Origin: Chelatococcus reniformis
Lineage (GTDB): Bacteria; Pseudomonadota; Alphaproteobacteria; Rhizobiales; Beijerinckiaceae
NCBI RefSeq assembly: GCF_014640075.1
Contig: NZ_BMGG01000009.1
Coordinates: forward strand, 62,001-126,000
Direction of reading: 5' to 3'
DNA: 64,000 nt
Under the pieces are notes generated by a model. That model searched no databases and was not told the DNA's origin. It was given only the letters and a program-made list of their open reading frames with translations. A program made the position numbers and the translations under genes. Shown here one piece after another: positions 1 through 64,000 of this stretch (its first letter is position 1; the number at the start of each line of letters is the position of its first letter).

Positions 1-983
1 ACGGGCCGCCGCTCCGCCTCATAGCTGTCGAGCAGCCGGTCGGAGCATCGGCCCTGGCAGACCAGCGCGAGCTTCCAGGCGAGGTTGAAGGCATCCTGGA
101 GGCCGGTGTTCATGCCGTGGCCCTGCGCGGGGCTGCAGGTGTGCGCGGCGTCGCCGGCGAGCAGGATGCGCCCGGCGCGGAACCGCTGCGCAACCTTGCT
201 GTGGCAATGGAAGCGCGTCGGGTTGGCGACCCCTTCGAAGTCCGCCCCGGGCACGTAGCGCCGCAGCGTGGCTGCGGCATCGGCGACGAGATCGGAATCG
301 GGAGCGCTCGGCCGCAGGTAGACGCGCCAACGCCGGCCGGGCAAGGCGGTCAGGATGACCGGTGTCGGGTCGAGATAGGCGTAGTTCGCCTCGAACGGCT
401 CCGGCCAGCCGCAGACGCCGGCGTCGAACACGGCCCAGGGCTCGCCGATATCGTGTCCGTCCTGGCCTATGCCCGTGAGCGTGCGCACCGTGCTGTGGTA
501 CCCGTCGCAGCCGATCACCCATCGGGCGAAGATCTCGCTCGCGAAGCCCTCGTGCTCGACGATGGCGAGGACGCCATCGGCCCGCTCGTCCAAAGCGACG
601 AGCTTCGTGCCGCGCGTGACCTTGCTGCCCTGCCGCGCGAGATAGTCGGTCAGTATCGCTTCGGTGACCTCTTCCGAAATGCCGATGTTGAACGGGTAGC
701 GGCTGCCGCACAGATCGAGATCGATCTCGCCGAGCACGGCACCGCCCGCATGAATGCGGGCACGCCGCTGCTTGACCCCCGCGGCCAACAGCGGCTCCAG
801 AATGCCGAGGGCATCGAAAATCTCCAGCGAGCGCGGATGCACGACCGTCGCACGGTCCCATCCCAGGGGCCGGTCGTGTGCCTCGATGATAAGGCAGTCC
901 ACGCCCCGCCGGTGGAGCTCGGCCGCGGCGAGAAGTCCGGTCGGACCGGCTCCGACCACGAGGACGGTCACGGCATTCACCAT
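1..983 (-). CDS. FAD-dependent aromatic-ring monooxygenase (partial, 3' end outside window)
   Basis: Reading from an ATG at 983 with GAGGAG about 6 bases upstream, the frame stays open to the window edge, giving 327 residues without a stop. It opens with a Rossmann dinucleotide motif (VVGAGPTGLLAA, residues 9-20), has a DG motif (GCDGYHS) near residue 160 and the FAD-binding GD motif (RILLAGDAAH followed by GHGMNTGLQDA) near 275-300. This is the p-hydroxybenzoate hydroxylase fold (PheA/TfdB-type, FAD_binding_3). Such cytoplasmic enzymes use NAD(P)H and O2 to hydroxylate aromatic substrates; the substrate cannot be told here. The thioredoxin-like C-terminal part found in many relatives would lie beyond the edge. 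Overlapping open frames on both strands are shadows. Confidence 0.88.
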   Translation of the reverse strand, partial: MVNAVTVLVVGAGPTGLLAAAELHRRGVDCLIIEAHDRPLGWDRATVVHPRSLEIFDALGILEPLLAAGVKQRRARIHAGGAVLGEIDLDLCGSRYPFNIGISEEVTEAILTDYLARQGSKVTRGTKLVALDERADGVLAIVEHEGFASEIFARWVIGCDGYHSTVRTLTGIGQDGHDIGEPWAVFDAGVCGWPEPFEANYAYLDPTPVILTALPGRRWRVYLRPSAPDSDLVADAAATLRRYVPGADFEGVANPTRFHCHSKVAQRFRAGRILLAGDAAHTCSPAQGHGMNTGLQDAFNLAWKLALVCQGRCSDRLLDSYEAERRP

Positions 984-1195
984 ATCAGGCTCCTCGCCGG
1001 ATCGCGGGGGGGTGTTTCGATCTCGCGCGGCGCTCGGCACGGAAACGAAGAGGGGCCCCTTGGGGGGCCGATCGGCAGGCCGGCGGCCGCCTCCCGCGGC
1101 GGCGTTCGACGCGGCTCCCGGCCGACAGCCCTCCCGACGGCGCGCGGAGGGAAGGACCGCCATCTGCACGGTTTGAACCACCGTGGCCGAGCATC

Positions 1196-1299
1196 TAGAG
1201 CATTTCGGCGGTTCGAAGAAACGCCGAAATGCTCTATCTAATTGTTTTGTCGCGTTTTCTTCACGCGAACCGGCGTCCACTTCGCTCGAAAACGCTCTA
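1196..1299 (+). repeat. 102-bp MITE-like element, copy 1
   Basis: The unit is flanked by TA on both sides (left context CTAG, right context CTAA). Its ends are near-inverted (GAGCATTTC and, reversed, GAGCGTTTTC). It folds as two stem-loops: a first with arms CATTTCGGCG/CGCCGAAATG and a second with arms GCGTTTTC/GAAAACGC. The loop of the first stem is inverted relative to the other four copies. The right TA belongs to the TAG stop codon of the neighbouring minus-strand gene. The rest of 984-1195 shows no gene. Confidence 0.85.
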
Positions 1300-2091
1300 A
1301 TCACGTCTGAACACCACCGTCGCGGTCCAGCCGAAGAGCAGCGAGAGCGCTGCTGCGGCGAGGCCGTAGACCAGCGGCTGGTTGTGGGCGAGATCGACGA
1401 CCGCCTGTTCGAAACCGGTCTTGACCACGTGGAAGCGCGTCGACGAGCGCGCCACGAAGGTTCCGCCGGAGAGCACCGTGGCCTCCACCTGGTAGCGACC
1501 CACGGGGGTCGTCGCCGGCAGCGGGAAGGTGGCGCGGAAGACGTTGGGCGATACGAAGCGAGCCGTGCTCTTCTCGACGAAGAGGCCGTTCTCGCCATTC
1601 AGCCGCCGCAGCGCCTCGCGGAAGCGGGCATTGGCGGCATCCCGTGCCGCATCGACGCCCGGTGGCGTGAGCTCGGCCTCCAGACCGAGGCCGTAGGCGA
1701 GCCGCGCCTGGCGGGAGGCGATCTCGTCCACCGGCCGCGTCGATACGACCGCCAGATAGATGGGCAGGTCGACGAAGCGCCGCTGCCGCCGGTTCACGTA
1801 GACGAAGCCCAGGCGCTGCTTTTCGCGCACGAGCGTGGTCGCGCGCGGTCCTCGCACGGTGACGACGACGTCGTAAGGCGCCTGCCGCGCGGGCGTGGCG
1901 AGATCCTTCTCGATGACGCCGAAGAGGGCGACGTCGACGCCGGAGTAGGTGGAGGTGATAGCGATCTGGGTCGTCGAGAGCGAGGTCACCAGGTTCTCGC
2001 CGCGCGCCGGTCCGGCGGCCAGCGTCAGTGCCAGTGGCAGGGTGCAGCGGAGGGCGGCCCCACGTCCGCGCGAGCTTGCCCGGGCCGTCAT
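1297..2091 (-). CDS. TIGR02186 family membrane-anchored protein
   Basis: 264 residues with an N-terminal hydrophobic signal or anchor (CTLPLALTLAAGPARG), a beta-rich extracytoplasmic body and a C-terminal membrane helix (LVYGLAAAALSLLFGW) followed by FRRD. This matches the TIGR02186 family, which in alphaproteobacteria is typically encoded next to a TauE/SafE exporter. The ATG overlaps the stop of that exporter gene (ATGA), so translation is probably coupled. Function is unknown; a role in periplasmic handling of the exported sulfur compound is inference. The TAG stop is shared with the end of a MITE copy. Confidence 0.8.
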   Translation of the reverse strand: MTARASSRGRGAALRCTLPLALTLAAGPARGENLVTSLSTTQIAITSTYSGVDVALFGVIEKDLATPARQAPYDVVVTVRGPRATTLVREKQRLGFVYVNRRQRRFVDLPIYLAVVSTRPVDEIASRQARLAYGLGLEAELTPPGVDAARDAANARFREALRRLNGENGLFVEKSTARFVSPNVFRATFPLPATTPVGRYQVEATVLSGGTFVARSSTRFHVVKTGFEQAVVDLAHNQPLVYGLAAAALSLLFGWTATVVFRRD

Positions 2092-3014
2092 CGCTCTGGC
2101 CCCACGCGCATGATCGAGAACGGCTCGTGCGGCTGCACGACGAGCTCGAGGGCGAAGCGCACGCCGACCGCCAGCACGAGCAGCGCCAGCAGGAGGCGGA
2201 ACGTCTCGCCCCCGAGGCGCTGGCCGGCGCGCGCTCCGAACTGGGCGCCGAAGACGCCGCCGACGACGAGGATCAGCGCCAGCACCACGTCCACCAGTTG
2301 GTTGGTCACGGCATGCAGCACGGTCGCGCCCAGCATGGTGCAAAGGATCTGGAACAGCGAGGTGCCGACGACCACCGTCGCCGGGATGCGGAACAGGTAG
2401 AGCAGCGTCGGTACCATGATGAATCCGCCGCCGACGCCGAGCACGGCCCCGGCGAAGCCGATCAAGAAGGCGACCGCCAGGAACGGGATGACGCTGGCAT
2501 AGAGCTTCGAGCGGTAGAAGCGCATGCGCAGCGGCAGCCCGACATACCAGGGGTGTTCGCCGCCGCGCCGGCGCCGCCGGGCCACGCCGCGCCGTGCCGA
2601 CCACAGCGCGCGCAGGCTCTCCACCAGCATCAGCGTGCCGATGAAGCCGAACAGGACGACATAGGAGACGACAATGACCAGCTCGAGCTGTCCGAGCCGG
2701 CGCATGGCGTTGAAGAAGGCGACACCCGCGACGGTGCCGACCGCGCCGCCCAGCGTCAGCACCGCCCCCAGCTTGAGGTCGAGCGCGCCGCGGCGGGCGT
2801 AGCCGAGCACGCCCGTCATCGAGGAGGCGGCGATCTGGCTGGTCTGCGACGCGACGGCGATCGCGGCGGGTATGCCGAGGAAGATCAGCAGCGGCGTCAT
2901 CAGGAAGCCGCCGCTGATGCCGAACATCGCCGAGATGAAGCCGACCGCCGCGCCCATCGCGAGCAGCAGAAACACGTTGACCGGCATATCCGCTATGGGG
3001 AGGTAGATCTCCAA
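2088..3014 (-). CDS. TauE/SafE family sulfite/sulfonate exporter-like permease
   Basis: 308 residues with about eight membrane segments and the two internally related halves usual for TauE/SafE: N-terminal GFISAMFGISGGFLMTPLL and the second-half GFAGAVLGVGGGFIMVPTLL. An Arg-rich cytoplasmic loop near residues 140-155 separates the halves. The family exports small organosulfur anions or sulfite; the substrate here is unknown. The start is a TTG at 3014, kept because the segment MEIYLPIA resembles the conserved start of close relatives; ATG at 2987 is the alternative. First gene of a two-gene operon with the TIGR02186 gene. Confidence 0.85.
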   Translation of the reverse strand: MEIYLPIADMPVNVFLLLAMGAAVGFISAMFGISGGFLMTPLLIFLGIPAAIAVASQTSQIAASSMTGVLGYARRGALDLKLGAVLTLGGAVGTVAGVAFFNAMRRLGQLELVIVVSYVVLFGFIGTLMLVESLRALWSARRGVARRRRRGGEHPWYVGLPLRMRFYRSKLYASVIPFLAVAFLIGFAGAVLGVGGGFIMVPTLLYLFRIPATVVVGTSLFQILCTMLGATVLHAVTNQLVDVVLALILVVGGVFGAQFGARAGQRLGGETFRLLLALLVLAVGVRFALELVVQPHEPFSIMRVGPER

Positions 3015-3111
3015 CCCGCTGTGTCCGTCGCTCCGCGCGCCGAGGGCGGCGCCCGCCGGCCGAAGGGTGCTGCACTATGCTCCAACTTTATGAATCTGAA
3101 GCGTTTCTCTT

Positions 3112-3137
3112 GCGATCGGGTGATTTCACCCAATCGC
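3112..3137. terminator. Stem-loop of the GATTGGGTGA repeat family
   Basis: GCGATCGGGTGA and TCACCCAATCGC form a 12-bp stem with one mismatch. It lies downstream of the Sel1-repeat gene and upstream of tauE, both on the minus strand, so it may end the former transcript. The same palindrome recurs near 51,932 and 55,408, each time just after a gene. Confidence 0.5.
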
Positions 3138-3215
3138 GAAGCGCTTTAGTCCAGGCAAGCCAAACGCGCAAACACCCCCGATTTCAAGAGACCGGGGGCA
3201 GCGAAAGCGGCCGTC

Positions 3216-5837
3216 TCAAGCCCTGCCGTTGCGCGCCGGCACCCGGTTGCTGGCGTTTGGCGGAGCCGGCGCGACCGCCGCCGGGGCAGAGGTGTCGGTG
3301 CCTGGCACCGCTTCGTTGGCGGCCCGGTCCAACGGCTGAGCCTTCCAGCGGTCGGCCACGGCCCGGGCGCTCTCCAGGCCAACGGCACTGAGGCCGGCGC
3401 CGACCTCGTCCCGCTTCCTGGCGGCTTCGCCATCGCCACCGCGGGCGGCGACGGCGAACCATACATAGGCCTCGGCCGCATCGGCCGTGATCCCGAGGCC
3501 GCGCGTGAGCAGCACGGCGAGGTTGAACTGGCTGTCGCTCAGCCCCAGCTCCGCCGCTCGCCGGAACCAGACCGCGGCGGCGGCGTAATCCGGCTTGCCT
3601 TCGGTGCCGTCGGCGCAGAGCACCGCCAGGTTGTGCATGGCCTTGACGTTCCCCTGCACGGCAGCGCGCTCGTACCAGAGACGGGCGCGCGCCGGGTCGC
3701 GCGGCACGCCGAGCCCCTTTTCGAGGAGCCGGCCGAGCCGGTATTGGGCCGGCGCCAGGCCGCGCTCGGCGGCTTTCTCCAGGATCGTCGCCGCGAGCTT
3801 CAGGTCCTTGACGCCGCCACCACCTTCGACCAGCCGGTCGCCCAGGTCATAGATCGCGTCGGGGCTCTCCGAGAGCGGGCTGTCGGGCATAACCGGTGCC
3901 GGTGTCGATGGCGCCGCCGGCGGCGCCATCGCGGGCGACCTGTCGGCGACGCGCGCGCGCGCGCCCGGTTCCGCCGTCTTGGGCGCCCGTGCGGTCGCGT
4001 GGCCGGGGGCCGGTGCTTGCGGCGAGCCGATCGATAGTTGCCGAACCACGGATACGGCCGCGGGGGCGCTGACGGCGGCGATCGCGAGGCCGCTCACCCA
4101 GAACAGCCCGCGCTTGCCGAGCCATGGGCGCTTGGGTCGCGGCAGCGATGAACGGGGCTTCACGCCAGGTGTGCCGGCGCGGGGAAGGGCCGCATCGGCC
4201 GCGCTCGGCGGCTGCACGGAGGCGATGGCCGTCTGCGACGATTGGTCGACCGGTGGCTGCCGCAGGGGAGCCTCGACGCCCGGGGCGTCCTCCGCGCGGC
4301 CCGACGGCTGCGCCGTTTCGGCGGTCGGTTCGGATGCGGCAGCGCCCGGGGGCGCGGGCGCCGCAGCATCCGCCGCCGGCGCGGGATCGCCGATGAGGCC
4401 GCGCGCCCGCCGGGCGGCGTTGATGAAGTTCGCCTTGATTGTGCCCGGCGCGGCTACGAGGCCACCCGCCGTCGGCAGCGGCGGCAGGGGCTCTTCCGGC
4501 GCTTCGTCCGCGGTGCCGTGGCCGCCCGCGCGCGGCAGTTGACCGGCCGCGGCGGCGGGCTCCGTGGCGAGGCCGTCCGCGGCGGGCGGGGTAGGCGGCG
4601 CGACCGCCGGGGGTGCGGTGATGGAGGAGCTGCGGGCGTCGGCGGCGCGGGGCGGGGCAACGCGCGGAGTGGGGGGCGCCGGTGGGGGTGCGACAGGGCC
4701 GACGAGCACACGGGCGTCCGCGCGCGCGCCGCGCGGCTCGTCCCCGCCGGCCGGCCGCGCGCCTGGCTGCTCCATGGTCCTCAGCCGTTGTGTGAGTTCG
4801 GCCAGCGACCGGCGCATGGCCTCGAAGCCCTGCTCGCTCTGGCGGCTGCCGTGGCTTTGGGCCGCTCTGATCTCGGCGAGGCTGCGGCGGATGTCGCCGA
4901 CCTCGGGTGGGTGGGTCGGGCCGGCGGGCGGCGCGGCTTCGCCACCCTTCGCGGCCAGATCGCGCACGATGTTGAGGTGCGTGCGCATCTCGCCGAGGTC
5001 CTTCTCCACGGCGCTGAGCAGGGGCGAGAGATCGGTGCCTTTCACCTCCTGCGTTTCCAGCTGTTCGGTGAGGCGGACGATTTCCGCTCGCAACGCCGTC
5101 AGGGTGTCGGCGCCGGCGGCGGGGGCCAGGGCCTCCACGGTGTGGACCAGGCCGCCCAGGCGCGCGTCGATCTGGTCGAGGCGCCCTTCGAGGCGCTGCG
5201 CCTCGGCGTTCTGCGCATCGCCGTCGCGGACCAGCGCGTCGATGCTGGTCCGGATCTCGTCCAGGCGCCGCTCGAGCGACAGGACGACGCGGGCTCCCGG
5301 CGCGCGCCCGACGGTCTTGGCGAGCCCCTGCACCTCGTCGCGCAGCAGGCGCACCGGCGTTGCCATCGCCTCCTCGACCTCGCGCCGCGTCTGGCGGGCC
5401 ATCGCCTGGCCGGCGCGGTCGATGGCGTCGTGCAGAGCGCGCAGGTCCTGCCGGGTGGCGAGGTTGTCGAGGCCGAGCCCATGCGATGCGGGGCTGCCGT
5501 CGGCAGACTGCGCGGCCACCTCCGGGCGGGGCCGATCGAGGCCCGTCTTGCCGGCCGCGGCCGCCGCCACGCGTGGCTCGAAGATGTCCGAGCGTCCGCT
5601 CGTGGCCGCGCCGCCGTGCCGCGCGGTCGAGATCTTCGCGCGAGGTGGCGACGAACGCCGGAGGTCGGCCGTGGAACTCCCGTCCGAATAGGCCTGCAGC
5701 CGCGCGGCGATGCGATCGAGCGGCAGCGGCGCGCGCTCACGCTCGGAGCCCGGTCGATCGTCGCTGCCCGCCCGCGCATTGCCCGGTCCGGCATGCCCGT
5801 CCGGTGCGGATGAGATCGGGGGGTCGAATGTCCGCAT
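3216..5837 (-). CDS. PodJ-like protein: coiled coil, membrane helix, Sel1 repeats
   Basis: About 873 residues. The N-terminal third is a predicted coiled coil (repeated Leu/Glu/Arg heptads, e.g. around VVLSLERRLDEIRTSIDALV). A long Pro/Ala-rich disordered segment follows, then one membrane helix (FWVSGLAIAAVSAPAAVSVV, about residue 615), and a C-terminal domain with four Sel1/TPR-like repeats (A-x2-Y-x-LG-x-LLEKGLGV types). This architecture matches the rhizobial localisation factor PodJL/PodJ family: cytoplasmic coiled coil and periplasmic Sel1 repeats, organising cell-pole proteins. I chose ATG 5837 (MRTFDPP) because the 36 residues upstream, from ATG 5945, are Arg/Pro-rich noise. Function by analogy only. 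Confidence 0.75.
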   Translation of the reverse strand: MRTFDPPISSAPDGHAGPGNARAGSDDRPGSERERAPLPLDRIAARLQAYSDGSSTADLRRSSPPRAKISTARHGGAATSGRSDIFEPRVAAAAAGKTGLDRPRPEVAAQSADGSPASHGLGLDNLATRQDLRALHDAIDRAGQAMARQTRREVEEAMATPVRLLRDEVQGLAKTVGRAPGARVVLSLERRLDEIRTSIDALVRDGDAQNAEAQRLEGRLDQIDARLGGLVHTVEALAPAAGADTLTALRAEIVRLTEQLETQEVKGTDLSPLLSAVEKDLGEMRTHLNIVRDLAAKGGEAAPPAGPTHPPEVGDIRRSLAEIRAAQSHGSRQSEQGFEAMRRSLAELTQRLRTMEQPGARPAGGDEPRGARADARVLVGPVAPPPAPPTPRVAPPRAADARSSSITAPPAVAPPTPPAADGLATEPAAAAGQLPRAGGHGTADEAPEEPLPPLPTAGGLVAAPGTIKANFINAARRARGLIGDPAPAADAAAPAPPGAAASEPTAETAQPSGRAEDAPGVEAPLRQPPVDQSSQTAIASVQPPSAADAALPRAGTPGVKPRSSLPRPKRPWLGKRGLFWVSGLAIAAVSAPAAVSVVRQLSIGSPQAPAPGHATARAPKTAEPGARARVADRSPAMAPPAAPSTPAPVMPDSPLSESPDAIYDLGDRLVEGGGGVKDLKLAATILEKAAERGLAPAQYRLGRLLEKGLGVPRDPARARLWYERAAVQGNVKAMHNLAVLCADGTEGKPDYAAAAVWFRRAAELGLSDSQFNLAVLLTRGLGITADAAEAYVWFAVAARGGDGEAARKRDEVGAGLSAVGLESARAVADRWKAQPLDRAANEAVPGTDTSAPAAVAPAPPNASNRVPARNGRA

Positions 5838-6080
5838 GCGGGGGCAGGGCCTTGGCCGAGGGAGGCGTGATGGCGGACATTGGCATGGCGGATGCCGAAG
5901 GCCGTCCGGTCTCGCTCCGGCCCCCTGCGAACGTCCCACCGTCACATTTCGACAATAGGGTAAAAACTAAGTTAAGGACGGTCGTCTTAGGCCTTGCCTT
6001 CACTCATCCAGAGCTAGACTGTAAGGAGCGACGCCCTGGATGCACAAGGGCCTCACGCCGCCACGTCAGTGCAGGGGACC

Positions 6081-6539
6081 ATGACCAATCAGCTCAAGGA
6101 TGCGGTTGGCGCGACGCCTGATGGGTTCCCCACGCCAGGTCTCGGCGCCCGGGCGGAGGAGCGGACGTTCCTGATCGGAGACCTCGCCAAGGAGTTCGGC
6201 GTGACCTTGCGGACGCTGCGCTTCTACGAGGATCGCGGACTGTTGAAGCCCCAGCGGCGGGGCGTGGCGCGCCTTTATACGGTGCGCGATCGTGAGCGCC
6301 TTCTGGTGATCCTCAAGGGCAAGCAGCTCGGCTTCACCTTGGGCGAGATCGCGGTCATGCTGGAGAGCAGCAATACCGGGCAGGCGGCTGACCTCAAGCT
6401 GTCGGTGGCCCAGGTCGAGGAGCAGATCAGCCATCTCCAGCGGCAAAAGGCCGATATCGAAGCGGCCATCGATGAGCTGATACGGACGCGGACCCGTCTG
6501 GTGGGCCGCCTGCGCGTGCCGGCGGCGCAGCGCGAGTAG
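6081..6539 (+). CDS. MerR family transcriptional regulator
   Basis: 152 residues. The winged HTH (FLIGDLAKEFGVTLRTLRFY, about residues 31-50, then EDRGLLKPQRRG) is the MerR DNA-binding domain, followed by a C-terminal coiled coil (VEEQISHLQRQKADIEAAID) for dimerisation. No Cys/His metal site is visible, so this is not a metal sensor. It sits just upstream of a beta-oxidation block on the same strand; MerR proteins of the LiuR type are known to control acyl-CoA degradation genes in proteobacteria, so control of the next genes is a reasonable inference. ATG 6081 is preferred to GTG 6069 because of the AGGGGA just upstream. Confidence 0.85.
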   Translation: MTNQLKDAVGATPDGFPTPGLGARAEERTFLIGDLAKEFGVTLRTLRFYEDRGLLKPQRRGVARLYTVRDRERLLVILKGKQLGFTLGEIAVMLESSNTGQAADLKLSVAQVEEQISHLQRQKADIEAAIDELIRTRTRLVGRLRVPAAQRE

Positions 6540-6677
6540 CGGCAGAGAAATACTCGAGATTCAACGGTTTGGAGCGCTGTATCCGATCAGATGATGCATC
6601 TGAGCGGGACGTCCTTTGGCAGTGCGACGGGCTGGCGGCCGCCATATCACCGTGCGCCCCTTCCGCATTGTCCCGAG

Positions 6678-6697
6678 ATAGTTTATATGTGAACTAT
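6678..6697. promoter_or_regulatory. Palindromic operator-like site upstream of the acyl-CoA dehydrogenase gene
   Basis: ATAGTT and AACTAT arms enclose an AT-rich centre; 16 of 20 positions are symmetric. It lies in an AT-rich island about 140 bp before the acyl-CoA dehydrogenase start, with a possible -35 TTGTCC at 6668. It is a candidate binding site for the MerR protein or another regulator of the beta-oxidation genes. The assignment is inference. Confidence 0.45.
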
Positions 6698-6833
6698 AGC
6701 GGGCGGCGATGGGTTGCGCGCGCTGTGGGCTCGGCCGGTCGGCCGAGAGCGCGGCGGCTGCGGCCATCATCGCTCCCGTGTGGCGAAGCCGACATTCGCG
6801 TGATCCACGGCGAAACCCGGCGAGGGAGGTCCG

Positions 6834-8627
6834 ATGCCCACCTACAAGGCACCCGTTGACGATGTGCTGTTCCTGCTGAAGGACGTCTTCAAGGTTGAAC
6901 GCTACAGCAACCTGCCGGGCTTTTCGGACGCGTCGCCCGACGTGATCGAGGCGATCCTCGGCGAAGGTGCCAAGGTCTGCGAGGAGCTGCTGGCCCCGCT
7001 CAATCGGGTCGGCGACCTCGATGGCTGCACGCGCCACGACGACGGCTCGGTCACCACCCCCCAGGGCTTCAAGGAAGCCTATCAGGCGTTTGCGGCGGGC
7101 GGCTGGATGGGCTTGGCCGCGAACCCCGAGTACGGCGGGCAGGGCCTGCCCTACACCCTGGCCGCCGCCATGAACGAGTTCTCGTCGGCCGCCAACATGG
7201 CCTTCTCCATGTACCCCGGTCTCACCATGGGTGCCGCGGCGGCGCTGGCGGTGCACGGCAGCGACGAGCAGAAGAAGACCTATCTGCCGCAGATGATCGC
7301 CGGCACCTGGACGGGCACCATGAACCTCACCGAGCCCCACTGCGGCACCGACCTCGGCCTGATCAAGACCAAGGCGGCCCCGCAGGCCGACGGCTCCTAC
7401 AAGATCTCCGGCACCAAGATCTTCATCTCGGCCGGTGAGCACGACATGGCCGACAACATCATCCATCTGGTGCTGGCGCGCATCGACGGCGCGCCCGACG
7501 GGGTCAAGGGCATCTCGCTGTTCGTCGTGCCCAAGTTCCTGGTCGATGCCGACGGCTCGCTCGGTGCGCGCAACGGCGTCACTTGCGGCTCGATCGAACA
7601 CAAGATGGGCATCCACGGCAATTCCACGTGCGTGCTCAACTACGACGGCGCCACCGGCTGGCTGGTGGGCGAAGCCAACCGCGGCCTCAACGCCATGTTC
7701 GTGATGATGAACGAGGCCCGGCTGGGCGTGGCGATCCAGGGCCTGGCCCAGTCGGAGGTCGCCTACCAGAACGCCGCCGCCTACGCCAAGGACCGGCTGC
7801 AGGGGCGCTCGATCTCGGGCGTCAAGTCGCCCGAACTGCCGGCCGACTCGATCCTCGTGCACCCGGACGTGCGCCGCAACCTCATGTCGATCCGCGCCTT
7901 CAACGAGGCGGCCCGGGCGCTGGTGCTGTGGACGGCCCTCAAGAGCGACGTCGCTCACCGCTCCGAGGACAAGGCCGCGTTGCAGGCGGCCGATGACCTG
8001 CTCGGCCTGATGACGCCGGTGCTCAAGGGCGTGCTCACCGACGGCGGCTTCGAGAACGCGGTCAAGGCGCAGCAGGTCTTCGGCGGCCACGGCTACATCG
8101 CCGAATGGGGCATGGAGCAGTTCGTGCGCGATGCCCGCATCGCCATGATCTACGAGGGGGCCAACGGCATTCAGGCGCTCGACCTGGTCGGCCGCAAGCT
8201 GCCGCGTGACGGCGGCCGCGCCATCATGGCCTTCTTCGGCGAGTTGCAGGCGTTCGCCAAGGAGCACGAGGCCAACGCCGACCTTCAGCCTTACGTGAAG
8301 CCGCTGCTGGCCGCGCTCGGCCACCTGCAGCAGGCGACCATGTGGTTCATGCAGAACGGCATGGCCAAGCCCGACAACGCCGGCGCCGGCAGCCACGACT
8401 ACATGCACCTGCTCGGCCTCGTCGCGCTGGGCTACATGTGGGCGCAGATGGCCAAGGTGGCCCTGGAGAAGAAGGGCGCGGGCGAGGGCGATGCGGCCCG
8501 CATGGACGCCAAGCTCATTACCGGCCGCTTCTTCATGGAACGCATGCTGCCGGAGACCGGCGCGCACCTCGCCCGCATCAGCTCCGGTGCCGAGACCATG
8601 ATGGCGATGCCGGCGGACGCGTTCTAA
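6834..8627 (+). CDS. Acyl-CoA dehydrogenase (long, DmdC/FadE-like)
   Basis: 597 residues, the length of the extended acyl-CoA dehydrogenase group that includes 3-methylmercaptopropionyl-CoA dehydrogenase DmdC and several FadE proteins. Visible parts are the N-terminal helical domain, the FAD-contacting middle domain (MNLTEPHCGTDLGLIKTKA near residue 162), and the C-terminal domain with FGGHGYIAEWGMEQFVRDAR and YEGANGIQALDLVGRK (residues about 420-460), which carries the catalytic base Glu region. It oxidises acyl-CoA to trans-2-enoyl-CoA, passing electrons to ETF. GAGGGAGG lies 6 bases before the ATG. It heads a cluster with thiolase and FadB-type genes. Substrate chain type is not determinable. 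Confidence 0.92.
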   Translation: MPTYKAPVDDVLFLLKDVFKVERYSNLPGFSDASPDVIEAILGEGAKVCEELLAPLNRVGDLDGCTRHDDGSVTTPQGFKEAYQAFAAGGWMGLAANPEYGGQGLPYTLAAAMNEFSSAANMAFSMYPGLTMGAAAALAVHGSDEQKKTYLPQMIAGTWTGTMNLTEPHCGTDLGLIKTKAAPQADGSYKISGTKIFISAGEHDMADNIIHLVLARIDGAPDGVKGISLFVVPKFLVDADGSLGARNGVTCGSIEHKMGIHGNSTCVLNYDGATGWLVGEANRGLNAMFVMMNEARLGVAIQGLAQSEVAYQNAAAYAKDRLQGRSISGVKSPELPADSILVHPDVRRNLMSIRAFNEAARALVLWTALKSDVAHRSEDKAALQAADDLLGLMTPVLKGVLTDGGFENAVKAQQVFGGHGYIAEWGMEQFVRDARIAMIYEGANGIQALDLVGRKLPRDGGRAIMAFFGELQAFAKEHEANADLQPYVKPLLAALGHLQQATMWFMQNGMAKPDNAGAGSHDYMHLLGLVALGYMWAQMAKVALEKKGAGEGDAARMDAKLITGRFFMERMLPETGAHLARISSGAETMMAMPADAF

Positions 8628-8735
8628 ACCGACCGCCGCAGCGCCCGATGTCGTCGGGGCGTTGCATCCCCAGATCTACGTTGATTACTCGCGTCGAAAG
8701 CGCCCGCCGGGATGGCGGGCGAAGCGGAGGCTCAC

Positions 8736-9944
<1,209 letters not shown>

Positions 9945-10012
9945 ACGCCCTATCAGGTTGCAGTGGCCGGGCGTCGGGACGAGACGCCGCGGGCCGCGAT
10001 GGAGACACGCCC

Positions 10013-12226
10013 ATGAAGCTTGCAAACTTTACCGTCGAGACGGACGCCGACGGCATCGCCCTGGTCTCCTGGGACCAGCCGGAGCGGTCGATGAACGTGA
10101 TCACGCCCGACATGATGGCGGATCTGGCCACGGTGATCGACACGCTGGCCGCGGACGCCGCCGTCAAGGGCATCGTCGTCACCTCGGCCAAGAGCGATTT
10201 CTCGGCCGGGGCCGACCTCACCATGCTGCAAGGCGTGCGGGCCGAGTATCGGCGGCGCGCCGAGGCCGACGGCCAGGAGGCCGCGCTGGCCTTCTTCTTC
10301 GAGGAGACCCGCAAGCTCTCGCTGCTCTACCGCAAGCTCGAGACCTGCGGCAAGCCGGTGGCCGCCGCGATCCGCGGCCTCTGCCTCGGCGGCGGCTTCG
10401 AGCTGGCGCTCGCCTGCCATCACCGCGTGCTGTCGGACGACGCGTCGAGCCGGGTTGGCTTGCCGGAGATCAAGGTCGGCCTGTTTCCGGGCGGCGGCGG
10501 CACCCAGCGCGTGGCCCGCCTGCTCGCCACGCCGGACGCGCTTCAGTTCCTGTTCAGGGGCGAGCAGATCAAGCCGGCCATGGCCAAGACCATGGGGCTG
10601 GTCCACGCGGTAGTTGCCGGCGACCAGGTCGTGCAGGCGGCCAAGGACTGGATCAAGGGTGGCGGCAAGGCCGTGGCGCCCTGGGACGTAAAGGGTTTCA
10701 AGGCACCCTCCGGGAAGGTGTTCTCGCCCGTCGGCATGCAGATCTTCCCGGCGGCCAACGCCATCTATCGGCGTGAGACCTACGACAATTACCCGGCCGC
10801 CAAGGCGATCCTGGCGTCGGTCTACGAAGGCTTGCAGCTGCCGATGGATCTCGCGCTGAAGGTCGAGAGCCGCTACTTCGCCAAGATCCTTCGGTCGAAG
10901 GAAGCAGCGGCGATGATCCGCAGCCTGTTCGTCTCCATGGGAGAGCTCAACAAGGGCGCGCGGCGGCCCGTCGGCGTGCCGGCCTCCGAGCTCAAGACCA
11001 TCGGTATCGTCGGCGCCGGCTTCATGGGGGCGGGCATCGCCTACGTCACCGCCGAGGCCGGCATGAACGTCGTGCTGCTCGACCGCGACCTGGAGGCGGC
11101 GGAGAAGGGCAAGGCCTATTCCGATAACCTCATGGCGGGGCGCATCAAGAAGGGGCGGGCCAAGCCGGAGGCCAAGGAGGCGCTGCTGGCGCGCATCAGG
11201 ACGACGGCGGATTACGCCGACCTGAAGGACTGCGACCTCATCATCGAGGCGGTGTTCGAGGACCCCAAAATCAAGGCGGACGTGATCGCCAGCACCGAGG
11301 CGGTCATCGCGCCGCAGGTCGTCTTCGCCTCCAACACGTCGACTTTGCCAATCACGGGGCTCGCCCGCGCCTCGTCGCGACCCGACCAGTTCGTCGGCAT
11401 CCACTTCTTCTCCCCGGTGGAGAAGATGCTGCTGGTGGAGATCATCAAGGGCAAGAAGACCGGCGACAAGGCCCTGGCCGCCGCTCTCGACTACGTGCGC
11501 GCCATCAAGAAGACCCCCATCGTGGTGAACGACGCACGCGGCTTCTATGCCAATCGCTGCGTCGGCGCCTATATCCGCGAGGGACACCTGATGCTGATGG
11601 AGGGCGTGCCGCCCGCCATGATCGAGACCGTCGCCAAGATGGCGGGCATGCCCGTCGGCCCGCTGTCGCTCAACGACGAGGTGGCGATCGATCTCGGCCT
11701 CAAGATCGCCCGTGCCACCAAGGCGGAACTGGGCGAGGATGCGGTCGATCCCGAGCAGGAGAAGCTCCTCGTCGCCATGGTCGAGACGCACGGGCGCCTC
11801 GGACGCAAGAACGGCAAGGGCTTCTACGACTACCCGGAGAACGGCCCCAAGCGGCTGTGGCCGGGCGTGGCCGACCTGCAGCGCGAGAAGCTCGATGCCG
11901 ACGCCATCGACGTCGAGATGCTGAAGCAGCGCTTCCTGGTGGCGCAGGCGCTGGAGGCGGCCCGCAGCTTCGAGGAGGGCATCGTCACCGACGCGCGCGA
12001 GGCGGACGTCGGCTCGATCATCGGCTTCGGCTTCGCGCCGTTCACAGGCGGCACCCTGTCATATATCGACGGCATGGGCGCCAAGGCCTTCGTCGAGCTC
12101 TGCAAGAAGCTGGAGAAGGCTTGCGGCGCTCGCTTCAAGCCCAACCGCCAGCTCGTCAAGATGGCAAAGGCCGGCGGCAGCTATTACGGCGCCGAAGCCC
12201 CCGCTCCGACGCGGGAAGCGGCTTAG
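10013..12226 (+). CDS. FadB/FadJ-type enoyl-CoA hydratase / 3-hydroxyacyl-CoA dehydrogenase
   Basis: 737 residues in two parts. Residues 1-300 are a crotonase domain with oxyanion-hole segments (SAGADLTML and [14 protein letters not shown]) and [16 protein letters not shown]. Residues about 325-735 are the NAD-binding 3-hydroxyacyl-CoA dehydrogenase, with [20 protein letters not shown] as the Rossmann motif, [23 protein letters not shown] (catalytic His) and a C-terminal helical pair. The bifunctional protein hydrates enoyl-CoA and oxidises 3-hydroxyacyl-CoA, supplying substrate to the thiolase encoded just upstream. Start ATG 10013 (MKLANF) agrees with the family; the upstream extension is Arg/His-rich noise. 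Confidence 0.94.
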
Positions 12227-12275
12227 CGCGGAGACTGGCCACCGGTTTTGGACAAGATCACGCGCGATTCAAAGA

Positions 12276-12320
12276 CTTAGAGCGGGATGATGATCCGAGG
12301 AAAAATCATCCCGCTCTAAG
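12276..12320. terminator. Stem-loop after the beta-oxidation operon
   Basis: A perfect 16-bp inverted repeat, CTTAGAGCGGGATGAT and ATCATCCCGCTCTAAG, with a 13-nt purine-rich loop, 50 bp after the FadB-type stop codon. No U-tract follows, so it is either a terminator without U-run or one more intergenic repeat. Confidence 0.55.
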
Positions 12321-12333
12321 CGTTACCTTCCTT

Positions 12334-12361
12334 GTCATGGCCGGCCCGGCCCGGCCATGAC
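12334..12361. repeat. GTCATGGCCGG palindrome
   Basis: GTCATGGCCGG and CCGGCCATGAC form an 11-bp stem with a 6-nt loop. Related palindromes occur at 17,523 and, degenerate, near 36,070 and 36,115. This is the type of short dispersed palindrome found between genes in Hyphomicrobiales. Confidence 0.55.
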
Positions 12362-12496
12362 GCCTGCACGGAAACCACGCCCGCGGTTAGACATAAAGCC
12401 GGTCTCCACATTTGCGGAACATGGTCTAAAAGCGTGAGCTTCGGGCGTCGACGGCCGTGCCGGCCGGCGGCGCCGCTTCGCGCACGGAACGCCCGC

Positions 12497-13126
12497 ATGT
12501 CCCGCACCGTCGAATACTTCTTCTCGCTGGCCTCGCCCTGGGCCTACATCGGCTTCAAGCCGTTCCGCGCCATCGTCGAGCGGCACCGGCTGGAGGTCGC
12601 CTACAAGCCGGTCGGCCTGGGTTTCGTGTTCGATCGGACGGGCGGCCTGCCGTTGGGGCGCCGCCACCCCGCAAGGCAGCGCTACCGCATGGTCGAGTTG
12701 CAGCGCTGGCGGCAGCGCCGCGGCCTCGATTTCGCGCTTTCGCCCAAGAACTGGCCCTTCGACCCGACCTTGGCCGACCGCACGGTCATCGCCCTGCTGC
12801 ACGCCAGGCGCGATCCGACGCCTTTCCTGGCCCTGGCCCATCCGGCGATCTGGGAGAAGGAGGAAAACCTCGCCGACGAGGCGGTGGTGGCGCGGCTGCT
12901 CGGCGAGGCGGGCGTCGAGCCGGCGCCGATCCTCGCCGCCGCCCGGGGCGACGCGACGGAGGTGATCTATCTGCTCAACCTGGAGAACGCCGTCGACAAG
13001 GACGTCTTCGGCGCCCCGTCCTATGTCGTCGACGGCGAGGTGTACTGGGGCCAGGATCGTCTCGAGCTGCTCGACGACATGCTGACGAGCGGACGACAGG
13101 CCTTTCAGGCAGAACCGGCGGCGTAA
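12497..13126 (+). CDS. 2-hydroxychromene-2-carboxylate isomerase family protein (DsbA/kappa-GST fold)
   Basis: 209 residues. The N-terminus VEYFFSLASPWAYIGFKPF holds the Ser of the kappa-GST/HCCA isomerase active site, and the C-terminal thioredoxin-like strand pair FGAPSYVVDGEVYWGQDRL is typical (cis-Pro after Ala). HCCA isomerase acts in naphthalene degradation with glutathione, but most genomic homologues have unknown thiol-dependent roles. It stands alone after the beta-oxidation block. A paralogue of similar length is at 44,307. Start MSRTVEY at 12497 chosen because upstream residues are unlike the family. Confidence 0.82.
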   Translation: MSRTVEYFFSLASPWAYIGFKPFRAIVERHRLEVAYKPVGLGFVFDRTGGLPLGRRHPARQRYRMVELQRWRQRRGLDFALSPKNWPFDPTLADRTVIALLHARRDPTPFLALAHPAIWEKEENLADEAVVARLLGEAGVEPAPILAAARGDATEVIYLLNLENAVDKDVFGAPSYVVDGEVYWGQDRLELLDDMLTSGRQAFQAEPAA

Positions 13127-13237
13127 GCGCGCCGGCTCATACTGCCGTGCCGCTTGCTGCCCCGACGCCGAATATCGTCCCGGGCGGATGCTGAGCCGAC
13201 AGCCACGAGATGCTGCGGCGAGCGGCCGGCGGCAGGG

Positions 13238-16200
13238 CTACTCGGCCGCGATGCGGGCCGCCCGCCACTGGGCCAGCAGCGCCCGCAAGGCAGCGGGTTT
13301 GAGCGGCTTGTTCAGCACGTGCACGTTCTTCTCCAGCGCGCTGTCACGCACGTCCGGCGAGCGGTCGGCGGTGAGCAGCACGGCGTTGAAGTGGTGGTTC
13401 ATCTTCCAGCGCAGCGCCACGATGGCGTCGAGGCCGTCGCCGTCGTCGAGGTGATAATCGGCGATGACCACGTCCGGATGGTCGTAGGTGTCGCGAATGA
13501 CCCGCTGGGCCTCTTCCACGCCGCCGGCGGTCATCACCTTGCAGCCCCAGCCGGCCAGCAGGGTGCGCATGCCGTCGACGATCGCCGGATCGTTGTCGAT
13601 CGCCAGCACCTTGAGGCCGGCCAGCGGTGCGGCAGGGCTCGGCTCGCCGGCAGCCGCCTTGCGCCGGCCGGGCAACGGCACCGCCGTCGGCAGCACGACC
13701 GCGAAGGTGGAGCCGCGCCCGGGCTCGGATTTGAGCGTGACCGCATGGTTCAGCACGCGGCCGATGCGCTCCACGATCGACAGGCCGAGGCCGAGGCCCC
13801 GCGCCTGCTTGGCGCCCTGGTCGAGCCGGTGGAACTCGCGGAACACCGCCTTCTGCTTCGATGTCGGGATGCCGAGCCCGGTGTCCCACACCTCCACGCG
13901 CAGATGGCCGCGTTGACGGCGGCAGCCGATCAGCACCTTGCCGCTCGGCGTGTATTTGATCGCGTTCGAGATCAGGTTTTGCAGCAGCCGCCGCAGCAGC
14001 CGCCGGTCCGAGCGCACCGCGAGCGAGGATGGCACGAAGGCGAGCCGCAGCCCCTTCTCGTGCGCCATCGGCTCGAACTCCCGCTGGAGCTGGCGCAGCA
14101 CATCGTCGATGGCGAAGATCGACAGTTCGGCCTTCATCTGGCCGGCGTCGAGCCGGGACATGTCGAGCAGCGCCGTGAGGATCTCCTCGACCGCATCGAG
14201 GGACGCGTCGATGTTCTCGGCCAGCGCGCTGTCGCGGCCGGTTCGGTCCCGCTCGACCAGGGCGGTGGCATAGAGGCGGGCCGCGTTGAGCGGCTGGAGA
14301 ATGTCGTGGCTCGCCGCCGCGAGGAAGCGCGTCTTGGAGAGGTTGGCCTCCTCAGCCTCGGCCTTGGCACGGGTCAGCGCCTCGTTGAGCCGCGTGAGTT
14401 CCTGGGTGCGCTCGTCGACGCGCCGCTCCAGGGTCTCGTTGGCGCGCGCCTGGGCCTCCTCGGCCGCCACCGTCTGGGTGATCTCCGTATAGGTGGTGAC
14501 GTAGCCGCCGTCGGGCAGATGGTTGGAGCGCACCTCGATCACCTTGCCGCTCGGCAGCAGCTTGACCCGCATCGGCTCGCCGTCGCGTACGATGCTGGCG
14601 AGCCGCGACGCCACCAGGTCGTCGACGTGGCCGGGGCCGTAGCTGCCGCGCCGGGCGTTGAAGGAGACGATGTCGTCGAGGCCGACGCCCACACGGACCA
14701 GGTCGCGGGGCAGGCTGTAGAGATTCTCGAAGGCGCGGTTCCAGGCGACCAGACGCAGGTCCTGGTCCAGCACGGTGATCCCCTGCTCGGCATTGTCGAG
14801 CGCATGCTGGAGCACGTCGCGGTTGTACTGGATCGCCGCCGACGCATCGTCGAGCAGCTTCATGGCCTTGCGCGAGGAGAAGCTGCCGCGGTTGACCAGC
14901 ATCGACATCACCAGACGCGAGGAGGCCGCGCCGATGGCGGAGGCGAGCAGATGCTCGGCGAAGCGGATGGCGTGGATGTCCGCCGCGTGGGGCCCGCGGC
15001 TGCTCGTCTCGCGGCTCGCATCGAAGCTGTCGAAGGCGTGGTCGGTACGCTCCTGGCCGAGATAGCGGGCGATGGTGGTGCGCAACTCGTCATAGCTGGC
15101 GGTGGCTCTGCCGTGCGTGAGGCTCTGGCCCATGCGCGGCTCGGGCGAGACGAACACGTTGGCCTGCAGGCGCTCCATGGCGGTGGCGGGCCGCATCAGC
15201 GAGAAGCCGATGTAGCAAGCGATGTTGATGCCGAGGCTCCACATCACTCCGCCGGTGAGCTCGCCGGGTTGGATGCCGAGCAGGAGCATCGGATTGATGA
15301 TGGTCAGTCCGAACGGACCGCTCAGGAAGGAGCCGGTGTCGCTGCCCGGCGCCGCCAGCGACGGCAGCAGCAGGGTGTAGGCCCACATGGCGATGCCGGC
15401 CGTGAGGCCTGCGACGGTGCCGAGCGATGTGCCGCGCCGCCACACGAGGCCGCCGATGAAGGCCGGCGCGATCTGCGCCACGGCAGCGAACGACAACAGC
15501 CCGATCGACGCGAGCGCCGCCTCCTCGGCGACCCGGTAGTAGCCGTAGGCGAGGAGGATGACGCCGAGAATCGCCAGCCGCCGCACGACGAGGACGAAGC
15601 GGCCCATGTCGGCGCTGCCGCCGATGTTGGCGCTGCCCGGCTCGTCGGTGCCGAAGGCGCCGACGGCGGCGCGCCGCCGCAGCACGAGCGGCATCACCAG
15701 GTCGTTGGATATCATGATCGCCAGCGCCACGGAATCGACGATGACCATCGCGGTCGCCGCGGACAGCCCGCCGATGAAGGCGATGAGTGCGACCGTGCCT
15801 GCGTTGGCATGCAGCGGCAGCGCGAGCACCGTCATGTCGCGGTCGGTGCTGCCGGGGAAGACGAGCTCACCGGCCAGCGCCAGCGGAATGACGAACAGGT
15901 TGATGAGGCAGAGGTAGGCGGTGAAGGTCCAAGCCATGCGGCGCACGTCCTGGGTGCGCCGGTTCTCCACGACGATCATGTGGAACTGCCGCGGCAGCAG
16001 CAGGGCCGCGCACGACGACAGCAGGATGAAGGTGAGGAAGCTGGCGGGACCCGACGTCCGCTCAAGGAAGGCGCTCCGGGTCGCGGCCTCGGCCCTGTGC
16101 ACGATGTCGGCGACGCCGTCGAACATGATGTAAGCGACGAAGAAGCCGACGATCAGGAAGGCGATCAGCTTGATCACCGATTCGATGGCGATGGCCAGGA

Positions 16201-16783
16201 CCAACCCGTTCTGGTGCTCGGTTGCGTCGATGTGGCGGGTGCCGAAGGCGATGGCGAAGGCCGTCAAGCCCGCCGCGACGATCAGAGCGACCGATCCGCC
16301 GCCGTCTCCCGCCGTCGCGAGCGAGCCGGTGTCCAGCGCGCCCAGGAAGGTCGTCAGCGAGATGGAGACGGCCTTGAGCTGGAGGGCGATGTAGGGGATG
16401 GCGCCGAGCACGGCGATGAGGGTGACGACGGCCGCCACCTTCTCGCTCTTGCCGTAGCGGGAGGCGACGAAGTCGGCGATGGAGGTGATGTTCTGCGCCT
16501 TGGCGAGGGCGACGATGCGCATCACGAAGCGCCAGCCGATGCCGATGACCAGGACGGGGCCGATGTAGATGGTGAGGAAATCGAGCCCGGAGCGGCTGGC
16601 GAGGCCGACCGAGCCGTAGAAGGTCCACGACGTGCAGTAGACGGCGATGGTCAGGGGGTAGACGGCGGCGCGCCAGCGGCCGTCGAACATCTCGCGGCTG
16701 GACGTGTCGCCGATGTGGGCGATGGCGAAAAGCGCGCAGAGGTAGGCCAGAGCCGAAAGTACCACCACCCAGCTGTCGAGCAT
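13238..16783 (-). CDS. Hybrid sensor histidine kinase with SLC5/sodium-solute symporter sensor domain
   Basis: 1181 residues. Residues 1 to about 520 contain some 13 membrane helices like PutP/SLC5 symporters (TSWTFYGSVGLASRSGLDF at the start). A PAS domain (ITVLDQDLRLVAWNRAFENL) lies near 640-760, followed by a coiled coil, HisKA (FLAAASHDILQPLNAARLYA, phosphoacceptor His about residue 815), HATPase (LLQNLISNAIKYT; VWDTGLGI; GLGLGLSIVERI) and a receiver domain (LKVLAIDNDP, phospho-Asp in VVIADYHLDDGDG, Lys in LNKPLKPAA). This is the CbrA/CrbS/MxtR type, which controls acetate or carbon use, with transport-like sensing. No separate response regulator is encoded nearby. Long open frames on the opposite strand are shadows. 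Confidence 0.92.
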   Translation of the reverse strand: MLDSWVVVLSALAYLCALFAIAHIGDTSSREMFDGRWRAAVYPLTIAVYCTSWTFYGSVGLASRSGLDFLTIYIGPVLVIGIGWRFVMRIVALAKAQNITSIADFVASRYGKSEKVAAVVTLIAVLGAIPYIALQLKAVSISLTTFLGALDTGSLATAGDGGGSVALIVAAGLTAFAIAFGTRHIDATEHQNGLVLAIAIESVIKLIAFLIVGFFVAYIMFDGVADIVHRAEAATRSAFLERTSGPASFLTFILLSSCAALLLPRQFHMIVVENRRTQDVRRMAWTFTAYLCLINLFVIPLALAGELVFPGSTDRDMTVLALPLHANAGTVALIAFIGGLSAATAMVIVDSVALAIMISNDLVMPLVLRRRAAVGAFGTDEPGSANIGGSADMGRFVLVVRRLAILGVILLAYGYYRVAEEAALASIGLLSFAAVAQIAPAFIGGLVWRRGTSLGTVAGLTAGIAMWAYTLLLPSLAAPGSDTGSFLSGPFGLTIINPMLLLGIQPGELTGGVMWSLGINIACYIGFSLMRPATAMERLQANVFVSPEPRMGQSLTHGRATASYDELRTTIARYLGQERTDHAFDSFDASRETSSRGPHAADIHAIRFAEHLLASAIGAASSRLVMSMLVNRGSFSSRKAMKLLDDASAAIQYNRDVLQHALDNAEQGITVLDQDLRLVAWNRAFENLYSLPRDLVRVGVGLDDIVSFNARRGSYGPGHVDDLVASRLASIVRDGEPMRVKLLPSGKVIEVRSNHLPDGGYVTTYTEITQTVAAEEAQARANETLERRVDERTQELTRLNEALTRAKAEAEEANLSKTRFLAAASHDILQPLNAARLYATALVERDRTGRDSALAENIDASLDAVEEILTALLDMSRLDAGQMKAELSIFAIDDVLRQLQREFEPMAHEKGLRLAFVPSSLAVRSDRRLLRRLLQNLISNAIKYTPSGKVLIGCRRQRGHLRVEVWDTGLGIPTSKQKAVFREFHRLDQGAKQARGLGLGLSIVERIGRVLNHAVTLKSEPGRGSTFAVVLPTAVPLPGRRKAAAGEPSPAAPLAGLKVLAIDNDPAIVDGMRTLLAGWGCKVMTAGGVEEAQRVIRDTYDHPDVVIADYHLDDGDGLDAIVALRWKMNHHFNAVLLTADRSPDVRDSALEKNVHVLNKPLKPAALRALLAQWRAARIAAE

Positions 16784-17034
16784 GGGCTTGCTGTCCTCTC
16801 TGGCGTTCCGGGTGCGCGGCCGGCGAGCAGGCGAGCACCCCGGACTACGAGGAAGGGGAGCATTGCTGTGTGATCAGGTGACCATGCCCGATCAAGCGAA
16901 TGCTCTATTCGAATTGCGCGCTATCTTAGCGGGGACGCGTCGCTCGCACCATCGCCTGATGGTAAACGAGCGGCGCGTGCGCGATGGCGCCGGCAGGCGG
17001 TCCCGCAGCCCAATCTGGCAAGGAGAGTGTGCGA

Positions 17035-17490
17035 ATGTTCAATGAGTTCAAGAAATTCGCCATGCGCGGCAACGTGGTCGACCTGGCGATCGGCGTGGTC
17101 ATCGGCGCCGCCTTCGGCAATATCGTCAATTCCCTCGTCGCCGACGTGTTCATGCCGATCATCGGCTGGATCACGGGTGGGCTCGACTTCTCGAACTACT
17201 TCGTCAAGCTGGGCCACGACGTGACGGCGCTCTCCTACGAGGACGCCAAGAAGCAGGGCGCCGTCATCGGCTACGGCCGCTTCATCACGCTGGCCGTGAA
17301 TTTCTTGATCGTTGCTTGGGTGCTGTTCCTGGTTGTGCGCGGGATCAACCGGCTGCGGGCGGCCGAGCCTGAGCCGGAGAAGGTCGAGGAGGCGCCGGCC
17401 GACATCAAGTTGCTGGCCGAGATCCGGGATCTGCTGGCGGAACGCGGCACACCGGCACCCGCTCCGATCGTGCCGCCGAAGACGGCGTGA
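17035..17490 (+). CDS. mscL: Large-conductance mechanosensitive channel MscL
   Basis: 151 residues, the normal length. The pore-lining first helix is intact ([20 protein letters not shown] followed by [17 protein letters not shown]), the second helix is [19 protein letters not shown], and the cytoplasmic C-terminal helix ends the protein after a Pro/Ala linker. It forms a homopentameric inner-membrane emergency valve opened by membrane tension on hypo-osmotic shock. AAGGAG lies 9 bases before ATG 17035; the longer frame from 16984 is not needed. Stands alone and convergent with dnaE2. Confidence 0.97.
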
Positions 17491-17522
17491 GCCCGGCGGC
17501 GGACCTACGTGTCTCTGGCATG

Positions 17523-17549
17523 GAATGGCCGGGCGTGACCCGGCCATTC
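17523..17549. terminator. Bidirectional stem-loop between mscL and dnaE2
   Basis: GAATGGCCGGG and CCCGGCCATTC form a perfect 11-bp stem with a CGTGA loop, between the stop codons of two convergent genes. It belongs to the GGCCGGG...CCCGGCC palindrome family. Confidence 0.65.
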
Positions 17550-17563
17550 GTCGGTTGAGAGCG

Positions 17564-20500
17564 TTAATGGAAGTCCCGCGAGCGGGGCAGCAGACGGACG
17601 TTGCGGGGGTGGCCGCCCGGTGCACGGGTGTCGGCGAGCAGGTCGCTCGGATCGGGCTGACGCGCCAGGTCCCCGAAATCCTTTGTACGGTCGACGAGGC
17701 GGTCGGCGACCAGGTGAACGATGTCCTCCTTGCTGCGCTGGATCCGTCCCTCGACCATCAGCACGCGGCTGGTCATCACCTCGCGGCGGAAGCGGGCCAT
17801 GGTCCTGGACCAGATCACCACGTTGACGATGCCGGTCTCGTCCTCGATCGTCATGAAGATGACGCCCTTGGCGCTGCCCGGTTGCTGGCGCACCAGCACC
17901 ACGCCGGCCGTGCGGCAGACGCGGCCGTCGGCGGCGGCCGCCACCTCGGCGCAGGCGAGCACCCGCTCGCGGGCGAGCCGCGGTCGCAGGAACTGCATGG
18001 GGTGGCCCTTCAGCGACAGGCGCAAGGTCTGGTAATCGGTGCTGACCTCCTCGTAGAGCCCCATGGCGGGCAAGCCGGCATCGGCATCGGCGCCCCGCTC
18101 GTCGACTTCGGCGGCCGCGAACAGCGGCAGCGCGGTCTCGTCGGGCAGGCGGCGCACGGCCCATAGTCCGTCACGGCGATTGAGGCCCAGCGAGCCGAAG
18201 GCGTCGGCATCGGCGAGGAGCAGCAGGGCGCGCTTGCCGAGGCCGGAACGGCGCGCCACGCTGTCCAGGTCGGGATAGCCGTTGCCCCGGAACGCCGCGA
18301 AGCGCTCCATGGGGATCTGGCTCAGCCCGTCGATCTGGCGGAAGCCGATCCGCAGCGCCAGCTTGCCCTCTTCGCTGGGCTCCAGGGCGTTGTCCCAGAC
18401 GCTCGCGTTGACGTCCACGTGACGCACCTCGACGCCGTTCTCCCGGGCGTCGCGGACGATCTGCGCCGGCGCGTAGAAGCCCATCGGCTGCGCATTGAGC
18501 AGCGCGCAGGCAAACGCCGCGGGGTGATGGCATTTGATCCAGGAGGAGACGTAGACCAGCTTGGCAAAGCTCGCCGCGTGGCTCTCGGGGAAGCCGTAGC
18601 TGCCGAAGCCCTCGATCTGCTTGAAGCAGCGCTCGGCAAAATCCTGTGCGTAGCCGCGCTCGACCATGCGGCCGATCATCTTGTCGCGGAAGGTGCCGAT
18701 GGTGCCGACGTTGCGGAACGTCGCCATGGCACGGCGCAATTGGTTGGCCTCCTCGGGCTTGAACTCGGCGGCGACCATGGCGAGTTGCATCGCCTGCTCC
18801 TGGAACAGCGGCACGCCCAGGGTTCGTCCCAGCACGGCCTTGAGCTCGTCGGCAGGGCCGTAATCCGCTGAAGGCGAGGGAAAGACGACTGGCTCGATCC
18901 CTTGCCGCCGCTTGAGGTAGGGATGCACCATGTCGCCCTGGATCGGCCCGGGCCGGACGATCGCCACCTGGATCACCAGGTCGTAGAATTTTTGCGGCTT
19001 CATGCGCGGCAGCATGTTCATCTGCGCCCGGCTCTCGACCTGGAAGACGCCCAGCGACTTGCCCGCCGACAGCATGGCGTAGACTTCCCTATCGTCTTCC
19101 TCGACGGTGGCGAGGGTCTTTCGCGGACCGCCGGTCTGGGCGATGAGGTCGAAGGCCATGCGGATGCAGGTCAGCATGCCGAGCGCCAGCACGTCGACCT
19201 TCATCATGCCCAGCGCATCGATGTCGTCCTTGTCCCATTCGATGAAGGTGCGGTCGTCCATGGCGGCATTGCCGATCGGCACGTAGGTGTCGAGGCGCCC
19301 GCGCGTCAGCACGAAGCCGCCGACGTGTTGCGAGAGGTGGCGCGGAAAGCCGATGAGCTCGCTGGCCAGGGCCACCGCCTGGGCGATGGCGGGATTGGCG
19401 GGATCGAGCCCGGCCTGGCGGATGTGCTGATCGGGTAGCGTGCCGCCGCCGTAGCCCCAGACCGTGCCGGCGAGGGCGGAGGTGATGTCCTCGGTCAGCC
19501 CCAGCGCCTTGCCCACCTCGCGGATGGCGCTGCGGGCCCGATAGCTGATCACCGTCGCGGTCAGCCCGGCGCGCGCGCGCCCGTAGCGGGCATAGACGTA
19601 TTGGATCACCTCCTCGCGCCGCTGATGCTCGAAATCAACGTCGATGTCGGGCGGTTCCTTGCGCTCGGAGGAGATGAAGCGGCTGAACAGCAACTGGTGC
19701 TGGTGCGGATCGACGGCGGTGATGCCGAGCACGTAGCAGACGGCGGAATTGGCCGCCGAGCCGCGCCCCTGACAGAGAATTTGGGCGCTGCGGGCGAAGC
19801 GCACCACGTCGTGGACGGTGAGGAAGTAGGCGGCATAGTCGAGCTCGGCGATGAGCTCCAGCTCCTTGGCCAGGATTTTGCGCACCTTGTCGGGTAAACC
19901 TTGCGAATAGGTCTCCTCCGCCCCGGCCCAGGTCAGGTCCTCCAGGTGCTGCTGCGGCGTCTTGCCCGGCGGCACGGGCTCGTCGGGATATTCGTAGCTG
20001 AGCTCGTCGAGGGAGAAGCGCACGCGGCCGAGCAGGCGCACCGTCTCGGCCAGGGCCTCGGGTCGGTCGGCGAACAGGAGCGCCATCTCCTCCGGCGTCT
20101 TCAGATGCCGCTCGGCGTTGGCCTCCAGCAGGCGGCCGGCGGCCATGACGGTGACGTGCTCGCGGATGGCGGTCAGCACGTCCTGCAACGGGCGTCGCTC
20201 GGGGCTATGATAGATCACGTCGTTGGTGGCGATTAGCGGCACGGCGGTGTCCGCCGCGAGCCGGGCCAATGCGGCGAGCCGGCGCCGGTCGTCGCTGCGA
20301 TGGAGCAGGGAGGCACCGAGCCAGACGGCGTCCGGCGCCAGGCGGGCCAGCCGCTCCAGCGGTTGCCGCGTCTCGGCGCCAGGCCGAGGTGGCGGCATGA
20401 CGATCATCAGCTGACCGGCTGCATGCGCCGCCAGGTCGTCGACGGTGAGATGACATTCGCCCTTGGGCGCGGCCCGCTTGCCCCTGGTGAGCAACTGGCA

Positions 20501-20854
20501 CAGCCGGCCATAGGCAGCCCGGTCGGACGGATAGGCCAGGATGTCGGGCGTCCCGTCGGTGAAGAGGAGGCGGGCGCCGACGACGAGCTTCAGGCCGGTC
20601 TGAGGCATCTCCTTGTGGCGCATGGCGGAATGGGCCCGCACGATACCGGCCAGGGAGTTGCGGTCGGCGATGCCGATCCCTCTCAGGCCGGCGTAGGCGG
20701 CCGCCACGACCAACTCCTCCGGCCGCGAGGCGCCGCGCAGGAAGGAGAAGTTGGTGGTGACGCCGAGCTCGGCATAGGGCACGGCCGAGGTCCTGGCCGG
20801 CTGCCGGGGCTGGGGAAAGGGCAAGGTCGGCTTGCCATGCGGTTCGCCGCTCAT
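17564..20854 (-). CDS. dnaE2: Error-prone DNA polymerase DnaE2 (ImuC)
   Basis: 1096 residues. The N-terminal PHP domain begins YAELGVTTNFSFLRGASRPEE, and the polymerase core carries the catalytic PDIDVDFEHQRREEV and later FAKLVYVSSWIKCHHPAAF; a C-terminal OB-fold follows (VCRTAGVVLVRQQPGSAKGV). At about 1100 residues and in the imuA-imuB context it is DnaE2/ImuC rather than the replicative DnaE1. It performs translesion synthesis after SOS induction, recruited by ImuB. Its ATG overlaps the stop codon of imuB (ATGA), implying translational coupling. Last gene of the SOS cassette. Confidence 0.96.
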   Translation of the reverse strand: MSGEPHGKPTLPFPQPRQPARTSAVPYAELGVTTNFSFLRGASRPEELVVAAAYAGLRGIGIADRNSLAGIVRAHSAMRHKEMPQTGLKLVVGARLLFTDGTPDILAYPSDRAAYGRLCQLLTRGKRAAPKGECHLTVDDLAAHAAGQLMIVMPPPRPGAETRQPLERLARLAPDAVWLGASLLHRSDDRRRLAALARLAADTAVPLIATNDVIYHSPERRPLQDVLTAIREHVTVMAAGRLLEANAERHLKTPEEMALLFADRPEALAETVRLLGRVRFSLDELSYEYPDEPVPPGKTPQQHLEDLTWAGAEETYSQGLPDKVRKILAKELELIAELDYAAYFLTVHDVVRFARSAQILCQGRGSAANSAVCYVLGITAVDPHQHQLLFSRFISSERKEPPDIDVDFEHQRREEVIQYVYARYGRARAGLTATVISYRARSAIREVGKALGLTEDITSALAGTVWGYGGGTLPDQHIRQAGLDPANPAIAQAVALASELIGFPRHLSQHVGGFVLTRGRLDTYVPIGNAAMDDRTFIEWDKDDIDALGMMKVDVLALGMLTCIRMAFDLIAQTGGPRKTLATVEEDDREVYAMLSAGKSLGVFQVESRAQMNMLPRMKPQKFYDLVIQVAIVRPGPIQGDMVHPYLKRRQGIEPVVFPSPSADYGPADELKAVLGRTLGVPLFQEQAMQLAMVAAEFKPEEANQLRRAMATFRNVGTIGTFRDKMIGRMVERGYAQDFAERCFKQIEGFGSYGFPESHAASFAKLVYVSSWIKCHHPAAFACALLNAQPMGFYAPAQIVRDARENGVEVRHVDVNASVWDNALEPSEEGKLALRIGFRQIDGLSQIPMERFAAFRGNGYPDLDSVARRSGLGKRALLLLADADAFGSLGLNRRDGLWAVRRLPDETALPLFAAAEVDERGADADAGLPAMGLYEEVSTDYQTLRLSLKGHPMQFLRPRLARERVLACAEVAAAADGRVCRTAGVVLVRQQPGSAKGVIFMTIEDETGIVNVVIWSRTMARFRREVMTSRVLMVEGRIQRSKEDIVHLVADRLVDRTKDFGDLARQPDPSDLLADTRAPGGHPRNVRLLPRSRDFH

Positions 20855-22491
20855 CCGAACAGTCCATGCAGGAACCAGCGCCGGCCGCCGCTTTCCGGCC
20901 CGGCAGGGTCGTCACAGCCTTCGCGGAACAGCCAGAAGCGGTGGCCGGCCTCGTCTTCCACCCGGAAATAGTCGCGGAAGGGGAGCCGGCCCGCCGTGCG
21001 CCACCAGTCGAGGGCGATGCGCTCGGGCCCTTCCGCCTTGACCACCTCGTGCAGGCAGCGGCGCCAGCGGAAGCGGGCGGGCGGCCCGTCGGGGTGGCTG
21101 CCCAGGCCGGGCCGCGGCTGGGCCTGGATGGGGTGGGGGGGATCGAACAGGCGCAAGGGGCGGGCCGGGGGCTCGGTCGCTCCGCGCATGGCCTGCCATG
21201 CGGCGGTCGCGCCCGGTGTTAGCCGCACCGCAGCTCGGCCGACATCGATGGCCGGCACAGGAAGGGCCGTGGCTTCCGGCACATGGGTGTCACCCGGCAG
21301 GAAGCGGACGATGCGGCGGGTGCCGAAGCGGGCGCCCAGCCGGTCGATGAGGGCGGTGAACGACCGTTCCGCCTCCGCGCCGCCGCCGAACGCGCCGGCC
21401 GCCGTGTCGAGCGGCTCGACCACGAGAGCGGCGAGGCGGATGAGATCGAAACCGAACCCCGGATCGAGCGGATCGGCGAGCGCCTCCAGCCGCTCGTGCA
21501 GCAGGCGGGCGATGACGGCGGCGTCGCGGGTGGGGCGGCTGGTGTCGGCGCTGAGGCGGGTGAGGGCGCCGTCGCTGCGGAAGAAGGCGGCTTCGACCCG
21601 GCGTGCGCCCTGGCCGGCCCGTTCCAGGTGGACCCCGAGATCCCGGGCGAGGCCCGCGATGGTGGCCGCGATGATGGCCGCGTCGGCGACCGGCTCGGCG
21701 AAGCGCTGGCCGATGCGGAAGCACGGCGGCGGCCGGCGCGGCGACAGCGGCACGTCGCCCACGCCGCGAAGGCGGTCGAGCGCCGTGCCGACGAGGGCGC
21801 CGAAACGCGATGAGAAGATGGCGCGGGGACGGTCGGCGAGGTCGGCCACCGTGGCGAGCCCGGCCCGCCGGATCGCCTGGGCCACGTCGGCCGGCAACCC
21901 GAGTGCCGCGGCGGGAAGGGGGGCGACCGCTTGGGCCTCCGTGCCGGCCGGCACGATGGTTCCCGGCCGATAGCGGGCGAGGGCCCGCGCGGCCCCGATG
22001 CTGCCGGCGAGCGCCACGGCGGCCGTGAAGCCACGCCGTGCCATCGCCTGGGTGATGTCGGCGATCAGGGCCTCCTCGCCGTCGAAGAGATGGGCACCGC
22101 CGCTCATGTCGAGCAGCAACCCGTCCGGCGGCTCGATGGCGACGAAGGGGGTATAGCGGTCGCACCAGTCGGCAATCGCCTCCAGCAGAGCCTGGTCCGC
22201 CGCCGGGTCGGCTTCGACGACCTTGAGGTCCGGGTGGATGGCGCGGGCGCTCGTCAGCGGCAGGCCGCGGCGGATGCCCAGCCGAGCGGCGGCGTCGTCC
22301 ACGGCCGTCAGCCGCAGGGCGTTATCGATCTTGGCCACCACCACGACCGGGAAACCGTCGTCGGCTGAGGAGGGGGCCTGCCGTCGCCGACCGGCCCGGA
22401 GCAGGGCCAGCCGTTCGACCGTCAGTTTCGGCAGCCAGAGGGCCAGGATCCGCCGGGCGGAGGGGGAGAGGGAGGGACATGCGGGTGCCAT
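20851..22491 (-). CDS. imuB: ImuB, Y-family polymerase-like SOS mutagenesis protein
   Basis: About 546 residues. The N-terminus RRILALWLPKLTVERLALLR replaces the catalytic DxDxFxAxVE of true Y-family polymerases, as expected for ImuB, which is a catalytically inactive hub binding the beta clamp and DnaE2. The central IMS-like region includes LGIRRGLPLTSARAIHPDL and GLATVADLADRPRAIFSSRFG (helix-hairpin-helix), and the C-terminal extension contains PERIALDWWRTAGRLPFRDY. ATG 22491 (MAPACPSL) lies inside the end of imuA by 170 bp; a longer frame from 22572 is less likely. Member of the LexA-controlled imuA-imuB-dnaE2 operon. Confidence 0.93.
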   Translation of the reverse strand: MAPACPSLSPSARRILALWLPKLTVERLALLRAGRRRQAPSSADDGFPVVVVAKIDNALRLTAVDDAAARLGIRRGLPLTSARAIHPDLKVVEADPAADQALLEAIADWCDRYTPFVAIEPPDGLLLDMSGGAHLFDGEEALIADITQAMARRGFTAAVALAGSIGAARALARYRPGTIVPAGTEAQAVAPLPAAALGLPADVAQAIRRAGLATVADLADRPRAIFSSRFGALVGTALDRLRGVGDVPLSPRRPPPCFRIGQRFAEPVADAAIIAATIAGLARDLGVHLERAGQGARRVEAAFFRSDGALTRLSADTSRPTRDAAVIARLLHERLEALADPLDPGFGFDLIRLAALVVEPLDTAAGAFGGGAEAERSFTALIDRLGARFGTRRIVRFLPGDTHVPEATALPVPAIDVGRAAVRLTPGATAAWQAMRGATEPPARPLRLFDPPHPIQAQPRPGLGSHPDGPPARFRWRRCLHEVVKAEGPERIALDWWRTAGRLPFRDYFRVEDEAGHRFWLFREGCDDPAGPESGGRRWFLHGLFG

Positions 22492-23293
22492 CGTCGATTG
22501 CCTCGGAAGGGGGAGCGCGGAAACGGCGCCCGTCCCCGTCCCACTCCATCGTCCAGCGTCCGTCACGGCCACCGCGGTGGCGGGCCAGGGTGGCGGTAAA
22601 GGCGGGGTTGCCGAGCCATGGCCACCGCCGCCGGGTCGCCCCCGTCGAGGACGGGGCCGCCTCGATCAGCCAGCGCGTCTCGGCGGCGCTCGGCACCGGG
22701 GCGCCATCCAGGCGCAGCGTCAAGGCGGTGACGCCCGAGGCGGCGGCAGCGAGCGCCAGCTTGCGCGTCGCGGTCAGGTCGAGCAGGGCGGCTGGGCCGG
22801 AACTCTCCAGGACGACGGCGGCGAGGCCGCCGCACCCCAGCGCGTCCGCCGCCGCCCGCAGGCCATCCAGCGGGCGTGGAACCCGCACCATCACCAGAAC
22901 GCCGGGGTCGAGACCCCATTCGACCAGGCCGGATGCGAACAGGCCGCCCCATTCCAGCTCGCAGAAGTCGTCGCGGATCCAGAGCAGCCGCGGGCGGCCG
23001 GCCGGCGCCAAGGCCGACAGCACCCGTTGCGCCAGCCCGACGGCAAAGCCGGTGGCGGCCGGCCCGTCCGCTGCGGCGGCAAAGATCTCGTGCACGGCCG
23101 CTGTCCTGAGGCCGCCTTGCAGGACCTGATCCGCCTCCTCCAGGCCCAGGCCGATACGGATGGTGGCGAGCGGATCGGTCCCCCCGGCGCCCGGCCCGGA
23201 TGCCGATCCGTTCGTCCAGTCCCAGCCGGTCGCAGGCCGGCCTTCCAGACGACTGATGGTGTGCCGCAACTGGGCGAGCGCCGAGGCTTGCAC
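22322..23293 (-). CDS. imuA: ImuA, RecA-like accessory SOS mutagenesis protein
   Basis: 323 residues beginning ALAQLRHTISRLEG, the usual ImuA start. The RecA-like core includes AAVHEIFAAAADGPAATGFA and RPRLLWIRDDFCELEWGG. ImuA and ImuB assist DnaE2 in damage-induced mutagenesis. The open C-terminal tail overlaps the start of imuB by 170 bp in another frame. A perfect alphaproteobacterial LexA box lies 20 bp before the ATG, so the operon should be induced by DNA damage. Confidence 0.9.
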   Translation of the reverse strand: MQASALAQLRHTISRLEGRPATGWDWTNGSASGPGAGGTDPLATIRIGLGLEEADQVLQGGLRTAAVHEIFAAAADGPAATGFAVGLAQRVLSALAPAGRPRLLWIRDDFCELEWGGLFASGLVEWGLDPGVLVMVRVPRPLDGLRAAADALGCGGLAAVVLESSGPAALLDLTATRKLALAAAASGVTALTLRLDGAPVPSAAETRWLIEAAPSSTGATRRRWPWLGNPAFTATLARHRGGRDGRWTMEWDGDGRRFRAPPSEAIDDGTRMSLPLPLRPADPGPLAAETDGRTAGPAPGRSATAGPLLSRRRFPGRGGGQDR

Positions 23294-23312
23294 GGGAGCT
23301 GTCGTCCTGATT

Positions 23313-23327
23313 GTTCATGTTATGTTC
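23313..23327. promoter_or_regulatory. LexA (SOS) box of imuABC
   Basis: GTTC-ATGTTAT-GTTC, the exact alphaproteobacterial SOS consensus GTTC-N7-GTTC, centred about 27 bp before the imuA ATG, where bound LexA would cover promoter elements or the transcription start. Confidence 0.92.
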
Positions 23328-23533
23328 TAGGGTACGGGAAGCCGGGAGCGAGTCAATCGCGACCATGACCGCGCGCCAGCCCATGGGCTGCGGCCGCTCG
23401 CTCCCGCCCGAACAGACGCCAAACCGCAAATTCACCGGCCATTCACCACGCGCGCGCATTCTGAAGGGGCTTTGCCGCGAAGCGCTCCAGGTAGGAGGGG
23501 CGATCCGGCAAACGGTGAAAGGAGTTTTCAGCG

Positions 23534-23797
23534 ATGAACAAGACGCTCGGTCTGTCCGCCCTGGCAGGTGCCATGCTCTTCGCTTCGGGCGCTTTTGCCT
23601 TCCCCGCAGCTCCGCTGTCCGGCGGCGGCGTTGCCGTCGACAACGGCCTCGTCACCCAGGTGGCCCAAGGCTGCGGCCCCGGCGGCTGGCGCGGGCCCTA
23701 CGGCGGCTGTCGCTATGGCCGTCCGGGCTGGGCCTACCGGCCCGTCCGCTGCTGGATCCGCCCGACTCCCTGGGGGCCCCGTCGCGTCTGCCGCTGA
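23534..23797 (+). CDS. Small secreted Gly/Cys-rich protein (GCG_CRPN-like)
   Basis: 87 residues. A classical signal peptide (residues 1-22, LSALAGAMLFASGAFA) is followed by a mature region with GCGPGGWRGPYGGCRYGRPGW, Arg/Pro/Trp-rich sequence and four Cys. The GCG...GPYGGCR segment resembles the short motif seen in many small Hyphomicrobiales envelope proteins; function is unknown. AAAGGAG precedes ATG 23534. A terminator-like stem-loop follows at 23,825. Similar signal-peptide plus low-complexity proteins are at 35,617 and 43,533. Confidence 0.8.
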   Translation: MNKTLGLSALAGAMLFASGAFAFPAAPLSGGGVAVDNGLVTQVAQGCGPGGWRGPYGGCRYGRPGWAYRPVRCWIRPTPWGPRRVCR

Positions 23798-23824
23798 GGC
23801 GCGGCAACAGGTCTGGCGCTGAAC

Positions 23825-23844
23825 GGGAGCCCTTCGGGGCTCCC
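23825..23844 (+). terminator. Stem-loop after the small secreted protein gene
   Basis: GGGAGCCC and GGGCTCCC pair across a short TTCG loop, 28 bp after the stop codon. Confidence 0.6.
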
Positions 23845-23856
23845 CTTGCACGGGCG

Positions 23857-24057
23857 TTATTTGAGCGGCTCACCATGACACGCCCCTTGGTGCCAGGGCG
23901 CATAGATGGGCGTGGCCTTGCCGCATTTGTCGCAGGCCGCCACGCTGGCGCCGACCAGCATCAATATTCCGGCCCGCAGCACCAAGCGCCTCGCGCGGCG
24001 ACGGATTGAACCGCACGCGCTCGCCGCTTCCGTCGCGCAAATCGGCCTGTGCTGCAT
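23857..24057 (-). CDS. Small putative lipoprotein or membrane protein, unknown function
   Basis: 66 residues from ATG 24057, with AGGAG about 10 bases upstream. A basic segment (RRRARRLVLR) precedes a hydrophobic stretch ending in VGASVAAC, which could be a lipobox, and then DKCGKATPIYAP and HQGACHGEPLK, giving a Cys/His-containing tail. I do not recognise the family. The alternative frame over the same bases is Arg-rich and less protein-like. It lies 47 bp downstream of the DUF72 gene on the same strand. Confidence 0.5.
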   Translation of the reverse strand: MQHRPICATEAASACGSIRRRARRLVLRAGILMLVGASVAACDKCGKATPIYAPWHQGACHGEPLK

Positions 24058-24104
24058 CGGGCAACGCTCCTGTCCAGGGCGCTTATACACGTCCATGCCG
24101 GTTC

Positions 24105-24893
24105 CTACAGCCGTTCGATCAACGCCATCGCGGCATGCGGCGCGCGCTCCTTGGCGCCGTTGATCATGAAGATGAATACATCGACCGGCTCGGGCGCCGG
24201 TGCCCGGCTCGCCTCGCCCACGTGCGGCAACTCCGCGGGGGTGGCGCCGCTCGCCCAGGTGCGCGCCCGGGCGGCCCACTGGTCGAGCTCGTCCGGCGCA
24301 TAGCCGGTCGGCTCGTCCGCACGCGCCTGCTGGAGGCGGGCGTAGACGAAATCGGCGGTGCGATCCGCGGCGGCCGGATATTTGGCGGAATCGGCATAGA
24401 CCACCGCCACGCCGCGCTGGCGCAGCAGATCGAGAAGGTCCGGGTTGAGGAAGCTCTCGTGGCGAACCTCGAGCGCATGGCGCACCTTGAGCCCGTCGAC
24501 GCTCGCCGGCAAAAGCGCGAGGAAGCGGGCGATGTCCTCCGGATCGAAGCGCTTGGTCGGCGGCAATTGCCACAGGATCGGCCCGAGCTTGGCGCCGAGT
24601 TCGGTCGGACCGCTGGCGAAGAAGCGCTCGATGGATTCGCCGCCCTCGGCGAGGACGCGCCGGTTCACCGCAAAGCGCGGGGCCTTCAGCGAGAACACGA
24701 AGCCATCAGGGCTCTCGTCGGCCCATTTGCGGTAGCTCGCCGGCTTCTGCGATCCGTAGAAGGTGCCGTTCACCTCGATGGCGGTCACCTGGCGGCTGGC
24801 ATGGGCCAGTTCGCGCGCCACCGGCAGCTTCGGCGGATAGAACGTGCCGCGCCAGGGCTCGAAGGTCCAGCCGCCGATACCGACCCGGATCAT
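24105..24893 (-). CDS. DUF72 domain-containing protein
   Basis: 262 residues. The start MIRVGIGGWTFEPWRGTFYP, then VTAIEVNGTFYG, FSLKAPRF, GPILWQLPPT and HALEVRHESF are the conserved segments of the DUF72 TIM-barrel family (YecE-like). The biochemical role is unsettled. Start ATG 24893. It is preceded at 36 bp by the alpha/beta hydrolase gene on the same strand, possibly one transcript. Confidence 0.92.
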   Translation of the reverse strand: MIRVGIGGWTFEPWRGTFYPPKLPVARELAHASRQVTAIEVNGTFYGSQKPASYRKWADESPDGFVFSLKAPRFAVNRRVLAEGGESIERFFASGPTELGAKLGPILWQLPPTKRFDPEDIARFLALLPASVDGLKVRHALEVRHESFLNPDLLDLLRQRGVAVVYADSAKYPAAADRTADFVYARLQQARADEPTGYAPDELDQWAARARTWASGATPAELPHVGEASRAPAPEPVDVFIFMINGAKERAPHAAMALIERL

Positions 24894-24929
24894 GTCATCC
24901 TCCCTGGAGCGCCTCGCGAGCGGCCGGCT

Positions 24930-26255
24930 CTAGCGACGCCTGCCTTGCGCGTCCGTGCTCTGTGGCTCGAGAGGCGCCGTGTCCGCCTCGCTGACGGCCT
25001 GGCTGCTCGGCTGCCCATGCGCGCCCTGGGGCAGCGGGATGGTGCTCGCCATGTTGCTGCCGAGCCGCTCGAACTGGCCGCCCAGGCCCTCGCGCGTGTG
25101 CGGATCGATGATGGCGATCGGCGCGGAGATGGCAAGGCTGGCGGCGCTGCCCACCGTCGAGGCGGCGCCGACGGCGACCTGGCCCAGCCGCTCGCCGAGG
25201 CCGCTGCGACCATCGTTCAGCGTCTGGCCCTCCACCAGGCGCTGGCCGATCATCCGCACCACGTCGGGCGATTGCGCGAACTTGCCGTGCTTCACACGGT
25301 CGTCCGTCTCGACCTTGGTGAGGTCGACTACGGTGATCTGATCGCGGTCGAGCACGGTCCGGTAAGGTTCGGCCTCTGCATTGATGGCGCCCAGGCGCGG
25401 CTGCCCCCAGACTCGGCGGGAGACGGCGAGCGCCTGGTCGTCCTGCGAGATGAAGATGGTCACGGGCGGTCGTTGCGGCCCGATCTCGGCGATCTGCCGG
25501 CGGAACACGTCGAAATCGACGTCCGGCGCCGCCAGCATGATGCTGTTGATCTTCGGCGAGACGCGGCCGTTGCGGATCGCCATCTGCCGCAAGGCTTCCA
25601 GCGTCACCCAGTTGCCCATGGAATGGGCCAGGATGGCGACCTCGCCTACGTTCTTGTCCTTGGTGACGGCCTGCAGCAAGGCTTCCAGCGCGTCACGGGA
25701 GTAGCTGCCGCTCTCGTGGTCGTAGCCGTAGGACAGCAGCTGGCCGCGTGACGGCCAGGTGAACAGCACGGGCACGGCCGGCGCGCCGGAATCGTGGACG
25801 ATCTGGGCGAAGCGGTACACCGCCTCCTCGAAGCGGGTGTTATAGCCGTGCACGAACACCAGGACGCGCCTCTTGGGCGTGTGCCGCACCCGCGCATCGA
25901 AGCTGGCGATCGCCTCGGCCCGGTCGAGCTCGGTGGCGCTCACGGTGACAAAATCGGTGGCCGGGTTGCCGGGCAGCGATTTCGGCCACTGCACGTCTCC
26001 CACCTTGCGATTGCCGGCCGGTGGAATCGAGACCGTGATATCGGCGAAACTCGTGGCGCGTCCGCGCTCACCCGTGAACATTTCGCCGGGGGCGGCATTG
26101 CGGTCGCTGCGCGTGGTGGCAACGAGCAGGGTCACTTCGCTGGTGCCGGGCGCCGTCGCCGCGACCGGGATGAGCACGTTCTTGGGCCGGCCGGCACAGC
26201 CACCGAGCCCCAGGGCCGCAGCGAGCAGCAACGCAACAAGGGAACGGCGCATCAT
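24930..26255 (-). CDS. Lipoprotein alpha/beta hydrolase (DUF900 family)
   Basis: 441 residues. The signal peptide ends in a lipobox (LGLGGC, Cys 20), so it should be anchored to the membrane. The core carries VLVFVHGYNTRFEEAVYRFA, the nucleophile elbow ILAHSMGNWVTLEAL (Ser in AHSMG) and PDVDFDVFRRQI, typical of DUF900 esterase/lipase-like proteins. About 120 residues at the C-terminus are Gly/Ala/Ser-rich and variable. Substrate unknown; a cell-envelope esterase is plausible. Confidence 0.88.
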   Translation of the reverse strand: MMRRSLVALLLAAALGLGGCAGRPKNVLIPVAATAPGTSEVTLLVATTRSDRNAAPGEMFTGERGRATSFADITVSIPPAGNRKVGDVQWPKSLPGNPATDFVTVSATELDRAEAIASFDARVRHTPKRRVLVFVHGYNTRFEEAVYRFAQIVHDSGAPAVPVLFTWPSRGQLLSYGYDHESGSYSRDALEALLQAVTKDKNVGEVAILAHSMGNWVTLEALRQMAIRNGRVSPKINSIMLAAPDVDFDVFRRQIAEIGPQRPPVTIFISQDDQALAVSRRVWGQPRLGAINAEAEPYRTVLDRDQITVVDLTKVETDDRVKHGKFAQSPDVVRMIGQRLVEGQTLNDGRSGLGERLGQVAVGAASTVGSAASLAISAPIAIIDPHTREGLGGQFERLGSNMASTIPLPQGAHGQPSSQAVSEADTAPLEPQSTDAQGRRR

Positions 26256-26453
26256 CGGCCCAAAATGCTCGTCGGGTTGAGATCAGGCTTTTGCCACGGT
26301 CTTTCGTTTGCGGCACCTGCGCCCGGTTGGCAACGGGTCGGCCCGGCCCTACGGGCGAAAGCCGCCGGCCCGTGCCCTTTGAGCAACCATCCAACTCAGC
26401 CGCGTCCGATGGCTGGCTATTCCGATCGGCGTAAGGCGCTCCATCCCACCCGA

Positions 26454-27416
26454 TCAGACAACGCCATCCGATCGCGAAATGCCCTGGTCGCACCCGTGCG
26501 TCGGCACGGCTGCCGCGTCCCTCTCGAAGCGCGCCGGCCGCACCGGAGGGATCAGCACCGAGGCGGAGGCGGCGAGCACCAGCGCCAGCCCGATCCAGTC
26601 GGTGACCAGTGGCACCTCGCCGAGCAGGAAGATGGCGCCGATCATGCCGATGGCCGGCACCATGAGCGTGCCGATGGCCGCGACGCCGGCCGGAGTCCTG
26701 ACCACTACCTGGAACCACAGGAAGGTGGCGACGCCCTGGGCCAGGATGGCGTTGTAGACGAGCCCGAGCACGCCGGGCGTGACGCCGTTGAAGGTCGGCG
26801 GGACGTGCTCGAACAGCAGCATGCCGGCAATGAGGAAGACGGCGCCGCAGGTGACCTGCCAGGTGGCGGCGACGATGGGCGGCGCGGCGATCGGGAAGCG
26901 CTTCATGCACACCAGCGAGGAGGCCCACGCCAGCGCCGACAGGAACGCCAAGCTGACGCCGAGCGTCGCCGTGCCGTGATGAATGACCGGCAAGGCGAGC
27001 ACGATGAGGCCGCCTGCGCCGAGCGCCAGCCCGATTATCTTGCGCCGGTCGAGCGGCTCGTCGAGGAACACCACGGCCAGCAGCGTCGTCCAGATGGGCA
27101 TGGAGAAGGTGATGATCGCCGTGCGCCCCGTCGACATGTTCATCTGGGCAAAGGCGTTGAGGATGTTGACCCCGGCGATGCCGGAGAGGCCGGGCGCCGC
27201 GATCCGCCACCACTGCGACGGTGCCACGCGCAAGGAGTGGCGCTGCACCGTCGAAATCAGCATCAGCAGCAGGCTCGCCCCGGCGAGCGACAGGGCGCGC
27301 ATGGTCCAGGGGCCAAACTCGACGAGCGCCATCTTCACGATCGGCCAGTTCAGGCCCCAGATGGTGCCGATGAGCACGACGAGGGCGACATGACCCCGCG
27401 CGGGATGTGCGTGCAT
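26454..27416 (-). CDS. EamA/DMT family transporter
   Basis: 320 residues with ten predicted membrane helices in two EamA repeats (first GTIWGLNWPIVKMALVEFGP; second beginning LGVSLAFLSALAWASSLVCM). The family exports metabolites or amino acids; the substrate is unknown. I start at ATG 27416 (MHAHPARGH); the longer frame would need a TTG and adds 24 unlikely residues. The C-terminal tail after the last helix is charged and unstructured. Divergent from the acyl-CoA ligase gene. Confidence 0.88.
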   Translation of the reverse strand: MHAHPARGHVALVVLIGTIWGLNWPIVKMALVEFGPWTMRALSLAGASLLLMLISTVQRHSLRVAPSQWWRIAAPGLSGIAGVNILNAFAQMNMSTGRTAIITFSMPIWTTLLAVVFLDEPLDRRKIIGLALGAGGLIVLALPVIHHGTATLGVSLAFLSALAWASSLVCMKRFPIAAPPIVAATWQVTCGAVFLIAGMLLFEHVPPTFNGVTPGVLGLVYNAILAQGVATFLWFQVVVRTPAGVAAIGTLMVPAIGMIGAIFLLGEVPLVTDWIGLALVLAASASVLIPPVRPARFERDAAAVPTHGCDQGISRSDGVV

Positions 27417-27628
27417 GAATGGCCGATCGCTCGAAGGAGATGCAACGACAGCGTGCGCTCTTATGCGCTGTTCGGCCCAACGTCGCAAATGCGTTCGGCG
27501 CGCAACGAGCCCCCGAGCGATGCAGCGGCGGCGCCCGATCGTGCCTCTTGCCTATTCGCGCGGGAGCGTGAAACCTGCGCCTCAACGAGGCTCGATGATC
27601 GGCCCGACAGCCTGCAGGGGAGGCCGCC

Positions 27629-29185
27629 ATGGCGGTACGCTACTACGATTGGATCGCCCATCATGCGCGCCGCACACCGGCGAAGCTCGCTGCGGTCGAC
27701 CTCGCCAGCAACCGTCTGTTCAGTTACGAGACGATGAACGACCGGGTCGGCCGCCTGGCCCGGCACCTGCGCGACGTGCACGAGGTCCGCGTCGGCGACC
27801 GCGTCGCGGTGCTGGCGCTCAACAGCACCGACATCTTCGAGGTCCAGTTCGCCTGCGCCCGCATCGGCGCCATCTTCGTCCCGCTGAATACACGGCTGAC
27901 GGTCCCGGAGCTCGAATTCATCGTCTCGGACGCATCGCCCCGGCTCATGATTCACGATGACGATCTGGCCGATACCGCGGGGCAGGTGGCTGCCCGTTGC
28001 GGCGTGCCGGCGGTCTGCCAGGTCGGAGGGGGCGGTGACTACGAGCGCGGCATTGCGTTATCGTCGGCCTTGCCCGCGGAGGAGGGCGAGATCGTCAGCC
28101 ACGACGACGTCTCGACCATCATGTACACCTCCGGCACCACGGGCCGGCCCAAGGGGGCCATGATCACCCACGGCATGACGTTCTACAATTGCGTCAACCT
28201 GGGCAGCATCGCCTACGTCACCCCGTCTACCGTCCAACTCGTCGTGCTGCCCCTCTTCCACACCGGCGGGCTCAATTGCTACGCCAACCCGGTGTTCCAC
28301 GTGGGCGGCACGGTGCTGGTGATGCGGGCGTTCGATCCCGGCATGGCGCTGCGGCTGATCGGCGAGAGGGCCTACGGGCTGAACCTCTTCTTCGGCGTGC
28401 CGTCGATCTACCAGTTCATGGGCCAGCACCCGGCCTTCGCCGAGACGGACTTCTCGGGGCTCGTGGTCGGCGGTGTCGGCGGGGCGCCGATGCCGGTGCC
28501 GCTGCTCAAGCTTTGGGAGAGCAAGGGCATCGCCCTGATGCAGGGTTACGGCATGACCGAGACGAGCCCCTCGGTCCTGGCGCTCGACAATATGGACGCG
28601 GCGCGCAAGGCCGGGTCAGCCGGCAAGCCCGTGCTGCACACCGAGGTGCGTGTGGTGCGCGAGGACGGCAGCGATGCGGACGCCGGCGAGATCGGCGAAT
28701 TGTGGGTGCGCGGCCCCAATGTCACGCCGGGCTATTGGAACCGGCCGGAGGCGAACAAGGCGGCGATCACCGACGGCTGGCTGCACACGGGCGATGCCAC
28801 ACGCGTCGACGAGGAGGGCTATTACTACATCGTCGACCGCTGGAAGGACATGTACATCTCCGGCGGCGAGAACGTGTACCCGGCCGAGGTGGAGGACGTG
28901 CTCTATCAGCTCGCCGCCGTTGCGGAAGCGGCGGTGATCGGCATTCCCGACGAGACCTGGGGCGAGGCAGGCATGGCGGTCGTCGTGGTCAAGCCCGGCC
29001 AGGAGCTCACCGAAGCCGAGGTGATGGCCCACTGCCGGGCCAATCTGGCACGCTTCAAATGCCCGCGCGTCGTGAGCTTCGTGGCGGCGCTGCCGCGCAA
29101 TGCGACCGGCAAGGTGCACAAGCCGACGCTGCGCGGCCAGTTCGCCGACGTGACCGTCAAGGGCGACCCGGCGCCGGCGGCCTGA
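27629..29185 (+). CDS. Acyl-CoA ligase (AMP-binding, class I adenylate-forming)
   Basis: 518 residues. AMP-binding P-loop IMYTSGTTGRPKGAMITH (about residue 168), QGYGMTETSPSVLAL (motif A5), GWLHTGDATRVDEEGYYYIV (A7), DRWKDMYISGGENVYPAEVE (A8) and the catalytic Lys in PRNATGKVHKPTLR (A10). It activates a fatty or aromatic acid to acyl-CoA via acyl-AMP; substrate class is not evident. GAGG lies before ATG 27629. It precedes a CoA-pyrophosphatase-like Nudix gene by 40 bp, linking both to CoA thioester metabolism. Confidence 0.94.
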   Translation: MAVRYYDWIAHHARRTPAKLAAVDLASNRLFSYETMNDRVGRLARHLRDVHEVRVGDRVAVLALNSTDIFEVQFACARIGAIFVPLNTRLTVPELEFIVSDASPRLMIHDDDLADTAGQVAARCGVPAVCQVGGGGDYERGIALSSALPAEEGEIVSHDDVSTIMYTSGTTGRPKGAMITHGMTFYNCVNLGSIAYVTPSTVQLVVLPLFHTGGLNCYANPVFHVGGTVLVMRAFDPGMALRLIGERAYGLNLFFGVPSIYQFMGQHPAFAETDFSGLVVGGVGGAPMPVPLLKLWESKGIALMQGYGMTETSPSVLALDNMDAARKAGSAGKPVLHTEVRVVREDGSDADAGEIGELWVRGPNVTPGYWNRPEANKAAITDGWLHTGDATRVDEEGYYYIVDRWKDMYISGGENVYPAEVEDVLYQLAAVAEAAVIGIPDETWGEAGMAVVVVKPGQELTEAEVMAHCRANLARFKCPRVVSFVAALPRNATGKVHKPTLRGQFADVTVKGDPAPAA

Positions 29186-29225
29186 CCGTGGCGGGCCCCA
29201 TGCGGAGGGCCGCTCCAGCGACGGC

Positions 29226-29978
29226 ATGTGCGTCACGCAGGGGGCCTCCGCCGCGCCCGGGGCGCTTGCCGGCTTGCCGCCCGGCGCTCCGCGCGACATA
29301 ACCCCGGACGTGCCATCGTCATCCACCGAACCGAAATTCGCCGTGCCGAAGCCTGGCAGTGAAGCGAGTCCGCGTGAGCGTCTTGCGGCGCTGTGCGATG
29401 GCTTCGCGCGGCTCGCTCCCGATGTGGCCCATGCCGAGCTGAAGCGCGCCGCGGTCGCGATCGCGCTGGTCGGCGACCCCAGGCAGCCAGGCGAGCTGGC
29501 GCTGCTGCTCACGCGGCGGGCCAAGACACTGCGCTCCCACGGCGGCCAATGGGCTCTGCCCGGTGGCCGTTGCGACCCCGGCGAGACAGCCATCGAGACG
29601 GCCTTGCGCGAGCTGCACGAAGAGCTGGGGCTCGAGCTGGCGTCCGACGCCGTCCTCGGCCAGCTCGACGACTATCCCACCCGCTCCGGCTACGTGATGT
29701 CGCCGGTGGTCGTCTGGGGCGGGGCCAGCCCGGCGCTGGCGCCCAACCCGCTCGAGGTCGCCTCCGTGCACTATATTCCGCTCGCCCATATCGCCATCGA
29801 GGACGCCGTGACCTTCGTCACCATCCCCGAGAGTCCGCGCCCGGTGGTCCGCTTCCACCTCAACGGCAGCCATCTGCATGCCCCGACGGCAGCGGTGATC
29901 TACCAGTTCCGGGAGTTGCTGGCCGGCCGCACGACCCGCGTCGCCGAGCTCGAGCAGCCGGTCTTCGCCTGGCGTTGA
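29226..29978 (+). CDS. Nudix hydrolase, probable CoA pyrophosphatase
   Basis: 250 residues. The Nudix box is complete: GGRCDPGETAIETALREL followed by HEELGL (G-x5-E-x7-RE-x2-EE-x-G). Upstream LLTRRAKTLRSHGGQWALPG matches the NuCoA motif region of NUDT7/8- and YeaB-type enzymes that cleave CoA and acyl-CoA. The first 28 residues are Gly/Pro/Ala-rich, so translation may instead begin at GTG 29310. Follows the acyl-CoA ligase on the same strand. Confidence 0.88.
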   Translation: MCVTQGASAAPGALAGLPPGAPRDITPDVPSSSTEPKFAVPKPGSEASPRERLAALCDGFARLAPDVAHAELKRAAVAIALVGDPRQPGELALLLTRRAKTLRSHGGQWALPGGRCDPGETAIETALRELHEELGLELASDAVLGQLDDYPTRSGYVMSPVVVWGGASPALAPNPLEVASVHYIPLAHIAIEDAVTFVTIPESPRPVVRFHLNGSHLHAPTAAVIYQFRELLAGRTTRVAELEQPVFAWR

Positions 29979-30081
29979 GCGGCTCTTATCCGGCCGATTT
30001 CACTCTTCGCCGCAGCATGAGGCGTCTATGGTGCGCGCCCGGAGTGGGTCCTGAGCCGTGGCTCCTGGGGAGGATCAAGGA

Positions 30082-31266
30082 ATGTCGATGTTGCCGACCA
30101 CAAAGCCGGAAGAAGTGGGGTTCTCCGCCGAACGCCTGGCGCGCCTGACGGCCGCGCTGCGGGCCGAGGTGGACCGTGGCCGCCTTCCCGGCGCGGTGAC
30201 GCTGATCGCCCGCTACGGCAAGATCGCCCACTTCGAGGCGATCGGGGTGCGCGACCCGGCGAGCGGAACGCCGATGCGGACGGACTCGATCTTCCGCATC
30301 TATTCGATGACCAAGCCCATCGTCTCGACCGCGGTGATGATGCTGGTCGAACAGGGACGCCTCCTGCTCTCCGACCCGGTGTCGAAATACATTCCCGCCT
30401 TCGCCAAGACCAAGGTCGGCATCGAGCGCGACGGCGAGATCGAGCTCATCGATCCCCTCCGCCCCATGACGGTGCAGGACCTGCTGCGCCATACCTCCGG
30501 CCTCAGCTACGAATTCCTGGCCGGACCGGCGCTGGCCAAGCTCTATGCCGACGCCAAGATCTACCGGCGCAGCTGGTCCAATGCCGAGCATGCCGAGGCG
30601 CTGGCGACGCTGCCGCTGATCCACCAGCCGGGCACGCATTGGGACTACAGCCGCTCGACGGACGTGCTTGGACGCATCGTCGAGGTCGTGACCGGACGGG
30701 CGCTGGGGGCTTTTCTCCAAGACGACATCTTTGCGCCGCTCGGCATGGTCGACACCGCCTTCTCGGTGCCCGAGAGCGCCCACGACCGGGTCGCGGAAGC
30801 GTTCCCTCGCGATCCCGACACGAACGATCCGGTGCGCCTGATCGACGTGCGCACACCGGCGGAACTCGAATCGGGCGGCGGCGGCCTGGTCTCCACGGCC
30901 CTGGATTACGCGCGCTTCCTGCAGATGCTGCAGAACGGCGGCGCGTTGGACACGGTGCGCCTGCTCAGCCGAAAGACCGTGGGATTCATGGCATCAAATC
31001 ACCTCGGCCCCGGGGTGAAGATCAGCTCGGACCTGCTGCCGGAAGGCTACGGCTTCGGGCTGGGCTTCGCCGTCCGCCTCGATGAGGGCATTGCCGCGGT
31101 GCCGGGTTCGGTCGGCCAGTATTTCTGGGGCGGCATCGCCGGAACCACCTTCTGGATCGACCCGGAGGAGGAGTGCTTCGCCCTTTTGATGGTCCAGGCG
31201 CCTGGCCAGCGCGACGAACTCCGCCAGCTGTATCGGAACATGGTGCACGCCGCCTTCGGCGATTGA
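30082..31266 (+). CDS. Serine hydrolase of the beta-lactamase (class C/EstB) family
   Basis: 394 residues. The nucleophile motif SMTK (S-x-x-K, in RIYSMTKPIVSTAVMML) lies near residue 80, the Tyr motif is YSRS (WDYSRSTDVLGRIVEVV), and a C-terminal WGGIAGT replaces the KTG box, as in EstB-like esterases. No clear signal peptide, so probably cytoplasmic. GAGGA is placed for ATG 30082 and AAGGA for the second ATG 30088; either may be used. A strong stem-loop follows. Ester or amide substrate unknown. Confidence 0.9.
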   Translation: MSMLPTTKPEEVGFSAERLARLTAALRAEVDRGRLPGAVTLIARYGKIAHFEAIGVRDPASGTPMRTDSIFRIYSMTKPIVSTAVMMLVEQGRLLLSDPVSKYIPAFAKTKVGIERDGEIELIDPLRPMTVQDLLRHTSGLSYEFLAGPALAKLYADAKIYRRSWSNAEHAEALATLPLIHQPGTHWDYSRSTDVLGRIVEVVTGRALGAFLQDDIFAPLGMVDTAFSVPESAHDRVAEAFPRDPDTNDPVRLIDVRTPAELESGGGGLVSTALDYARFLQMLQNGGALDTVRLLSRKTVGFMASNHLGPGVKISSDLLPEGYGFGLGFAVRLDEGIAAVPGSVGQYFWGGIAGTTFWIDPEEECFALLMVQAPGQRDELRQLYRNMVHAAFGD

Positions 31267-31303
31267 GGGCTTGCGAGGAACCGTTGCACGAAGCCGCGCA
31301 TTG

Positions 31304-31335
31304 TCCGGCTGCTCCCTCTTGCGGGAGCAGCCGGA
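31304..31335 (+). terminator. Stem-loop after the serine hydrolase gene
   Basis: TCCGGCTGCTCCC and GGGAGCAGCCGGA form a perfect 13-bp stem with a 6-nt loop, 37 bp past the stop codon. Confidence 0.7.
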
Positions 31336-31434
31336 TGAAGCACGATTGCAGTGAAACACCGGCGGCGCTGGCTGACCGGGCTTCGACGCTGACAGTCGTC
31401 CCGGCCAGTCACTCTGCCTTTGAAAGCCTCGCCA

Positions 31435-31791
31435 ATGCAGACGAAAGAAAGCCGTATCCGCGAAAGGGCGTACCAACTCTGGTGCGAAGAGGGCTTCGCG
31501 CCAGGGCGCGAGCTCGACCACTGGATCAGAGCGCGTGATTCGATCGAACTGGAGGACAAAGAGGGAACCGCCACGTTGCCGCCTCCGGTGCAGGCAGACG
31601 GCGAAACGGCTCGAACGGAGGCGGAGCCAGCCCTTGCCATTGAAAACCAGGGCGAGTTCCCGACGTTGACAGATCAAGGTGAAGGTCAAGCCGCGCCCGC
31701 CCGGCCGTCGGCAGTTGAAGCCAAGTCTCCGCCCGAGCCCAGACGGCCGCGCCCGTCGGAGCGCGCACGGGGACGGGCGGGCCTCGACTAG
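31435..31791 (+). CDS. DUF2934 domain-containing protein
   Basis: 118 residues. The N-terminal RIRERAYQLWCEEGF and GRELDHWIRA are the DUF2934 signature found in many short alphaproteobacterial proteins. The remaining two thirds are Pro/Glu/Ala-rich and probably disordered. ATG 31435 (MQTKESR) is chosen over an upstream TTG. Role unknown. Confidence 0.85.
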   Translation: MQTKESRIRERAYQLWCEEGFAPGRELDHWIRARDSIELEDKEGTATLPPPVQADGETARTEAEPALAIENQGEFPTLTDQGEGQAAPARPSAVEAKSPPEPRRPRPSERARGRAGLD

Positions 31792-32015
31792 CTCGAGCTC
31801 AGTTTGCGTGTTCTCCCGCTCCCGAAGCCGCCTGTCGGGTTGACTGGCGCGCACGACGGCTTATGTGGCAGAGGGCCGGGGTGGGGACGACCTGTCCAGG
31901 CGCAGCCGGCAGCCCCCACGGGCCGTCATCCAGGTCGACAGACCACAAACGGCCGAGGTGTTTGCCGGTAGGCGAATGCCTTGTCAGCCCTTGCGCTCTT
32001 CGGGCGGCGGACCGC

Positions 32016-32714
32016 ATGGACCAGTATTGGCCTGAGATCATCGCCGGCGCGAAGATCGTTTGGATTGATCTGATTCTCTCCGGCGACAACGCGGTCGTGA
32101 TCGCGCTCGCCTGTCGCGGTTTGCCCGAGCGCCAGCGCAAATGGGGCATCGCTCTCGGCGCGCTTGCGGCGATCTTGCTGCGCATCATCTTCGCGCTGCT
32201 CGTGGTTCAGCTTCTCACGATCCCGTTTCTAAAGGTCGCCGGCGGGTTGCTGTTGCTGCGCATCGCAGTCAACCTCGTCGCAGGGCACGACGACAGCCAT
32301 GGCGATATCCGCGAGAGCGGCAAGCTGTGGCAGGCGATCTGGACCGTCGCGGTGGCCGACGCGGTGATGAGCCTCGACAATGTCATCGCCATCGCCGCGG
32401 TGGCGCAGGACCACGTGGGCATGCTCATCTTTGGGCTCGCGCTCTCGATTCCCCTCATCGTGCTTGGCGCCAATCTCCTGCTCAATCTGCTCGGCCGTTT
32501 TCCCTTTCTCGTCTGGGCCGGCGCCGGCCTGCTCGGCTGGGTGTCGGGCACGATGATGATCACCGACTATTGGGTTGTCGGGCAGATCGGGCAGGACGCC
32601 GTCCACACGTGGGAGAGCGTTGCCGGTGCCGCGGGCGCGGTGCTGGTGCTGGCCGTCGCCTACGCCGTGCTCAAATCACGGGGCCGGCCCGTCAGCCTGC
32701 GTCCACCCGCCTGA
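32016..32714 (+). CDS. TerC family integral membrane protein (YjbE type)
   Basis: 232 residues with about seven membrane helices and the TerC hallmark acidic motifs WIDLILSGDNAVVIALA and VADAVMSLDNVIAIAAVA. The family is linked to metal ion export, notably manganese, in several bacteria; the specific ion here is inference. The length and motif set fit the YjbE subfamily (TIGR03717). ATG 32016 chosen from the family start. I could not recognise a yybP-ykoY manganese riboswitch in the 224 bp upstream. Confidence 0.9.
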   Translation: MDQYWPEIIAGAKIVWIDLILSGDNAVVIALACRGLPERQRKWGIALGALAAILLRIIFALLVVQLLTIPFLKVAGGLLLLRIAVNLVAGHDDSHGDIRESGKLWQAIWTVAVADAVMSLDNVIAIAAVAQDHVGMLIFGLALSIPLIVLGANLLLNLLGRFPFLVWAGAGLLGWVSGTMMITDYWVVGQIGQDAVHTWESVAGAAGAVLVLAVAYAVLKSRGRPVSLRPPA

Positions 32715-32799
32715 CAGCGCGCCGCGCCGTCCTGCGCGCCAACTTCCCGGCCTCCTCCGCATAGGCTCTTGCCGGGTCAGGACAGGCGAGCGTGTCAGC

Positions 32800-33249
32800 T
32801 CAATCCTTGAGGCGCTCCAGGATCCGCTTGGCGAGCATGTCGCGGACGGCGCGATAAGCCTCCAGCACCTGTTCCCGCGAGCCTTGCGTTGCCGTCGGAT
32901 CGGACGTCGGCCAATACTCCACGTCGATGGCCGAGGTACGCGTCAGTTCCAGCGCCGCGTGATGAGCCTCCGGCGCCAGGGTGACGATCAGATCGAAATT
33001 CATGCCCTCGTCGTCGGCGAGCTCCTCCAGGCTTTGGGGCTTGTGCTTGGCGGCGTCGATGCCGATCTCGTCGAGAGCGGCCACGGCAAAGGGATCGAGC
33101 TCGCCTTTGCGCACGCCGGCCGAGCGGATGTAGATCGACTTGCCGAAATAGTGGCGAGCGATGGCCTCGGCCATGGGTGAGCGCACGGAGTTCAGCCCGC
33201 AGGCGAAGAGAAGGGCCTGAACGCGGTTGCCGGCCGCGTCGCTGATCAA
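32800..33249 (-). CDS. Low-molecular-weight protein-tyrosine-phosphatase/arsenate-reductase-like protein
   Basis: 149 residues. The P-loop is CGLNSVRS (C-x5-R-S) near residue 17, and a DP general-acid loop (TSDPTATQG) lies near 115-120, as in LMW-PTPs. It may dephosphorylate phosphotyrosine proteins or small substrates. The gene follows UPF0262 by 3 bp and is the last gene of the DUF2948-hisD-UPF0262 operon, a conserved order in Hyphomicrobiales. Confidence 0.88.
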   Translation of the reverse strand: MISDAAGNRVQALLFACGLNSVRSPMAEAIARHYFGKSIYIRSAGVRKGELDPFAVAALDEIGIDAAKHKPQSLEELADDEGMNFDLIVTLAPEAHHAALELTRTSAIDVEYWPTSDPTATQGSREQVLEAYRAVRDMLAKRILERLKD

Positions 33250-33252
33250 GGC

Positions 33253-33753
33253 TCAGCCCTTCCAGTGCAGCGCGAAGATCAGGGTGAACAGGCGGCGCGC
33301 CGTATCGAAGTCGATCGTCAGCTTGCCGTCGAGGCGCTCCGCCAACAGCCGTGCGGCCTCGTCGTGCAGGCCGCGCCGGCCCATGTCGATCGCCTCGATC
33401 TGCTGCGGCGTCGCCGTGCGGATCGCCTCGTAGTAGCTGTCGCAGATCAGCTCGTAATCCTTGATGACCTTCCTGAAGGGCGTCAGCGACAGGTGGTGGG
33501 TGACGATGACGTCCTCGCCCTCGTTGCGCACCTCGAGGAACAGCCTCTTTTCGACCATGCCGATGAGCAGGACGTAGGGACCGCCGTCGTGGTTTGGAAC
33601 GGCGAAGCTGTTCAGCTCCATGATGTCCCAGATGGCGACCGAGCGCTCATGCTCCTGGTCGGGCGAGCCTCGGCCGATGGACGCGTCGTCGAGCTTGACC
33701 GCGACCAGACGGTCACGGGGCTTCTCCGCAGCGGGCACCGGATCGTCGCTCAT
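33253..33753 (-). CDS. UPF0262 family protein
   Basis: 166 residues. RLVAVKLDDASIGRGSPDQE, HERSVAIWDIMELNSF and FRKVIKDYELICDSYYEAIR are conserved UPF0262 segments. The family is confined largely to alphaproteobacteria and has no known function. It lies 11 bp after hisD and 3 bp before the phosphatase gene, so co-transcribed. Start ATG 33753 (MSDDPV) chosen by family length. Confidence 0.92.
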   Translation of the reverse strand: MSDDPVPAAEKPRDRLVAVKLDDASIGRGSPDQEHERSVAIWDIMELNSFAVPNHDGGPYVLLIGMVEKRLFLEVRNEGEDVIVTHHLSLTPFRKVIKDYELICDSYYEAIRTATPQQIEAIDMGRRGLHDEAARLLAERLDGKLTIDFDTARRLFTLIFALHWKG

Positions 33754-33764
33754 GGGCCTGCCAC

Positions 33765-35054
33765 CTAGAGGTTCAGCCGGATGGAGACCGAGCGGGCATG
33801 GCCGTCGAGCCCCTCGGCGGTCCCGAGCGCGATCGCGGCGGGGCCGAGCGCGCGCAGGCTGTCGGGACTGCACTTGAGGATCGACGTGCGCTTCATGAAG
33901 TCGAGCACGCCGAGGCCCGATGCGTGGCGCGCCGAGCGCGCCGTCGGCAGCACGTGGTTGGGGCCGCCCACATAGTCGCCGATCGCCTCCGGCGTATGGG
34001 CGCCCAGGAAGATGGCACCGGCATTGCGCACGCGGGCGGCCAGCACCTCGGCATCGCGGGTCTCGATCTCCAGATGCTCCGGCGCGATCGCATCGATCAG
34101 CGGTACGGCATCGTCGAGATGAGGAACGATGACGATTGCCCCGTAGTCGCGCCAGCTCGCCGCCGCGATCGCGGCGCGCGGCAGGGTGGCGAGCTGGTGG
34201 GCGAGGGCGCGTTCCACCTCGTCGGCGAGCGTCGGGCTGTCGGTGACGAGGATGCACTGCGCCGCCTCGTCATGCTCGGCCTGGGCCAGAAGGTCGGCGG
34301 CGAGCCACGCGGGGTTGGCGGTTTCGTCGGCCACGATCAGCACCTCGGAGGGGCCAGCGATCATGTCGATGCCGACGGTGCCGAACACGCGGCGCTTGGC
34401 AGCGGCTACATAAGCGTTGCCGGGGCCGACGATCTTGGCGACTGGCGCGATCGTGGCGGTGCCGTAGGCCAGCGCCGCCACCGCCTGGGCGCCACCGACC
34501 CGGTAGATCTCATTCACTCCGGCGAGGCGCGCCGCGGCCAGAACGAGCGGGTTGAGGGTATCGTCCGGGGTCGGCACCACCATGACGATGCGGGGCACGC
34601 CGGCGACCTTGGCCGGCAGCGCGTTCATGAGCACCGACGAGGGGTAGCTCGCCGTCCCGCCCGGCACATACAGGCCCACGGCGGCAATGGCGCTCCAGCG
34701 CCAGCCCATGGTCACGCCGGCGTCGTCGGTGAACAGCTCGTCCGTCGGGCGCTGGCGGGCGTGATAGGCCTCGATGCGCTGCTTGGCGAGGGCCAGCGCC
34801 GCCAGAGCGTCGGGAGGGCAGACCGCCTCCGCCCGCGCGAGCTCCGCTTCGGTGATGCGCAGCCGGCCCGTAACGTCGCAGCGATCGAGGCGGGACGTGA
34901 GTTCGATCAGCGCGGCGTCGCCGCGCGCGGCAACGTCGGCCAGGATCGTCCGTACGCGCTCGTCGACGTCTTCCGAGACCTCGCGCTTCTGCCCGAGCAG
35001 CGTGGCGAAGGCCGTAGGGAAGCCGGGCGCCTGGGCGTCGAGCCGAATCGCCAT
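33765..35054 (-). CDS. hisD: Histidinol dehydrogenase
   Basis: 429 residues, the normal length. Recognisable segments are AAVGLYVPGGTASYPSSVLM, GPGNAYVAAAKRRVFGTVGI, the catalytic QAEHDEAAQ and IAPEHLEIE (Glu-His pair), and GDYVGGPNHVLPT. It catalyses the last two oxidations of histidine biosynthesis, L-histidinol to L-histidine, using NAD and Zn. It starts one base after the DUF2948 stop, indicating coupled translation, while the other his genes are elsewhere. Confidence 0.97.
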   Translation of the reverse strand: MAIRLDAQAPGFPTAFATLLGQKREVSEDVDERVRTILADVAARGDAALIELTSRLDRCDVTGRLRITEAELARAEAVCPPDALAALALAKQRIEAYHARQRPTDELFTDDAGVTMGWRWSAIAAVGLYVPGGTASYPSSVLMNALPAKVAGVPRIVMVVPTPDDTLNPLVLAAARLAGVNEIYRVGGAQAVAALAYGTATIAPVAKIVGPGNAYVAAAKRRVFGTVGIDMIAGPSEVLIVADETANPAWLAADLLAQAEHDEAAQCILVTDSPTLADEVERALAHQLATLPRAAIAAASWRDYGAIVIVPHLDDAVPLIDAIAPEHLEIETRDAEVLAARVRNAGAIFLGAHTPEAIGDYVGGPNHVLPTARSARHASGLGVLDFMKRTSILKCSPDSLRALGPAAIALGTAEGLDGHARSVSIRLNL

Positions 35055-35055
35055 C

Positions 35056-35487
35056 TCAAGCCTCGTCGATGGAGTGCGAGGGGCGGCTGGCGGCCTCCCA
35101 GGCCGGGCCCAGGTCCCGCAACTGCGCCTCGATGCATTCCACCTCGACGCGAAGGGCCCCTCCTCCGGCGAACGTGATCAAGATGGCGCCCGACGGAGCA
35201 TCGGTCGCCTCGAACGTGAGCGCCAGGGCGCAGAGCACGTCGCGCCCCGCGCCGATGCCCTGATGGACGACGCGTTGCACGCGGTCGAAATGGAGCCCCG
35301 TCAGCCGCCGCCGCGGCTGGTCGGCCGGTGCGCTCCAGTCGAACCGGCGCAGCACCAGCACCAGCTGCCGCTCGGTCTTGCGCCAGGAGATGTCCTGGGG
35401 CCGCAGCACGGCATCCTGCAGGTGGGCGGACAGCACCGAGAGGTCGTCGGCATCCAGCGCCAGAAGTGTCAGAAGCTCGGCCGTCAT
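35056..35487 (-). CDS. DUF2948 family protein
   Basis: 143 residues. LLALDADDLSVLSAHLQDAV, then DISWRKTERQLVLVLRRFDW and RVQRVVHQGIG are the DUF2948 signature. The family accompanies murA and hisD in Hyphomicrobiales; no biochemical function is known. Start ATG 35487 (MTAELL). First gene of the hisD operon; the promoter must lie in 35488-35616, shared divergently with the secreted-protein gene. Confidence 0.92.
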   Translation of the reverse strand: MTAELLTLLALDADDLSVLSAHLQDAVLRPQDISWRKTERQLVLVLRRFDWSAPADQPRRRLTGLHFDRVQRVVHQGIGAGRDVLCALALTFEATDAPSGAILITFAGGGALRVEVECIEAQLRDLGPAWEAASRPSHSIDEA

Positions 35488-35616
35488 CGTAACGCTACCA
35501 TGGGCGGTGTGTATCGGGCGCATAGGCAGGGTGCAACAGTGGCATGATTCCCTCTACAGTCCTGACCGATCTTCGATTCGGCCACAGTGTGGCGCCATAA
35601 CGCAGGAGACGACACG

Positions 35617-36003
35617 ATGATGCTGGCCCGCGTCTTGGCGGCGACAATTGCGCTGGTGCCGATCGCCGTCGTCACCGCCGCACCGGCCTCCGCCCAATAC
35701 TACGGCGGCGGAGGCTACTCCGGTGGATATGGCGGCGACGACGACTATCCGCCACCACGGCGCTATCGCCAGCCAGCTCCCGACTATCCCCCGCCGCCGC
35801 CCGGTTATCGCCCGCCGCCGCCAGGATACCGGCCTCCGCCCCCGCCGCCTCCCGGTCCCGGCTACGGCCGGCGGGGCGGGGGCGGCAGCGTCTGTGTCAC
35901 CTCGCGGGGAAGCTGCCCGACGGGGATGATGTTGCCGCGCAACGCGCCTTGCGCCTGCGAAATCCCGGGGTTCGGCAAGAAGCGCGGCGCCATCGGCTAC
36001 TAG
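35617..36003 (+). CDS. Secreted Pro/Gly/Tyr-rich small protein
   Basis: 128 residues. Signal peptide residues 1-24 with predicted cleavage ASA-Q, then a YYGGGGYSGGYGG segment, a repeated PPPGYRPPPPGYRPPPPP tract, and a C-terminal cysteine-containing domain (CVTSRGSCPTGMMLPRNAPC followed by AC). The low-complexity tract suggests an extracytoplasmic wall- or matrix-associated role, but no function is known. AGGAG lies 8 bases before ATG 35617. It separates murA from the hisD operon, which are close neighbours in many relatives. Confidence 0.82.
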   Translation: MMLARVLAATIALVPIAVVTAAPASAQYYGGGGYSGGYGGDDDYPPPRRYRQPAPDYPPPPPGYRPPPPGYRPPPPPPPGPGYGRRGGGGSVCVTSRGSCPTGMMLPRNAPCACEIPGFGKKRGAIGY

Positions 36004-36223
36004 AGCTCGTAGCTTTTTGAAACTGGCGCGCCCAGTGGTCCTGAGCCCTCGATCGGCTGGATAGTCGGATCAAGCCCGACCATGACGTTGAGAATAAAAG
36101 GTTTTCTGTTCCCCCTCGTCATGGCCGGGCTCGACCCGACCATCCATCGACTTGAGATCATCTGATCGGTCGCAGATGCTCCGGCTCGCGTCAGCCGGCT
36201 GCATCTCCTGCCTCTCCTTCGGC
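36004..36223. other. Gene-free stretch with palindromic repeats
   Basis: Holds degenerate copies of the GTCATGGCCGGG...CCCGACCAT palindrome near 36,060-36,090 and 36,115-36,150, and a GATCATCTGATC motif near 36,156. No open frame here looks like a protein. Confidence 0.5.
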
Positions 36224-36406
36224 TTAGTTTGAGCGGAAACAGGAGCCCGCTGAAGCACTGTCATTGCTCAGGATGCTCCTGGCGTTGCGCTCGGGCGCGA
36301 TGTCGCCGGCCGCATTGGCGGCGAAGAAGCCGGTCGGCTTGAGCGTGAAGCCCGCGTATTCGAGCGCCATCACCGGGAAATCCTCCGGCTTGCAGACGTG
36401 CGTCTA
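36224..36406 (-). pseudogene. 3' fragment of a copper amine oxidase gene
   Basis: Read on the minus strand after a TAG at about 36,405, the frame gives THVCKPEDFPVMALEYAGF, then TLKPTGFFAANAAGDIA, ending in a TAA at 36,224. This resembles the C-terminus of copper-containing (topaquinone) primary-amine oxidases (consensus R-PEDWP-MP-x3-GF-L-P-GFF-x-N-P). Only about 55 of some 650 residues remain; active-site Tyr and Cu ligands are missing. It abuts an AraC fragment read in the opposite direction. Confidence 0.6.
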
Positions 36407-36500
36407 TGACGTCGCCGTCCGCCACGGCTTCCGGCACTTCAGCCGGTTCTCCCTCGACAATAAGCGGCAATTCGCCGAACTGCCGCCAGAGGACGCTCCG
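36402..36500 (+). pseudogene. 3' fragment of an AraC family regulator gene
   Basis: VYDVAVRHGFRHFSRFSLDN then KRQFAELPPE matches the second helix-turn-helix and C-terminus of AraC/XylS regulators. Nothing of the effector domain or first HTH remains; upstream bases belong to the amine-oxidase fragment. AraC proteins such as FeaR control amine oxidase genes, so the two relics were probably a divergent functional pair. Confidence 0.6.
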
Positions 36501-36611
36501 CCGGGCGCGGTCGGGCTGGTAGCTCCGCGGCGGATGGATGGTCGACTATCCATCGACCTGAGGCCCCCCCACGGGCTAAGGCCAAGGCCGCGGCCCCGGC
36601 AATTGCGGAGC

Positions 36612-36715
36612 TAGAGCGTTTTCGAGCGAAGTGGATGCCGGTTCGCGTGAAGAAAACGCGACAAATCAAACAGATAGAGTATTTCGGCGATTCGAAGAAA
36701 CGCAGAAATGCTCTA
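36612..36715 (-). repeat. 102-bp MITE-like element, copy 2
   Basis: Same element as copy 1 in reverse orientation, flanked by CTAG on both sides. Its right TA is the TA of the murA TAG stop codon. Confidence 0.88.
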
Positions 36716-38011
36716 GTGCTCGCCGGAGAGGCGCTCGATCTGCGCTCCGCAGCGGCCCAGCTTGGCTTCCAGGGCCTCGAAGCCGCGATCCAGATGGTAG
36801 ACGCGGTTGACCGTGGTCTCGCCTTCGGCCGCGAGCGCCGCGATGACGAGGGAGACCGAGGCCCGCAGGTCGGTGGCCATGACCGGCGCTCCGGTCAGCT
36901 TGCTGACGCCGTCGACGAAGGCGATATCGCCGTCGAGACGGATGCGAGCGCCCAGGCGGGCCAACTCCTGCACATGCATGAAGCGGTTCTCGAAAATCGT
37001 CTCGCGGATGCGGCTTGTGCCCTTGCCGCGGGTCATCAGCGCCATAAGCTGGGCCTGCAGGTCGGTCGGGAAGCCGGGGAAGGGCTCGGTGGTGACGTCG
37101 ACCGCGGCGATGCCGTGACCGTTGCGACGCACGCGGATGCCCTCGTTGGTGGCGGTCACCTCGGTGCCGCTCTGGCCCAGCACGTCCAGGGCCGACTGGA
37201 GGAGCACGGGCCGCGCGCCCTCCAGCAGCACGTCGCCGCCGGTCATGGCGACGGCCATGGCATAGGTGCCGGTCTCGATACGGTCGGGCAGCACCGTGTG
37301 GCTGGCGCCGCCGAGCTTGGCCACGCCCTCGACGACGATCCGCGACTGTCCGGCGCCGGCGATCTTGGCGCCCATGGCGTTGAGGCATTCGGCCAGGTCA
37401 ACCACCTCGGGCTCGCGGGCGGCGTTGTCGATGACCGTGGTGCCGTCGGCGAGCGCGGCGGCCATGAGGGCCGTGTGGGTGCCGCCGACGGTGACTTTGG
37501 AGAAGTTGATCTCGGCGCCCTTGAGACCGGATGTCGGCGCCCTGGCGAGCACGTAGCCGCCTTCGATGTCGACCTTCGCGCCAAGCTTCTCCATCACCAT
37601 CAGCAGCAGATCGACCGGGCGCGTGCCGATGGCGCAGCCGCCAGGCAACGACACCCGGGCGCTGCCCATGCGGGCGACCAGCGGCGCCAGCACCCAGAAG
37701 CTGGCGCGCATCTTGGAGACGAGCTCGTAGGGGGCCGTCGTGTCGATGACGGAGCGCGCCCGGAGGCGGATCGACTGGCCTGTCTCAGCCGTCTGGCCCG
37801 GCCGCTTGCCGGCGATGCCGTGATCGACGCCGTGGTTGCTCAGGATGCGGAGCAGTTGCTGGACGTCGGCCAGACGGGGCACATTGTGCAGCTCCAGCGT
37901 CTCGTCCGTCAGCAGGCTCGCGATCATCAGAGGCAGCGCCGCGTTCTTCGCGCCGGAAATCGGGATGACGCCGTTGAGCTCGGAGCCTCCCGTGATGCGG
38001 ATGCGGTCCAT
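36713..38011 (-). CDS. murA: UDP-N-acetylglucosamine 1-carboxyvinyltransferase
   Basis: 432 residues. Starts [20 protein letters not shown] with the KNAALP substrate Lys/Asn, has the catalytic Cys in [16 protein letters not shown] (about residue 124) and the late [13 protein letters not shown] motif. It adds enolpyruvyl from PEP to UDP-GlcNAc, the first committed step of peptidoglycan synthesis, in the cytoplasm. The Cys indicates fosfomycin sensitivity of the enzyme type. The TAG stop is provided at the junction with a MITE copy, without loss of C-terminal residues (ends ERLSGEH). Confidence 0.97.
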
Positions 38012-38055
38012 ATTGTCTTGCTCCGGGCGGCTCTCGCTGCCGATGTGAGGCGGCC

Positions 38056-38226
38056 TCAGCCGCGCGGAAGGGGGGTGTTGGAGGGGGAGGGCGCCTGCGG
38101 CCCGTCATCCCGCGCGTCGCCTTTGGGGGTGGCACGCCCACGGGCCTGCGCCTTGCGCCGTTTGAGATTGGCCCGCAGCGCCTCGGCCAGCCGTTGCTGA
38201 CGATCTGGTGCGGTGCTGGAACTCAA
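38056..38226 (-). CDS. Small conserved basic protein upstream of murA
   Basis: 56 residues, with a TTG start at 38,226; the frame has an upstream stop and no ATG. The segment [20 protein letters not shown] is a basic amphipathic helix that I recognise as recurrent in tiny Hyphomicrobiales proteins; the rest is Pro/Ser-rich. It ends 44 bp before murA on the same strand. AGGAGG lies far upstream (about 38,268), so the start is uncertain. Function unknown. Confidence 0.5.
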
Positions 38227-38412
38227 GGTGATCGTGCCCCCATGCCCTGCCCCTGATCGTTAGCCTCCTTCGCAGCAACGAACAAGTCGCCCCATGCGGC
38301 GAACGGCCAGCTTGCAGTGATGGCCGCTCTCTGGAATGTTTCGAAAACAACGTCATGTTGCCCTCGCCCGCGGCTCCGACCGCGTGCGCCAGTATCGCGA
38401 AGCGGGTCAGCG

Positions 38413-39636
38413 ATGAACTACGATCGTTATTTCGAGGATGCATTGGCGGCTTTGAAGCGCGAGCGCCGCTATCGTGTCTTCATCACGATCGAGCATGACA
38501 CGAGCCGCTTCCCGCGCGCCTCCTGGCACGGGCCGCATGGCACACGCGACGTCACGGTGTGGTGCACCAACGACTATCTCGGCATGGGTCGCCACAAGGT
38601 GGTGACCGAGGCGATGGCGGCGAGCGCCGGCCGCATGGGCGTGGGCGCCGGGGGCACCCGCAACATCGCCGGCACCTCCAAGCCGATCGTCGACCTGGAG
38701 GCCGCGCTGGCACGGTTGCACGGCAAGCAGGCGGCGCTCGTCTTCACCTCCGGCTACGTCTCCAACGAGACCGGCATCGCCACGATCGCCAAGTTGCTGC
38801 CGGACTGCCTGCTGATCTCCGACGAGATGAACCACAACTCGATGATCGAGGGGGTTCGTCGCTCCGGTTCAGACAAGCGCATCTTCCGCCACAACGATCT
38901 GGTCCACCTGGAGGAGATCCTCAAGGCGGCGGGCTCCGAGCGGCCCAAGATCATCATCTTCGAGAGCGTCTATTCCATGGACGGGGACGTCTCGCCGATC
39001 CACGGCATCTGCGATCTGGCCAAGCGCTACGGCGCCATGACCTACCTCGACGAGGTGCACGCCGTCGGCCTCTACGGCGCCCACGGCGGCGGCTATGCCG
39101 AGGAGGTGGGGGCGATGGAGCGCCTCGACGTCATCGAGGCGACGCTCGCCAAGGGCTTCGGCTGCCTCGGCGGTTACCTCGCCGCCAAGGAGGCGATCAT
39201 CGATGCGGTGCGCTCGCATGCGCCCGGCTTCATCTTCACCACGGCGCTGCCCCCTCCGGTGGCGGCCGCCGCGCTAGCGGCCGTCGAGCATCTGTCGGCG
39301 AGCGACACCGAGCGCGCCCGCCAGCGGACCCAGGTGGCGCGGACGAAGGCGCGGCTGGAGGCGGTCGGCCTGCCGGTGCTCGCCAACAACACCCATATCG
39401 TTCCGGTGATGGTCGGCGATCCGCAACTCGCCAAGGCGGCGAGCGACATGCTGCTGGAGGACCACGGCATCTACGTGCAGCCTATCAATTATCCCACCGT
39501 GCCCCGGGGAACCGAACGCCTGCGCATCACGCCGACGCCGTATCACAGCGACGACCTGATCGAGGAGCTCAGCGACGCCCTGCTCGCCACGTGGCGAGCC
39601 CTCGGGCTGTCGCTCGCCGCGCGCCGCGCTGCCTGA
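38413..39636 (+). CDS. hemA: 5-aminolevulinate synthase
   Basis: 407 residues. Conserved segments are [34 protein letters not shown], the PLP-binding Lys in [13 protein letters not shown] (about residue 245), [10 protein letters not shown] and [18 protein letters not shown]. The enzyme condenses glycine and succinyl-CoA to 5-aminolevulinate, the C4 route to haem typical of alphaproteobacteria. The start [11 protein letters not shown] at 38413 fits the family; the earlier GTG at 38,317 adds unlikely residues. Divergent from murA, with roughly 190 bp holding both promoters. Confidence 0.97.
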
Positions 39637-39754
39637 AGGCTGCACTTTCCCCACCCTAATGTGCCGACGCCGCTTGCGCGTGAGGGGTGCCTATGGCATT
39701 CATCCGCGCCCGAGCGAGGAGAACACCTTCTCGGCGCAACGCCCAATCCGATTG

Positions 39755-39829
39755 GCCGCAGTAGCTCAGTGGTAGAGCACACCATTGGTAATGGTGAGGT
39801 CGGGAGTTCAATCCTCCCCTGCGGCACCA
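39755..39829 (+). tRNA. tRNA-Thr (anticodon GGT)
   Basis: 75 nt including encoded CCA. Acceptor GCCGCAG pairs with CTGCGGC, D-arm GCTCAGTGGTAGAGC, anticodon stem-loop ACCATTGGTAATGGT with anticodon GGT, T-arm GGGAGTTCAATCCTCCC; discriminator A. Confidence 0.95.
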
Positions 39830-39842
39830 TCGCTCCCAGGCC

Positions 39843-40286
39843 ATGACCGCACCTGCTCCCGATATCGTCGTATCGCTGACGCCGGACGCCGCCGAGCGGG
39901 AAGCGATCGTCAGGCCGCTGATCGCCTACAACGACGAGACCGCCGGGCCATCCAACTACCGCCCCTTCGCGCTCCTGCTGCGTGACCCGGAGACGGGCGC
40001 AGATCGCGGCGGCCTGTGGGGCAAGACCTCCTACGACTGGGTCTTCGTCGAGCTGCTGTTCGTGCCCGCCGTGTTCCGCGGTCAGGACCTGGGCAGCCGC
40101 CTGCTGGCGCAAGCGGAGGAGATCGGCCGCTCGTCCGGCTGCACCGGCATCTGGCTCGACACCTTCAGCTTCCAGGCGCGCGGCTTCTACGAGAAGAACG
40201 GCTACACCGTGTTCGGCGCGCTGGAGGAGCATCCGCGCGGGCACACGCGCTACTTCATGCGCAAGGCGCTCACGCCCGCCGGCTGA
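39843..40286 (+). CDS. GNAT family N-acetyltransferase
   Basis: 147 residues. The acetyl-CoA motif is V-F-RGQDLGSRLLAQAEE (R-G-x-x-L-G form, about residues 80-95), followed by GFYEKNGYTVFGALEE (motif B region) near 120. The substrate is unknown. ATG 39843 lies 14 bp after the tRNA-Thr gene and lacks a clear Shine-Dalgarno sequence, so the start is fixed mainly by the family length. Confidence 0.88.
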   Translation: MTAPAPDIVVSLTPDAAEREAIVRPLIAYNDETAGPSNYRPFALLLRDPETGADRGGLWGKTSYDWVFVELLFVPAVFRGQDLGSRLLAQAEEIGRSSGCTGIWLDTFSFQARGFYEKNGYTVFGALEEHPRGHTRYFMRKALTPAG

Positions 40287-40430
40287 AGGGCCAGACCGTC
40301 GCGGCGCGCCGGCGGTGGGCGGCCGTTCCCAGCGGGTGCGACACTGTGGCATGATCAGAGCGGCACAATCGACACGCTACCGGTGGCAAAACCGCGATGC
40401 AGTCGTGTTGCTCTGGTCTTGGGGTCTCCC

Positions 40431-41240
40431 ATGTGCGTCGCATGTTCGCCTGGCGAAGGTGTCCGGTCGGCCAGTGGATACCGGCTGTCACGCCGCGGTT
40501 TCCTGGGCTGCGGCATTGCGGCAGGCTTGGCCGTGCTCGAGCTTCCGCCCGTCGTTCAGGCGTCACCCTTGCCGGCTGCCCTCGGCAAGCTCGAGGCCCC
40601 GCCGCTCCGTTTGTCCGATGTGGCCGGCAAGCCCAAGCGCGTGGCGCTGACCCTTGATGCGTGCCGCGGCCAGTTCGATCTGCGCATCGCCAATGTGCTG
40701 GTGGCCGAAAAAGTCCCGACGACGATCTTCGCCACGGCCTTGTGGATCAGGTCCAACCCGCGCGGGCTCCAGCTGTTGCTCGACCATCCCGAGCTCTTCG
40801 TCATCGAGAACCATGGCGAGCATCATCACGCACCGATCCTTAAGCCTGGCGAAGTCTACGGCGTCCCCACGGTCGCCACCCCGGTGGGCCTGAAGGCCGA
40901 GGTCGAGAACGGGGCGGCGGCGGTCAGGCAGGCGACCGGGCGCCAGCCGGTCTGGTATCGGGGCGCCACCGCGCTCTACAGTCCTGACGCCATCACCGCG
41001 ATCAGCAAGATGGGGTTCGCGGTAGCCGGGTTTTCGATCAACGGTGATCAAGGCGCTTCGCTGCCGGCGCCATCGGTGGCACGCAACCTGCGCGGCGCGC
41101 AGGCCCGCGATGTCATCATCGGCCACATCAATAAGCCCGACCACACCGCCGGGCTCGGCATCGTGGAGGGGATCCGCGCCCTGCGACAGGGCGGGACGGA
41201 GTTCGTCCATCTGGACAATCCCGACACATCGGTCCGCTGA
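40431..41240 (+). CDS. Tat-exported polysaccharide deacetylase (NodB-like) protein
   Basis: 269 residues. A twin-arginine signal (YRLSRRGFLGCGIAAGLAVL, residues 17-36) marks export to the periplasm by Tat. The catalytic domain has the NodB-type motif VALTLDACRG (Asp) and ENHGEHHH (metal His), then WYRGATALYSPDAI, the Arg motif. The strict TFDDG motif is altered, as in distant carbohydrate-esterase 4 members. The target glycan is unknown. ATG 40431 is preferred to 40383 by signal-peptide layout. Confidence 0.83.
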   Translation: MCVACSPGEGVRSASGYRLSRRGFLGCGIAAGLAVLELPPVVQASPLPAALGKLEAPPLRLSDVAGKPKRVALTLDACRGQFDLRIANVLVAEKVPTTIFATALWIRSNPRGLQLLLDHPELFVIENHGEHHHAPILKPGEVYGVPTVATPVGLKAEVENGAAAVRQATGRQPVWYRGATALYSPDAITAISKMGFAVAGFSINGDQGASLPAPSVARNLRGAQARDVIIGHINKPDHTAGLGIVEGIRALRQGGTEFVHLDNPDTSVR

Positions 41241-41411
41241 TCTTCGCGCGGGTCAGGTCTTCGCGCGGGTCATGGCCGGCGGGCGCGGGCGGCAGCCCTG
41301 CCGCCGCCGCGCGTGACGCATGCGGCGCCACGGCTTTCGTGGACGGGCGATAGCGTCTAAGCGGGACACCGAAGGCCACGTATCAGTTGGCCGGCCCGAG
41401 GTAGATGCCGC

Positions 41412-42962
41412 ATGACCACGCCGTCCCGCTCGATCGACCCCACGACCCCCATCCTCGTCGGCTGCGGCGACGTAACGGATATGGCGACCCCGGTCGAGGC
41501 GGGGCGCTCGCCCTTCGACCTCCTCGCCGAGGCGGGCCGGCGGGCGCTTCAGGATGCCGGCGCCGCAGGCCTCGCCGCGAGCATCGACACGGTCGCCATG
41601 CTGCGGTTGTTCTCGGACACCTCGCACCGGTTCAAGTCGAATATCGGCACCTCGACCAACTCACCCAAGAGCGTCGCCAATCGCCTCGGCCTCTCCGCCT
41701 CGCGCCACATCTACACCTGGAATGGCGGCAACATGCCGCAATACCTGGTGAACGGCTTCGCCGAGCAGATTGCGGCCGGCGCCATGCGGGCGGCCATGAT
41801 CGTCGGCGGCGAGGCGCTCAGAACCCAGCGCGGCGTGCAACTCGGTGGCTTCGAGGTGTCCTGGGCCGAGGATCCGGGCGGCGAGCCGGAGCAGGCGGGC
41901 GATCCGCGCCGCGGCTGGAGCGACTGTGAGGACCGCCACAACATGCGGGCGGCCATCACCATGTATCCGCTGATCGAGAACGCCATCCGCGGCCAGCGCG
42001 GCCGTTCGATGGAGACGCATCTGAAGGCCATGGCCAAGCTGTTCGCCCGCTTCGCCGCGGTCGCCGCCGCCAATCCCTATGCCACGCGGCGCGCCGGCTA
42101 CTCGGCGGAGGCGCTGGCCACCATCGATGGCGGCAACCGCTGGATCGGGCTGCCCTATCCTCGCCTGATGGTCGCCAACGCCTATATCGACCAAGCCGCT
42201 GCCGTCGTCATGACCTCGGTCGGCCAGGCGCGCGAGCTCGGCATTCCCGAGCACAAATGGGTATTCCTGCACGGCTGCGCCGATGGCCACGACCACTGGT
42301 TTCTGTCCGATCGCACGGAGCTCGGCGCCTCGCCCGCCATCCGCGCCGGCGCCAAGCGCGCGTTCGCCATGGCGGGGCGCACGATCGAGGATGTGGATTT
42401 CTTCGATCTCTACAGTTGCTTCCCCTCGGCCGTTGAGATCGCCTGCCAGGAGATCGGCCTCTCCGAGGATGATCCGCGCGGCCAAACGGTGACCGGCGGG
42501 CTGCCGTATTTCGGCGGCCCCGGCAACAGCTACGTGCTGAACTCCATCTCGGAGATGATGCGGCGCGTGCGCGGCAAGCCGAGCAGCCTCGGCTTGGTGA
42601 CGGCTAACGGCAACTACATCACCAAGCACTCCTTCGGCCTGTACTCCACCGAGCCGACGCTCGGGCCCTGGCGTCGCGAGGATCCGCACGTTCTCCAATC
42701 CGAGCTCGACCGGCTGCCCACGGTCGCCCTGACCGAGGCGGCCTCCGGGCCCGCACGGATCGAGACCTACACGGTCATGTACGGCAAGAGCGCCCCGGAC
42801 TATGCCGTCGTGATGGGAAGGCTCGACGCCACGGGCGAGCGCTTCGTCGCCAACACCCCGGTCGATCCCGCCGTGCTCGCCGACCTTGCCGCGCGCGACA
42901 GCCTGGGGCGCCCGGGCCACGTGGCGCATGCGGATGGGCGCAACACCTTCACGCCGGCGTAG
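41412..42962 (+). CDS. Thiolase-like acetyl-CoA acetyltransferase family protein lacking the nucleophilic Cys
   Basis: 516 residues of thiolase fold (VAMLRLFSDTS, AAMIVGGEALRTQRG, DVDFFDLYSCFPSAVEIAC, TGGLPYFGGPGNSYVLNS, GLVTANGNYITKHSFGLYST). Where classical thiolases have the acylated Cys (CASG) this protein reads TWNGGNMPQYLVN, as in the SCP2-type thiolase-like subgroup, so ordinary thiolysis is doubtful. Members of this group often sit with acyl-CoA genes; here it stands alone. ATG 41412 is the only start near the family N-terminus. Confidence 0.82.
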   Translation: MTTPSRSIDPTTPILVGCGDVTDMATPVEAGRSPFDLLAEAGRRALQDAGAAGLAASIDTVAMLRLFSDTSHRFKSNIGTSTNSPKSVANRLGLSASRHIYTWNGGNMPQYLVNGFAEQIAAGAMRAAMIVGGEALRTQRGVQLGGFEVSWAEDPGGEPEQAGDPRRGWSDCEDRHNMRAAITMYPLIENAIRGQRGRSMETHLKAMAKLFARFAAVAAANPYATRRAGYSAEALATIDGGNRWIGLPYPRLMVANAYIDQAAAVVMTSVGQARELGIPEHKWVFLHGCADGHDHWFLSDRTELGASPAIRAGAKRAFAMAGRTIEDVDFFDLYSCFPSAVEIACQEIGLSEDDPRGQTVTGGLPYFGGPGNSYVLNSISEMMRRVRGKPSSLGLVTANGNYITKHSFGLYSTEPTLGPWRREDPHVLQSELDRLPTVALTEAASGPARIETYTVMYGKSAPDYAVVMGRLDATGERFVANTPVDPAVLADLAARDSLGRPGHVAHADGRNTFTPA

Positions 42963-43532
42963 CACTTCGCCCTCGCCGGCCCTGGCCGCAAGCCGAGCGC
43001 TCCTCATGCGAGAATCGGGCGCGTCGCCGCCCGATGGGGGCGGTCCCGTGCCGGGACATGCTAACGCCGCAGACGGCTTGCGATGCGAGCGCCGCCACTG
43101 GCGTGCGAAAGGCTGACAAACCGGGCCCTGGGCGCCTCCGTCGGAGCCGGTGGGCGATGCCTCCCGATCGACGTAGCACGTCCCGCGGTCTGCGCCCGCC
43201 CGCAAGCCGCGCGGCGGTTCGCTGCGGCTCAGCATCGGCTTGTCACCAGAGCAACCGACCCTACCTTTAAGTCTGATGCTCCGGGGTGCCGGGCTTTCGA
43301 ACACGGTCGGATAATTGTCTATAAGCTTAATGTTAGCAGGCACCGCGAATCGAGCGTGTAAACGTGTCCGATCTTGTTTGCCCGCAGGGGGATGCGGCAA
43401 GCGCACGGATCCAGCCTGGGGCTCTTCGTGAACGCCAGATGAACCGGACTTTAGTGTTTTGGTCAGCCTCGGACGTCTACTCTGGCGATACTCGGCGAAC
43501 AGTCGAGGCGGGGGCACTTTCGGAGGAGTGAA
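42963..43532. other. 570-bp gene-free region
   Basis: No open frame here has protein-like composition in either strand. An AT-rich stretch at 43,300-43,340 and the bases up to 43,520 probably carry the promoter of the following secreted-protein gene. I see no repeat of the window's families in it. Confidence 0.45.
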
Positions 43533-43838
43533 ATGAAACGCGTTGTGTTGGCGGCCGTTGCCGCGGCCGGCATTGTCACCCTGGGCGCCGGTTTCGCCCC
43601 GTCCGCGCGGGCCGCCGTCGCCGGCCCGCAGCCGGCATTGGCCGAGGCCGCTCCCGTTGAAAAGGCGGCCCGGGTGTGCGGGCCCTACGGCTGCCGCTGG
43701 GTGCCGGGACCGGGCTACTATGGGCGCCGGTATTACGGCCCTCCCCCGCGCTATTACGGCCCGCGCCGTTACTACGGGCCGCCGCGCGCCTATGGCCGGC
43801 CTTACGGCTATCGGCGCTATTACGGCCCGCGCTGGTGA
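43533..43838 (+). CDS. Secreted Tyr/Arg/Pro-rich small protein
   Basis: 101 residues. Signal peptide with cleavage after ARA (about residue 27), a short VCGPYGCRWVPGPGYYGRRY segment containing two Cys, then repeats of RYYGPPP/RRYYGP to the end. Very basic (pI probably above 10). GGAGGAG precedes ATG 43533. Similar small Tyr/Gly-rich exported proteins are frequent in Hyphomicrobiales; function unknown, cell-envelope association is inference. A stem-loop follows. Confidence 0.82.
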   Translation: MKRVVLAAVAAAGIVTLGAGFAPSARAAVAGPQPALAEAAPVEKAARVCGPYGCRWVPGPGYYGRRYYGPPPRYYGPRRYYGPPRAYGRPYGYRRYYGPRW

Positions 43839-43875
43839 TCTAGCCGCGCGGCGCCCGACGGCGCATAGACATGCG

Positions 43876-43904
43876 CGGCAGCTCCGATGCGCTCGGGGCT
43901 GCCG
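43876..43904 (+). terminator. Stem-loop after the Tyr-rich protein gene
   Basis: CGGCAGCTCCGA and TCGGGGCTGCCG pair with one mismatch across a 5-nt loop, 38 bp after the stop codon. Confidence 0.55.
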
Positions 43905-44203
43905 TGCTTGAAACGGCAAAGGCCTGGCGCAGGGCGCCGGGCCAATACGACGCCTGTCGTCGCATGATGACGACGATCGCAGCAGCGTCGCGGTCAGGGC
44001 GCAGCGTCCGCTCCAAAGGCGCTGGCGACGTTGAAGCCCTCCAGATCAATCGTGTGAATGTCCCTCGCCGTTGGACGGCTAGGTCCAGCCCGCCTTCGGC
44101 ATGGGTATTGGAACGCGCGCCGTGTCGGCGCCCACAGCGGTCGTCGCGCGGCGACGGGCTTCGACTGGCCGGCGTTCACGTCCAAAAGACCTCCTGGCTT
44201 CAT

Positions 44204-44230
44204 TTGACAGTTCCATTTTGGAACTATAAC
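44204..44230 (+). promoter_or_regulatory. Promoter with overlapping palindromic operator
   Basis: TTGACA at 44,204 and TATAAC at 44,225 (15-bp spacer, shorter than ideal) enclose the perfect palindrome AGTTCC-ATTTT-GGAACT at 44,209-44,225. A repressor bound there would block the promoter of the isomerase gene 75 bp downstream. The rest of 43,905-44,203 shows no gene. Confidence 0.55.
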
Positions 44231-44306
44231 ACTGTGTAAACCGCAGCGGGGGCCCTCCGGGCTCGCCACCCGTTGCCGCGGTGCAGCCCAACGGGAGGAG
44301 TGAGCG

Positions 44307-44921
44307 ATGGCCAAGACGGTCGATTTTCTGTTCGATTTCGGCAGCCCGAACGCCTACCTGTCGCATCTCGTCATTCCCGAGATCGAGCGGCGGACGGGAG
44401 CGACCTTCGTCTACATTCCCGTGCTGCTCGGGGGCATCTTCAAAGCCACCGGCAACCGCTCGCCGGCAGAGAGCCTCGCCGGCATCAAGAACAAGGCGGA
44501 GCACATGCAGAAGGAGACTGAGCGCTTTCTGCGCCGTCACCGCATCACGCGCTATCGCCACAACCCCTTCTTCCCAGTCAACACGCTGCAGCTGATGCGC
44601 GGCGCCGTGGCAGCGCAGGCCGAGGGCCTCTTCGAGCCCTATGTCGAAGCGGTGTTCTCCTGCATGTGGGAGAATCCCAAGAAGATGGATGACCCGGAGG
44701 TCGTCCGGGCGGCGCTGGTGGCGGCCGGTCTCGATGCGGACCTCATTCTCCGCCGCTCGCAGGATCCCGACGTGAAGGGCAAGCTGATCGCCAACACCGA
44801 GGCGGCGGTGGCGCGCGGCGCCTATGGATCGCCGACCTTCTTCGTCGGCGGCGAGATGTTCTTCGGCAAGGACCAGTTGCGTGACGTGGAAGAGGAGTTG
44901 GCGGCCACGACGGGCCGCTGA
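44307..44921 (+). CDS. 2-hydroxychromene-2-carboxylate isomerase (NahD-like, kappa-GST fold)
   Basis: 204 residues. VDFLFDFGSPNAYLSHLVIP carries the active-site Ser, NPFFPVNTLQLMRG is the substrate region typical of HCCA isomerase, and YGSPTFFVGGEMFFGKDQL is the C-terminal thioredoxin-like part. Better matched to NahD than the paralogue at 12,497. The glutathione-dependent isomerisation belongs to naphthalene/aromatic catabolism, but no such pathway genes are nearby. GGAGGAG precedes ATG 44307; regulated promoter upstream. Confidence 0.87.
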   Translation: MAKTVDFLFDFGSPNAYLSHLVIPEIERRTGATFVYIPVLLGGIFKATGNRSPAESLAGIKNKAEHMQKETERFLRRHRITRYRHNPFFPVNTLQLMRGAVAAQAEGLFEPYVEAVFSCMWENPKKMDDPEVVRAALVAAGLDADLILRRSQDPDVKGKLIANTEAAVARGAYGSPTFFVGGEMFFGKDQLRDVEEELAATTGR

Positions 44922-45024
44922 CGCCAGCAGGTCACGGCCGGGCCTTAGGCAGTCCCTGGCGCGCCGCGCGAGGGCAGGGTGGCTGGCCGCACGTTTTGCC
45001 ATGCTGGCGCGCGCAGGCTCGTGC

Positions 45025-45128
45025 TAGAGCATTTCCGCGTTTCTTCGAATCGCCGAAATGCTCTATCGGTTTGATTTGTCGCGTTTTCTTCACGCGAACC
45101 GGCGTCCACTTCGCTCGAAAACGCTCTA
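45025..45128 (+). repeat. 102-bp MITE-like element, copy 3
   Basis: Flanked by CTAG on both sides, same orientation as copies 1 and 4. Downstream bases 45,129-45,251 encode a short hydrophobic C-terminus-like frame (TVKTLPVIVLMLVALAMAPS), perhaps a small gene remnant; I do not annotate it as a gene. Confidence 0.88.
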
Positions 45129-45382
45129 GACCTCGCCGCATCCGCCCTGCGGGCGCCGAAGCTGTGGGCCGATCCGCTGAGCGCGACGGTGAAGACACTT
45201 CCCGTGATCGTCCTCATGCTCGTCGCGCTGGCCATGGCCCCGTCCCGGTGATCGGCCCGGCCGCGCTCCGGCCGGAGGGCGGCGGTCGAGCCACCCGCCA
45301 TGCAAAAGTTGGTGGAAGCCGGCCGCCGATCGATTAAGCAGCGTTGGCATCGGTCCACGACGCAATGGGAGGCTCTGACATC

Positions 45383-46366
45383 ATGAAGACGCGCATCACG
45401 GAATTGTTCGGCATCAAGCACCCGATCATCCAGGGCGGCATGCACTACGTCGGCTACGCCTCGCTGGCGGCCGCCGTCTCCAATGCCGGCGGCCTCGGCA
45501 TCATCACCGCGCTGACGCAGCCGACGCCGGAGGATCTCGCCAAGGAGATCGCCAAGTGCCGCGAGCTGACGGACAAGCCGTTCGGCGTCAATCTGACATT
45601 CCTGCCCTCGTTCAACGCCCCTCCGTATCCCGAATTCATCCAGGCCATCGTCGAGGGCGGCGTCCGCGCCGTGGAGACGGCGGGCCGCAGCCCGGAGGAG
45701 CACATGCCGGCGCTGAAGGCGGCGGGCGTCAAGGTCATCCACAAGTGCACGTCGGTCCGTCACTCGCTGAAGGCGGAGCGCATCGGCTGCGACGCGGTGA
45801 GCGTCGACGGCTTCGAGTGCGGCGGTCACCCGGGCGAGGACGACGTGCCCAACATGATCCTGCTGCCGCGCGCGGCGGAAGAGCTGAAGATCCCCTTCGT
45901 CGCCTCCGGCGGCATGGCCGACGGGCGCAGCCTGGTGGCGGCCATGGCACTGGGCGCGGAAGGCATGAACATGGGCACGCGCTTCATGGCCACGGTCGAG
46001 GCGCCGGTGCATGACAACGTCAAGCAGGCGCTGGTCGAGGCCGACGAGCTGCAGACGCGGCTCATCATGCGGCCCTTGCGCAATACCGAGCGCGTGCTGA
46101 CCAACGCTGCCGTCGAGCGCATTATCGAGGTCGAGCGCGAGAAGGGCGCCGCGACGACGATCGCCGACGTGCGTGAATACGTCGTCGGCGCGCAGAACCG
46201 CCGCGTGCTCCACGAGGGCGTTATGGATGCCGCCGCCTGGAGTTGCGGCATGGTGGCGGGGCTGATCCACGACGTCCCGACCTGCCAGGAACTGATCGAT
46301 CGCATCATGAGCGAGGCCGAGGCGATCATCCGCAAGAGGCTGGAAGGCTTCCTCGCCGCGGCATAG
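45383..46366 (+). CDS. Nitronate monooxygenase family protein
   Basis: 327 residues. IIQGGMHYVGYASLAAAVSN, DGFECGGHPGEDD (catalytic His), FVASGGMADGRSLVAAMALG and MNMGTRFMATVEAPVH (FMN phosphate site) are class I nitronate monooxygenase/2-nitropropane dioxygenase signatures. It would oxidise alkyl nitronates such as propionate-3-nitronate with FMN; some homologues instead act as enoyl-ACP reductase-like proteins. Start ATG 45383 (MKTRITELFG) agrees with the family. Confidence 0.9.
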   Translation: MKTRITELFGIKHPIIQGGMHYVGYASLAAAVSNAGGLGIITALTQPTPEDLAKEIAKCRELTDKPFGVNLTFLPSFNAPPYPEFIQAIVEGGVRAVETAGRSPEEHMPALKAAGVKVIHKCTSVRHSLKAERIGCDAVSVDGFECGGHPGEDDVPNMILLPRAAEELKIPFVASGGMADGRSLVAAMALGAEGMNMGTRFMATVEAPVHDNVKQALVEADELQTRLIMRPLRNTERVLTNAAVERIIEVEREKGAATTIADVREYVVGAQNRRVLHEGVMDAAAWSCGMVAGLIHDVPTCQELIDRIMSEAEAIIRKRLEGFLAAA

Positions 46367-46405
46367 CCCCCGCGTGGCCACGCGGCGGCGAGATCGTCGC
46401 GCGTC

Positions 46406-46666
46406 TCAGGCGCGTCCGACGATTTCGCCGTCGAGTGCCCGCTCGATGGCGCCCGCCCCCACATAGGGCGAGCGCCCGCTCGGCGGATGCACCAAGTCGC
46501 GGGCACACAGCATCAGCCCGCGCCACTCTTCCTCGGTCATCGGTCCGCCGCTCTCCCGCTCGCGACGAAAATCCTGCAACGCGCCGCGCAGCGCCCGCTC
46601 CGGGTCGGCGGAGGGCGGCAAGTGCGCAAGGCGCTCGAGCAACAAGGTGACGGTGGTCTGCGACAT
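46406..46666 (-). CDS. Small protein of unknown function
   Basis: 86 residues, ATG 46666 (MSQTTVTLLLERLAHLP). Composition is protein-like (LRGALQDFRRERESGG, MTEEEWRGLMLCARDLVHPP) with no membrane helix or recognised domain. Divergent from the SemiSWEET gene. Could be a cytoplasmic helical protein; I do not recognise a family. Confidence 0.55.
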   Translation of the reverse strand: MSQTTVTLLLERLAHLPPSADPERALRGALQDFRRERESGGPMTEEEWRGLMLCARDLVHPPSGRSPYVGAGAIERALDGEIVGRA

Positions 46667-46851
46667 GGCGCTTTCCCCGCTCAAAGGCGCGCTCAGCTCG
46701 GCTATAGAGTAGTAGCCTTGCCCTCTTCTTCAAGCCCAATTCCGTCGCCGAAATGGTTGCGCGCGCGGCAGCGTCCGCGGAACAGGCCCCCGGCTTGCCG
46801 GTTGTGTAACGTGGCCCGAAGGGGCAGGGCGCGGAATGCCGGGAGGGGATT

Positions 46852-47148
46852 GTGGACGTGGCCGTCGTCCTGGGCAGCGCAGCTGGACTTTGCTCGACGA
46901 TCAGCTTCGCTCCGCAAGCGTTCAAGATCATCCGCAGGCGCGATACGCACAGCCTGTCGGCCGGCATGTATGCGCTGACCGTGACCGGCTTTGCGCTCTG
47001 GGTGAGCTACGGCATCGCGCTACGCCAATGGCCGTTGATCCTCGCCAACGGCATTTGCCTTGCAGTGTCCACGTTCATTCTCGTGATGATCCTCTTGCCA
47101 TCGCGGCAGAAGAACGAGGTCGCCGATGCCGTCGATCCGACGAAATAA
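46852..47148 (+). CDS. SemiSWEET family sugar transporter-like protein
   Basis: 98 residues with three membrane helices and the PQ-loop motif ISFAPQAFKIIRRRDTHSLS near residue 20, then MYALTVTGFALWVSYGIALR. SemiSWEETs dimerise to form a sugar uniporter in the inner membrane. The start is a GTG at 46852 with GGAGGGG upstream. The next gene starts 24 bp downstream on the same strand and may be co-transcribed. Confidence 0.88.
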   Translation: MDVAVVLGSAAGLCSTISFAPQAFKIIRRRDTHSLSAGMYALTVTGFALWVSYGIALRQWPLILANGICLAVSTFILVMILLPSRQKNEVADAVDPTK

Positions 47149-47172
47149 TGGCCAGGGCTTCGAGGGCGGCGC

Positions 47173-47793
47173 ATGAGGGAGGAGACAAGCCTGCTTGCGC
47201 CGCTCGATGAGCGGACCGTGCACGTCTGCGTCGACATGCAGCGCCTGTTCGCCCAAGGCACGGATTGGGCAATGCCGTGGTTCGAGCGTGTCCTGCCGAA
47301 CGTCCAACGCATCGTTGGCGCCTGGCCGCGGCGAACTCTCTTCACGCGTTTCGTCCCGGCCCGCGCCCCCGGCGACGGCCATGGTACCTGGCGGCGCTAC
47401 TATGAGCGCTGGCCATCGATGACGCGCGAACGCCTCGCCGACGGCATGATCGACGTTGTGCCCGAGTTAGGAGAACTGGCCCCGGCCGCCCCGATCGTGG
47501 ACAAGGCCGTCTACTCGCCCTGGCTGACGGGGCGGCTCGACGCCCTCCTCCGCGACCGATCTGCTGACACCGTGGTGATCACTGGCGGCGAAACCGACGT
47601 GTGCGTCCTGGCCACCGTGCTCGGCGCGGTTGATCACGGCTATCGGGTGGTCATCGTGACCGACGCGCTGTGCAGCTCGTCGGACGAGACGCACGATGCC
47701 ATGATGACGCTCTATCACAATCGCTACAGCCAGCAGGTCGAAGCGGCGACGACCGAGCAGGTGCTCGAGGGCTGGTTGCCGAAGCAGCCTTAG
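47173..47793 (+). CDS. Isochorismatase-family cysteine hydrolase
   Basis: 206 residues. Catalytic triad candidates are Asp in VCVDMQRLF, Lys in VDKAVYSPW and Cys in GGETDVCVLATVLGAVDHGY, with the following DALCSSSDETHDAMM. The family includes nicotinamidases and other amide hydrolases; the substrate is not apparent. It sits between the SemiSWEET gene and ligD on the same strand. Confidence 0.9.
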   Translation: MREETSLLAPLDERTVHVCVDMQRLFAQGTDWAMPWFERVLPNVQRIVGAWPRRTLFTRFVPARAPGDGHGTWRRYYERWPSMTRERLADGMIDVVPELGELAPAAPIVDKAVYSPWLTGRLDALLRDRSADTVVITGGETDVCVLATVLGAVDHGYRVVIVTDALCSSSDETHDAMMTLYHNRYSQQVEAATTEQVLEGWLPKQP

Positions 47794-47889
47794 GCTTGGG
47801 GCTTGCGCCCGGCGGAACCGGGGCCAAACTGCGCAGTTGGGCAGGTATGAGCACGCGCCCGGCGCACGGCGGGCCGAGCGGAGGCGCAC

Positions 47890-50592
47890 GTGGCGGACAA
47901 GGCACTGACGAGCTACCGCGCCAAGCGCGATTTTACCAAGACGGCGGAGCCGAGCGGCAAGCTTGATGTGCAGCCGTCCAACCGGCGCCGCTTCGTCGTC
48001 CAGAAGCATGCGGCGACGCGCCTGCACTACGACCTCAGGCTCGAGCTGGATGGCGTCTTCAAGTCGTGGGCGGTGACGCGCGGCCCCTCTCTCGATCCCC
48101 AGGACAAGCGCCTTGCCGTGGAGGTGGAGGATCATCCGCTCGACTACGGCGATTTCGAAGGCACCATTCCCAAGGGACAGTACGGCGGCGGCACCGTTCA
48201 ACTGTGGGACAGGGGGTATTGGGAGGCCGAGGGCGCGACGTCGCCCGAAGAGGGGCTCGCGCAAGGCGACTTCAAATTTACGCTCGACGGGGCGCGGCTG
48301 AAGGGCAGTTGGGTGCTGGTCCGCATGAAGCGCGACCGCGAGCGCAGCAAGCGCACCAACTGGCTGCTGATCAAGCATCGCGATGAGTTCGCGGCCCCAA
48401 GCGACGGCGCTGCCGTGCTCGACGACGATCGGTCCGTCGCCTCCGGCCGCACCATGGCCGAGATCGCCGCGGGTCGGGGGCGCCCACCCAAGCCCTTCAT
48501 GTTGTCCGGCGCCATGGAAGCCGATGCCGTCTGGGACAGCCGCGACGGCCTCGCCGCGGACCAGCGGGTGGGTGATGGCGAAGTTGGGAGCGGCGCACCC
48601 TCGGCGAAGCGAAAGACAACGGCACGCCGCCGGGCGAAGGCGCCGCCGAGCGCGTCGATGCCGGACTTCATCGCCCCCCAGCTCAGCGAGACCGTGGCAC
48701 GGCCCCCCGCCGGCTCCGGCTGGGTTCATGAGATCAAATTCGACGGCTACCGCGTCCAGATGCGCGTCGCCGCAGGGCGCGTCACGCTGTTCACCCGCAA
48801 GGGCCTCGACTGGACCGAGCGGTTCGGTGCCGTGGCGGCCGCGGCCAGCGCCTTGCCCGACTGCATCATCGACGGCGAGGTGGTGGCCCTCGACCACAAC
48901 GGGGCGCCCAATTTCTCGGCGCTCCAGGCCGCCTTGGCGGATGGCGCGAGCGACGACCTTTTATTCTACGGCTTCGATTTGCTCCACGCCGACGGCGAGG
49001 ACCTGCGCGGCAGGCCGTTGTCCGAGCGCAAGGCCCGCCTTCAGGCCATCCTGAGCGCTTTGCCCGAGGTCGACGGCCGGTACATCCGCTACGTCGAGCA
49101 TTTCGAGGCGGGGGGCGAGGCCGTGCTGCGTTCGGCGTGCAAGCTTTCGCTCGAAGGCATCGTCTCCAAGCGGCTCGACGCCTCCTATCAATCCGGTCGC
49201 AGCCAAAGCTGGGTGCGCTCCAAGTGCCGCGCCGGGCACGAGGTGGTGATCGGCGGCTGGACGACCACCGGAAGCAAGTTCCGCTCGTTGCTCGTCGGCG
49301 TCTATCGCGGCGATCGCCTGGTCCCCATCGGCCGGGTCGGCACCGGCTATAGCCAGGCCAAGGTCGGCCGGCTGCTACCGCGGCTCAAGGCCGTCGAGGC
49401 CAGCCGCTCGCCCTTTACTGGCGAAGGAGCCCCGCGGAAGACGGCGGGGGTGCATTGGACGCGGCCCGAGCTCGTAGCCGAGATCGAGTTCGCCGGTTGG
49501 ACCGATGGTGGACAGGTTCGCCAGGCGGCGTTCAAGGGACTGCGCGAGGACAAGCCCGCAGCCGAGATCAGGGCCGAGGAGCCGGTGTCTCCGGAGGTGA
49601 TCGACGCGGCGCTGCCCGCACCGCCGAAGCAGGCTACGACCGGGGCGAGCCGCCGCGGAGCGGCTGCCAAACCGATCGTCATGGGGGTGTTGATCTCCAA
49701 GCCCGACAAGCCGTTGTGGCCGGCGGAGGAGGCCGGGGGGGCGATCACCAAACTCGATCTGGCTCGGTATTTCGAGGCTGTCGGCCCCTGGCTCATCGAG
49801 CACATCCGGGGCCGTCCCTGTTCCCTCATTCGCGCTCCCGACGGCATTGCCGCCGAGTGCTTCTTCCAGCGCCATGCCATGCGCGGCACCTCCAGCCTGC
49901 TCGAACTCGTCACGGTCTCCGGCGACCGCAAGCCCTACCTGCAGATCGACCGCGTCGAAGGCCTGGCGGCGGTGGCTCAGATCGCCGGTGTCGAGCTGCA
50001 TCCCTGGAACTGCGCACCCGGCCAGCCGGAACTGCCCGGGCGACTGATCTTCGATCTCGACCCGGGTCCCGATGTACCCTTCACGGCGGTGGTGGAGGCG
50101 GCTCGGGCGCTGCGCGAACGTCTGGACGAGCTCGGCCTGGTCAGCTTCTGTAAGACCACCGGTGGCAAGGGGCTGCACGTCGTGACGCCGCTCGACGTCG
50201 CCGCGGCTCGGTCGAAGGCGCAGCCGGGCTGGCCCGAGGCCAAGGCCTTCGCCCAGGAGGTTTGCCGCCGCATGGCGCATGAGCAGCCGGATCGCTACCT
50301 GATCAACATGGCCAAGAAGCTCAGGCCCGGCCGTATCTTTCTCGACTATTTGCGCAACGACCGCATGGCCACGGCGGTGGCGCCGCTATCGCCCCGCGGT
50401 CGCCCCGGCGCCACCGTCTCGATGCCGCTCACCTGGCCGCAAGTGCGCGCCGATCTCGATCCCAAGCGCTTCACCCTGCGCACCGTGCCGCAACTGCTCG
50501 CCAAGACCAGCGCATGGGCCGACTACGCTCGGGGCGCGCGTCCGCTCACAGTGGCGATGACGCGGCTCGGCTCGTCCAAGGCCGCCGCCTGA
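47890..50592 (+). CDS. ligD: Multifunctional ATP-dependent DNA ligase LigD
   Basis: 900 residues with domains in the order phosphoesterase ([28 protein letters not shown], residues 35-190), ligase (active-site Lys in EIKFDGYR, about 283; motif [10 protein letters not shown]-terminal OB-fold) and polymerase/primase (LIFDLDPGP Asp pair, [15 protein letters not shown], residues 600-895). It repairs double-strand breaks by non-homologous end joining with Ku. No ku gene is in the window. GTG start at 47890 with GGAGG upstream. A Lys/Arg/Ala linker joins the first two domains. Confidence 0.96.
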
Positions 50593-50720
50593 CCTTGCCC
50601 GATCACACCACCGGCGGACGGCCTGCTCGGGCCGCCCGTCGGCGAATCATGTCGCATCATGCGCGCGGGTGCTTGACGCCGGCTGGCGTGATAGGCAAAT
50701 AAGTTATTGAAAGAACATAG

Positions 50721-50737
50721 TTTTTAACTGTTCTAAA
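50721..50737. promoter_or_regulatory. ICE-like (Irr) box upstream of bfd
   Basis: TTTTTAACTGTTCTAAA matches the Iron Control Element consensus TTTAGAA-N3-TTCTAAA at 12 of 14 fixed positions. It lies 12 bp before the bfd ATG. Irr binds such sites under iron limitation and represses iron-storage and haem genes in Hyphomicrobiales. Confidence 0.7.
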
Positions 50738-50748
50738 GAGCGCGACGG

Positions 50749-51090
50749 ATGATCGTTTGTTCGTGCAACGTGCTGACCGACAAGCAGGTGTTGGCCACGT
50801 TGGAGAGTGAAACGGCGGGTCGGCCCCGTTCGCCGGGGCAGGTCTATCGGTGTCTGGGCTGCAAGCCGAGCTGCGGCCGCTGTCTGATCCGCGTGCGCCA
50901 ACTGCTCGAGGATGCGCGGCACTCCGAGTGCGAGGTCGGATGCGCCACCTGTCCGGCCGCGGCGCACCCTGACTGGGCGGCGGGTGGGGACGTGCGGCCA
51001 CAGCGCATCTCCGTACCGGTCGCGCGGCGCTACCGCCGCTCTGAGCCGCAGCCCGGCGCCGACGTGATGATCGCCCAGGCCGCCGAATAG
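50749..51090 (+). CDS. bfd: Bacterioferritin-associated ferredoxin
   Basis: 113 residues. The [2Fe-2S] ligands are in the order CSC near the N-terminus (MIVCSCNVLTD) and CLGCKPSCGRC near residues 36-46, the BFD-like pattern C-x-C...C-x2-C. It donates electrons to bacterioferritin to release stored iron. The C-terminal 50 residues are a basic, Cys-containing extension beyond the usual 60-75-residue Bfd. bfr lies about 300 bp downstream on the same strand with its own ICE-like box. Confidence 0.9.
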   Translation: MIVCSCNVLTDKQVLATLESETAGRPRSPGQVYRCLGCKPSCGRCLIRVRQLLEDARHSECEVGCATCPAAAHPDWAAGGDVRPQRISVPVARRYRRSEPQPGADVMIAQAAE

Positions 51091-51356
51091 GCTGGCCTCG
51101 CCCCCTACGGCTGCGCTGCGATCGCTCGTTCAATCCAAGGCGGCCGACCGGACGGACGATGTCCGGCCGGAATTGGCGATGGCCGCAGGCTACGGTGGTG
51201 CGGGCGCGCCGTCAGCCGCTTGTCGCAAGCCCCAGCCACACTCCTCCGAGCTTCTCGATCAGGGCATCGCGCCCCAGTTATGCGATCGCCCCGGCATGCG
51301 CCGCCGCGGGCGGTGCCTTCGTCGTGCCTCTTGCGTCACAACGCATTCGCCTCTAG

Positions 51357-51373
51357 TTTAGAATGATCCTAAG
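51357..51373. promoter_or_regulatory. ICE-like (Irr) box upstream of bfr
   Basis: TTTAGAATGATCCTAAG matches TTTAGAA-N3-TTCTAAA at 12 of 14 fixed positions and overlaps the start of the AAGGAGG ribosome-binding site. The interval 51,091-51,356 shows no gene. Confidence 0.7.
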
Positions 51374-51386
51374 GAGGCGGTTACAC

Positions 51387-51866
51387 ATGAAGGGCGACGC
51401 GAAAGTCATCGAGTATCTCAATCGCGGCCTGCGCAGCGAGCTCACGGCCATCAACCAGTATTGGTTGCACTACCGCATCCTGGACAATTGGGGCCTCAAG
51501 GCGCTCGCCAAGAAGTGGCGTGCGGAATCGATCGAGGAGATGCATCATGCGGATCGGTTCACCGACCGCATCCTGTTCCTCGAGGGTTTCCCCAATATGC
51601 AGGTGCTCGATCCGCTGAGGATCGGCCAGACGGTGACGGAGATCATGGAAGCGGATCTGGCGGCGGAGAACGACGCCCGTTCGCTCTACCAGGAGGCTGC
51701 CACCTATTGCCACAGCGTCAAGGACTATCCGTCACGGGACCTGTTCGAAGCGCTGATGAAGGATGAGGAAGGCCACATCGACTTTCTCGAGACCCAGCTC
51801 GAGTTGATCGGGCGGCTGGGAGAGCAGCTCTACTCGCAGAACCACATCGGCGAGCTCGACGACTGA
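51387..51866 (+). CDS. bfr: Bacterioferritin
   Basis: 159 residues, the standard length. Ferroxidase and haem residues fall in ELTAINQYWLHYRILDNWGL, ESIEEMHHADRFTDRILFLE (axial Met and Glu/His ligands), and DLFEALMKDEEGHIDFLETQ. It stores iron as ferric mineral in a 24-mer with haem. AAGGAGG lies 9 bases before ATG 51387. The ICE-like box indicates repression by Irr when iron is scarce, together with bfd. Confidence 0.96.
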   Translation: MKGDAKVIEYLNRGLRSELTAINQYWLHYRILDNWGLKALAKKWRAESIEEMHHADRFTDRILFLEGFPNMQVLDPLRIGQTVTEIMEADLAAENDARSLYQEAATYCHSVKDYPSRDLFEALMKDEEGHIDFLETQLELIGRLGEQLYSQNHIGELDD

Positions 51867-51918
51867 GCATTTCGCCGTTGGATGAGCTCATCATCCTTTG
51901 AATCGGGAACGCTTCTCC

Positions 51919-51946
51919 TGCGATTGGGTGGTTTCACCCAATCGCG
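51919..51946. terminator. Stem-loop after bfr
   Basis: GCGATTGGGTG and CACCCAATCGC form an 11-bp stem with a GTTT loop, between the convergent bfr and sensor-kinase genes. Same family as the hairpins at 3,112 and 55,397. The bases 51,867-51,918 contain a degenerate GAGCATTTC end and a GGATGAGCTCATCATCC palindrome. Confidence 0.6.
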
Positions 51947-52001
51947 AAGAGCCCTCGCGCAGCCGCTTTGCTGACGTGCCCGCTTAAGGCAAAGCCCAGG
52001 C

Positions 52002-54785
52002 TCATTCGGCGAGCACCCGGGTCGCAGGCATGACGATCTCCACCAGCGTGCCCTCGTCCTTGGCGCTGGTGATTGCCAGCGCGCCGCGATTGGCTTCGGT
52101 CAGGGCCTTGGTCAGCGGTAGCCCAAGCCCCGTTCCCCCCGACCGACGCGTCGTGGCGAGCTGACGGAAGGGCTGGAGGGCCACCGCGACCTCGTCCTGC
52201 GACATGCCGATGCCCGTATCGCGCACGCGCAGAATGACCTCTCCGATCTCGCTCTGCGTGGTCGAGATGATCACTTGCCCGCCCGCGTCCGTGAATTTCA
52301 GGGCGTTGGCCAGGACGTTCAGCACCACTTGGCGGAGCGAGCGCTCATCGGCGACGATCGCCGGCAGGCGCGAGGCAAGCGACGTGCGCAGCACGACGCG
52401 CTCGCGGTTGGCCTGCTGCTGCATGATGGCGACGCAACTGGTGACGAGCGCGTTCAGGTGCACGCGGGTGAAATCGAGCTCGAGCTTGCCGGCCTCGACC
52501 TTGGCGAGGTCAAGGAGGTCGTTGACCAGGCTGATGACGTGACCGCCGGACTCGTGGATGCCGCGGACGTATTCCCGGTAACGCTCGTTGCCGATCGCGC
52601 CGAAGCGCTCCTCCAGCATCACCTCGGCGAATCCAATCATGGCGTTGAGGGGGGTGCGGATCTCGTGGCTCATCTTGGCCAGGAAATCCGACTTCTGGGC
52701 GCTCGCCTTTTCGGCGAATCGCTTGGATTCCAGCAGCTCGCCCTCGGCCTTCTTCCAGGCGGTCAGGTCGCGTACCACCGCGCAGAATTTCGATTCGGCC
52801 GCATCGCCGACACGCCCGAGCGTCATGAACAACGGGGAGCGGCCGCCCTGGCGCACACGCCCCGTCACCTCCCGACCATCATTCAGCACGCTCGCCATGC
52901 TGCTCGACCTGAGACCGTCCAGGTAGTCGAGCGCGATGCTGTGGCTCTCCGGCGCCAGCAGAAAGCCCAGGCTCTCGCCGGCGACGTCGGCTTGATCATA
53001 GCCGAACAGCGCCTGCGCGGCTCGGTTGAGCGATAGGATCCGACCGGACGCGTCAAGCAGGATGACCCCATCGGTGGCCGTATCGAGGATGGACGTGAGT
53101 TCGGCTGCCCGGCGTTCCTGTTCCACGAGCTGGGCACGGAGCGTCGCGACGCGGGGATCGGCCGGCTCGGCCGTCACCGGCTGGGCGCTGATCAGCGTTG
53201 CCGGCTCACCCTGCCAATCGAGGTTCGCAATCTCGGCATCCACCGGCACGCGCAGCCCGTCGGCGGTGGTCAATGTGAGCCGTGCACTGCGGCTCGTCGA
53301 CATGACCGGACCGCCGAACACCTGGTCGAGGCCGGCTTCCCCGATGGCGCTCACGCCCGGGTAGCGGGCCAGCGCGAGGAAGGCACGGTTGGCGTAGAGC
53401 ACGCGCTCGCCGCGGTTGACCATCACGGCCAACGGGATGCGATCCAGCGCGGCGCGGCCGGCATCGAGCGGCGGGGCCTTGACGGCCGTCCCGGGGGCGG
53501 CGGCCGCAACGGAGGCGGGCAGGGGCGGCGCCGGATCCGGCACGGCAGGCGCCTGCTCAATCCGGGGCGCCTGCTCGGCAATGCGCGGCGGCGCGTCTCG
53601 ACCGCCGGCTGCCGCGTCGGCGCCGGCAGGGGCGGCCGGTCCCTCCTCGTCCAGTCGCGCGCCGAGCGCCCTGGCGATCTCGCGCAGCGCCTGCCGGTCT
53701 CCCGCCGAGAGCGCGGGTCTGGCGGGCGGGCGGGCGGGCGGCGACGGGCTGCGGGCGCCGGGGGATGGCGCGATGGAGGAGGCCGGCTGCGGGCCCGGTG
53801 GCCGTTGTTCCGCCTCGTGCGGAGCGCCGTCGGGGCGCACTGCCGTCGGCGCGGCGGGGCGGAATGGGACCACCCTGGACCCGGCGTGGTCGTCGAGCAC
53901 GCCGGCAAGGGCCCGGGCCGGCGGAACCTGCGGCGGCGGTCCGTAGAGGTGCGCCTCGCGCCCGCCGGGCGATGAGTCGCGCTGTGGGGCCGGGGCGGTG
54001 CTGGGCCAGGCGATCTCGGCTTCGTCGCCGAGCCTGATCAGCCCGAAGCCGCGCTGGCCGGCGATCTCTCCCGAGGTGCCCGCGAGCGGCACGCCCGCGA
54101 GCTCGACGGCGACTGCTGTCGTCGTGGCGCCCACGCGCCAGCGCACGGTCCGGCCCGACCAGGTCTCGCGACCGGCGAGGGCAGCCGCCACCGCCCCGTC
54201 GTCCACCACGGCGTCGCCCAGATCGGCCCAGGTGCGGCCGACGATGGCAGATGCCTCGCCGACCGCCTGCTCAAGCTCGGGTGAAACCGAGACGAAAACC
54301 CCCGCCTCGTTCGTCCGCCAAAGGAATCGCATGGTGGGGCGCACGCCGGCCAATTCGCGCAGGCGCTCGATCGGCGTTCGGTGTGGCGGCGCGGCCGGAG
54401 GCTGGGCTTCCTGCGATTGCCACGGGCGCCCCTTGCTCCACGACGCCGGGACACTGGCGGCCGCCTCGACAAGGATGCCGGTGCCGCCGCGGGCCAGTTG
54501 GACATGTCGATTGGTGCAGGCGAGCAGCACCGGGCCGCTGGCGCCATCGAACCGCAGTCGCTCGACGCGGACGGCTCCCGGCCGCAAGGTGGTAGCGAAT
54601 TGCCTGAGCCGCTGCCGGCTCGAGGCCGACAGGCGCTCGGCCAGGCCTCGCCCGCGGGTGGACGACCACAAGAGGGCGCCGTCGGCAGCCCACAGCGCGC
54701 ACGTCGATGCCTCCGTCACCTCCGATCCGGATATCGAAGGTGCCAAAAGGCTCGCCAAGGCTTCGCGACCGTACGTATCGGCCAT
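52002..54785 (-). CDS. PdhS-like PAS sensor histidine kinase
   Basis: 927 residues. The N-terminal 450 residues are a divergent sensory region with a Pro/Ala-rich linker. Two PAS domains follow (RIPLAVMVNRGERVLYANRA; LDTATDGVILLDASGRILSL), then HisKA with KSDFLAKMSHEIRTPLNAMI (His about residue 700) and GFAEVMLEERFGAIGNERYR, and HATPase (VVLNVLANALKFT, RDTGIGM, GGTGLGLPL). The DHp sequence is that of PleC/DivJ/PdhS kinases that control DivK and CtrA in the alphaproteobacterial cell cycle. No membrane helix is visible, as in PdhS. ATG 54785 is divergent from phasin. Confidence 0.88.
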   Translation of the reverse strand: MADTYGREALASLLAPSISGSEVTEASTCALWAADGALLWSSTRGRGLAERLSASSRQRLRQFATTLRPGAVRVERLRFDGASGPVLLACTNRHVQLARGGTGILVEAAASVPASWSKGRPWQSQEAQPPAAPPHRTPIERLRELAGVRPTMRFLWRTNEAGVFVSVSPELEQAVGEASAIVGRTWADLGDAVVDDGAVAAALAGRETWSGRTVRWRVGATTTAVAVELAGVPLAGTSGEIAGQRGFGLIRLGDEAEIAWPSTAPAPQRDSSPGGREAHLYGPPPQVPPARALAGVLDDHAGSRVVPFRPAAPTAVRPDGAPHEAEQRPPGPQPASSIAPSPGARSPSPPARPPARPALSAGDRQALREIARALGARLDEEGPAAPAGADAAAGGRDAPPRIAEQAPRIEQAPAVPDPAPPLPASVAAAAPGTAVKAPPLDAGRAALDRIPLAVMVNRGERVLYANRAFLALARYPGVSAIGEAGLDQVFGGPVMSTSRSARLTLTTADGLRVPVDAEIANLDWQGEPATLISAQPVTAEPADPRVATLRAQLVEQERRAAELTSILDTATDGVILLDASGRILSLNRAAQALFGYDQADVAGESLGFLLAPESHSIALDYLDGLRSSSMASVLNDGREVTGRVRQGGRSPLFMTLGRVGDAAESKFCAVVRDLTAWKKAEGELLESKRFAEKASAQKSDFLAKMSHEIRTPLNAMIGFAEVMLEERFGAIGNERYREYVRGIHESGGHVISLVNDLLDLAKVEAGKLELDFTRVHLNALVTSCVAIMQQQANRERVVLRTSLASRLPAIVADERSLRQVVLNVLANALKFTDAGGQVIISTTQSEIGEVILRVRDTGIGMSQDEVAVALQPFRQLATTRRSGGTGLGLPLTKALTEANRGALAITSAKDEGTLVEIVMPATRVLAE

Positions 54786-54931
54786 GGTGCAACCAGCTTC
54801 GGGGGGGCGGATCCAAGTCGAGGCGAGTTTAGCAGCTTCGACAGACGGCCGTCACTGCCCGCGGCATTTGATTATCGTTGTCCACCTGACAAAGTTAACG
54901 TGTAAGCTGCCAGCGGCATAGGCCCTTGATG

Positions 54932-54965
54932 TTGCGCTGCACAATGTGATATTGCGTTGCACAAT
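54932..54965. promoter_or_regulatory. Two TTGCGYTGCACAAT direct repeats upstream of phasin
   Basis: TTGCGCTGCACAAT (54,932-54,945) and TTGCGTTGCACAAT (54,952-54,965) are spaced 20 bp apart start to start and differ by one base. Each is imperfectly palindromic (TTGyGC-GCrCAA). They resemble TGC-rich sites bound by PhaR, which represses phasin genes in the absence of polyhydroxybutyrate. 29 bp before the ATG. Confidence 0.65.
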
Positions 54966-54993
54966 CGGTCTGTTCGCCAGGGAGGTTGCGACC

Positions 54994-55389
54994 ATGGACG
55001 CCAGCAAATTCACCCCCAAGTTCGAGGTCCCGGAGGAGATGCGCGACTTCGCCGAAAAGAGCGTCGATCAGGCCCGCAAGGCGTTCGACGGCTTCATCGG
55101 CGCCGCGCAGAAGGCGATGGACTCCTGGGAGGGATCGACCGCGACGGCGCGCTTCGGCTCCCAGGATCTGACGCGCAAGACGCTGGGCTATGCCGAGCAG
55201 AACATGCACGCGGCGTTGGATCATGCACAGCGGCTCGTGCGGACCAAGGACATGCAGGAAGCCTTGAAGCTGCAGGCGGATTTCGTGCAGGCGCAGTTCG
55301 TGGCGTTGCAAGAGCAGGCCAAGGAATTGGGGGCCACCATCCAGAAGGGTGCGAGCGAGGCTGCCAGCAAGGCCAAGTCCTCGATCTAG
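54994..55389 (+). CDS. Phasin family protein
   Basis: 131 residues. EEMRDFAEKSVDQARKAFDG, FIGAAQKAMDSWEGSTATAR and ALKLQADFVQAQFVALQEQA are typical of the phasin_2 family, a coat protein of polyhydroxyalkanoate granules. The sequence is all helix with amphipathic segments. GGGAGG lies before ATG 54994 (MDASKF). Probably controlled through the repeats upstream. Followed by a stem-loop and by a second phasin-like gene. Confidence 0.93.
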   Translation: MDASKFTPKFEVPEEMRDFAEKSVDQARKAFDGFIGAAQKAMDSWEGSTATARFGSQDLTRKTLGYAEQNMHAALDHAQRLVRTKDMQEALKLQADFVQAQFVALQEQAKELGATIQKGASEAASKAKSSI

Positions 55390-55396
55390 AGCTTTG

Positions 55397-55420
55397 TGAT
55401 TGGGTGACATCACCCAATCA
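55397..55420. terminator. Stem-loop after the phasin gene
   Basis: TGATTGGGTGA and TCACCCAATCA form an 11-bp stem with a 2-nt centre, 8 bp after the stop codon. It belongs to the GATTGGGTGA family and is followed by another palindrome at 55,463. Confidence 0.6.
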
Positions 55421-55462
55421 TAAGAGAAGCGCTCCAGCTTCAAGACGCCATGAGCATTCTGT

Positions 55463-55488
55463 GCCATCGGATGATCTGATCCAATGGC
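55463..55488. repeat. GCCATCGGAT palindrome within a composite repeat block
   Basis: GCCATCGGAT and ATCCAATGGC pair with one mismatch. The palindrome is bracketed by GAGCATTCT at 55,452 and AAGATGCTCTA at 55,491, resembling the end motif of the MITE family (GAGCAT...ATGCTC). Confidence 0.45.
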
Positions 55489-55592
55489 AAAAGATGCTCT
55501 AGGGCATCGAAGGCGAAAGCTGATGTCGCCGGCGAAGTACGTCTCGCCCGGCGACCTTGGGCCGCACCGCGGCGGGCAGCGAGGGGACCATC

Positions 55593-56627
55593 ATGGCAGG
55601 CGAGAAATCGACAGGCTCCAAGCCAACTGCTCCGGCGAGGCCAACTGCTCCGGCGAGGCGAGCTGCCACGGCCGGCGCCGCGCCAGCGAAGCCGTCGACG
55701 GCGGACTCCAGCACGACGCAACCGGCCAACGCCGCGGCCGAAGCGCCAACGCCGGCCCGTCCCGCGGCGGCCAGCGCGTCATCGACGACGGCTTTGCCGC
55801 CAACCGTCCAGCCGGCAACGGCCAAATCCCCTGCCGCCAAACCCCCAGCCGCCAAACCCCCAGCCACCAAGATCCCGGCGACCAAGCCCCCGGCGACCAA
55901 GCCCCCGTCGGGCCAAACTCCTGCGGCAAAGCGCCCTGTCGCCAGGGCCGCCGTCGCCAAGGCGCCGGCTTCCGTGCTTCCGAAGGTCGAGCCGGCGGTC
56001 GAACCCGTAGCCGTCAAGCCGGAGCCCTCGCCGACGGGCGCGCAGTCGCCGGCGCCAAGTGCCATGGCCCCGTCGGAAGGCGCGGCCTCGGTTTTGTCCC
56101 GCGCGACGGCCGACGCCCGGCGGATCCAGCCCCCGGCGTCACCGAAGCCCGACCGCACGGCCGCTGCCAGGCAGCGTACGGCCGCGCGTTTGGCGGAGGA
56201 TCCGCGGGCGGTCGCCAAAGCCGCAGGACTCAACGAGGAAGACGCGCTGGAGCCGCTCGCGGTTGCCGAGGCCTTCGTTGCGGCGACCCAGGAGTTCGCT
56301 CATCCCGCCACGCTGGTGCAGCCTGTCGCCGCGGTGTTCGAGACCCGCTTCGGTCCCAGGACCCTAGCCGCCTCGCAAAGCCTGATGGAGCTCAACGCCA
56401 AGGTTCTCGAGCTTTGGCGCGCGCAGGCCGAGTCGACCCTGTCGCTCTGGCAGGGCATGGTCGGCGTGACCTCGCTCAGCGAGGCCGTCCAGCTGCAGAC
56501 GAGCCACCTGCGCAGGCACTACGAGGAGACCAGCCGACGGGCCCGGGACATTGCCCAGACGGCTGCGCGGATGGCCTCGGGCCTGGCGCTCGAGGCCAAG
56601 GCCGAGATTCCGCCCAGGGAGCGCTGA
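55593..56627 (+). CDS. Phasin-domain protein with Lys/Pro/Ala-rich histone-like N-terminal tail
   Basis: 344 residues. Residues 1 to about 210 are low complexity: PTAPARPTAPAR at the start (an 18-bp tandem duplication), then AAKPPAAKPPATKIPATKPP and further Lys/Pro/Ala repeats. Residues about 235-335 form a helical phasin domain (LAVAEAFVAATQEFAHPATL, SLMELNAKVLELWRAQAEST and LWQGMVGVTSLSEAV). The tail resembles the AAKP tails of PhaF and PhaM that bind DNA. GAGGGGA lies before ATG 55593. It follows the first phasin on the same strand. Confidence 0.8.
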   Translation: MAGEKSTGSKPTAPARPTAPARRAATAGAAPAKPSTADSSTTQPANAAAEAPTPARPAAASASSTTALPPTVQPATAKSPAAKPPAAKPPATKIPATKPPATKPPSGQTPAAKRPVARAAVAKAPASVLPKVEPAVEPVAVKPEPSPTGAQSPAPSAMAPSEGAASVLSRATADARRIQPPASPKPDRTAAARQRTAARLAEDPRAVAKAAGLNEEDALEPLAVAEAFVAATQEFAHPATLVQPVAAVFETRFGPRTLAASQSLMELNAKVLELWRAQAESTLSLWQGMVGVTSLSEAVQLQTSHLRRHYEETSRRARDIAQTAARMASGLALEAKAEIPPRER

Positions 56628-56716
56628 CGCGCCAGCTTGGCGTGGACAAATGATGGGGACAAATTGCGGAGATCTTGCCATGGGCGCAGTTTGCCCATAG
56701 GTTCCGCGTCGCCGAT

Positions 56717-56793
56717 GCAGCTGTAGCTCAGTTGGTTAGAGCGCTAGATTGTGGATCTAGAGGTCCCCCGTTCGAGCCGGGGCAGCTGTACCA
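56717..56793 (+). tRNA. tRNA-His (anticodon GTG)
   Basis: 77 nt with encoded CCA. Anticodon stem-loop CTAGATTGTGGATCTAG with anticodon GTG, D-arm AGCTCAGTTGGTTAGAGC, T-arm CCCCGTTCGAGCCGGGG. The acceptor pairs GCAGCTG with CAGCTGT, so position 1:72 is G:U, the discriminator is A73, and no encoded G-1 opposes a C73. Confidence 0.95.
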
Positions 56794-56938
56794 TCGTCTC
56801 GAAGAATCCCGACAGAACAATTTTCTCACATGGCGGGCTCGCGTTGACCCGATTGCTGTGACGAAGCGTTACGCGACAGCGTCCAGGCGGTGAGCTTCGT
56901 TCGGACGGTGTGGCTCAATGCCGCACGAGTGGGGGATC

Positions 56939-57786
56939 ATGCGGTTTATCGAGACGTTTCAGATCTATGACTTCGTTGATACCACCGCCAGCTTGTTCTT
57001 TGCCTTTGTCCTGGGCAGAATCATTGGCGTCGAGCGCCAATACCGACAGCGAACGGCGGGGCTGCGCACCAACGTCCTAGAGCATTTCCGCGTTTCTTCG
57101 AATCGCCGAAATGCTCTATCTATTTGATTTGTCGCGTTTTCTTCACGCGAACCGGCGTCCACTTCGCTCGAAAACGCTCTAGTGGCCGTCGGCGTCGCCG
57201 CATTCGTCGATCTGGCAATGCGCATCTACGGTGCCGAAGGTGCGGCGCGCGTGATCTCCTACGTGGTCTCGGGCATCGGGTTTCTGGGCGCCGGTGTGAT
57301 CATGAAGGAGGGGTTGAATATCCTCGGACTGAACACGGCGGCGAACTGTGGTGCTCGGCCGCCGAGGGCGCGTGCGCCGGCGCGGATATGGCGGCGCAAG
57401 CGGCGCTGGTGACGCTGTTCGTCATGGCCGGCAACACCCTGCTCCGGCCGCTGGTGAACGCCATCAACCGTATCCCGCTCGACGAAGAAGCCTCGGAAGC
57501 GATCTACGAGGTGAGCGTCGTGACTGCGCGGGAGGCCGCGGACCGCGCCAAGGAGGAACTCGTTGCGGCAGGTGCCGAGCATCTCGCACGCCACCTGGAA
57601 CTCCAGCACCGGCGACTGATGCGGGCTTCGCGCCAGCCTGTGTCGGTGATGCTCCCGTCCAACGGCGAATGCTCCAGAGAATTTAAGATCCAGAAGCACA
57701 GCGCATCAAGCCTTTGCTATGAGCAGGGCTCTTGTCCAAAACGCTGGCTCACCTTCTTGGATCATGCTCTGGGTCGATACCGGTAA
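56939..57786 (+). pseudogene. MgtC/SapB family protein gene, split by MITE and frameshifted
   Basis: The first part reads MRFIETFQIYDFVDTTASLF and VLGRIIGVERQYRQRTAGLR then TNVL to 57,079, where the MITE enters. After the element it resumes exactly in frame: VAVGVAAFVDLAMRIYGAEG, SYVVSGIGFLGAGVIMKEGL, NTAA. One base is missing at 57,344-57,345, after which another frame gives LWCSAAEGACAGADMAAQAA and LVTLFVMAGNTLLRPLVNAI. The C-terminus after about 57,600 no longer resembles MgtC. MgtC proteins are inner-membrane factors for survival under low Mg2+ or acid; this copy should be inactive. Confidence 0.88.
57078..57181 (+). repeat. 102-bp MITE-like element, copy 4 (inside mgtC)
   Basis: Flanked by CTAG on both sides with the TA duplicated at 57,078-79 and 57,180-81. 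Removing 102 bp (element plus one TA) restores an uninterrupted mgtC reading frame across the junction. The element's own frames carry stops. Confidence 0.92.
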
Positions 57787-58197
57787 CAGCGCCCCTCGGG
57801 CGCCACGTCTAGTGCGGCCGGATGCGTTTGCTGGACCGGGGCATATGCGCGGCAGGCCGAAGTGCTGTGCGACGGACGGGGGCTCGCGGCGACGACATAA
57901 CTCTGGGCTATGCGAACAGATCGCCGGCCGCCCCGGAGTTGAGAGGCTCCGGTGTGGAGCATCCGGCATTCGTCAAGTTGGGGCCGAGCTCCAGGCGAAA
58001 GTCGAAAACCTCCGGCCCCATGAGCAACACTTGATGTCGTGTGACACGTGGGATCTAAGGATCCGATTAGCGACGGGAATCGGATCGGCCAGACCTGCCA
58101 GTCCGCTCCCGATGCTGCCGCACCGAGGCGCAGACAGCCGGTCCCGCCGCCCGGTTCCGTCCGGCTTGATCCGAACAGGCTCCGGGGAAGGGCGCCC
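57787..58197. other. 410-bp gene-free region
   Basis: Lies between the ruined mgtC and the 3' end of mucR. Open frames here are Arg/Pro-rich and unconvincing. It may contain decayed remains of the mgtC neighbourhood, but I recognise no protein segment. Confidence 0.4.
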
Positions 58198-58695
58198 TCA
58201 GACGGACGCTTTGGAACGCTTACGCGCCGACGTGGAGGCTGCCTTGGCAGCGCTCGCCGTCCGCCCGCCATCGTTGGCGGCGGCGCGCCGCCGCCGCTGC
58301 TGACCAAGTCCCATGGACTTTGCCAGAGCCGAGCGCGATGCGGCGTAGTTCGGCGCGACCATCGGATAGTCGGCAGGAAGGTTCCATTTCGCCCGATACT
58401 GTTCGGGCGTCATGTCGTAGGCGGTGCGGAGGTGCCGCTTCAACGACTTGAACTTCTTGCCGTCTTCCAGACACACGATGAAGTCGGGCGTGACCGACTT
58501 CTTGATCGGCACGGCCGGCACCTGCGGCTCGACAGGCGCCTCGACAGCACCCGTCGACAGCTTTGCCAATGTATCGTGGATTGAGCCGATCAGCTGAGTC
58601 AGCTGCGCGCCATCCGTCTGATTGTTCGCCACGTATGCGGCAACAATCTCCGCGGTCAGCTCGATAAGATGTTGGGGTTCTGGGGTGTCCGTCAT
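58198..58695 (-). CDS. MucR/Ros family zinc-finger-type transcriptional regulator
   Basis: 165 residues. The N-terminal oligomerisation helix (LIELTAEIVAAYVANNQTDG) is followed by the DNA-binding domain VTPDFIVCLEDGKKFKSLKR then HLRTAYDMTPEQYRAKWNLP. The zinc ligand pattern is C-x2-D...H with Ala-Tyr where the last His usually stands, so only three candidate ligands remain. A Lys/Arg/Ala-rich C-terminal tail adds basic charge. MucR proteins are H-NS-like global repressors binding AT-rich DNA. The 90 bp upstream are markedly AT-rich, consistent with autoregulation. Confidence 0.9.
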   Translation of the reverse strand: MTDTPEPQHLIELTAEIVAAYVANNQTDGAQLTQLIGSIHDTLAKLSTGAVEAPVEPQVPAVPIKKSVTPDFIVCLEDGKKFKSLKRHLRTAYDMTPEQYRAKWNLPADYPMVAPNYAASRSALAKSMGLGQQRRRRAAANDGGRTASAAKAASTSARKRSKASV

Positions 58696-58874
58696 TGAAT
58701 CGATCCTCTAACGGATCGTGAAACTAAGCATTGTTCGCGAAATTGCAACGCTCAATTGAGAGATAACTTCAAAATTGTTTGCGGCGCCGCGCCGTCGCCC
58801 CTACGGCGCCGGGCGCGCTTCGCCATATCCGCGCGCCCTTGGCGAATCCACCTTCCCGCCCGCGTCAGAGAAGC

Positions 58875-59060
58875 TCACCGCGGCGTCTTCGGCGTGGTGC
58901 GGTCGGCACCCGTGGGTGGGGCCTTGGCCGTATGGCGCTTCTGCCGTGGTGCTCGAGTCACGGATGACGGGTCGCTCGCGGGGAACGTGTCCTCGAGCGA
59001 CTTGTCGAGCGCCTTTTCCTCGCGCGTCTCGCGTCCCCGGTCTGTCGCTTGCGTGCCCAT
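58875..59060 (-). CDS. Small conserved protein, KALDKSLEDTFPASDP type
   Basis: 61 residues. The core EEKALDKSLEDTFPASDPSS matches a motif recurring in short alphaproteobacterial and other bacterial proteins (K-x-LD-x-SL-x-DTFPASDP), usually of unknown function. The tail is basic. AAGGAGA is placed 7 bases before ATG 59060, which supports translation. It lies between mucR and lutC on the minus strand. Confidence 0.72.
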   Translation of the reverse strand: MGTQATDRGRETREEKALDKSLEDTFPASDPSSVTRAPRQKRHTAKAPPTGADRTTPKTPR

Positions 59061-59157
59061 GATCCGTCTCCTTCTGGATAGAGAGGCAACGGATCATGGG
59101 CACGGCCGGTTCCGGAGGTCCGGCGGCTCCTTCGTGGTCGCGCGATCCGAGCGAGCG

Positions 59158-59844
59158 CTATGCGCTTGTCAGCGGTGCGGATGGGCCGGCGATGACGACG
59201 ACGTGCAGCCTCCGGGGGCCGTGGGCCCCCAGCAGCAACGTGCGCTCGATGTCGGCCGAGCGGGACGGGCCGGTGATCCAGTTGACGGTGCGCGGCATTT
59301 CGACGCCGCGCAGCCTCGCCCAGACGTCCTCGTAGTGACCGACGAGGTCGCGCGCGTCCAGCACGACGACGTGGTTGTCGGGCAGGAAGTTCAGGGTCGT
59401 CGGATTGGCGTGCCCCGAGACCATGACGAGCGTGCCGGTCTCGGCCACGCCCGCATAGGCGTGGCTGACCGCGTTGAGGTCGCCGCCGGCGCTCGGCCCC
59501 ACGGCGACGGCAAGGGCCGTCTCCTGCCAGGGCATCGCCGCGAGCCGTGGATCATCGCCCATGCGCACTGTGGCCGGCAGGTTCTGGTCGCGCAGATAGG
59601 CGGCGACGGCCAGCGGCACGTCCGCCGCGCCGGCGACGAGCGCAACTGTCGCCTGAACCGCTTCGGCATAACGTCTGAACAGGGCGATGCGCTCGGTACC
59701 GGTCACGTCACCGCGCTGCGGTACGATGCCGGGTGCGGCGCGCTTCAGTCGCTCGTCAACGGCCGCGCGCCGCGGCGCTTCACGGCCGCTCACCCCGAGC
59801 GATCGTCGGATGTTGCTCAAGATCTCGTCGCGTCCGCTGCTCAT
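59158..59844 (-). CDS. lutC: LutC/YkgG family lactate utilisation protein
   Basis: 228 residues. SSGRDEILSNIRRSLG is the typical N-terminus, then HAYAGVAETGTLVMVSGHAN and DLVGHYEDVWARLRG and ITGPSRSADIERTLLLGAHG are conserved DUF162 (LUD) segments. It is the third component of the LutABC L-lactate oxidation complex. ATG 59844 is preferred; a GTG at 59,877 would start 3 bases after lutB ends. Third gene of lutA-lutB-lutC. Confidence 0.92.
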   Translation of the reverse strand: MSSGRDEILSNIRRSLGVSGREAPRRAAVDERLKRAAPGIVPQRGDVTGTERIALFRRYAEAVQATVALVAGAADVPLAVAAYLRDQNLPATVRMGDDPRLAAMPWQETALAVAVGPSAGGDLNAVSHAYAGVAETGTLVMVSGHANPTTLNFLPDNHVVVLDARDLVGHYEDVWARLRGVEMPRTVNWITGPSRSADIERTLLLGAHGPRRLHVVVIAGPSAPLTSA

Positions 59845-59880
59845 CGGGGCTGTGTCCGTCTCTGCATCGGGTGGCACGGC

Positions 59881-61311
59881 TCAGGCACGGCCGCCCCGCT
59901 CGCCGCGCCAGCGCGCCTGGAAGGTTGCTCCTTCCGGCGCGGGAAGATCGCGGTACTCCGTCCATCCCCCGGCGAAGGGCAGCCTGCGGAACCTGCCGCG
60001 GGCGCGGCCGGCGTACGCAAGCATTCCCATGGCGGCTCGCGTGACGAGGCGGTACAGCCTCGGCCGCTTGGCGAAGAATGCCCAGAACGCCAACCCGCTG
60101 CGGGTCGCCGCCGGGGTCAGATGGCGCTCGAACTCGCGCTCACGCCAATGCCGCATCAGCTTGGGCAGGGGAATGCGGACCGGGCAGACCTCTTCGCAAC
60201 GGCCACAGAAGGTCGATGCGTTGGGCAGGTGAGCGGCCTTGTCGACGCCGATGAGCGAAGGGGTGAGTACGGCGCCGATCGGGCCTGGATAGACCCAGCC
60301 GTAGGCATGGCCGCCGATGCTTTCGTAGATCGGACAGTGGTTCATGCACGCGCCGCAGCGGATGCAGCTGAGCACGTCGCGGAAGCTGGTGCCGAGCATC
60401 GCCGAGCGGCCGTTGTCGAGCAGCACGACGTGGTAGGCGCCCGGGCCGTCCACATCGTCCGGGCGGCGCGGGCCGGTCGAGAAGGTGGTGTAGACCGATA
60501 TCTCCTGCCCCGTCGCCGAGCGGGCCAGGACGCGCAGCAACTGGGCGCAGTCCTCGAGCGTCGGCACGACCTTCTCGATGGAGGCGAGCACGATATGCGC
60601 CTTCGGCAGCGTTTGGGTCAGATCGCCGTTGCCTTCATTGGTCACGATGACCGAGGTGCCGGTCTCGGCAATCAGGAAGTTGGCGCCGGTGATGCCGACG
60701 TCCGCCGCCAGGAACCGTTGGCGCAGCACCTGGCGCGCCTCGGCGAGCAACGTGGCCGGCTGCGAGAGGTCGCGGTCGCGGGGCAGGTCGGTGTGGACGC
60801 GGCGGAAGTCGGCCTCGATCTGCTTGGCGCTGAGGTGCAGCGCCGGCCCGATGATGTGCGAAGGCATCTCGTGGCGCAGCTGGATGATGTACTCGCCCAG
60901 GTCCGTCTCCACCGGCACGATGCCGGCCTGCTCCAGGTGATCGTTAAGCCCGATCTCCTCGGCGATCATGCTCTTGCCCTTGGTCACCGTCTTGGCATCG
61001 AGCGACTGACAGAGCGAGGTGATGATGGCGCGCGCCTCGGCTGCGTCGCGCGCGAAGTGCACTTGGCCGCCGCTCGCCGTGACGGTGTCGACATAGCGCT
61101 CCAGATAGAGGTCGAGGTGCGCCAGCGTGTGGTGCTTGATATCGCGGGCCGAGTCGCGCAGCGCTTCGAACTCCGGCAACTGCCCGGCCGCCTCCCGGCG
61201 CCGCGCGGCGAAGCCTTCGCGCATGCCGCTCAGGACGGATTGCAATTGCGCGTTCGCCAGGGCCTGGCTCGCGTTGGCCTTGAAGGACGGAGACGTGACG
61301 GGGGCGACCAT
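59881..61311 (-). CDS. lutB: LutB iron-sulfur lactate utilisation protein
   Basis: 476 residues. The N-terminal LUD domain includes GANFLIAETGTSVIVTNEGN and the C-terminal half carries two [4Fe-4S] motifs CIRCGACMNHCP and CGRCEEVCP (residues about 315 and 365). It forms the electron-transfer core of L-lactate oxidation to pyruvate with LutA and LutC. AAGGTAGG lies between a MITE copy and ATG 61311. Other names for the family are YkgF and DUF162/LutB. Confidence 0.95.
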   Translation of the reverse strand: MVAPVTSPSFKANASQALANAQLQSVLSGMREGFAARRREAAGQLPEFEALRDSARDIKHHTLAHLDLYLERYVDTVTASGGQVHFARDAAEARAIITSLCQSLDAKTVTKGKSMIAEEIGLNDHLEQAGIVPVETDLGEYIIQLRHEMPSHIIGPALHLSAKQIEADFRRVHTDLPRDRDLSQPATLLAEARQVLRQRFLAADVGITGANFLIAETGTSVIVTNEGNGDLTQTLPKAHIVLASIEKVVPTLEDCAQLLRVLARSATGQEISVYTTFSTGPRRPDDVDGPGAYHVVLLDNGRSAMLGTSFRDVLSCIRCGACMNHCPIYESIGGHAYGWVYPGPIGAVLTPSLIGVDKAAHLPNASTFCGRCEEVCPVRIPLPKLMRHWREREFERHLTPAATRSGLAFWAFFAKRPRLYRLVTRAAMGMLAYAGRARGRFRRLPFAGGWTEYRDLPAPEGATFQARWRGERGGRA

Positions 61312-61327
61312 GGGGCCTACCTTCGAC

Positions 61328-61431
61328 TAGAGCGTTTTCGAGCGAAGTGGACACCGGTTCGCGTGAAGAAAACGCGATAAATCAAACAGATAGAGCGCTT
61401 CGGCGATTCGAAGAAACGCGGAAATGCTCTA
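61328..61431 (-). repeat. 102-bp MITE-like element, copy 5 (between lutA and lutB)
   Basis: Reverse orientation, left context CTAG, right context CTAC. It lies 17 bp upstream of lutB ATG, inside the lut operon, leaving the lutB ribosome-binding site intact. Confidence 0.85.
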
Positions 61432-61525
61432 CCGTGCTGCCGGATGGGGTCCGGCCGATCCGGGGGACATGCTCCGCCTTCTCGAAACCGCGGTGCCGCG
61501 CGACCGGAAAGGCACCCGACGCGCG

Positions 61526-62308
61526 TCACGATCGGTGTTCCGCGGGCTTGGGGGCGCCGATCGGCGGTGCCTCGGTCGTCCCCGCCAGCACCTCCGCCAC
61601 GTGCCGCACGGCGATGGCGTGTCCCTCCCGGGAGAGTTTCCCGGCCATGTTCATGAGGCAGCCGAGATCGCCCGCAAGCAGCATCGAGGCGCCCGTCTCG
61701 ACGGCGCGGCGCGTCTTCTGAGCGACGATGGCATTGGAGATCTGCCCGTACTTGACGGCGAACGTGCCGCCGAAGCCGCAGCAGGTGTCCGCATCCGTCA
61801 TCTCGACGAGCTCCAGCCCCTTGACCGAGGCGAGCAGGCGTCGTGGCTGAGTGGAGATTCCCAGCTCGCGCAAGCCGGAACAAGCGTCGTGGTAGGTGGC
61901 GATGCCCTGGTATTCGGCATTGACGGTGGTGACGCCGAGCACGTCGACCAGGAAGCTGGTCAGCTCCCATGTCTTGGCCGCCAGCGCGCGCGCTTTGGGT
62001 AGCCAGTTCGGATCGTCGGCGAACAACTCCGGGTAGTGGACGCGGATCATGCCCGCGCACGATCCCGACGGCGCGACGACGTAGTCGAAGCCCGAAAAGG
62101 TGCGAATCATCTGCTCGGCAATACTGCGCGCATTGGCACGATCACCGGAGTTATAGGCAGGCTGCCCACAGCAGGTCTGGCTCGGGACCTCGACGCGGCA
62201 GCCAGCCTGCTCGAGCAGCTTGACGGCGGCGAAGCCGACCGAGGGCCGCATCAGGTCGACGAGGCACGTGACGAACAGGCCGACGCGGGGCCCGCTGGTC
62301 TTTGGCAT
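61526..62308 (-). CDS. lutA: LutA (CCG-domain) lactate utilisation protein
   Basis: 260 residues with two CCG domains: QTCCGQPAYNSGDR near residue 45 and DTCCGFGGTFAVKYGQISNA near 175, the cysteine-rich motif of heterodisulfide-reductase-like subunits. It would be a cytoplasmic subunit of the LutABC L-lactate oxidase system. GGAGGAG lies 6 bases before ATG 62308. First gene of the lut operon; no adjacent FadR-type regulator or lactate permease is visible. Confidence 0.94.
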   Translation of the reverse strand: MPKTSGPRVGLFVTCLVDLMRPSVGFAAVKLLEQAGCRVEVPSQTCCGQPAYNSGDRANARSIAEQMIRTFSGFDYVVAPSGSCAGMIRVHYPELFADDPNWLPKARALAAKTWELTSFLVDVLGVTTVNAEYQGIATYHDACSGLRELGISTQPRRLLASVKGLELVEMTDADTCCGFGGTFAVKYGQISNAIVAQKTRRAVETGASMLLAGDLGCLMNMAGKLSREGHAIAVRHVAEVLAGTTEAPPIGAPKPAEHRS

Positions 62309-62515
62309 CCGTACTCCTCCAAACCTCGTGTGCGGTCTGCCCTACCGGGTGCGGCGCGACTGAAAGGGCCGATCCGAGCGGGGCGCTGCCGTTCGGCAGC
62401 CTGGACTCGTTCTATCCGATCAGATGAGCATATCTGACCGGTAAATGCGCGGATCGCGCGCCGTGCGGATGGGAGGCCACGGCGACGGCCATCCCGTTCC
62501 GTGCGGCGCCGGCCT

Positions 62516-62908
62516 TCACGAGCCCGTCTTGCCGTCGGCGCCGAAGCGCTTGAGGTAGGCGACGAGATCGTCGATGTCCTTGTCGTTCTTGATGCCGACG
62601 AAGATCATCTTGGTTCCGGGGATCTTCGCCTTTGGATCACGGATGTAGTCCTTGAAGGTGGCCTCGTCCCAGGTGAGATCCGACGCCTTGTTGGCTGCCG
62701 AGTAGCTGTAGTTTGGGGCGGTGCCGGACTTGCGGCCGATCAGGCCGTTGAGCTCCGGGCCGACGAGGTTGCGGGCGCCTTCGCCGATCTGGTGGCAGGC
62801 TCTGCACTTCAAGAAGACCTTCTCACCCGCCGCGGCGTCCTGGGCGAAGGCCGGGCTCGCCCCAGCGAGCAGGCCGGCGAGCACGAAAGCGGCAGTCAAG
62901 CGATGCAT
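62516..62908 (-). CDS. Cytochrome c (c2/c550-like), periplasmic
   Basis: 130 residues. Signal peptide with cleavage after AFA (residue 22), haem motif KCRACHQIG (C-x2-CH) and a later axial Met in KIPGTKMIFVGIKN. The length and Met context fit class I cytochromes c2. It carries electrons in the periplasm. AGGAG precedes ATG 62908. Might accept electrons from various oxidations; a link to lutABC is only by neighbourhood. Confidence 0.92.
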   Translation of the reverse strand: MHRLTAAFVLAGLLAGASPAFAQDAAAGEKVFLKCRACHQIGEGARNLVGPELNGLIGRKSGTAPNYSYSAANKASDLTWDEATFKDYIRDPKAKIPGTKMIFVGIKNDKDIDDLVAYLKRFGADGKTGS

Positions 62909-63496
62909 GGTCGGAGGTCTCCTGCGGCGCGCGACGCTCCGGGCGCATGGTGCCGGAGCGGGGTCTGGCGATCAGATGACGACGTCTGATCGGGCATGCC
63001 GGGGCGGTCGGTGCACGCCAGGCCGCACTGCGGCCGCACCCGGGGCGATCGCGTGCCCTTAGCATCCTGGAACCATTCCAGCGAGGCGGCATTTGTCGCG
63101 GTCAGACCGGCCATCACCGTCGGCGGCGGTGGGAGAGAGGCACCCGATCGCAGGGCAGGATTGGGAAGAAGGCGGTGCGCGTGGAAGGGGCAGGGGGGCG
63201 TCCGGCCGGGTGCGACGCACTGCGCACGGGCAGCAGACTCCGGCCCTGCGAGGCTCGGACCGCGGGATGCTCAGAGCGATCCGCCGGCGCGAAGGACAGC
63301 ATGCCGGCCCCGCTTCCACCCAAGCGCCCGCGACGCGGGGGACGGCCCAACTCTCGTGCCAAACACATTCCATTGTCCGCCCACATGCGCGCACGCGAGC
63401 GGAACAACACTCCAGTCCCTGGCCGCGACAGCCGGCCCGGCCGCTGCCCGAACCGTCGCGCGGCCGGCGGGACGTTCGCCCGCCCGCGCCCGTGTG
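62909..63496. other. 588-bp gene-free region with a short palindrome
   Basis: CGATCAGA and TCTGATCG form an 8-bp stem near 62,970, resembling the GATCAGATGA motif near 6,580 and 62,415. No convincing open frame in either strand. The right part must hold the terminator region of the histone-like gene. Confidence 0.4.
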
Positions 63497-64000
63497 TCAG
63501 CCCTTGGCCGATAGGCCCGCGGGGAGGGCGCCGTTCGCCTTGGCCGAGACGGATCGGGTCGCCGCCTTCTTGGCAGCCGGCTTCTTCGCTGCGGCCGGAG
63601 CCTTGGTCTGGGGCGCCTTCGCTGCCGCTGCCTTGGGGGGCTTGGCGGGCGCGCTGACGTTCGTCGCCTCCGTGGCAGCCGCTGCCTTGGCTGCGGGCTT
63701 CTCAGCGGCCTTAGGCGCGCTCTTGGATGTGCTCTTAGAAGCGCTCTTGGGGGCGGTCTTCGCAGCGCCCTTGGGAGCGGCTTTCGCGGCTGGCTTGGCC
63801 GTTGCTTTCGCGCCCTTGGCCGTCGCCGGCTTGGCCGTAGCAGATTTGGCCGCAACAGACTTCGCCGCCACAGACTTCGCCGCAACTGGCTTGGCCGCGG
63901 CAGGCTTGGCCGCGGCAGGCTCGGCGGCGGCAGGTTTCTTGGCGGCAGGTTTCGTGGCGGACTTGGCCGTGGAGGATTTGGCCGTGGCAGGCTTTGCAGC
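63497..64000 (-). CDS. Histone H1-like Lys/Ala/Pro-rich protein (partial, 5' end outside window)
   Basis: The minus-strand frame is open from the window edge to the stop at 63,497, at least 167 residues. It is built of AAKP/AAKS/TAKP pentad-like repeats (e.g. VAAKSVAAKSATAKPATAKG) and contains almost only Ala, Lys, Pro, Ser and Thr until the last 15 residues. Such AlgP/Hc1-like proteins bind DNA without sequence specificity. The GTG at 63,871 lies inside the repeats and is not the true start. N-terminal domain unknown. Confidence 0.8.
   Translation of the reverse strand, partial: AAKPATAKSSTAKSATKPAAKKPAAAEPAAAKPAAAKPVAAKSVAAKSVAAKSATAKPATAKGAKATAKPAAKAAPKGAAKTAPKSASKSTSKSAPKAAEKPAAKAAAATEATNVSAPAKPPKAAAAKAPQTKAPAAAKKPAAKKAATRSVSAKANGALPAGLSAKG

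What the first reader, a model, noticed from the sequence alone, without database searches (positions are those of the whole stretch)
56939..57786. mgtC broken by a MITE whose precise removal restores the frame
Seen in sequence: the MgtC protein reads through TNVL to CTA at 57,077, then 102 bp intervene, then the frame resumes at CTA 57,179 with VAVGVAAF. The TA is duplicated at both ends. A second, independent lesion is a missing base at 57,344-57,345. The first lesion proves that this intergenic repeat moves, and the second shows that the gene has since been under no selection.
Basis: seen in the sequence. Interest (0 to 1): 0.8.

Follow-up and report, generated by a model that had tools for sequence, protein, structure and literature searches.

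The report
Mobile repeat that settles on stop codons
A 100-letter DNA repeat has jumped into a bacterial gene and broken it, but about half of the copies examined in this genome sit exactly on the end signal of a gene, where the repeat's own first letter keeps that signal intact.

Summary
Coding for an MgtC-like protein (56939-57079) is interrupted by a 100-bp element (57080-57179) between TA (CTAG) repeats and resumes at 57179. Both genus mates held (Camelimonas lactis, C. fluminis) have the uninterrupted site, so the repeat moves. The gain of 102 bp is 34 codons: it brings an in-frame stop, not a frameshift. A one-base loss and decay of the C-terminus are further lesions, order unknown.

The element is a high-copy (about 250), two-hairpin repeat of a family spread through Hyphomicrobiales, resembling CIR and Bru-RS repeats; the review read in part leaves CIR's target duplication and mobility unsettled.

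New here: the target is (C)TA(G/A), and 43 of 79 copies examined sit exactly on a neighbouring gene's stop codon, against 11% of comparable sites. Both ends begin with G, so TA plus element re-forms TAG. Of 41 coding flanks open into an element, 40 are in stop-codon phase; mgtC is the exception. Purifying selection on a TA-targeting element is the plain explanation; active targeting is not excluded. The transposase is not identified.

The parts
56939..57079 (+). left piece of the broken mgtC-like gene (MgtC profile positions 1-29)
57077..57080 (.). left copy of the CTAG direct repeat (TA 57078-57079 = minimal duplicated target)
   Evidence: target statistics
57080..57179 (+). 100-bp non-autonomous element, 1 difference from the consensus of 56 copies; ends GAGCATTTCC / GAGCGTTTTC read inward
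57078..57118 (+). left hairpin of the element
   Evidence: RNA fold z -5.0, 0 of 200 shuffles as good; covariation
57100..57104 (+). GAATC, a GANTC (CcrM-type) site in the loop of the left hairpin
   Evidence: kept in 68 of 79 own copies and 16 of 21 order-wide sequences
57134..57177 (+). right hairpin of the element
57179..57182 (.). right copy of the CTAG direct repeat
57179..57343 (+). right piece of mgtC (profile positions 30-82), same frame as the left piece
57346..57564 (+). third piece of mgtC in the next frame (residues 103-175 of intact relatives); one base fewer than relatives just before it
57702..57770 (.). divergent copy of another repeat family where the MgtC C-terminus should be
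   Evidence: 73% to places in L048 and L013/L059
1198..1297 (+). another copy of the element, on the stop codon of the gene called at 1297-2091 (-)
36614..36713 (-). another copy, on the stop codon of murA 36713-38011 (-); murA of both genus mates ends one codon earlier
45027..45126 (+). another copy, not on a stop codon by the gene caller
61330..61429 (-). another copy, not on a stop codon by the gene caller
36713..38011 (-). murA, full length (TIGR01072 positions 1-416 of 416), its TAG made of TA plus the element's first G

Best explanation
A 100-bp non-autonomous element (two hairpins, short imperfect inverted ends GAGCRTTTYC) transposes in trans into (C)TA(G/A) sites and duplicates the TA. 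One such event, recent by the element's near-identity to its consensus, put a copy into an mgtC-like gene and gave it an in-frame stop. Other coding insertions have mostly been purged. The surviving copies lie in intergenic DNA, almost never between two gene starts, and very often exactly on a stop codon: TAG and TAA are themselves TA(R) targets, and because both element ends begin with G the gene keeps an in-frame TAG. Shown: the empty site at mgtC, the target motif, the stop-codon nesting, full-length proteins at 6 of 10 stop-nested genes checked, covarying hairpins. Inferred: a DDE transposase supplied by an IS (elements that I would call IS5/IS427-like, with TA-flanked ends beginning GAG, are present; IS630-type transposases too), and purifying selection as the cause of the nesting.
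For: Empty site in 2 of 2 genus mates. No insert in the 80 best of 307 named relatives. 56 distinct copies: complete TA on the left in 52, C before it in 47; on the right T in 51, A in 47, then G or A in 49. Young burst: 34 of the 56 copies within 2 differences of the consensus, though most of the 56 were picked for similarity. 40 of 41 coding flanks open into the element have the phase that makes TA+G a stop; the exception is mgtC. 43 of 79 copies on a stop codon against 57 of 513 non-coding YTAR sites, p 6e-21; motif-matched 36 of 53 against 6.8 expected; in stretches not picked by similarity 12 of 26. Other genomes: 22 of 22 and 5 of 6 coding flanks in the stop phase. In 6 of 10 stop-nested genes scanned the protein reaches within 3 positions of the end of a family profile that it matches above cut-off. 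Hairpins: 15 of 26 pairs with changes on both sides, 0 of 500 shuffles.
Against: No autonomous element with the same ends was found among 3 IS630-type and 10 PF01609-type hits or in the stretches fetched, but only about a fifth of the genome was read and other transposase families were not searched. None of the 66 relatives whose site could be read has CTA at that codon (CTG 50, CTT 10, CTC 5, TTG 1), so the TA target must have arisen in this lineage. A precise empty site was seen at one locus only. The gene caller is crude (coding share 0.80), so missed genes inflate the intergenic denominator. The stop-codon share does not rise with copy age (22 of 35 at most 2 differences, 21 of 44 older, p 0.47), which slow purging alone would not predict. 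A cruder classifier on 30 loci gave 6 stop-phase against 6 other-phase flanks. A test with longer flanks flagged three other copies (L020, L080, L096) as coding on both sides; the gene caller puts separate genes on either side there, and in L080 the neighbour's called start falls inside the element.
Confidence: 0.72

Rival explanations
1. mgtC was already a pseudogene (frameshift, C-terminal loss) when the element landed in it; the insertion is a passenger and not the cause.
For: It is the only clear in-gene copy among 79 examined; the gene has two other lesions; MgtC-family paralogues remain elsewhere in the genome (C2:509070-509465, 100 bits; C2:29873-30211, 61 bits).
Against: Differences from the mates are still concentrated at third codon positions, so the gene was not dead for long; nothing dates the other lesions before the element.
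Confidence: 0.4
2. The copies are kept on stop codons because they work there: a hairpin directly behind the stop codon ends, protects or processes the mRNA.
For: Two hairpins conserved by compensatory change across the order; stop-nesting about equally strong in young and old copies; only 1 of 79 copies lies between two gene starts.
Against: No terminator-like stem with a T run in 56600-57900; 36 of 79 copies are not on a stop codon; hairpin covariation could serve transposition instead.
Confidence: 0.3
3. The element is moved by an IS630/Tc1-type transposase, as proposed for RUP of pneumococcus.
For: TA target and duplication; a cited title reports IS630 preferring TA in CTAG (Tenzen and Ohtsubo 1991, seen only as a reference-list entry in PMC2170065); 3 IS630-type hits in the genome.
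Against: None of the three shows matching ends (one of them, L067, was not in the end-pairing test). The YTAR target and TA duplication fit IS711 of Brucella as well (PMC3163539 passages), and PF01609-type elements here carry ends beginning TA-GAG.
Confidence: 0.25
4. Single-strand (HUH, RAYT-like) transposition: the element inserts behind CTA without a duplication and its own right end carries CTA.
For: Conserved hairpins; left CTA better conserved than right TAG; strong strand polarity in one related genome.
Against: One weak Y1 transposase match in the window's genome (23.6 bits, cut-off 23) and none in G002, G057, G094 or G079; no relation of orientation to GC skew among 55 copies of the window's genome (p 0.48).
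Confidence: 0.08
5. Assembly or sequencing error produced the insert or the missing base.
For: Draft assembly of 39 contigs; reads not available.
Against: The insert is flanked by unique coding sequence inside a 429-kb contig and sits at the family's usual target motif.
Confidence: 0.03

Closest known systems
[quoted passage not shown] not held, known to me only through reviews PMC2229807, part 1 of 3 plus passages, and PMC10969869, passages)
   Same: Size about 100 bp, two stem-loop arms joined by a linker, GANTC at or near a loop, TA at the termini, reported from Caulobacter and Brucella.
   Different: The reviews call CIR strictly intergenic, give its target duplication as unknown and say all six frames have stops. 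Here there is an intragenic copy with an empty site, a TA target, one frame open through the element in this copy, and nesting on stop codons.
Bru-RS1 / Bru-RS2 of Brucella (Halling and Bricker 1994, reference entry only; passages in PMC3163539 and PMC10800456)
   Same: 103 and 106 bp palindromic repeats in Hyphomicrobiales; IS711 inserts there at YTAR with TA duplication. Here an IS sits at the CTAG beside an element copy (L070).
   Different: The passages describe Bru-RS as a place where an IS inserts, not as a thing that moves.
RIME, Rhizobium-specific intergenic mosaic elements (reference entry and passages in PMC2573895)
   Same: Repeated structured intergenic elements of rhizobia.
   Different: Sequence not available; homology not tested.
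RUP, ERIC and Correia elements (review PMC2229807, part 1 of 3 and passages)
   Same: Small non-autonomous repeats with TA at the ends and target duplication.
   Different: Other hosts; no stop-codon nesting in the passages I read.
QMITE2 of Coxiella (passages of PMC5896051)
   Same: A MITE mainly in 3' untranslated regions and intergenic regions and a hot spot for an IS.
   Different: Longer, variable direct repeats (7-11 nt); the passages do not place it on stop codons through a TA target.

Membership tests
MITE (non-autonomous DDE element) | short, without transposase, many near-identical copies | tested here: met
   100 bp; 156 exact core matches; 21 full-length copies in 564 kb
MITE (non-autonomous DDE element) | terminal inverted repeats | tested here: met
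   GAGCATTTCC / GAGCGTTTTC, 8 of 10 identical; short and imperfect
MITE (non-autonomous DDE element) | target-site duplication with an empty site elsewhere | tested here: met
   TA at both ends in 53 of 79 copies with flanks; empty site at mgtC in 2 of 2 mates, which however read CTG and not CTA there
MITE (non-autonomous DDE element) | autonomous partner with the same ends | tested here: inconclusive
   none in the transposase hits and stretches read; about a fifth of the genome read
CIR | two stem-loop arms joined by a linker | tested here: met
CIR | GANTC motif at or near a terminal loop | tested here: met
   68 of 79 own copies, 16 of 21 order-wide
CIR | TA at the termini | tested here: met
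CIR | strictly intergenic (as the reviews report) | tested here: not met
   the mgtC copy is intragenic; no other clear case among 79
CIR | stops in all six frames (as the review reports) | tested here: not met
   the minus-strand ORF 56965-57225 runs through this copy
CIR | sequence homology to published CIR | not testable with these tools
   the paper is not held
Bru-RS | 103-106 bp palindromic repeat of Brucella | tested here: inconclusive
   the covariance model finds 135 and 62 matches in two environmental Brucella genomes; identity with Bru-RS not tested
RUP-like, IS630-mobilised | ends shared with an IS630 of the same genome | tested here: inconclusive
   3 IS630-type hits, no matching ends found

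The most novel reading that the evidence does not exclude
The element homes to stop codons: target choice itself, by the transposase or through coupling to translation termination or transcript ends, prefers in-frame TAG/TAA, and the element ends evolved G to rebuild TAG, giving a parasite that inserts at coding genes without harming them.
Probability: 0.12. Interest if true: 0.85.

Novelty: new variant of a known kind. Interest (0 to 1): 0.55.

Why it matters
CIR and Bru-RS type repeats are abundant in Hyphomicrobiales, and the review passages I read treat the movement of CIR as unsettled. An intragenic copy with an empty site, a defined TA target and stop-codon nesting in several genera make the question testable: find the transposase, and ask whether stop codons are chosen or only survive.

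Tried and rejected
Autonomous partner: searched IS630-type (3 hits), PF01609-type (10 hits) and Y1 transposases, looked for element ends in all 13 DDE-type loci, for inverted ends with TA around 9 of them and for paired ends around ORFs in the fetched stretches (33 pairs, 20 of them printed with long inner frames, none recognised by me as a transposase; those frames were not run against a family library). Not found.

Element-derived peptides in proteins, as in Rickettsia palindromic elements: not supported; with 150-bp flanks and threshold 0.05 only the mgtC copy has coding flanks in a consistent frame. With 300-bp flanks one search flagged L020, L080 and L096 instead; separate genes lie on either side there.

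Replication-strand orientation: no relation to GC skew in the window's genome.

Rfam: no family at gathering score in the window except two tRNAs. First literature searches for RIME and Rhizobiales MITEs found nothing.

A classifier based on GC at codon positions gave 6 stop-phase and 6 other-phase flanks on 30 loci; I replaced it by a codon-usage classifier like that (5 of 6; of 60 flanks 24 had no TAG boundary or were too short, 24 no coding frame, 6 a gene reading away). Both are reported.

Full report
What was checked. The window lies in a 6.81-Mb draft genome (G000:C9:62001-126000). The interrupted gene is MgtC-family: Pfam MgtC positions 1-29 lie left of the insert and 30-82 right of it. 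In both mates the two flanks abut at the insertion point, and the 80 best of 307 named relatives match over 696-723 bp, without the insert. The 102-bp gain is a multiple of three; the reading frame is the same on both sides and the break is a stop inside the element. The window has one base fewer than the mates near 57344-57345. After residue 175 of the intact relatives the similarity ends, apart from a weak 20-residue match (9 of 20), and a different, divergent repeat lies at 57702-57770. Two other MgtC-family stretches exist in the genome, at C2:509070-509465 and C2:29873-30211.

Age of the damage. Against the L033 orthologue the differences by codon position are 15/10/24 in 46 codons, 10/8/30 in 55 codons and 20/19/37 in 73 codons. 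The gene was therefore long under selection. The element copy differs from the consensus by one base. The order of the three lesions is open. None of the 66 relatives whose site could be read carries CTA there (CTG 50, CTT 10, CTC 5, TTG 1; 14 of 80 not read by the pattern), so the TA target probably appeared in this lineage before the insertion.

The element. It is 100 bp with inward ends GAGCATTTCC and GAGCGTTTTC and two hairpins (RNA fold z -5.0, 0 of 200 shuffles). In 564 kb (the window plus 25 stretches picked without regard to hits) there are 21 full-length copies, which extrapolates to about 254; a 20-base core has 156 exact matches in the whole genome and none when read backward. Of 56 distinct copies 34 are within two differences of the consensus, but most of the 56 came from a best-match list. 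Flanks: complete left TA in 52 of 56, C before it in 47; right T in 51 and A in 47; then G 37 or A 12. So the target is mostly CTAG or CTAA.

Family. BLAST with this copy finds matches in 38 of 150 sampled genomes of the order, the window's own included, and in 25 of 90 genera. A covariance model of 21 sequences from the order finds matches in 10 of 10 Hyphomicrobiales genomes reached through named loci: Mesorhizobium loti 150 and Bosea psychrotolerans 149 (only 150 candidates scored per genome), Brucella pseudogrignonensis 135, Camelimonas fluminis 106, Rhizobium lusitanum 90, B. gallinifaecis 62, Shinella zoogloeoides 39, C. lactis 35, Afipia massiliensis 15, Phyllobacterium myrsinacearum 1; and in 0 of 3 others (Roseomonas mucosa, Stenotrophomonas rhizophila, [Pseudomonas] boreopolis). 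The hairpins covary: 86.4% of cells paired, 15 of 26 pairs with a change on both sides, 0 of 500 shuffles, slid controls 34.6-47.9% paired; related sequences can exceed shuffles without structure, but the slid controls do not rise. A GANTC site in the left loop is kept in 68 of 79 own copies and 16 of 21 order-wide sequences.

Stop codons. For 79 distinct copies with 300-bp flanks (no two share a flank word) I asked which of the 158 flanks are coding and open up to the element. 41 are; in 40 the phase makes the flanking TA plus the element's first G an in-frame TAG; the one exception is mgtC. A classifier of the same kind applied to 679 YTAR sites of the sample labels 105 as lying inside genes, so it is not blind to other phases. 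With a simple gene caller, 43 of 79 copies lie on a stop codon; among YTAR sites outside coding sequence 57 of 513 do (11%), p 6e-21. In the stretches not picked by similarity it is 12 of 26. Matched for the exact NTAN motif, 36 of 53 copies against 6.8 expected; for CTAG alone 23 of 32 copies against 24 of 161 sites. The inferred empty-site codon is TAG in 32, TAA in 4 and not readable in 7 of 43. The caller covers only 80% of the sequence, so missed genes inflate the intergenic count; I expect the excess to shrink but not vanish (my judgement, not computed).

Are the stop-nested genes whole? Ten of the 43 were scanned against NCBIfam. Six match a family above cut-off to within three positions of its end (murA 416/416, thymidylate synthase 264/264, nadC 268/269, 3-hydroxyisobutyrate dehydrogenase 288/288, acrylyl-CoA reductase 324/325, YbaL-type transporter 544/547); D-amino acid dehydrogenase (L080) stops 13 positions short; three are uninformative. 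murA of both mates ends one codon earlier, with TGA.

Other genomes. With a classifier of the same kind, 22 of 22 coding flanks at TAG boundaries in 65 loci of other genomes are in the stop phase (the nine loci of the genus mates gave none, and a few G057 loci overlap), and 5 of 6 in 30 loci of ten named species; a cruder classifier on those 30 loci gave 6 against 6. Most flanks in these sets were not usable.

Selection or targeting. 22 of 35 young copies and 21 of 44 older ones are stop-nested (p 0.47), and only 1 of 79 copies lies between two gene starts. Fast purging of harmful insertions explains this; so would targeting or a 3'-end function.

How it moves. TA duplication at YTAR is described for IS711, which inserts at Bru-RS1 in Brucella (PMC3163539, passages). 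In this genome PF01609-type transposase loci have TA-GAGGCTGTT ends (both ends in L074, one end in L068 and in L072), which I would call IS5/IS427-like from memory, and one IS, which I would place near IS1182 from memory, sits at the CTAG beside an element copy (L070). No element with the full ends of the repeat was found, so an IS5-type helper is a lead, not a result; IS630 is the main rival.

Known or new. The reviews describe CIR as two arms with a GANTC loop, TA at the termini, target duplication unknown, mobility needing more information (PMC2229807, part 1 of 3 and passages) and strictly intergenic (PMC10969869, passages). This family works like CIR and matches most listed features, but two reported features are not met and the CIR sequences could not be compared, so I do not file it as a proven CIR. 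Three searches that could have listed stop-codon nesting of such repeats showed no title or abstract on it; only open-licence papers were searched and most listed papers were not opened.

Noticed in passing
G057:C1 (related genome, one contig of 4.8 Mb): The core of the element lies almost wholly on one strand (1 forward, 20 reverse exact matches; 44 of 46 BLAST matches minus) along the chromosome; in 20 sampled stretches GC skew is mostly negative from 0.48 to 2.4 Mb and closer to zero after that. Unexplained.
   Followed up: partly
L070:616-2080 (G000:C3): An IS of the PF01609 class with 16 of 16 matching end bases sits at the CTAG beside a copy of the element, flanked by TA on both sides.
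   Followed up: partly
G057:C1:3419500-3419718 and G094:C2:24203-24399: Tandem arrays of the right half of the element with a period of about 63-64 bases.
   Followed up: no
window 57702-57770: A second, divergent repeat family (73% to L048:10776-10844 and to L013/L059).
   Followed up: no
window 56965-57225 (-): A minus-strand frame is open through the whole element; element plus TA is 102 bp, a multiple of three.
   Followed up: partly
L075, L077 (G000:C3:10650-11092): Runs of unknown bases inside a transposase gene (X in the translation), perhaps scaffold gaps at IS copies.
   Followed up: no
window 56717-56793: A tRNA-His (GTG) gene lies just upstream of the broken mgtC.
   Followed up: no
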